Under the pieces are notes generated by a model that saw only the letters and a program-made list of their open reading frames with translations, made no database searches and had not been told where the DNA came from. DNA of 35,414 nucleotides from Ophryocystis elektroscirrha (lineage: Eukaryota > Apicomplexa > Conoidasida > Neogregarinorida > Ophryocystidae), in NCBI GenBank assembly GCA_030141585.1, contig JAQIFP010000095.1:1432-36845 (forward strand), in the 5' to 3' direction. A program made the translations under genes and the position numbers. Positions 1 to 35,414 of this stretch are shown piece after piece (positions within the stretch are counted from its first letter, which is position 1; the number at the start of each line of letters is the position of its first letter).

Positions 1-128
1 TATATATATATCTATGTATATATATAACACTATGTGTATATATATATCTATGTATATATATAACACTATGTGTATATATATATCTATGTATATATATAAC
101 ACTATGTGTATATATATATATGTATATA
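1..128. repeat. 36-bp tandem repeat, about three copies, cut by left edge
   Basis: A unit starting ctatgtatatatataacac recurs at 12, 48 and 84, which is an exact 36-bp period, before degrading into simple TA sequence. It lies in what appears to be the intron before the exon at 212, and its left end is outside the window. Confidence 0.85.
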
Positions 129-211
129 TTATATACAGTAGATAATAATAATAGCTTCAAGAACTAGATAGTTATCATTTCATATACAATATACTTAATA
201 TTATTTGTTAG

Positions 212-315
212 GTATAAGCAAATTAAATAAAGAGCTTGAACAACATCAAAATAATGAAAAAATTTACGAAACTCAATATGAAGACTTCATGAAAAACGAG
301 AAAAATTTTAATTAG
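212..315 (+). CDS. Last exon of a coiled-coil protein (5' part outside window)
   Basis: A splice acceptor (ttatttgttag) ends at 211. The reading frame that follows, entered with two bases finishing a split codon, gives 33 residues and stops with TAG at 313-315. The residues are charged and Glu/Lys/Gln/Asn-rich (for example KLNKELEQHQNNEK), as expected for the end of a coiled coil. No domain can be named from such a short piece. Base composition is richer in G/C than the flanks, and a poly-A/poly-T stretch follows the stop. The rest of the gene must lie to the left, so this is a partial gene of unknown function. Confidence 0.5.
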
Positions 316-940
316 TGCAAAAAAAAAAAGGATTTTTTTTTTTTTAAGAAACATAAATTTTGAATGTCATAAACAATATATAATAAAATAAACTAACATT
401 GATTTATTTTATTATAAAATTACAAATTTGTTAAACATATAAAAAATTAATACTCAAGCTTTATTATTTTTAATAAGAAATTTATATCAGACAAAAATAA
501 CCCCACAATGAACGAACCAAAACAAATTTTTCTCCTTAATTTAACTTAGAACTATGTAATTTTTATATTATTAGATATACTTATAAAAAAAAAGTGTAAA
601 AAAAGTAAAATTGTTTGTTTTATAATAAAAAATCTAATATGTTATTTTTGAACTCCTAACTGATATTATTTTTTTAAACTTTATATTGGAGAATTCTTGA
701 ACAAAAGTTATATCTTACATTAAAATAATTGCATAAAAAAAAAAAAAAAAAAGAAATTATAGTGCAAATAAATTATATTAACTTTGTATGACAGAATCGA
801 AATTTTATTAAAATAAAAAAATTGCAATAATTTAAAAGAAATGTAAAATTGTCTGTAGTCACAGTCAAAATAATTATAAGCAGTAAAAAGATAAATAATA
901 AGCTTAGAAAAATTAATAAATATTCAATAATTAACAAGAA
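316..940. other. Intergenic, AT-rich, no gene seen
   Basis: Between the left-edge exon and H2B I see only AT-rich sequence with homopolymer runs, such as the A-run near 736-752. It should hold the H2B promoter and 5' UTR, but no specific element could be recognised. Confidence 0.5.
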
Positions 941-1309
941 ATGTCAGGAAAAGGCTTTGCGCAAAAACAAGCATTAAAAAAGTCGTCAAAATTGCCATAT
1001 ACAGATAGAAGGAGAAAGAAAAAGAGAACCGAAACATATGCGTTATACATATACAAAGTCTTAAAACAAGTTCACGCAGAAACCGGTATTAGCAAAAAGT
1101 CAATGAGTATTATGAACTCCTTTATTAACGATCTTTTCGATCGCCTTGCTACGGAAGCTGTCCGCTTAGTTATGTACAATAAAAAACGAACTTTGTCTCC
1201 CCGTGAAGTACAAACTTCAGCTCGTTTGATGCTTCCTGGAGAACTTGCTAAGCACGCCGTAACGGAAGGTACTAAAGCTGTTACTAAGTATACAGGAGCT
1301 CGCAATTGA
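941..1309 (+). CDS. Histone H2B, closest to the apicomplexan H2B.Z type
   Basis: An intronless 122-residue core histone that pairs with an H2A-family histone in the nucleosome. The histone fold is obvious: [10 protein letters not shown], then [18 protein letters not shown], then [20 protein letters not shown], ending [18 protein letters not shown]. The N-terminal tail is short and basic and starts MSGKGFAQK, with a lysine/arginine block (RRRKKKRTE) before the fold. From memory of the family, MSGKG.AQK plus IMNSFIND resembles apicomplexan H2B.Z, which partners H2A.Z at promoters. A canonical H2B in another alveolate cannot be excluded without a tree. Codon use is less AT-biased than in the neighbouring genes, as in a strongly expressed gene. 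The start is the first ATG of the frame. A T-rich stretch follows the TGA stop. Confidence 0.95.
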
Positions 1310-1709
1310 TGTGTGTGTACCTTTTTTTTTCCGATTTTTTTTTTTTTCTCAAGATAACAATAACTTGTGACATAATTGTAGCCTCCATAATGTTTCGCAT
1401 TTATTTTGATTTTTCATTTTTCCGTCTTGAACTAAATGATAGTTGCCATGATCATACAAAGCACACAACTCTATAGGCTGACGACTGATGTGTTGGTGGA
1501 TATTTAAATTAATTATAGGAGTGCAAACATTGTAAGATAGGGGGTCAAATAAATGCTAAAAAAATATTATACCCAATTACTTACTTGATAAAATTCAAAC
1601 GTATATACGTAATTTTGCTCAAACTGATGTTTTCTTAAAAAAAAAATAATTATTATTAAATATTACAATACAGCTTTTTATTATTATTATTTTTATTATA
1701 ATTATATTA

Positions 1710-1756
<47 letters not shown>

Positions 1757-1987
1757 ATAATACATATATAGATATAGTTCGATGTTGAACGACTTGTTAC
1801 ACAGGCAATCAGTAGAAATTTAGATATATATATAGTATATATATTTACATAGTACATATATATGTACAGATAGTATATATATATATAATGAGCGCACATC
1901 TAATTAATATAAACTGTTTATTATAAAATTCTATGACAATTATGTACTTGAAAACATCTATATAATGTAAAGAGATACCAACAGGAC
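1310..1987. other. Convergent intergenic region between H2B and the DUF1769-like gene
   Basis: It contains T-runs just after H2B (1321-1346), a less AT-rich stretch at about 1380-1545 that has no open frame with recognisable similarity and could be 3' UTR, and an (AT)n microsatellite around 1717-1752. No RNA gene could be supported. Confidence 0.5.
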
Positions 1988-3031
1988 TTACAATAAATTT
2001 TGCTTATTAGAAAAAAAACTTTTCCGTTCATCTCTACTTGTAGGGCAAAATGGAGCCTCTGCTCCAGATAGATTAGAATGTAAACCTTACTTAGTAAACT
2101 AGTATCTTCTGGAATATCAATGTTGAATATATCCGGGGGTGTCTGACATGCAGGGTTACAGACATTAACGGTTTGCGCAGCAATTATCAGAGAAAATAAT
2201 AAGAAACTTGTTTCTTCCGAAGAAAATTTTGTCTACAAATTATAAATATTTAAAGATGACAATTAGAGCATTTTTTTTATCATTTCGTACATATATGATT
2301 CACGTTGTATATACAACTCTATGTATAGTATCTAGATAAATGTATACGATATACATAGACATAAATATATACTAATATATATGTTTTATGTATTTATATA
2401 CATATATATAGATATATATACAAACATATATACATATTTATACATATATATACATATATATACATATATATACATATATATACATATATATACATATATA
2501 TACATATATATACATATATATACATATACATACATTTATACAGTATTCATAAATACGAATATACATACATAAATTTACAAATCTATACTAAATATATACA
2601 TAAATATATAATATATACATATGTATAAAATATATATACATAAATAATATATACATACGTGTATAATTTATTCGTACATACATAAGTTATACAAATGTAT
2701 ATAATATATATACACAGACACACACTGATTTTAAATACAAATTCACTTTCATATTTTCTTTAATTCACAATAGAAGAATAAAAAAAAGAAAATTACCATG
2801 ACTCCAGGAAACGTGGTATTTAAAAGAGCACTGATAAGCTTTATTGTCCAATTGGGAGGAAGGTTCATAAGCGGCTTCTCAAAATATTGACCAACCAAAA
2901 CCTTGTCCATTGTAAGATTTTTTTTAAATCTTCCCTGATATGTAATAATATGTAAAATAGTTTTTTATTGTACATTTGAAACTAAAGTTTTGCACTTGTA
3001 CCTTATCATAAATACATACCAAAATATATTA

Positions 3032-3075
<44 letters not shown>

Positions 3076-3553
3076 TATTTTTTTCTTTTTTTGAATACTT
3101 CTTTGAAGCAATATATGGTATCTATGTACTGAACATTCACTTGTATATAAATATCTGAAGTTAATTATATTTTCTAAAATGTGGCTATAAACACTTAATA
3201 ATGCAATAACGAGAACGCAAGTTCAACGTGCACTGTGCAAGATGTACCTGAACTACGTATTGCAATATCCTTTTGCGTCCATTGAAATAAGGATGAACTT
3301 CGGAACTCCAATTAATACTCTCAGAGCGGGAGTACAAATTGTCCGATTGTGTACGATGAGATATTGCAGGCGAAAATGTCCATGACGTTTCAACGTTTTT
3401 TAGAGCTTGCTGTTTCTGTAATGTTTAAAATGAATAATTAAAGAGCTTTGAATACAGAAAAATAATGTTTATGATGTATATTACATAAAAAGAATACTAT
3501 TGAAATAAATTACTTTACACATAGGCGCATTTTTTGTTCACACATTTGTTCAT
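1988..3553 (-). CDS. DUF1769 (UPF0590)-like small protein
   Basis: Five exons on the minus strand: 3553-3521, 3415-3248, 2934-2797, 2232-2091 and 2058-1988, giving 183 residues with all phases consistent. The middle reads [20 protein letters not shown], then [15 protein letters not shown], and near the end DIPEDTSLL. This run (YF.GRKR....QGRF, G..F..PL..LPP, ..EDTSLL) is what I recall of the fungal/protist DUF1769 (UPF0590) family, whose function is unknown. The last intron (2059-2090) is 32 bp and removing it gives a clean end. Reading through it would instead run into sequence with no family match. The first exon is only 11 codons and uses a weak GTGTAA donor, so the start is the least certain part. 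The introns at 2233-2796 and 2935-3247 carry TA microsatellites. Confidence 0.6.
2390..2530. repeat. Tandem 10-bp repeat (tacatatata)n in an intron
   Basis: About ten near-perfect copies of a 10-bp unit run from about 2441 to 2530, with degenerate copies before. It lies in the fourth intron (2233-2796) of the DUF1769-like gene. The open frame it creates is a repeat artefact. Confidence 0.9.
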
Positions 3554-3570
3554 GCCAAATTGTATACTAT

Positions 3571-3601
<31 letters not shown>

Positions 3602-4528
3602 GTATTATTTTAAGTTGAAAGTATTTAGTAGAGAGGAATTTCTCATTGTTTTTGTAAAAACTTATTTCATAATTTTGCACGATATTTACATGTATATTTG
3701 TGTACAAATTATTATTTAAATCTTTGTAATAAAAAATATTTTAATAAAATATGCAGCTTATACAATTTATAATGAAACATGCTTGCTATAAAGGTTGATA
3801 TTCAAAAGTATCACATTATTATCAAAGAGGAGAATGGTTTCTAAATTATGAGACAGATTAAATCACTTATATCTCCATAGCAATAATATAACATATGTAT
3901 ATATTGTTACATTCAAATATACGCTGATACATATATAAATATAAATTCAGGTATAAACGTATATATAAACATATATATACACATGTATAAACACATATAT
4001 ATACATATATACACATATATACACATATATACACATATATACACATATATACACATATATACACATATATACACATATATACACATATATACACATATAT
4101 TAAACGCAGTATAAGAGTAATATACTGAATATTAATGCATATAGTGGAAAAAAGTTATTATCAATTAATAGCAATAATTATTATAATATATACTTTCAAT
4201 TATACATGTAATAAAATTTATTTAATTTTTAAAGCAAAATGGGTAGATTAATATAATCAAATATCTTTTTCAATAGTTTATGAAGTACTGTAATAATATT
4301 TAAAGTATTTTGAATTTAATAAAGTATTTTTGTCTAAGACTTCGAAGCCGTGCACCTGTACAAGTATATGTTTAAATTATTATATTTCTGTAATTTACAT
4401 ATATACCTATTAAATATTATTATGTATGTAGGAATGCACATATATACACATGTAAATATACAAATACAAGTATCTATTCACAATAACACTAAGAATAATA
4501 TAATCAAATATTAAAGTTTAATTTAAGG
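3554..4528. other. Gene-free AT-rich stretch
   Basis: No coding exon or RNA gene could be supported. It holds a TA microsatellite near 3578-3601, a 10-bp tandem repeat at about 3999-4100, and the promoter side of the DUF1769-like gene. The rest is non-repetitive AT-rich sequence, including a slightly GC-richer patch near 4335-4365 that I cannot explain. Confidence 0.5.
3990..4100. repeat. Tandem 10-bp repeat (acacatatat)n
   Basis: About ten copies of acacatatat run in register to 4100. Each unit equals one turn of B-DNA. The repeat generates a false minus-strand frame reading YICVYMC repeatedly. Confidence 0.9.
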
Positions 4529-5647
4529 CTAAAAAATTCCTACTGTGGAACGTGAATAGCTTGTGGGAGCGCGAATCAAAAAGTAACCGGAAAAAAGGTG
4601 AGTTTTAAAGCTATAAATGCCTCCCAAATCATCATTCAGTAATATAAGTCGTTTCGGAATTTTTAAATGTTTCAGTAACTTAAGATTTACCTCCACAGAA
4701 TTTTCAGTAAATTTTTGCATAATTTTTATAATGTAATTATGCGGGAGTACAAAGCGTATATAAAGAGGTTCCCAATACAGCTGGTTTGGAACTGAGTGAT
4801 GATCCGAAGCACCCCATAAAGATTGAATAAAGTGTATTAATTGTATTTTTTTAGAAACCTCTATTTTGGAGTTATCAATATTAATTATGTAACTTAGACA
4901 TTTTTTCAAAATGTCTATATCTATAGTGATTAGCTGTTTTTCCCACCATTTTATGTGCTGTAACAAAATTTCTTCAGGAAACTTGTATACATCTTTTTCT
5001 GTATGTATTATAGCAGGGTGTAATTTTTTATTTTGTCTAAGTTGCGGTGAAGGCTCGTAATTTTCGCGTTTTGAATATATTGAAAGCCAATTTTCCTCTA
5101 TATTCTGTAATTTAAGGATATTTGTAATTGTTGGAAATTTATTTATTAGTCTAACTAAGTTGTGGGGATAATCAAAATTGCTGATGTCTATACTATCCTT
5201 TCTATAATTATCTAAGTCGGATTGGGTCGGTGTGTCACAACTTTTTTTGTTTTCTTCATTATAAAAATTATTCATTTTTTTTTGGATTCTTTGAATTATT
5301 TCTGTCAGTAATACTGCAAACCCTATTAATGATAATACATTTATTAAACAATCTAATTTATTTATGCTTAATATGAATGATCCTAAAAGATAAAAATATG
5401 TAATCCAATGTGGTGAAATAATCCATAATACTATTAAATATAGTAATATATATACTGCTTCTCTGTAATTAATTATCTCACTAGAAAACTTTTTTTTTTT
5501 TATTTCTTTCTTTTTTTGGCTTTTTCGAGCTACCGTCGACTCTGTTCTTTTTAAATTTACAATTTTTAAACAAGCTTCACTTTCTTCTTTCGAAATATCA
5601 TTTAATGATTCCATAGAGTGATTACAACAAGCATCACATTTCCACAT
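4529..5647 (-). CDS. Single-exon two-pass membrane protein of unknown function
   Basis: An uninterrupted frame of 372 residues from the ATG at 5647 to a TAG at 4529. I choose this ATG because the frame upstream (to 5668) has no earlier ATG. The protein starts with a cysteine cluster (MWKCDACCNH), then a Lys-rich stretch (residues 41-53), then two hydrophobic segments at about 64-95 and 98-118 that look like a membrane hairpin. A long, mostly helical and hydrophilic C-terminal part follows, with aromatic patches such as HIKWWEKQ. I do not recognise the family. The basic stretch before the hairpin suggests an endomembrane protein with its bulk in the cytosol, but that is inference. The gene lies 160 bp downstream of RTEL1 on the same strand. 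It is one of the few intronless genes here. Confidence 0.7.
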   Translation of the reverse strand: MWKCDACCNHSMESLNDISKEESEACLKIVNLKRTESTVARKSQKKKEIKKKKFSSEIINYREAVYILLYLIVLWIISPHWITYFYLLGSFILSINKLDCLINVLSLIGFAVLLTEIIQRIQKKMNNFYNEENKKSCDTPTQSDLDNYRKDSIDISNFDYPHNLVRLINKFPTITNILKLQNIEENWLSIYSKRENYEPSPQLRQNKKLHPAIIHTEKDVYKFPEEILLQHIKWWEKQLITIDIDILKKCLSYIINIDNSKIEVSKKIQLIHFIQSLWGASDHHSVPNQLYWEPLYIRFVLPHNYIIKIMQKFTENSVEVNLKLLKHLKIPKRLILLNDDLGGIYSFKTHLFSGYFLIRAPTSYSRSTVGIF

Positions 5648-5806
5648 CTTTTCCTGAACTTCAATCAACTAATTCATATTAAGCATTACAATCGAAGTGA
5701 GTGTAAAAAAACTTTTTTTTTGCAATTTTTTTTTTTTAGTTTTTTGATCTACCTTGCTATTAATTTAACACAATAATATAACCAATAAAAAAATTATAAT
5801 AAAGAC

Positions 5807-6013
5807 TTATGTTAAATTAGTAACTTGAATGGGGGCGTTACATATAGGACAGACATTGCTGCACTCAAGCACACGCTTCCAACAAAATTCGCAAGCTATA
5901 TGACCGCAACGCTCATTTACACGCATCCCATCCGAACAATAAGTCTACATAGTTATTTTGTATATATTCACATATTTATTTACTATTGTATATATATAAT
6001 TATTTATATAATT

Positions 6014-6094
<81 letters not shown>

Positions 6095-9000
6095 GAAGTT
6101 TAATTTAGCTTAATTAAGTATAAAGTGACGTATATTTTATTTTTACCTTCCAGCACATAGAGCAAATTTCGTTTGAAAATTTTTTGGAGACATCTAATTG
6201 CGGTGAATTATTCGAGGCAGTATCAATTTCGAGTATAGCGTTTTTTTTTGAGGATGAGCTTGTTGATGGTGAAACATAATTTTTTTGTACAGGAAAGTTG
6301 GTAACTGGTAATACAGTTCGAGTTTTCTTAAATTCAGTGTCCAGTTTCTGCTGCTTATAATGGGAATATCGATTGAATTTCTTATATGTTGATATTTTGT
6401 TCGATGATTCTTCGGAATTTTGAATTATTTTCGAGTTTAACCAGTTTTGCTTATCTTCTGGTTTATTTAAACTAGCATAAGTAGCATTCGGGTGTAAAAT
6501 TTTATTATCTGTCTTATTCTCCAGAACTGGTTCAAACTTTGAAAAAAAACTTTTGATTTCTTCAGCCAAATCTGAAGGACTTCTAACAAAAAGTTACAAA
6601 CGGAAAAACATAAATAAATTGTTAATAGGATCAAATTGACAAAAGCTTTTTTTTTTTATCATAAATATAAGCGTAAATGAACACCTTTTTTTTTTTTTTA
6701 AGCATCAATAATTAGCAGTTTTAAGTGTATAATCTATGCATGGATTATTAAATAGCCTTATATATGTATTTATATGTAGCGTTAAAGTTATATATTGTGC
6801 TATATCAATTTAGAAAATTATTTATATAATATATATTGTCCATATAATATGAATACATGTATATATATTATATATTTGTAACATATTGTTATTATAATTA
6901 TAATATAAAATAAATCAATATCATTATTTAACATATATATATATATATGTAAGCAAAATTAAGATAATAAATTTATAATAAATGTGGAGTCATCCTACTT
7001 TTCGTTTATCTTAGTTACAGCTCTAATCCAGCCACTTAATTCTTTGAAATGAGAAGGCTTCGAAAATCTAGAGTCAATGAGAAAAACACTGCCATAATCG
7101 TTTTTATGGCGAACAATACGTCCAATAGATTGGTTTACAGCTTGGCTGAGTACATAAATTTATTAAAATTACACATAACTAAGGAAAAAATTCTATTAAT
7201 AAAAATTCAGATTATATATTATTTCGTAACAATTAATTTTTTTTATTCATAATTTCAATAATCTATAAAAAAGTAGGAGTATTGTAAATTTGATATAATA
7301 TATACAAATAATATGTAAACTTCAAATTAATATAAACAGATTTGTATATCTTTAATACAAACAACATTTATTTAATCAAAAATATATATATAAATATATA
7401 CATATATGTACATACGTATACATATAAATATATATATACATATATAAATATATATATAGATATATATACCTATATATGTATATATATGTATATATATGAT
7501 TATATGGGTATATATATGTTTATATACGTATATATAAATATACACATATATATACATACGTATACATATACATATATATACATAGTACTAGAAATGTATA
7601 TACATATATATTACCTGTAATATATTCAAATATATGTATATATATATATATATATATAAGAATATAGATACATATGTTACTGAAAGTGTATATATATATG
7701 ATACGTTTATAAACATATACATAAGCAAATATGTATTACACGAAGTATAGATCCATATAAGCTTGCATAAAATATTACAAATATTTATATATTTATATGT
7801 ATATAGATACGTTTATATACGTATATAAATACCCAAATAAATATATATAAACTTATTTAAATACGTAAATATTATCAAATATATATATATATATATATAA
7901 TTAAATAGATAGATACATATATATATACAAAAACATAGACTTAACCAGATCTATATATATATGCATATCTTTTTAAATGTTTATTTTTAAACATATTCAT
8001 GCAAATAAATGATATGATAATGAAAGAAAGATTATTTTTAAGAAATTTGTATTCACTAAGAAAACTACTATTTTTTTACGAGGCTTGCTGGAAATACCAA
8101 TCACTGTCTTTTTTACTGTTGGGAAATGCTGATTGCAGTACTTGGCGCTTCAATTTAACTCTTTTTTAAAAATTATCAAAAATGTAAAAATTACCTAGTG
8201 TCTACTAAAGAAGGAAAAGGGACGCCTACTACTATAACGCATCTACAATACTCGTCTGGCAAATTGAGTCCTTCTGATGATCTTCCTCTGGAGACTGCAA
8301 ACAGAAGACCATTTTTGAAGCGACTTGAGCGTTTTATATTATCCACGGATTCTTTTAGACGTAAAAGGATGCTATCAAAGTCAGCGTTCGATTGACCTTG
8401 TTCTTCTTGAACTATCACCCGATTTTTAGCAAATTCAGCTTCAATATTTGAAAGAGACCACCTGCAGATTCACGAAAACCCATTAAATTATACCATTTTC
8501 GAGCTACGGATAATTGACTGAAAGAGGAAAAAAATACTAGAACTCCTCCATTTATTTGAGATATTATTTTATTGATGGCATTTCCCAATTCCGTGTACAT
8601 TCTCCCGTTCTCCCTTTCCTGAAATCTAAATGTCAGTACAAATAATTACTTGCAGAGTAAAGTTGAAGGGAGCATTATTCCAAGAAGTTATTATACGACT
8701 ATACACACGGTCAGGAGACACGATATGAGTATTCTCAAATTGAACAGGGAAGCTATATATTATGACTTATACATGTTATTTACTTTAAGAGCCCATATCC
8801 TCCTAAGTTTTCCGCAGTATTAATTAGTGGACCAAGAGTTCCCGAAGTTACAATCAAAGAATGCACTTTTTCTTTTTTACAGAAATCTGATAATAAAGTT
8901 CCCGCTGAATAACACCACAAACTTAATATGCTAAATTTTTTTTTTTTTTCTCTTTCATTACAGTGCTTCTTGTTCTTCAGATGTATCTGTTTGAATTGAC

Positions 9001-11591
9001 TTTCTTTTATAAACTTCTTTTTTTTTTTTATGAACTAATAATCGGAACCACTTTATCTGGTCTTGAATTGTTTTAGAATATAACAAGTTAAGTGCAGAAA
9101 CTAAATCTTCGAGCACCTTTGTATGCGAAGCTATGTCAAATTCATGATTTTCAAATAATCTTAAAGCTTCGACAGATTCCGTAATTATAGTGTTATAAGT
9201 ATCCTGTAATTCAGAGCTAAACCCGCAATCCTATATAAAAAAAAAATATATATATTACATATTTTAATTCTTATTATTATAGATATAAATAATATGTGAA
9301 TATTACATATAGTGAAAATATATATATTTATTATATATCAATCAACACATATACACACATATGAATACATATATTAATAAATATATCTAACATACGTAAG
9401 TGTATTAAACTATATATAATTTATATCTTCTTTACGTGTAATTTATATATACTTCATTAATAATATATATATATATTTGATATATATTATATGTACACTT
9501 TATATATATAATATATATTTCTTATATATATTATATATATATATATACTTTATATACATTATATGTATACTTTATATATATTATATATATAGTTTTTATA
9601 TATCATATAATTACTTTATATATAATTTATGAATATGTTATATATATTTTATACACATTATATATATATATACGATATGTATATTCTATATATACTTAAA
9701 ATACAAATATATATACGTATTTACTTAAAGATGCAAATACACATATTTATATATATACTAAACCATTTATATAATTATGAAAAAAATACTTAGATATAGT
9801 TGCATAATTGAAAAGATATATAGCTGTATGTATATAAATTTTTGCCCATATTCTTAATTAAATATAATTATTATTATTATTATTAATATTATTATTTTAT
9901 ACTATATTTTATTTTTTATAATATTAACTGAATTTGAGTATAAATCCTCTACAACATTTATAATATAATGAATTCGATATTTGAAAATAAATATATTCAT
10001 ATAAGAAATACATTCTCTTATTATGCACACAATAAAAATTCTGATAATAAGTTTTACTTTGAAAACGCTCAAAATTTTGTCGCCAGAAAATATACAAACA
10101 TCTTCATTATCATAATGGTGTAAAGTAACCTAGAAAGGTTTTTTTTTTTTCTAAATTACATTTTGGATAAATTGAATCAATCTGACAATTGGATTCTAAA
10201 ATGTGCTATATATAAAAAATAAGTACAATAAGGATATTTTGATCGAGAGCTTTTTTCGATTTTATGCTATTAGGTATTTCTTCTAATGCCTTTATGCAAA
10301 GCGTTAACTGAACTAATGATAAATCAAAAGACCCAGCTTCCTCAGCAACTCTATTTTTTTTTTTTTTTTTTTTTTTTTACTTCTCAAGATTATGACCTTC
10401 ATCAAAAATAATAACAGACTGCTTTAAAGAAAAATTTAGTTGATTTCGCATTGAAGCGTGCAAAAGATACTCATAGGGTAATAACAAAATATCACAGGCT
10501 ACATGATTGTCTTTAATAGCATAGTAAGGACAAAATCTTTTCTGAAAACAACTGACATTTAACTCAATTAATAAACAAATATACAAAAAAAGTTATCACA
10601 CAGGTTTTTTTTTTACATTTTTATAAAAAAAAAAAAGATACATATATATATATATAATATAAATATAATTAAATATTCAGTAATTGTTATGATATGTATA
10701 AGTTATATTATAATGAATATATTAATTAAAAAAGTTAAAGCAATATACAGATATATTCATATATTCTACGACATTAAATATAATATAATAAATTGAATAC
10801 CTGTTTTCCAACTTTAACGAATTCTTCTACAGTTCTGGGTACACAAAGAGACTCTATATCAAACTTAGATAATCCTCCTTCATATATACATGTCTAAGTA
10901 ATAATTAATTAATGAAATATTTTACATGTTGTTTCAACTTTTCATGACAAGCGGTGACAAGTGCAGTTCCTTTCATGGTTTTTAAATCATTGTGAACGCA
11001 GTATAAATCACGAGAAGCTAAAATAGCTATTTTTATAGAACGGCATAAATTTTCGTTCTGAATGTTAAAAAAAAAAAAAAAAAAAGTTACCTTATGTTGT
11101 GCATAAGACGTTTTTTTAAACTCTAACAGTATTTGTTTAAGTTGAGAATGTGTTCTGATATATAAAAAAAAAAAAAAAATTACCTAGATGCAAAGTAAAT
11201 TTTTGGAGTTGATAGAAGACTAGAAGGTTTTTTAACTTCTTTCGTTGAAGGTGTTGGGTTATCTGTATTCATAGATGCAGATAACTCTTCCCATGAAGTA
11301 TTTATTCTTTTTGAAGAGTTAAGAGAAGCTAATTTTCCTGCTGCAACGTAGTTTTGCCAAGCCAAAGCTCCGCATAATAAGGTCAACGATTTCCCAGTTC
11401 CTTTCAATAAAAATTAAAAAAAAAAAAAAAAAACCTTATTATTGAACAATTAAGTTACCTGTAGGCGACTCAAGAAGTCCATTATAACCTTTTATTAAAC
11501 ACTCTATAAGTTTATTAAGATAATTTTTTTGCTGTAAATAAAGCTCATAAGGGAATTCAATTGGAACATTGAAAGTTTCAAACTGATACAT
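5807..11591 (-). CDS. RTEL1: RTEL1-type Fe-S DNA helicase with C-terminal RING finger
   Basis: Superfamily-2 XPD-like 5'-3' helicase; RTEL1 disassembles D-loops, telomeric loops and G4 DNA in the nucleus. Eighteen exons (minus strand): 11591-11459, 11400-11184, 11154-11091, 11057-10926, 10893-10801, 10541-10381, 10350-10227, 10195-10160, 10129-10058, 9230-8962, 8930-8784, 8752-8650, 8618-8494, 8461-8195, 8160-8080, 7145-6999, 6582-6147, 5944-5807; 914 residues, all phases consistent. Seen: Walker A ESPTGTGKS (residues 41-49); motif Ia SRTHSQL; four Fe-S cysteines C158, C175, C184, C217 (FCPYY); motif II DEGH (260-263, normally DEAH); motif III TSGTL; motif [14 protein letters not shown]; motif [15 protein letters not shown] (676-688). 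A 145-residue linker leads to a RING: C864, C867, C882, H884, C887, C890, C901, C904. Vertebrate RTEL1 also ends in a RING-like domain, which supports the assignment over FANCJ or CHL1. I see no harmonin-like repeats; the protein is shorter than human RTEL1 (about 1200-1300). Eleven introns are only 29-34 bp. Confidence 0.93.
6002..6091. repeat. (AT)n microsatellite in last RTEL1 intron
   Basis: Long alternating TA with a few C interruptions, inside the 202-bp intron before the RING exon. Confidence 0.9.
7146..8079. repeat. Repeat-filled 934-bp RTEL1 intron
   Basis: The intron between the exon ending FQQA(S) and the exon starting QAVNQ is made largely of imperfect ATATAC/ATATAG/ATACGT arrays (about 7375-7960). 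Splice sites and phase (tc|c, serine) fix its ends. Apparent open frames inside it are low complexity. Confidence 0.85.
9231..10057. repeat. Repeat-filled 827-bp RTEL1 intron
   Basis: Imperfect TATATAAT/CTTTATATATA arrays occupy about 9240-9720, and a TAT trinucleotide patch lies near 9868-9896. The intron separates the exon ending SVFK from the exon starting DCGF. No coding sequence is visible in it. Confidence 0.85.
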
Positions 11592-12003
11592 AATTTACTT
11601 CATTTTTGTATTCTTAAAAAAAAATTTATACATATATATATATAGTCAGATTTTGCGACTTATAAATTATTTATAAGGTTTTGTTCCGAAATGTAAAATA
11701 CAAAATAACGCATATAAGTACAAAAATTATATTTGTTAAATCAGTGTTTTTCGTTAATAAAATACTTTATTTTATTAATTATCAGTAGTATATTCTAAAT
11801 GGCGTCTGAAGAAAAAAAAAAATAAAAGAAAAAGGAAAAAAAAAAAAAGAGAAAGAAAAAAAAAAAAATCAACTAGGTGGAGGGTTTTTGAATGCGTGAA
11901 GAGCTTTAGTAATTATCTTGCGACTACGAATTAATATATTTTTGGAATGATTTGAGAAAGAGTAACACAAATCTCTATCATACGATAAAAATGAATATGT
12001 AAA
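11592..12003. other. Intergenic between RTEL1 and the upstream gene, with A-rich tract
   Basis: This is the RTEL1 promoter side. It contains a striking purine run of A with scattered G at about 11808-11870 (plus strand). No gene was seen. A GC-richer patch around 11870-11960 has no recognisable product. Confidence 0.5.
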
Positions 12004-12617
12004 TTACTTAGGATTTTTATTGATTTCATTATATACTAACGAAGTTGACTTTTTCAGAATACTGAAATACTTATCACTAACTAAATATAAGTAAATAAAT
12101 TGTTGGTACTTAAATTAAAAGTCTGAGGCATATGGTATATTCCGGGAACTACTTTTTCCTTGAGAACCTTTTTTGAACGATCTGAAAACGATATTTGTAA
12201 TTTTTCGTCTTCATTTTCCATAGGCTCTACATCAACTATAACTTGAGCTCCGCGACAATTGCACGCTGATTTATTTGCATTAGAAATTCCTAAAAAAAAA
12301 ATTTGCTCAATTATACAAGATATTCATAAGTATAACATACCAAAACAAAACACATGGCGGTCTAAATTCTCCAAACCTCCTGATATTGCTGTATTTTTAG
12401 TATTTTCTAATTTTGTTTCTTTTGGGGGAGTTATTAATAATAAATTATCAGCACCAAAATGTTGTTTTATTGATTTTTGAGGTTCAATTTTAGAAGAATT
12501 GTCAAATTTACGTTTAATTCCAATGCATCTGTGAAAAATCAATTTTTTATCACAATCAAATTGGGTATAACTGATACCATAACATCTAGAATCCCATTCT
12601 GGCTGTTTGGGTTTCAT
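12004..12617 (-). CDS. Unknown 177-residue protein
   Basis: Three exons on the minus strand: 12617-12341, 12289-12110 and 12080-12004, with introns of 51 and 29 bp and matching phases. The frame opens at MKPKQPEWDSRCYG and ends NEINKNPK. The middle has a Cys-rich patch (SACNCRG) and a stretch (VIVDVEPMENEDEKLQI) reminiscent of beta strands. The last third is basic. I do not recognise a domain. The end depends on the very short 29-bp intron: without it the frame would stop a few codons later in AT-rich sequence, whereas splicing gives 25 further sensible codons. It lies upstream of RTEL1 on the same strand, with 412 bp between them. Confidence 0.6.
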
Positions 12618-13456
12618 AAATTACGAAATTTTTGAATACACAGTATTATTTGACTAATGAAGTGTGAATTAAGTTAATTAGTATTTGCTTTAATTTCATA
12701 TTTAAATTTATCTATTTTTTTTATATTATTTCACATTTTTGCTCAAACAAACACAATTACAAAAATTTTTGCTTAATAATCAAATGAAAGTGACTAGATA
12801 TTATATTCAAGTAAAAAGCTTACAATTGATATATCAATATGACCACATCAATATTTTTTAATTTTAACATATATATACATATTTATATACATATAAAAAA
12901 AAATTAGATCAAAAAATTAATTTCAATGCGCATATATTAATGAATACATCTTGCTATAGAGCTATGCAAATAAATCGAATAATAGTTCTTGGATTATTAA
13001 TTATACTGAAAAAAAAGCTGCTCAATGCAATTTCTCAATACCACAGAACAAAATCTAAACTTACAGTTTATTAACAATTTATTACCAGTTTTACCTTGTT
13101 ACGTCAACAAAGGAAATTCGGGAGTTAAAATTAAATCAAACAAAAATTTTAAATATTTATTTGTATCTGGAAAAAGCATATAGTTTGAAAATATAAATCA
13201 CTAATCTTTATTTATCAACAAAATGAATAATTCATTCGTAAAACTAAATATTCAATTTTTATTAACATATATTATGTATTATGTCGATCAGTTGAATAGC
13301 GAAATATAATTATTTTACTCCCTGTCGGCAGAACACTATAAGCACATTGTTGTTATAATACATATAATTTTTTTTGACCTTAAATTCTCTTATATGGATA
13401 TTTTGATATATTAAATAAGTTTTCAGTATATATACACATGCTGAATGTATGTTGGA

Positions 13457-13493
<37 letters not shown>

Positions 13494-13514
13494 CATTTAC
13501 CTGTGCATATTTGT
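12618..13514. other. Intergenic, AT-rich, with one rRNA-like 13-mer
   Basis: No coding exon seen. It contains an (AT)n run at about 13460-13491. On the minus strand at 13103-13091 it has the sequence cgtaacaaggtaa, identical to the nearly universal 3'-end motif of small-subunit rRNA; the flanks do not obviously continue the match. A slightly GC-richer patch at 13318-13356 is unexplained. Confidence 0.4.
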
Positions 13515-16500
13515 TTAGGAGGTGAAACCGGGAAATTTGAAATCAGGATTAGGAAGGAACTCATTGTTAACGAATGTGAAAGATATTATACGAGATTTAA
13601 GCCATCGTAGTTTATTTTTTGGTAGTTTTATTCCAGATTCTTTTTTAGGGAAATTGTTGGAGAGTATACAAGCGTTATTTTTTTCAGCAAGTAATATCAT
13701 ATACACCCAGCTTGAATTTTGCGGAGGAACTGTTGTTACGTAGCCTTCAAGTCTTTTGAATGTTTCCGCTATACTTTCAGAACGAAACTTCATAATCAGA
13801 TCCGACGCAATAATCATACACTAAAATAAAATATTAAGAGCTAATGTTGACATATATTCGTAGCAAATCTATGTATTCAAATAATTAAAATCTAATATAA
13901 ATAATATATATTAAACATATAAACAAAAATATGACATACTAAATTATTTAATATATCTATATATATATATAAACTTAAATATATATATAAATATAAATGT
14001 ATATATAAATACATATATCTAAATATATAAATACATATATATAATTAAATAAATACATATATAAATATGAATATATATATAGATACATATATAAGTACAT
14101 ATATAAGTACATATATAAGTACATATATAAGTACATATATAAGTACATATATAAGTACATATATAAGTACATATATATAAATATAAATATATAAATGTAT
14201 ATATAAATATGAATATATATATATAAATACATATATATAAATATAAATATATATATAAATACATATATAAATACATATATATAAATATAAATATGTATAT
14301 ATATATATATATATGAATATATGTATAAATAAATATATAAATACATATATATAAATATAAATATGAATATATATATAAATACATATATAAATGCATATGT
14401 ATGAATATAAATATATTTGTATTATTGTGTTATTTTATAGTGATATATGACCTGGTAATTTTTTTCCCTATAATATCTAAAGGCCAGTTCAATGTTATAC
14501 GCTTTGAATGTTTTTTCTGAGGCTTCTTCATCTCCAAGGCGACTTCCTAAAGAGTCTCCATCAATTATTATAAACTTCTCTGAAACATCCGGAGAGACTT
14601 GTTTAGACAAGCGAGCTGGAACTCGTCTATTAATTGCAGTATTAGGAGTAATATTCAAAATATCGAGTGATGCTTTTAAATGAATCTTGCCTCCACGAAT
14701 TGATTTCTCCAATTTCTTCCCACTTAATTTTTCTTGTTTAACATCTTCAACTGGCGGAACCAGTATTTTGTCGAGTGTATTAGATAAAACTTTGAGACGA
14801 GCAAAACGAACACAGCAAAGCTCAGATATGGGACATTCTTTATTACCATACAAAAATTTGGGATCATCTATTTATATATTTAGATATTTAAATAATTACT
14901 TTGAACCGGTTCTAAATCTGTAAAATCACAAGTAACATAAGTATTCAAATCAGGCTTATATAACTTCTGTTTTTTTCGAGTTACGGAACTGCTTCTTTTA
15001 TTAGGAGTAGTCTTATTAGGTCTTATAACAGATGCATAATTATAATCTGTAATATCAGTGGAAGATTTTTCTGAGTAGAAACACACAGGTATTGGTATAA
15101 ATCCAGTTAACCAAGATTCTCCAGCACATTTGTATTGTAAATATTCATCTATAAATAGTCACTTAGTATTTTTAATCAATTAATTAACTATTTAATTTAT
15201 ATAATTATTTATATTACATGATATTTCATTAAGTCCCAATTCTTTATGAAATACTTCAATAGATTTGTTAATTTGATTCTTAATAAGTGAAATTAGAGGA
15301 TAAATTGAGGAGGAATCAGTAATATAGAGTAACTTGGAATGAGCGATCCATAAGAGAAGGGGAATAATGCAGTTCCACAAAGAGGATACCGGAGATTGAA
15401 GAGCCTCTTGAAACAAACAAGATAAAAACTTGCAAATCAGGACACAAGAAAACTTTAATTGCTCATTTGCTTCAATTAAACTATCTAAATTCAATTTTGC
15501 GTCTTGAAACTCTAAAAACAAAATAAAAAAAAAAAAAAAAAAGATACCTTGAGTATATATAAGCCTAATATGTTGATATTCGTTATTAATACAATTTTGA
15601 ATTTGTTCGTAATTTTTCATATCAGATACATCATAAATTAAATTATCTGAAGAATTTGACGAATATAATGCAAAGTTTATAGAATTAGCATAATCTGCTA
15701 TATTTTTTCCAATTTGCTGTTGTTTTTCCCAGACGCCAGAAGTTTCTATCATTGTCAATAAAAGTAAATTTACAACTAAAAAAAAAAAAGAATTGGTTTT
15801 TTTTTTTTTTACTATTGCAATATGAAACTTGCATTTTGGATGAACTTAAGACACTATAATTGTTTTGCAGAAGCTCTATAAATAAGGAGAAATCTTTATA
15901 AAAATGATCCAATCTTAGACGCATAAGCACTGATTCTAAGATGTGTAAAAATCTAAAACTTTTTTTTTTTTTTTTTTTACCTCGAAAGAATAAAATCACA
16001 TGTATCCATTTTTAAGCGTTCATCTAGGGCACCTTTTTGTGCTAAAATAACGGTCAAAACATCCGTATTTTTACACGCAAAAATACTATATATTACAATT
16101 ATTTTCTTAAGTAAAAACTCACCTTAAGCAACTTCGTAAAATATACATTATTTGGGTCATATAATCGTCTTTAACGGCAGCTAAATTTGCCCATTGAGAA
16201 TACAAGTGTCCCTCCTAATTTAGACTGTTACTCTTAAACTTGTATATTAGACATATTATTATGACAAAATATATGCAGGGTTTTTTTGTAAAAAGTTGCA
16301 TGTGGAAAAATCATGTACGTATATAATCATTTTTTTTTTTACTAGATACAATTTTAATATATTTTTTTTTATATAAATATATATAAATAATAATTACGTT
16401 AAAATTTATAATAATTAACATAATGGGCTAATTCAATAGTGAAAAATACAGTTAAACAGTGCCAATTTATAATTATCAACCCTACCTGTGGAAAAACTAA

Positions 16501-17469
16501 TTCAGCCTCCTTATAATACTTTAAAGATTGGCTGTAACAAAACTCTTTGAAAGTATCTTCTGTGGGCGTCAATTCGAGGTACCTGCAACAATAGCGATAA
16601 ACATCTCCCAAAATTATGTTTAAATGACAGTAAAAATGTTTTGCTTCTGCTGTAGACAAATCGGTACAATTTTTTAAAATATTTTCAAAAGTTTTTATGG
16701 CATTTATGTAAAAATCTTTTTGCAGTTTTTTTTTCTCCTGAAGTTTGAAGCAAAACACGGAAATCCAACAAGCGGATAACAATCGCCGAGACGCTGCATG
16801 TGGGTATAACTTCATGATAGTAGGTAAATAATTTTCAACTACTGGTTCTGATTTAAAACCTTTTAATTCACTATTTTTATTATTTTCACTTTTATATAAA
16901 TTTTTATTTTTGTTTGCGTCTGTCGGGAGTTTTTTTTTGGAATTTTGAATAATGTCGTTATTTTTATATTTATTGTCTAAATAACCATCAGAGGCACCCT
17001 GAGTGTCTGAGGAAACTTTCAAATCCTTAACACAAGCGTCCTTCTGGGAATGACCGTTATCTTCTCCTTTATGCCATGATTTCTGATTATGCGGCGTCAT
17101 TAAATCCAAACCTTCCAAAATGTGCCGACTAGGCGTAAACTTTTTATGCAGATTTTTTTCTTCATAAATATCTGCCCTCATTACACAAATTGGTTTTTCA
17201 CATTTTTCCTTTTCTTTAAGATCACTATTTAAGGTATGCTTGAAATGATATGTAACCCCGCCTTCCAAAGATAACTTTTTTTTTTTTAAAATAGAAGCCA
17301 TAAAATCCGCATCAGACTTATTTGTGTACTCAAATTCATAATCGCCTATTTTACCAAACCTTCCAGCTAATTCAACCTGTTTTGCTTCTGACGTTAACTT
17401 AGACTCACTTCGAGCTTGTGGTGGAACATATAATGGTCTATCTTTTTTACGTATGTTATTGTTTTGCAT
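13515..17469 (-). CDS. EST1/SMG5-6-7-like protein with degenerate Zc3h12a-type NYN domain
   Basis: Likely nonsense-mediated decay or telomere-associated EST1-family protein. Nine exons: 17469-16486, 16214-16123, 16085-15981, 15952-15813, 15775-15548, 15511-15218, 15148-14900, 14867-14452, 13820-13515; 937 residues. Residues 1-220 are polar and probably disordered, starting with a basic, proline-containing stretch ([13 protein letters not shown]). A 14-3-3-like/TPR helical region follows: [17 protein letters not shown], then [20 protein letters not shown] (compare family LGD..RY and YY..A..L.P..G..YNQ), then [11 protein letters not shown] and [10 protein letters not shown]. The C-terminal domain (about 796-937) reads [24 protein letters not shown] and [14 protein letters not shown], which fits the Regnase (Zc3h12a) NYN RNase layout. 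Only the first aspartate (D800) is kept: the DD pair is SS (872-873), and SND is SNN. It is therefore probably catalytically inactive, as in SMG5. SMG6-type PIN is the alternative reading. The intron at 15512-15547 is 36 bp and stop-free. Confidence 0.8.
13975..14400. repeat. Tandem TATATAAATACA arrays and 12-bp (gtacatatataa)n in an intron
   Basis: About seven exact 12-bp units run from about 14096 to 14177, flanked by imperfect ATATATAAATACAT arrays, in the last intron (13821-14451) of the EST1-like gene. Two overlapping minus-strand open frames of about 125 codons here are repeat artefacts. Confidence 0.9.
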
Positions 17470-18011
17470 TTGCTGCAGAAACAGGACTATTCAAAATATT
17501 TGTCTGTTAGAATTCTTTTTAAATTTTATTATTTTTACATAGTTCCTTCTTTTTTTTTTTTTTTTTTTTCTCTTAGTAAAATTGTTTTTCTATAGAACTG
17601 ATAAATTGAAAGATACATTGTTTACATAATATTTTTTTTCTTTAGGAATATAAATACAATTTGGTTGAGTAACTTTTCTGCAACAATAATGTTTAGTTTT
17701 TAAAAAGTGCAGTTTATCTACTCAAACTTTTTTTTTTTTTGTTTACATACATTTAACAAGTATAAGTTATCATAAACTCATTTAAAATAAAAAAACCCAA
17801 TAATTACTGTATTAAGGAAGATATCCCGATAAATTTGAACAAAATTAAAAAAGAATAAGGGCTAAAATGGCAGATTCATAGCGGTAAAATATTGACTTGC
17901 TTGACTTTTTATTTAGTTATACATATTTGAATGTTATCGTTTGTAAGTAAAAACATGTATTTAAGTAATGCACGAAAAACTTTTTTTTTTTTTTTCTAAT
18001 CAATAGATTAA
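17470..18011. other. Intergenic with poly-T tracts
   Basis: Promoter side of the EST1-like gene. Several T-runs (17548-17570, 17730-17740, 17981-17996) and no coding exon. A possible acceptor (tctgcag on the minus strand) just upstream of the ATG suggests a spliced 5' leader, which cannot be confirmed here. Confidence 0.4.
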
Positions 18012-19990
18012 TCAAAAATATACTTGGAATGGTGTATTCAATACTTGCATTATATCAGAATTTTGAGGTTTTATTTCCAACTTTTCACCAGCTTCTTTCA
18101 AAAGTTTAGCTTTATCATTTTTTTTCAACAACCTTAAATGCTTTGAAAGCCTGTTTATATGTATTACTTTTTTTTTTTTTTTTACCTTGGTAATCTTTTT
18201 TTTATAGGGTGTTTGAAATGGCAAAAAGCACATTTTAACCCATTTACACATCCTTCCTTTCGAGAATTATTGGTAAATGCACAAGGACGACAAGTTCCTA
18301 AGCTGTGATTAATTGATCCTATAGAAGTTAACATTCCATTTTCATCTAATGGAATTGTAGAAATATCAATCTCTTCAGATGGATATGAAGCAATTTTACT
18401 CTCTATTTCGGTTTTTGAAGATGAAATTTCTTTATTGATATTTGTTAAATCTCTCATTAAAACATCAAGAAAATTTGGTTTAAGCTCTTTGTTTTCTTCA
18501 CTAGAGTTGATTTGGTCCCATAAATTTTCTGGTATTGTGTTCTCAATTGAAGTTTCGTAATTATAATTGAATCCAGGCTCAAATTCCATGGAATCAAACA
18601 TTTGTAACTTTGGAACGGATGTATCTATACAAATTCAACTATTACTGTAACAATACCAAATTAATACTATACATTAATAGATATATATACATTTCACTGT
18701 ATACTACATAAAATATGCCTTATTGATATTTCTTTGCAATTCACTATTATATACATACATATATATATATATGTGTATACATATATATATACATTAACAC
18801 ATACATAAATACAGACATATAAAAATATATATCTGCATATATATGTATATATATAATGACATTAGTCACTTTGTATTCATAAAGTACATATATATATATA
18901 TATATATATATGGGTAGCCACATATATATATATATATATATGTACATAGAGTATATAGATTATATCTTTGTAGTATATATTACATAAACTTATAAATTAA
19001 GATATAAAAGAACTATAGTATCCTATAAAAATGAAGCATTATACAATTATTCTTACTTATACATGATTATTGTGTTATACTATTCTATATTAAAATAAAA
19101 ATGTATATATAAATTTTTAGTTATATATGTATATATATACTAATGTTCATAAATATGACTACTTATATATATACATATACATAAATACATATATACACAT
19201 CTATACACATATACATAAATACATATATACACATCTATACACATATACATAAATACATATATACACATATATACACATATATACACATATATACACATAT
19301 ATACACATATATACACATATTTACACATATATACACATATATACACATGTTTACATATATATATAATAATAAATTAATGTCNNNNNNNNNNNNNNNNNAC
19401 ATATATACACATATATACACATATATACACATATATACACATATATACACATATATACACATATTTACACATATATACACATATATACACATGTTTACAT
19501 ATATATATAATAATAAATTAATGTCTATAATGGCTTTATAAATTAATAGTAATGTGAATGAATAAGTATATATCCAAAAATAATTAATTGCACCAACTAT
19601 TATGTATAAATTAATATTATGTAATATATAAGTCTATTATATAAATGAAATTCCAAAAATATATTTTTAAATATATAAATAATGATATTTATAATTTATT
19701 GTATATATCATCTAAATGATATTACTGTAATTAACTTCATCCATTGAGTTCATGGTACTATACATGCCAGGTAAATTGAAACGCTCGAAAAGTGCATTTC
19801 CATAATCATCAACATTCGAACAGCTTCTGAAAAAGCGTTGATCGTAATCATCCATTTCTTTCGTTAAAGCTACACAAGCCAAAGTTGTTGCATGACGCAA
19901 AGGAAACATAGTTTCAACGGAATTCTGTGCACATTGCGTCGAACACGATTGTGAAGAATTATTAGCATTTGAATTCTGGGAAAATGCCAT
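18012..19990 (-). CDS. C3H1-type zinc-finger protein
   Basis: Probable RNA-binding protein. Three exons: 19990-19726, 18624-18186 and 18150-18012; 280 residues. Residues 1-88 (MAFSQNSNANN...) are Asn/Ser-rich with scattered Cys. The middle is acidic. Near residue 200 comes GSINHSLGTCRPCAF, then GCVNGLKCAFCHFKH. This gives a Cys-x5-Cys-x3-His finger tail preceded by two more cysteines, a form I associate with protist C3H1 proteins. After it comes a basic helix (KHLRLLKKNDKAKLLKEAGEKL). The join of exon 1 to exon 2 is inferred: the donor at 19725 and the acceptor at 18625 have matching phase, and the frame is open before the internal ATG at 18601. If the join is wrong, exon 1 is a separate 92-residue frame and the zinc-finger protein starts at 18601. 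The 1101-bp first intron holds repeats and the assembly gap. The second intron is 35 bp. Confidence 0.65.
18750..18950. repeat. TA-rich microsatellites in intron
   Basis: Several imperfect (AT)n and ATATGT runs inside the first intron of the zinc-finger gene. Confidence 0.8.
19160..19515. repeat. (acacatatat)n array duplicated across an assembly gap
   Basis: Copies of the 10-bp unit acacatatat run from about 19256 to 19340 and again from 19399 to about 19480. Both copies end in the same unique-looking tail (acatgtttacatatatat, then ataataataaattaatgt), the first directly before the Ns and the second at about 19489-19524. Confidence 0.9.
19382..19398. other. Assembly gap, 17 Ns
   Basis: A run of 17 N lies inside the repeat array. 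Flanking sequence on the left is repeated on the right, so the true length is unknown and the left copy may be a false duplicate. Confidence 0.95.
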
Positions 19991-20598
19991 TTTTTCCCAA
20001 TATTATAATACTTTTGCTAATTTTAATATGATTGTCTGACTTCTTTCATTATTTTTATATATTGTGAAATATATGGAAAATTACTTATTTATTATTTACT
20101 AATACGCCTAAAAAACATAGTAAAAATAGTTTTTTTTTTTTTTTTTTTAAATGACTACATGTATACTAGTATGAGTTTTCTTTTTTTAATTTTATTCTGT
20201 TCGAATACTTCAGTTACCTTTATACTATAATAATCAAATCTAATAATTTATTAGAAAAAGTTGCTGTAAACTTAAATAAAATAATCTTAAAAAAATTGAG
20301 AGTACCAGAAAATTGTAAGGAATTGTTTCTTTAAAGGAAGAAAAAATTAAATTGAAGGAAAGTACAATTATATATATTGAGTTTAAGCGTAATACGTTTC
20401 ACATATATCAATAACATCTTAATAAAAGTTATCTGTAATTCAAATCGATAACCAAATGTCATGTAAGCAAAAAAAAAAAAAAAAAAAAAAAATTGGTTTA
20501 TAAATCATACGATCTAAGTACTTTTTGTCTCTCCTGTTGTAATTTCGGTATGTAAACAGAAAAGTCTTCCTAGAAAAAATACCCCTACAGATAAGAAA
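19991..20598. other. Divergent promoter region between zinc-finger and SLC35F6-like genes
   Basis: 608 bp between two divergent start codons. It contains a T-run (20130-20148) and a long A-run (20469-20491) and is otherwise AT-rich. No exon seen. Confidence 0.5.
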
Positions 20599-22885
20599 AT
20601 GTCAGGAGTTCAAACATCTTTGGATAGCGGAACTGCTAAAGCACAATTAGACACAAATGTTGACGATATCGAACAAAATAAACCACAAATGTATACTATA
20701 TCGCGAAAATGGATTCTCATGGCTACCATTGTTATGCTGGTAACAGCAACTTACGACACTTTAGCATCGAAATTTCAAAACAGAACATATTTGCCTATTT
20801 CTCCGGGGGGTCCGTACAAATATTTCGAGGCTCCTATGTTGCAGACATTTATAGGAAATTTGGGAGGTACTTTTTATAATAATAACTTTTTGATTATTAT
20901 ATTCTATGGAATATACGTGCCTAAATAAACAAGCTGCTTCATTATAAATTAATTATTTAGTATAATATAAATATATCCTTCCGTATATATACGTATGCAT
21001 TTAATAATGTGGATTTATTACCTTTTTACTATGTACCTTATTATTCAGATGAGATATGATTTACTTTGTAAATAATTTAGATCATTTACACCCAAAGTAT
21101 TTTATAAAGAAATATTACTGTATACATAATGCATGACAAATTCAAATGTATAATTGATCTTTGATTACCCTGAATTATTATTAGTCTAAACAGTATATAG
21201 TATATACAGGCGAACAATAACATAAGCATATAAAGAATAAAAAGCTACATTTGTTATTCTTTTGATATGATTATAAATATGTATAGATTAATCCGGTACA
21301 TAGTTATATGTTTTATTTGCACTTCATACATATATAAAAAAAAAAAAAAAAAAAAACTTAAGTATGTTCTTAATATTGTACACATAAACTCATACATTAT
21401 TTAATTATTCTTCACTTTCCGCTTAAGAAAAAAGCTTTATTTTATGTGTATAGAATCTTATAATGATGAGATATATATATAAACCTTCATAATACGTGAA
21501 ATATTTATTTTATTTTTTTCTAGCTCCTTTCATTTTGCTAATATATAAAATTGAGTGTTGGCTCAGTAAAAAACACAACAGACCAAATATGATGCAATTT
21601 GCTGACTCGTATGATTCCCAAAAACCAAAAACTCCCATTCTTCTTTGGATCATTCCGGCTTTAGTTGATTTGAGCTGCAATTTGTGCTTAAATGTTGCAT
21701 CCATGCGAGTACAAGCGTCAATTGTTCAAGTATTAAGAGCTTGGGGTATTATTCCCACATTTATTCTCACAGCGTATGGTCTAAAAAATAGGATTTATTG
21801 GCATCAAATTTTTGGTGTGGTAAATAATTAAAAAAAAAAAAAAAGTGGTATTATTATAGGGCTTTGTCGTTATAGGAACAGGTGTTACAGGCTATAATGC
21901 TTTCATCAATCCCGATCCCAACACAAACTATTCAAGTGGGCATTGGGTAGGGATACTAGCAGCTATAATTGGAACATGTGCGGGGTCTTTGTTATTTTTG
22001 ATGGAGGAAGCTATATTTCGATACTATTCTTGTTCTCCGTTTGAGTCCAGTGGTTATATGGGTATATATAATATATTCACAAGTGCCGGCGTTTTGGCTG
22101 TTTTTCACTATACTGGGAAGGAAAACATTATAGGTTCCTTATATCAAATGACTTTAGGAAACAAAGAAGCTAATTTGTTACTATTCAGTAATAATTACAA
22201 ATTCCAATAATAATTTAAATAATGCTATCATAATACTTATATATTTACATTGCAGTAAACGTAAATCTATCAATAATATTCATAAATATATATATATATA
22301 TATATATTTATATTTTCTTTGCACTTAATATAATTTATTTGAACTAATACAATTATTTTTCTTTTTATTATTATTATTATTATGCAATTATTATTGTTAT
22401 AAGTAGACGTATATATAGATTTAATACGTTTAAATAAAAATATATATTTTTTGTATATATGGTATGAAATAGCATCTTTTATATTTAAACTTATATAGGT
22501 GAACGTTAATTATAAAATTAACTAATTACGCTTAGGTTTAATCTTGTTTGCTATCTCCGTTGGCTTGCATATGCTTTCAGGAGTAATGATTACAAAATTG
22601 GCTTCCTGTTTGTTACGTGTTGTAATAAATTCGGGTCGCATTATAACAGTGTATGTTTTCGCACTTATACTAGGATGGGAGTCGTTTATGCCTTTGCATC
22701 TCGCGGGAGTTATTCTTATACTCATCGCAATATTTACGTACAATTACAGTTATATCGATAACAAGTTTACTAACGGCTTTTGCTTAGATACTTTCTTCCG
22801 AAAAACAATTGACTTTTTACCAGCAAAGTACGAAGTTACTTATAATAAAGCTAAAATATCCGATTTGAAATTGAATATGAAGTAG
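20599..22885 (+). CDS. SLC35F6-like drug/metabolite-superfamily transporter
   Basis: Integral membrane transporter of the nucleotide-sugar/DMT superfamily; the human SLC35F6 protein is lysosomal/mitochondrial and its substrate is unclear. Four exons: 20599-20866, 21524-21819, 21860-22187 and 22536-22885; introns 657, 40 and 348 bp; 413 residues. After a polar N-terminus of about 35 residues come hydrophobic segments throughout, about ten in all. Family similarity as I recall it: LVTATYDTLASKFQNR (compare LVTGSINTLSAKW), WIIPALVDLSCNLCLNVAS (compare PPALCDMTGTSLMYVAL), then LMEEAIFRYY (compare VLEEKFVYK), and near the end ALILGWESFMPLHLAGVILI (compare LALGWEAFHALQILGFLIL). A final hydrophilic tail ends LKLNMK. 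PfCRT belongs to the same superfamily, but the detailed matches favour SLC35F6. The last splice (a|gt to agt) restores the segment LILFAISVGL. Confidence 0.88.
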
Positions 22886-23241
22886 ATTAAAAAAGAAAAC
22901 CCGTTAGGAAACAAATATTGATATTTTTTTTTTGGATGATTTTTAGTAGCTTGAAGTGTACAATCATTGAATTTAGGTTCATTTTTTTGATTTGATAGCT
23001 GAATTTTATACATGTGAGTTTAGTTAGATTTTTGTAGTTGATACAAACAATAAATAGAAATTCATTATTTTGATAATATAAAAAAAGTTTAGAATTTTAA
23101 AATTATTATCATATAATTTAATTAAAATATTTAAAAAGTAATTGATTTTGATTTATTATATATTGAAAAATGTATGTCATCACAAAATTTAAGTATTACC
23201 ATTATATACTCTTTTTTTATTAAACTCCCGCTATAAGGAGA
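22886..23241. other. Intergenic between SLC35F6-like gene and RPF1
   Basis: AT-rich, with nothing recognisable beyond 3' UTR and the promoter side of RPF1. Confidence 0.5.
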
Positions 23242-25050
23242 ATGAAGAAAAAATCAAAAAAATCATCAAATACTAGCGATGAAACTACCGTCACAAAAAA
23301 AAGTAGGATTGAAGAACTTAGAAACAACATTACAAAAATATCTCAAACTCGCCGTAAGCGGCTGGCCATGAATGAGCTCCGCCAATTGGTCAAGAAAGAA
23401 AAATCAATCAAACGGCGGAAACGAAGAGAAGCCGAAAAACGTGGAATAATTGTAATCAAAAATTTATGTAAAAGAAACTATTTCTATGCTATATATTTAA
23501 TATACAGTGATAGATTTCAGATGTATATATACAATTTGTACGACAGTATTATTAAGCAAAAAAAAATTAATTATAAATATAGCTTGGCTATCCACAACAT
23601 GATTTTGTATTTTTATATGGAGTGACTTTTCAATCAAATATACACTTATATAGTTACATAAATTAACTTTTATATTATATTGTAATACGTGAACAATACT
23701 AACATATATTGCAGTTAATAAATAAATTGCTGGATATTGTGTGATAAAACATATACACATATAACTGTATCTCAATATATGTGAATAAATTCAAATATTA
23801 ATTAAATAATCAACTTTTAACAGAATATATGCATCAAATAGCACTCTAAATGCGTATATTTCCGTATTAATTTATAAATATATATATATATATACATAAT
23901 AAAATATAAAATATATACACACACATATTTTCATATAAATCATATTTATATGTATATATACATACTGAAATATGAATATATATACACACACATATCTTAA
24001 TATATATATATATATATATATATTAAGACAACTAATTATAGCATAAAGTAGTTTATAATATGTTGCTCGTTACTAGTATTGATCTATCTAAAAAAGTGTC
24101 ATTTAATGTTGTAGCTAAAAAAAAATAATATCCAATTTTATTCAATATAATAAATTTTAGACTAATATTCATATATATAGAATATGTATTAATCATTATT
24201 CCGTACAAATGTCACAAATTAGAATCTGTGTGTATTATTTTTCTTTAGGTAGAACGGCAAACTCCTCGTAGCATCGACACGATGAGAAAGCCTGGACTTC
24301 CAGAGCAAATTGAAAATGTAGGAGCTGTCGGTGCTAACGATGAATTTGCTTCCCATTTTTCTGGAGAAATAACACCTAAAAATATGATTACAACATTTAA
24401 GTAAGACAATAAGCACAACAGCTATAATTATTCTTTGACTTATTTTAACGCATGTGTACTTTTCCTTGCATGTTTAATAGTTATTTGTTTTATGAATGAA
24501 CATCTGCTAAGTATTCAACTAGATAACCATTTATTATTAAATAAACACAATTTGTATATAAATTAGATATTATATATTGTATTAATATAATTATATATAT
24601 ATATATATATATACAAATGTATATATATATGTATGTCATTACAATAAATAGATAATATATGTTGATAATTTTCTTTTTTTAATACAAGATTTAAATAAAC
24701 ACATTATATACAATTAATTTATAATAAATATATAAATTCATGTCCAATAATATTAATTTGGTCATTATAGGCAACCATCAAAGTTTACTCAAAGGTTTTT
24801 GAAAGAGCTTCTTTATATAATCCCCAACTCATTTTACTACAAAAGAGATAACCACACTCTAGGATACATGGTCGATTTTGCAAAGCGAAAAAATTTTACT
24901 AACATCATCGTGTTTGCTGAGCATCTTCGCAAGCCTTATGGAATGTACTTGTGTCATCTTCCTGGTATTAAACATTTTCTATAATGTTTCGCAAATATTG
25001 TAAAAACAAGAATGTATATGTTTGTTATTGTTAATATAATTTATGTTATT

Positions 25051-25090
<40 letters not shown>

Positions 25091-25986
25091 AAATAAAATA
25101 GTTATCCAAAATTATAGTTAAAGCTAAATATAAAGTTTAAAGTGCAGATTGCGCTAATAATGACAATTTTTAAACGCATATAATGTCTTTTATCAGATGG
25201 TCCTTCATCATTTTTTCGATTAACGAATTTGAAGTTAGCATCCGATATTAAAGGAGGAGCGTCTTTAACATTACACTTTCCTGAATTAGCTTTGAATAAT
25301 TTCACAACCACTTTAGGACAAAGAATAGGACGCCAAATAGCTTGTTTATTTCCTCAGGTACACATATATGATTAGTTCATACTATCGGCATTTTATATTT
25401 CCAAATTTTGCTATTTATATACTTGTTTATTTGTAAGCTATTTATGCGTATTTAACTCAATATATATTATAACTTGGCAGTTCTTTCTATATGCCTTAAA
25501 ATATATATATATATATATATATATCTGAAGAGTTATTAATTTACTTAAACCTATAAAGTGAACCAGCTTTCTTAAATATAATGATAAAAATAAATATTAT
25601 AATAATTAGTATACTTTCTTTTAATAAAAAAAAAAAACCCTATATTGTGAACTATATATATATATATATATCACAATAATATTATTAATAACTATTTTAA
25701 TTGTTGACAGATTCCAGAGTTTCCGGGTCGGCGTATTTTTTGTTTTCATAACCAGCGTGATTTCATATTTGTGCGTCACCATAGGTATATAAATTTTATT
25801 CAAATTATTTGTTTAAGATATATGTTCAACGAAGAACAAGACAGATGTTACTTGCAAGAAATTGGACCCCGATTTACCCTTAAGCTACGTTGGTTAAAAA
25901 AAGGCGCATTTGAACTTAAAAACCCAGAATACGAATTCAAATGGAAACCTGATTATCAAGTTGATCGCAAAGTGATGTTCATATAA
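23242..25986 (+). CDS. RPF1: Ribosome production factor 1 (Brix domain)
   Basis: Nucleolar Brix-domain protein needed for 60S subunit assembly and ITS2 processing of pre-rRNA. Six exons: 23242-23451, 24249-24400, 24771-24964, 25197-25357, 25711-25784 and 25818-25986; 319 residues, near the size of other RPF1 proteins. A basic N-terminus (MKKKSKKSS, then RRKRLAMNELRQLVKKEK) leads to the Brix domain, starting around ITPKNMITTFKQPS, with IPNSFYYKR, the HLPDGPSSFFRLTN block, and LNNFTTTLGQRIGRQIA. The C-terminal signature FHNQRDFIFVRHHRY, then GPRFTLKLRWLKKGAFE, matches RPF1 rather than BRX1, IMP4 or PPAN. Splicing out the 33-bp intron (25785-25817) restores RHHRYMF; if retained, it adds 11 residues without a stop. 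The first and longest intron (797 bp) carries TA repeats near 23878-24022. The coding end overlaps the acyltransferase gene on the other strand by 31 bp. Confidence 0.93.
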
Positions 25987-27073
25987 TTTTTTTTTTGGGT
26001 ATCTTGAAAGTATTTTCTGAATTCGTCAAATCTGATTCCATCGATTGATACCAATTGCACACCTGAATCCATTTGTCCCATAGCTTCTCTTATTAAAAGA
26101 ATCAACTCCTCTTGATGCAGTTTAAGATTGGGACTTAGTAACTCATAAGATTGTTTTTTAGAAGTAATAAATATATCCATAGTACAGTTTAGATTGAATA
26201 ACAACATAAAAGAGTGATATAACCCACTATAAACCTAAAGTAATAATAATTACATATTTAACTAAGTACTGTGTGTGGTGGAGGATAATATGAGGCCTTA
26301 TATTTGATGAGAGATATAATCGAATGATAAGCTATATATTCATTGAAATGTTTACTCTTATTGGATATAATATTCTTGACATCCCATTTCAGGATGCATT
26401 TACCATTAGTTCGAGCTTTTTCAGGAAATATTACACAAGGTCCCAAATAATTTTTGAAGCAATAAATACTAGCTTCTTCTATAGAATCAAAAATACGTTT
26501 TTCTTTAGTGTAATCATTGTTAAATACGTTCTTCAAAGAATTAATTATAGCTTGAACAGGTGTAATTAGTGTAAGTTTTTTATCAGATGTGTATGCGACA
26601 AATGAGGCATTGTACATATATATATAATATAATATATCTAGAAAACATGTATGGTTGCTGAAGATAATGTCTCCGTGCGTTATAGAGGGAACTTCTACTT
26701 CTTTTCGATTTATTTTTAATCTTTTATAATCTGTATAATATAGGTAATTTTGTTCAATTAATTATCTAGTTATTCATTTATTTATTTAATTATTAATATA
26801 TTTAATTATTTAATTACTAAACTATTTTGTATATATATCTTTAATGCTATATACTGCTTTGATTTCATGTTTATACAATATAGCTATAAAGTTTACGCAT
26901 CTATTGATTATAAATTATTATTATTTGTACTTAACTTATAACATATACAAATAAGATATACATTATCCAGTTAACATTAAAAATTCATAAATTATACATC
27001 CATATGTAACTATACATGCGTATATATTGTATGATACATATATATATATATATATAAACTATATATTATATAT

Positions 27074-27122
<49 letters not shown>

Positions 27123-27615
27123 AACTATAAATACTTTGAGCTTTAGATAGATTATTTAAAGCAAGATATATATATATATATATATATACTATTATGAATA
27201 TAATATTTATTAGGTTTTATTTCAAATAATTTATATCATGTAAAAATTTACATGCATATATACTAGAATACGTAGCATTTAGACTTATGCGTATTATCTG
27301 TTGTAATTTACCTGCTGGGTGTGTTTTAATATTGAGTCCAAAGCAAAATATAACAATCTTCAAAAAAGGTTTATTAATTAAATATAAGAATTTATAGCGT
27401 AACTTATTGGAAATTGGTATAATTCTGGATATTCCATATATAATGAGAATAAAAATAATTGCTATTGCTAATAATAAAAATTTTAATAAAAAAAAAGGCA
27501 GCAAAATTAATATAAATGAATAATTGTTCAATTTATAATGTTTAGAATTAACCCATAATGGCATATATGGGTTTAATCCCGTTTTTTCATCTGCGTACTG
27601 ACAATACTTTTCCAT
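25956..27615 (-). CDS. LOA1/VPS66-like lysophosphatidic acid acyltransferase
   Basis: Membrane glycerolipid acyltransferase of the PlsC superfamily; yeast LOA1 makes phosphatidic acid from lysophosphatidic acid at ER and lipid droplets. Three exons: 27615-27312, 26730-26270 and 26234-25956; introns 581 and 35 bp; 347 residues. The N-terminus MEKYCQYADEKTGLNPYMPL resembles the conserved start of the LOA1 family (MEKY...D..TGI.PF.P). A strongly hydrophobic segment spans about 33-62. Catalytic motif I is NHTCFLD (127-133), preceded by GDIIFS. Motif III is VIFPEKARTNGK (201-212), where most acyltransferases have FPEG. The C-terminal third is helical. The last 31 bp overlap the end of RPF1. The family assignment rests on recall of yeast LOA1, so a related AGPAT/LPCAT-type enzyme is possible. 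Confidence 0.75.
26980..27190. repeat. TA microsatellites in acyltransferase intron
   Basis: Long (AT)n runs at about 27032-27055, 27061-27125 and 27165-27187, including palindromic TATA blocks, in the first intron. Confidence 0.85.
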
Positions 27616-27898
27616 GACAATATATTAAAATATTGCAATGTTTTAATTATTTTTATTTTTTGTAATAATTTATCAAATATTTAAACTGAATTTACATACT
27701 AATCCAAAAAAAAAAAAAAAAAAAAAAAAAACTTATATGTTATATATAATGTCAACACTAAGTTATGTAAAAAAGAGAATAAATTTATTATAGAATTTAA
27801 GTTTAGATAACTTAGATTAATAGTCTAATTGAAATCTCTCTCTCTCTGAAAAAAAATAATCCACACATGCAAATGTTTTTAATCTTATGAAATAAGGA
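27616..27898. promoter_or_regulatory. Divergent promoter region with long A-tract
   Basis: 283 bp between the start codons of two divergent genes. It holds a run of about 25 A near 27706-27731 and a short CT repeat (tctctctctctc) at about 27835-27847. It must contain both promoters, but no core element can be assigned. Confidence 0.5.
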
Positions 27899-28942
27899 AT
27901 GGCGTCAGATTCTATAGCAATTCTGAGAAACGGGGACCTGCTGCCCCCCATAGATCAAATAACAGCTAACGGTTTAGCAATATGGGAAAATTCTCCTCCT
28001 TTGTATCACGATTTAAATTGTACGACGTACACCTTTAACGATTTGCGGGAATGGCTTGGTAAATTCCGCAAATATAGAATTGAAGCCATTGAATACGCCG
28101 TTAAATGTAAAAAACTCGAACAAGAAGTATACAAACTGCACTTGGATTTAGCACAAAAAAATGAAGAAATTGATTCATATAATAGTCGCTATGATAAAGC
28201 GTCTTCAGAATCTGTTCAATATGAAGAATCCATTAAATCTTGTACGGAATAAAGATAGGGTTTAATACAGCTGTTATTTACTAAGCTTTTTATAATGGCT
28301 TCAAAAATTTATAATTAAAATAAATTTTTTATTATTTTAGGTTCCCTCGAATTAAATACGGCAGAATTAGAATGCAATCAGTTAAGAAAAGGGTGCCAAT
28401 ATCTGTAATTAATATTAAAATATTCATTATTATGTTATTAGAAAAAAGCAACAGAAAGAGCTAGAAAATGATATTAACCAAATGGTTCTAAGAATAAGAA
28501 ATATTGTAAATTAAAAAAAAATTATATATTTTTATTTAGCAACATCAAATTAATCAAAATCGAGTTAAACATGAAGAAGTTACGGGTGACAGAGACAAAC
28601 TAAATTTTGAAAGAAATTGGTTTTTTCGTCAAAGATTATTGCTTCAAAAGACTACTGCTGAAGAACTTAAAAATATTGAAAACATTAAAGTAACTGATAC
28701 ATTTTACCAAAAACAACTAATTATAACAATTATTATCAATTACATATAACATATTGTGTATACAATCATAATAGACATGAAAATAACCATATAATATATA
28801 TATATATATATTATATAAAAGATATACATAAATATGTATATGTATATGTATTTATATATATAAATATACATATATAAAAAAAATATATATATACATATAT
28901 AAATACATATATATATAAATATATTTGTACATATATAATTTC

Positions 28943-28977
<35 letters not shown>

Positions 28978-29381
28978 TATACATATATAAATATATACAT
29001 ATATATATACTAATATATATATACTAAAGTAAATATATTTTATGTATTATATATATATATATATTTAATAATGTATTTAAATTTACCGATATATATTTAT
29101 GTATTTGTGTAGTTGTATTAATTGTATATAAACCATTTAATGTATATAAGAAGTATTTATACTGTATAGCAATAAAAAAAAAAAGTGTTTAATGCGATAT
29201 TTCTAATTAGGAAAATTTAAATAAACTACGTTTCTGTCTTCATAAATCGTGGAGAGATACAAAAGAATTAGATTTACTTGGACGTCTTCGGGCAAGAGCG
29301 AACTATGATTACAGTCCAGAATGGTTCGCCGTTCGAAAACGGACGGTTAATAATCCCGCCGAATCAGTCAACCCTAACTAG
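27899..29381 (+). CDS. Coiled-coil protein of unknown function, 259 residues
   Basis: Five exons: 27899-28241, 28341-28392, 28442-28505, 28540-28689 and 29211-29381; introns 99, 49, 34 and 521 bp, with all phases consistent. The first 60 residues look globular (for example [19 protein letters not shown], then [14 protein letters not shown]). From about residue 60 to 215 the protein is a coiled coil rich in Glu, Lys and Gln ([20 protein letters not shown], then [18 protein letters not shown]). It ends with a conserved-looking Trp/Arg tail ([20 protein letters not shown], then [11 protein letters not shown]). I do not recognise it. A cytoskeletal or centrosome/basal-body role would fit such a shape but is only a guess. 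It converges on another coiled-coil gene, with 123 bp between the stop codons. The fourth intron is filled with ATATAC repeats. Confidence 0.7.
28790..29060. repeat. ATATAC/ATATAA microsatellite block in intron
   Basis: A nearly pure A/T/C repeat block within the 521-bp intron of the 259-residue coiled-coil gene. Confidence 0.85.
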
Positions 29382-29504
29382 CATACACAACCATTTAGCG
29401 CATACAAATCGTCAAAATGGTATTTTAAACAGATTAAATCGGAAATTTCTTTCTCGGTTTTATTAATTCCATTTGATTTCAAAACCTTGTTCTTTTTTTT
29501 TTTT

Positions 29505-31965
29505 TTATGTTTTTACTTCTATAACTTTTAAACGCGTGTCCTTTTCAAAAAACTCACATCGACGTTGTATCTAATAAATCAATGCTATAAAATTGTATTT
29601 AACTGCTTAATTTTAATAATTAAATGTAGTGAAATATTTTTATCTATTATTCATTATTATTACATTTAATTATAAAATAAATTATTGATAATATATATAA
29701 TAGCAATATAATAAATAATATACAATTTATTTGATTGTAATCTATATATATATATTACCTCAGAACATAAATAATTGATTGAGTCACTGTATTCTTTTTC
29801 TTTGTTTATAGACCTTTCCATGATTTTCTTCAATTCAATATCGGCTTTTTTTATTTGCTCTTTAGCGTTCTATATCAAAAAGCAAAAATAATAATTTTTT
29901 TTTCGAAGGCTGCTTGGTCTAGGGGTATGATTCTCGCTTTGGGTGCGAGAGGTCCCGAGTTCGATTCTCGGAGCAGCCCTTTTTTATAATTAAATATCAT
30001 ACCTTGTTGACGATTTCTATTTCTTTTTTAGACTTTTCTAATAACTCTTTTCTAAGCATATAGAATATAAATATATAGAGAATTTACTTCTTTTTTTGTA
30101 ACAATTCGTGCTCTCTTTTAACAGTCTCTTGACTATCTTGGACTATTTTATGATACTCCTCTAATGCAACCTGAAATAAGTTCATATATATATATATGCT
30201 TATAGCAATTATATATATATATATATATATATAGTTTGAATTGATAGAAATGAATCTGGCTCATAATTTGCATATATTATATATTTTGGCCATTACCTTG
30301 AAATGTTTCTTTAGTTCTTGTTCAAATAACACACATGCATTTTTAGCAGCATTTAAAATCTTTTGTTTTTCCATAGCCATCAATTCATGTTCTGAACGTG
30401 CCAAGTTTGTAGCATCTGCCGTCAATTTTTGATATTTTCTAAAACAATCAAAAACTTACTGATACATTAAGTAATCTTAACTAAACATACTATTAAAAAA
30501 TAACACCATATTATTGATACATATATTATTAATATAATTTATTTAATAGACAAATAATATGTGCTAATTCTTATTTTGCAGATTATATGTCCAGACCTTA
30601 CTATATGTAATCTAATATATAACATACATTCAAATTATGCTGCATATTCATTAATGACTTATACATATATATATATATATATATTTCGGGTTATATATAT
30701 GTATTTATATATATGTATATAAACGTACCCATATAGGTATATACATATATATATATATATATGTATATAGACTAAGTACCAAATATATCAGTTTATACCT
30801 GACTATAGTTTTAACATAAAATTTACACTGAATATATCACATTATATGGTAGTTGAATAAGGACAGTTATAAGTTAATAATAATTATTATGTATATATAT
30901 ATATATAATTACTTTATTATATAATCAACAGAATTGAAAATGGATTGTCGTTCTTTATTCATTATCGCAGCGGCAGATTTTCTGATATTCTTAAGTTGCT
31001 CTTCGTATTGAGCCCTAAGCTCAATTTTGGACAATTTTTCTTCTCTATGTAAATGTAATAGTTGATCCCTAGTTAATTGCACCTAATGATCTAATTCAAA
31101 TATATTTTGCTTAAAATTCATTTATAAGGTTTACTTAATTTATATATATATAAGCCATATGACATATATATATATAATAGATGATATAATATAATGTATA
31201 TATATATATATATATATTAATATATAATGGATGATATAAAATCATAAAATATATATATGTATAATATATTTAATATTTTCTAGTATATATATATATGTAA
31301 TATATATAAATTACATTATTGTTATATATAATTATAATTCATATATTTATAAATAAATTATATTGAACTGTTTATTTAATAAATTAATATAATAAATAGT
31401 ACATAAAGATTAATTATAATAATTTTAAATTATATTTGTATAATAATTTTTAAATAAATTATTACATGTTTAGTTATGCCTGCATAATCTTGGGTTCTTA
31501 AGGGGTTCACATCGTGTGAAGATAAAGCGTAAGATTCTTCTGAAGCAGGAAGAATATCAAAGTCTTCTTTGAGCAGTCCTTCATTGCCCAGGTTTTGTAT
31601 TAGTCTATCAACGCACTCAGATAATTGTAAAACCTGAAATCATTATTTGCGTGACAAATTGCTACAAATGGCCATACAAAAGTGAATTGAACTTTGTTAA
31701 ACATAATTATACAAAATAATGATGCCTTAAGCTAGTAAACACTTACTTGATTTTCAATATCATCTGTTTTTTGTTGCAGAAAATTCACTGAACTATTTTC
31801 AGGATCTTGATTTTCCTTATAATTACCTACTTAAACATAATTCACAAATATTCATTACTTTCTGTTAAATTATAAACTCGATCAGTATATTTTTTATCTA
31901 ATAAATTGATATTTTATATTTAAATATGTACTATTCAAACTTAAATCAAAACTATCAAATTTCAT
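29505..31965 (-). CDS. Coiled-coil protein of unknown function, 300 residues
   Basis: Nine exons: 31965-31932, 31826-31747, 31633-31466, 31082-30913, 30438-30297, 30170-30088, 30051-30003, 29869-29759 and 29570-29505. All phases agree, and each exon reads as charged helical sequence while the introns are nearly pure AT. Residues 1-90 are acidic and probably disordered (for example [15 protein letters not shown]). From about 95 to the end the protein is an almost continuous coiled coil ([59 protein letters not shown]), ending [17 protein letters not shown] cannot assign a family. The small first exon (11 codons) is the least certain. Intron 7 (29870-30002) carries a tRNA-Pro gene on the opposite strand. 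Its start codon lies only 58 bp from that of the divergent gene at 32024. Confidence 0.7.
29908..29978 (+). tRNA. tRNA-Pro (anticodon UGG)
   Basis: A 71-nt cloverleaf. The acceptor stem is GGCTGCT at 29908-29914 paired with AGCAGCC at 29972-29978. The anticodon stem CTCGC/GCGAG encloses loop TTTGGGT, giving anticodon TGG at 29940-29942, which reads proline codons. An internal A box lies at about 29915-29926 (tggtctaggggt) and a B box at 29959-29969 (gttcgattctc). There is no tRNA intron and no encoded CCA. The gene sits inside an intron of the minus-strand coiled-coil gene, transcribed in the opposite direction. Confidence 0.97.
29980..29985 (+). terminator. RNA polymerase III T-run terminator of tRNA-Pro
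   Basis: Six T begin two bases after the tRNA 3' end. Confidence 0.85.
30660..30770. repeat. TA microsatellites in intron
   Basis: Imperfect (AT)n and ATATGT runs in the 474-bp intron (30439-30912) of the 300-residue coiled-coil gene. Similar runs occupy 31140-31330 in the next intron upstream. Confidence 0.8.
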
Positions 31966-32023
31966 ATATAAAAATTAACCACAACAAAACGGTTGAAAAT
32001 TCCACATATATATGATTTATATA
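31966..32023. promoter_or_regulatory. 58-bp divergent intergenic region
   Basis: Only 58 bp separate the proposed start codons of the minus-strand coiled-coil gene (31965) and the plus-strand gene at 32024. Both promoters or 5' UTRs must be contained here or overlap the neighbouring gene. Both start exons are short, so the assignment is tentative. Confidence 0.4.
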
Positions 32024-33000
32024 ATGTCGGGAGATTTAATATGGAAAATGTATCAAGATGATAATTTTTTTTCCTTTATTTATAATTTCCGTAGCATATA
32101 TAAGCAACATTATTTGTATTCCAATTGAGCAAGAAAGAGGAGAAAATCTTGGTAATAAACATGCTATTAATAATTATTTAACATAGGTAAGCTAATGTTA
32201 GCCGTTAGCGAGGATCTCAACGAGTCGGTACTTGAACAAGAAAATGAATCCTCTAATTCTGATGATCAATTCGAGCCTTTAAACTTGACTACTGGGAAAG
32301 AAACAGAGAATACAACTGATGATATTCTTTTATGTAACTTACCTGCTTACAAAAGAGATTACGATGCTAGTAATACACCTAAAAGATATATTTTCATATA
32401 TATACATGTAAATATATTTTAGTATATATATATATATAAATGACCATATATCATCATCATATTATTATTAACCTGTATTATTATATATGCTAACAAATTT
32501 TAATTATTATACTACAGTTTTATGTTTTATGTATTTATATCAAAATTGTAATCAAACTATATGAATTGTACGTATCATAAACTGACTAATATATCATGAT
32601 CTATTGCATAGTGTGTCCTGATGGATATATAAGTCCTAATTGGGCTCTAGGAAAATGCTACAAGGAAGGGTACATTTTATAAAAATGGTTTTCATTATAA
32701 ACAGAGGTAGCTTAGGATTACTTGACTTCAGAGGGATGACAGCAGGAGAAAAAAAAGAATGGGTATGAACACATTATTCCTTTATTATAAATTAAAAAAG
32801 CTAGCAATTCATAATTTACTCTAATTTTAGATTAAATGGTTTATTATATCAATGTTTACAAAATATAAGTATTAATATATAATTTAAAAAAAAAAATGAT
32901 ATACAAACATTTGAATTTGTATATGTATTATTATATTATATAGTTATTAATATAATATTATTATTATATTATTATCAATATAATATTTTATAGTATATTA

Positions 33001-33046
<46 letters not shown>

Positions 33047-33392
33047 TACTGATATATTATATAAATATATTAATATATATAGATATATATATATATATAT
33101 ATATTTATATAAATTTATTCATTTAAATTACGTCTAATAAATTCATAATGATTATTGATCATCATATATGAGAAATGGTGACATTGTTTTTGGTTAGGAA
33201 ACTACTAATTGTATATTATTTCCTCGATATTTTTCATCGATACAACAACACAGCGTGAAAAAGCTTAATGCTGAGAAAGCTGAGCAAAGTTTCATAACAG
33301 CTATGAAAGAGAACAAAACTACTCCTAAAACCCAAAAAATTACTAAACTTTCTTGGGATGGTCCAATAAATTCAAATAAAATAATGATCTGA
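32024..33392 (+). CDS. Unknown 188-residue protein
   Basis: Six exons: 32024-32049, 32105-32151, 32187-32369, 32612-32669, 32705-32762 and 33198-33392; introns 55, 35, 242, 35 and 435 bp, with phases consistent. The N-terminal part is acidic (EQENESSNSDD). The middle contains CPDGYISPNWALGKCY and LGLLDFRGMTAGEKKEW with regularly placed Cys, Gly and Trp, suggesting a small folded domain. The C-terminal part is basic (KENKTTPKTQKITK) and ends PINSNKIMI. I do not recognise the family. The first two exons are short and less sure than the rest. The last intron holds an (ATA)n tract. Confidence 0.6.
33000..33112. repeat. (ATA)n trinucleotide and (TA)n repeats in intron
   Basis: About 13 units of a TAA/AAT trinucleotide run at about 33008-33048, followed by TA repeats to about 33105, all in the last intron (32763-33197) of the 188-residue gene. 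Confidence 0.9.
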
Positions 33393-33610
33393 ATATAAAT
33401 TACTTATAAAATGTCACAAGTATACAAAAAGTGAGCTTTTATATTATATATATACAAATTTAGTGTTTTTTAGTGGATGTACCTCTATTTATAGCTATTT
33501 TAAGAAAAAAAGAGAATTCTTTTTTTTTAGACTGTTTCTTTTTTTTTTTTTTTCAGCTACATAAAATAATATAATTTATTTGGTATATCCACCTCAAAAT
33601 GTAATTTAAA

Positions 33611-35414
33611 ATGTCTAATAAGTTAGTTTGTGACAAATGTGGTGGTACGGATATGATATACTGTGATAGCCGTGGCGACACATATTGCACAACATGTGGA
33701 TATGTGATGGAAGAAAATCACATGGTAGATTCAATAACGTTCACAGAAAATTCTTCTGGAGCAGTCAAAGCAATAGGCCAATTCATTCCGTCCACAGGAT
33801 TTACGTTGACATACAATTCAAGAGAGATCAGAGAATTAACACTTCAAAGAGGCTACAATAATATTCAACAAATTGCAGACCGTCTCCAGCTTCCTATGAA
33901 CCTTGTTGAAGCTGCTCAACGCATTTACGTAATTGGCGTCCAGCGCGGTTTTACTATTGGTAGAATCAGTCAGCATGTTGCCGCTGCTTGTCTCTATATT
34001 AGCTGCCGAAGAGAAAAAGCGCCTCAACTTTTAGTAGACTTCTCAGATGTCCTCCTTACTCCTGCAAAGATTCTTGGCCGAGTAAGTTATAGCTATAAGT
34101 CTATATCTTATTATTATTAATAATTATATTAAATATAAAGATTAAATATATATAGATATGCATTTATTATACATATGATTAATTATATATTAATAAAACT
34201 CGAAAAATAAACGTAATATAAGCATAATATGATTATATTATAAGGAGCTTATATATGGATATACAGAGAATAAGTTATTATTTGTACGAAAGATTTTGGT
34301 CAGATGTTTGTGAAGATGCTTCGAGTGTTAAGAATATATGTACCTACAATTGATCCTTCTCTATTTATGGAGCGTTTTGCCTCCCAAATGAAATTGAATG
34401 ACAAAGCGCATGATGTTGCTCAAACGGGAGTTCGACTGGTTCAAGCAATGACGCGAGATTGGATCTCTACAGGACGTCGTCCCACAGGATTATGTGGAGC
34501 TGCTTTGCTTATAGCCGCTAGATACCATGGAATCAAAGTTAATGCAGAGGACATTAGTTCTATAATTCGAATGGCGTCCTCAACTATTTCAAAACGTTTA
34601 GCTGAATTCAAAAAAACAGCAACTGCTCAATTAAAACAATCTGAATTTGAAAAAACCGATCTTCTTTCCCTTCCTGTTATTTCTGAACCTCCTTGTTTGA
34701 AATCTAGTCGCTCGAAGCTACTAGCATTGAACTCACCTTCAGAACCTCTTCTAGCTTTACCCCTTGCTTCTCCTGTATCTTCCAGTCGTGTCAATTTAGT
34801 AGCGTCGACTGATGAAATTTGTAATCAAAGTCCCGACGGTAATGCCATCACTGGTTTGGCCCATCAAATGCTAAATGCAATAGAAGAACAATTTCAACTT
34901 CCTCATGGAAGCGAACTTGAACAACTTGGGACTCAATCGGAACCTGAACCGGATCCAGATCCTCTTAAACATTTATTAACATCTGTCAAACAAAAAATCC
35001 CTGAATTATCTGAAGAATTAGTGCAGCAACCTTCTCTTAGCTTATTAAATGGTAATAAAACAGTTATATTCACTGCATACGTAAGTTTCACTTATGTATA
35101 TAAAAATTAATAATCACTCAACTTCAATCTTACTATAGTGGGTTGGTGACTTTTATACATCATAAAATTGTGTTTATTTATTAGTAGTATTTATTTATAT
35201 TTTCATATTGAATGTTTTATATAAAATATATGTACATTTAAAAAAAAAAAAAAAAAAAAATTATATATAAAATTATATATAAATAACTTTTTTTTGACAT
35301 ATCGTTTCAGTTGCAGAATCAGAAGCTGAAAACTTTCCTGTTATTAAGCAGCACGAAGAACCTGAAGAAGAAACTCTTAGTGACGTTAGTGACGGAGAGG
35401 TTAATAGACTTCTT
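33611..35414 (+). CDS. BRF1: TFIIIB subunit BRF1 (3' end outside window)
   Basis: TFIIB-related factor that recruits RNA polymerase III to tRNA and 5S genes as part of TFIIIB. Exons 33611-34081, 34304-35051 and 35311 onward; introns 222 and 259 bp. N-terminal zinc ribbon: C7, C10, C26, C29 (CDKCGGTD, then CTTCG). Next ENSSGAVKAIGQF matches the BRF1 linker (ESS.G.S.AVGQF). Two cyclin-like repeats follow: IGRISQHVAAACLYISCR with LLVDFSDVL, and RDWISTGRRPTGLCGAALLI with ASSTISKRLAEF. After a Ser/Leu-rich spacer, the last visible part TLSDVSDGEVNRLL matches the BRF1 homology block (compare LSDIDDEEI) that binds TBP. The exon 2 end at 35051 (g|gtaata) gives the right frame. A strong GTAAGT at 35081 would put exon 3 out of frame. 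The remaining C-terminus lies beyond 35414. Confidence 0.95.

Follow-up and report, generated by a model that had tools for sequence, protein, structure and literature searches.

The 35,414-nucleotide stretch of the Ophryocystis elektroscirrha genome analysed here (contig JAQIFP010000095.1, positions 1,432 to 36,845 of the forward strand; hereafter the window) contains a predicted gene that joins an EST1-like region to an NYN nuclease domain from which most of the catalytic acids are missing. This raises the question of what such a protein could do, and whether a functional partner for it is encoded elsewhere in the same genome.

Gene structure and neighbouring features

The EST1-NYN gene (17469..13515, minus strand; hereafter the window gene, and its product the window protein) is modelled with nine exons encoding 937 amino acids, separated by eight introns that are all of the GT..AG type and measure 28 to 631 nt (Table 1). 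This model reproduces the residue numbering of the initial annotation, whose interval for the C-terminal domain, 13515-14867, is not one open frame: it corresponds to exons 8 and 9, separated by a TA-repeat intron. The GC content at the three codon positions is 0.39/0.32/0.26 for the gene and 0.39/0.30/0.29 for exon 1, versus 0.13 in the introns. The shortest introns are only 28 nt long (e.g. 15953-15980) and some are nearly pure poly-A/poly-T between GT and AG. Long TA-rich repeats are found in intron 8 and again at about 19150-19640, and a 17-base run of N at 19382-19398, near the repeats at 19.4 kb, could be an assembly gap.

Table 1. Coordinates of the window gene and of the sites discussed in the text (positions in the window)
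Feature	Position	Strand	Remarks
Exon 1	16486..17469	-	Residues 1-328; covers the basic tail at the N terminus and the first portion of the 14-3-3-like/TPR region
Short motif	17410..17448	-	Residues 8-20
SMG-7 (1ya0) match	15946..16536	-	Residues 312-396; spans exons 1-4 and their introns; phmmer E 0.0011
Exon 2	16123..16214	-	Start aligned with EGHTYNQMMQLAVL of the C2 paralog
Exon 3	15981..16085	-	Gene model
Exon 4	15813..15952	-	Gene model
Exon 5	15548..15775	-	Gene model
Exon 6	15218..15511	-	Gene model
Exon 7	14900..15148	-	End of the EST1-like region
Exon 8	14452..14867	-	Linker and start of the NYN domain (IIIDGDS...YYREKNYQ)
D800 codon	14560..14562	-	The one kept NYN acid, equivalent to Regnase-1 D141
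Intron 8	13821..14451	-	631 nt of TA-rich repeats, 10.5% GC, donor GTCATA
Exon 9	13515..13820	-	Remainder of the NYN domain; includes the stop codon
Codons 871-876	13701..13718	-	NSSWVY where the family has DYDDSY; S873 equivalent to Regnase-1 D225, W874 to D226
N892 codon	13653..13655	-	Replaces the Asp of S/TND, equivalent to Regnase-1 D244
C-terminal block	13539..13604	-	Residues 909-930; nine of nine family-invariant residues retained

Elsewhere in the window, exons at 11594-11183 (minus strand) read like an RTEL1-type helicase, and a hand-joined piece of them gave a Pfam ResIII match that was sub-threshold only. An open frame at 18634-18185 (minus strand; CRPCAF...GCVNGLKCAFCHF), which gave no Pfam match at E<=0.01, is reminiscent of CCCH-type fingers of dinoflagellates and relatives. 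Two adjacent open frames at 33611-35110 (plus strand) carry TFIIB repeats, the first one having in addition a TFIIB zinc ribbon (28.8 bits, cut-off 29), and a tRNA gene at 29908-29979 (plus strand) is the sole Rfam match at the gathering threshold in the window.

An EST1-like region followed by a Regnase-type NYN domain

The only match of the EST1 part at E<=10 in a phmmer search of 177,635 PDB sequences was SMG-7 (1ya0). Together with the pairwise similarity to a second locus described below, this match places the window protein in the SMG5/6/7 (EST1) family by its 14-3-3-like/TPR helical domain; since the Pfam EST1 models did not match the window protein, we grade the evidence for this assignment as moderate. 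The 14-3-3-like domain is predicted to bind UPF1. The short motif at residues 8-20 resembles the exon-junction-complex binding motifs of SMG6 and is a candidate in this respect; a YVP motif is also present near the N terminus of a Cardiosporidium protein (P0001).

At the C-terminal end, residues 795-930 matched PF11977 (RNase_Zc3h12a) with 35 bits (cut-off 23), which was the only Pfam family at E<=10 for the whole window protein; the domain alone gave an additional sub-threshold match to TruB_N (13.8 bits, cut-off 27.3). At the same E<=10 limit, neither the protein nor the domain alone matched a PIN family of Pfam, the type of domain carried by metazoan SMG5 and SMG6, in agreement with the proposal that the domain is not an SMG6-type PIN. 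Used as a single sequence against the PDB, the domain gave weak matches, the best being ZC3H12B/C/A (E 0.05-0.67). A Foldseek search with a model of exon 9 returned Regnase, ZC3H12 and KHNYN structures at ranks 1-15 (E 0.004-0.021); this model seems to place the second strand in the position of the first (aligned from chain residue 136) and is unsuited to active-site geometry. The SMG-7 and PF11977 matches thus support the initial view that one gene carries both an EST1-like region and a Regnase-type NYN domain.

Loss of the catalytic acids

Regnase-1 numbering was carried over by combining the domain alignment with an alignment of the NYN domain of C2, the paralog described below, to PDB sequences. 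In the alignment with 16 other rows, the window NYN domain retains one of the five known catalytic acids (D800) and has lost the other four. Positions 800, 873, 874 and 892 are Asp in all 16 other rows, where the window protein has D800, S873, W874 and N892, and none of the five acid columns varies across P0001-P0017. The Asp of the YRD motif is missing as well, the alignment having a gap there, or K896 if read ungapped, with no acid either way. The window protein has thus lost the equivalents of Regnase-1 D226 and D244, plus those of D225 and of the YRD Asp. The initial annotation had described these losses in slightly different terms: its SNN at 890-892 in place of SND is right, its DD pair replaced by SS at 872-873 is right about the loss and one residue off in position (the aligned pair is S873-W874), which leaves the conclusion unchanged, and its Lys 896 in place of the later Asp holds for the ungapped reading only. 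Its statement that D800 alone remains is valid for the five known acids, because D802 and D843 lie outside them; it does not extend to the whole domain, in which both these residues are acidic. D802 is an extra acid at a site occupied by S, P or A in the relatives. D843 aligns with E or D in C2 and in the 13 aligned non-N4BP1 relatives. The five acids that PMC12923823 names for PRORP1 include neither of these positions. With one acid in five kept, the window protein lacks the residues of an active NYN domain such as that of SMG6L, and is classed here as an acid-less paralog, not as an SMG6L nuclease. The loss of the catalytic acids is shown at the level of the sequence, from which we strongly infer that the protein has no nuclease activity.

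The losses are unevenly distributed along the domain. Of the 36 alignment columns that do not vary among 12 relatives, 33 are retained by C2 and 17 by the window protein. The latter keeps all the invariant residues of the C-terminal block (Table 1) and only 2/12 of those in the active-site stretch 871-896 (Fisher p 0.0002, a value that is only descriptive as the two blocks were picked after looking). The pattern is that of a domain whose core strand block is preserved and whose active site has been dismantled. P868, the equivalent of Regnase-1 P212, is also kept, and the equivalent of R214 is not. The branch of the window protein is about 6x the length of that of C2, and the protein has no firm placement in the tree.

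An intact paralog in the same genome

A search of the 8.0-Mb assembly with PF11977 revealed at least two loci, the window gene and a second gene on contig C2 (200160-197974; hereafter C2). C2 also encodes an EST1-like region, which the 14-3-3 family of Pfam matched below threshold (16.3 bits, cut-off 33.2), followed by an NYN domain (84 bits with PF11977) in which all five acids are present (IDGSN, DYDDSY, SNDMYRD). Pairwise BLASTP of the window protein against that one sequence gave E values of 3e-17 for the EST1 part and 2e-14 for the NYN domain. The two proteins are 27% identical in the NYN region. Of the five C2 introns, three agree with introns of the window gene in residue and phase in each of three alignments, whereas a fourth does so in two of them and the fifth in none. 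The introns on both sides of exon 2 share position and phase with those of C2, and the intron inside the NYN domain, one of the three fully shared, corresponds to window intron 8 and C2 intron 5 (identical residue and phase in all three alignments). In C2 a single exon contains both the end of the EST1 region and the beginning of the NYN domain, in support of joining the two in the model of the window gene. Both proteins also have NPDFKFP near their end. In contrast, C2 has about 20 extra residues after the second strand, and the long N-terminal tail of the window protein has no counterpart in the C2 model, for which upstream exons are not excluded. By their sequences and intron positions the two genes are diverged paralogs, one acid-complete and the other acid-less. 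As judged from its motifs, C2 is thus the acid-complete paralog with the same domain that an SMG5-like role calls for, so that a pair of the SMG5/SMG6 kind would exist here with NYN replacing PIN.

With C2 as query, 19 proteins among 240 candidates were retrieved at E<=0.001, including those of Cardiosporidium cionae, Perkinsus marinus and P. olseni, unnamed proteins and two amphioxus N4BP1 proteins; four of the 19 carry a PRORP domain. NYN relatives with all acids occur in Cardiosporidium and Perkinsus, and no relative of the acid-less domain was found elsewhere in a search of limited reach.

Genes of the nonsense-mediated decay pathway were also sought in the genome. The UPF1 zinc domain was found (183.5 bits) in a long open frame in which a helicase Walker motif is recognisable by eye. 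UPF3 (48.7 bits) and Mago (74.5 bits) were matched too; the in-frame stops in the UPF3 stretch and in the best Mago stretch are what reading through introns should produce. Upf2 and SMG1 gave no match in the genome, the controls of those searches being likewise silent, and SMG1 is reported to be lost in alveolates (PMC10449492). PIN_4 gave no match in the genome either, with a control positive in 9 of 14 genomes.

Possible role of the acid-less protein

The loss of the acids together with the presence of an intact paralog suggests that the window protein does not cut RNA itself. We propose, at about even confidence, that it is a non-cutting partner of C2 that would help to cleave messages in nonsense-mediated decay. 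Its NYN domain would pair with that of C2 as a secondary subunit, and C2 would be the cutting enzyme. Two precedents exist for such a pairing. The PIN/NYN domains of Regnase-1 are described as forming head-to-tail dimers, monomeric mutants losing activity and mutation of P212 breaking the dimer; the D226N/D244N double mutant, inactive alone, acts in vitro as a secondary subunit that rescues partners with certain basic-residue mutations (PMC4772114). Likewise, the inactive PIN domain of SMG5 is reported to bind that of SMG6, contributing an Asp and RNA contacts, and to be needed for decay in cells (PMC12923823, 2026). A more far-reaching version, which we put forward tentatively and with more doubt than conviction, is that a two-part endonuclease has arisen twice in nonsense-mediated decay, both times on SMG5/6/7 scaffolds and from one cutting and one dead paralog: with PIN domains in animals (SMG6 and SMG5) and, independently, with Regnase-type NYN domains in this alveolate-like lineage. 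Here the window protein would be the dead subunit, obligate because C2 would need it for a complete active site.

Alternatively, though this is on balance unlikely, the window protein may work without C2, in the manner of SMG7 or the SMG5-SMG7 branch: its 14-3-3-like part would dock on UPF1, and its dead NYN would only bind RNA or recruit further decay factors. SMG7 is its only sequence match of solved structure, the long N-terminal tail is missing from the C2 model (with the reservation on upstream exons made above), and the very long branch suggests an altered role; however, such a role by itself leaves unexplained why the C-terminal block has kept every one of its nine family-invariant residues, and the animal precedent is described as composite (PMC12923823). 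We consider it improbable that the NYN domain is still active with a rearranged active site made of D800 plus D802, D843 or other acids: D802 is indeed a new acid beside D800, and at the position of D843 an E or D is present in C2 and the SMG6L-type relatives, but acids are gone from both DD positions, from SND and from YRD, and Regnase-1 D226N/D244N alone is reported as inactive (PMC4772114). It is very unlikely that the gene is a pseudogene in decay or that its exons have been joined in error. The non-standard donor and the 631-nt repeat intron ahead of the last exon, as well as the long branch, could have pointed that way, but all nine exons are open despite only 27% NYN-region identity to C2, with coding-type GC, and both the position of intron 8 and the single exon across the EST1-NYN junction agree with C2. 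Equally remote is a telomere factor of the EST1 type, suggested by the membership of telomere factors in the EST1/SMG family and by the presumed RTEL1-like neighbour (its ResIII match being sub-threshold), as no telomere-specific feature was found and Tetrahymena SMG6L is described as acting in decay (PMC6173133).

Why animals keep a dead SMG5 beside an active SMG6 was long unclear, and the dead PIN is now reported to complete the active one (PMC12923823). If our proposal is right, an active/dead pair would have been built a second time, separately and from another nuclease fold, which would suggest that a two-part design is favoured where faulty messages are degraded. Such a design may serve as a safety lock, with cutting restricted to the moment at which the two proteins come together on UPF1. 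The question is testable with two small domains of one genome.

Comparison with known systems

The combination of EST1 and NYN is the known architecture of Tetrahymena SMG6L, described as conserved in many other protozoa (PMC6173133). The window protein shares with it an SMG5/6/7-family region and a C-terminal NYN domain scoring above the PF11977 cut-off; compared by description, SMG6L has a nuclease role, whereas the window protein lacks four of the five acids and has an intact paralog in its genome. SMG6L is said to come from the work of Tian et al. in 2017. A literature search that covered SMG6L through a review (PMC6173133) returned no report of an acid-less SMG6L paralog. Particular to this genome is the acid-less second EST1-NYN copy, the architecture itself being already known. 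The suggestion that a pseudo-nuclease comparable to SMG5 has arisen with a different nuclease family is accordingly supported in part, by an acid-less EST1-NYN protein beside an intact paralog, but not as regards the joining of EST1 and NYN, which SMG6L already has.

ZC3H12/Regnase RNases carry an NYN domain followed by a CCCH zinc finger. The window protein resembles them in its Pfam family, in a similar C-terminal block and in its best structural matches; it differs in the loss of four of five acids, in the EST1-like region ahead of the domain and in the absence of a CCCH finger after it, the protein ending seven residues past F930. With metazoan SMG5 it shares its family, a seemingly dead nuclease domain and the presence of a presumably active paralog. 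Metazoan SMG5 and SMG6 carry a PIN domain, whereas the window protein carries a Zc3h12a/Regnase NYN, and its dead state is likely to be independent of that of SMG5. An active/dead pair is known for PIN in animals; the same arrangement with NYN, as proposed here, would be new.
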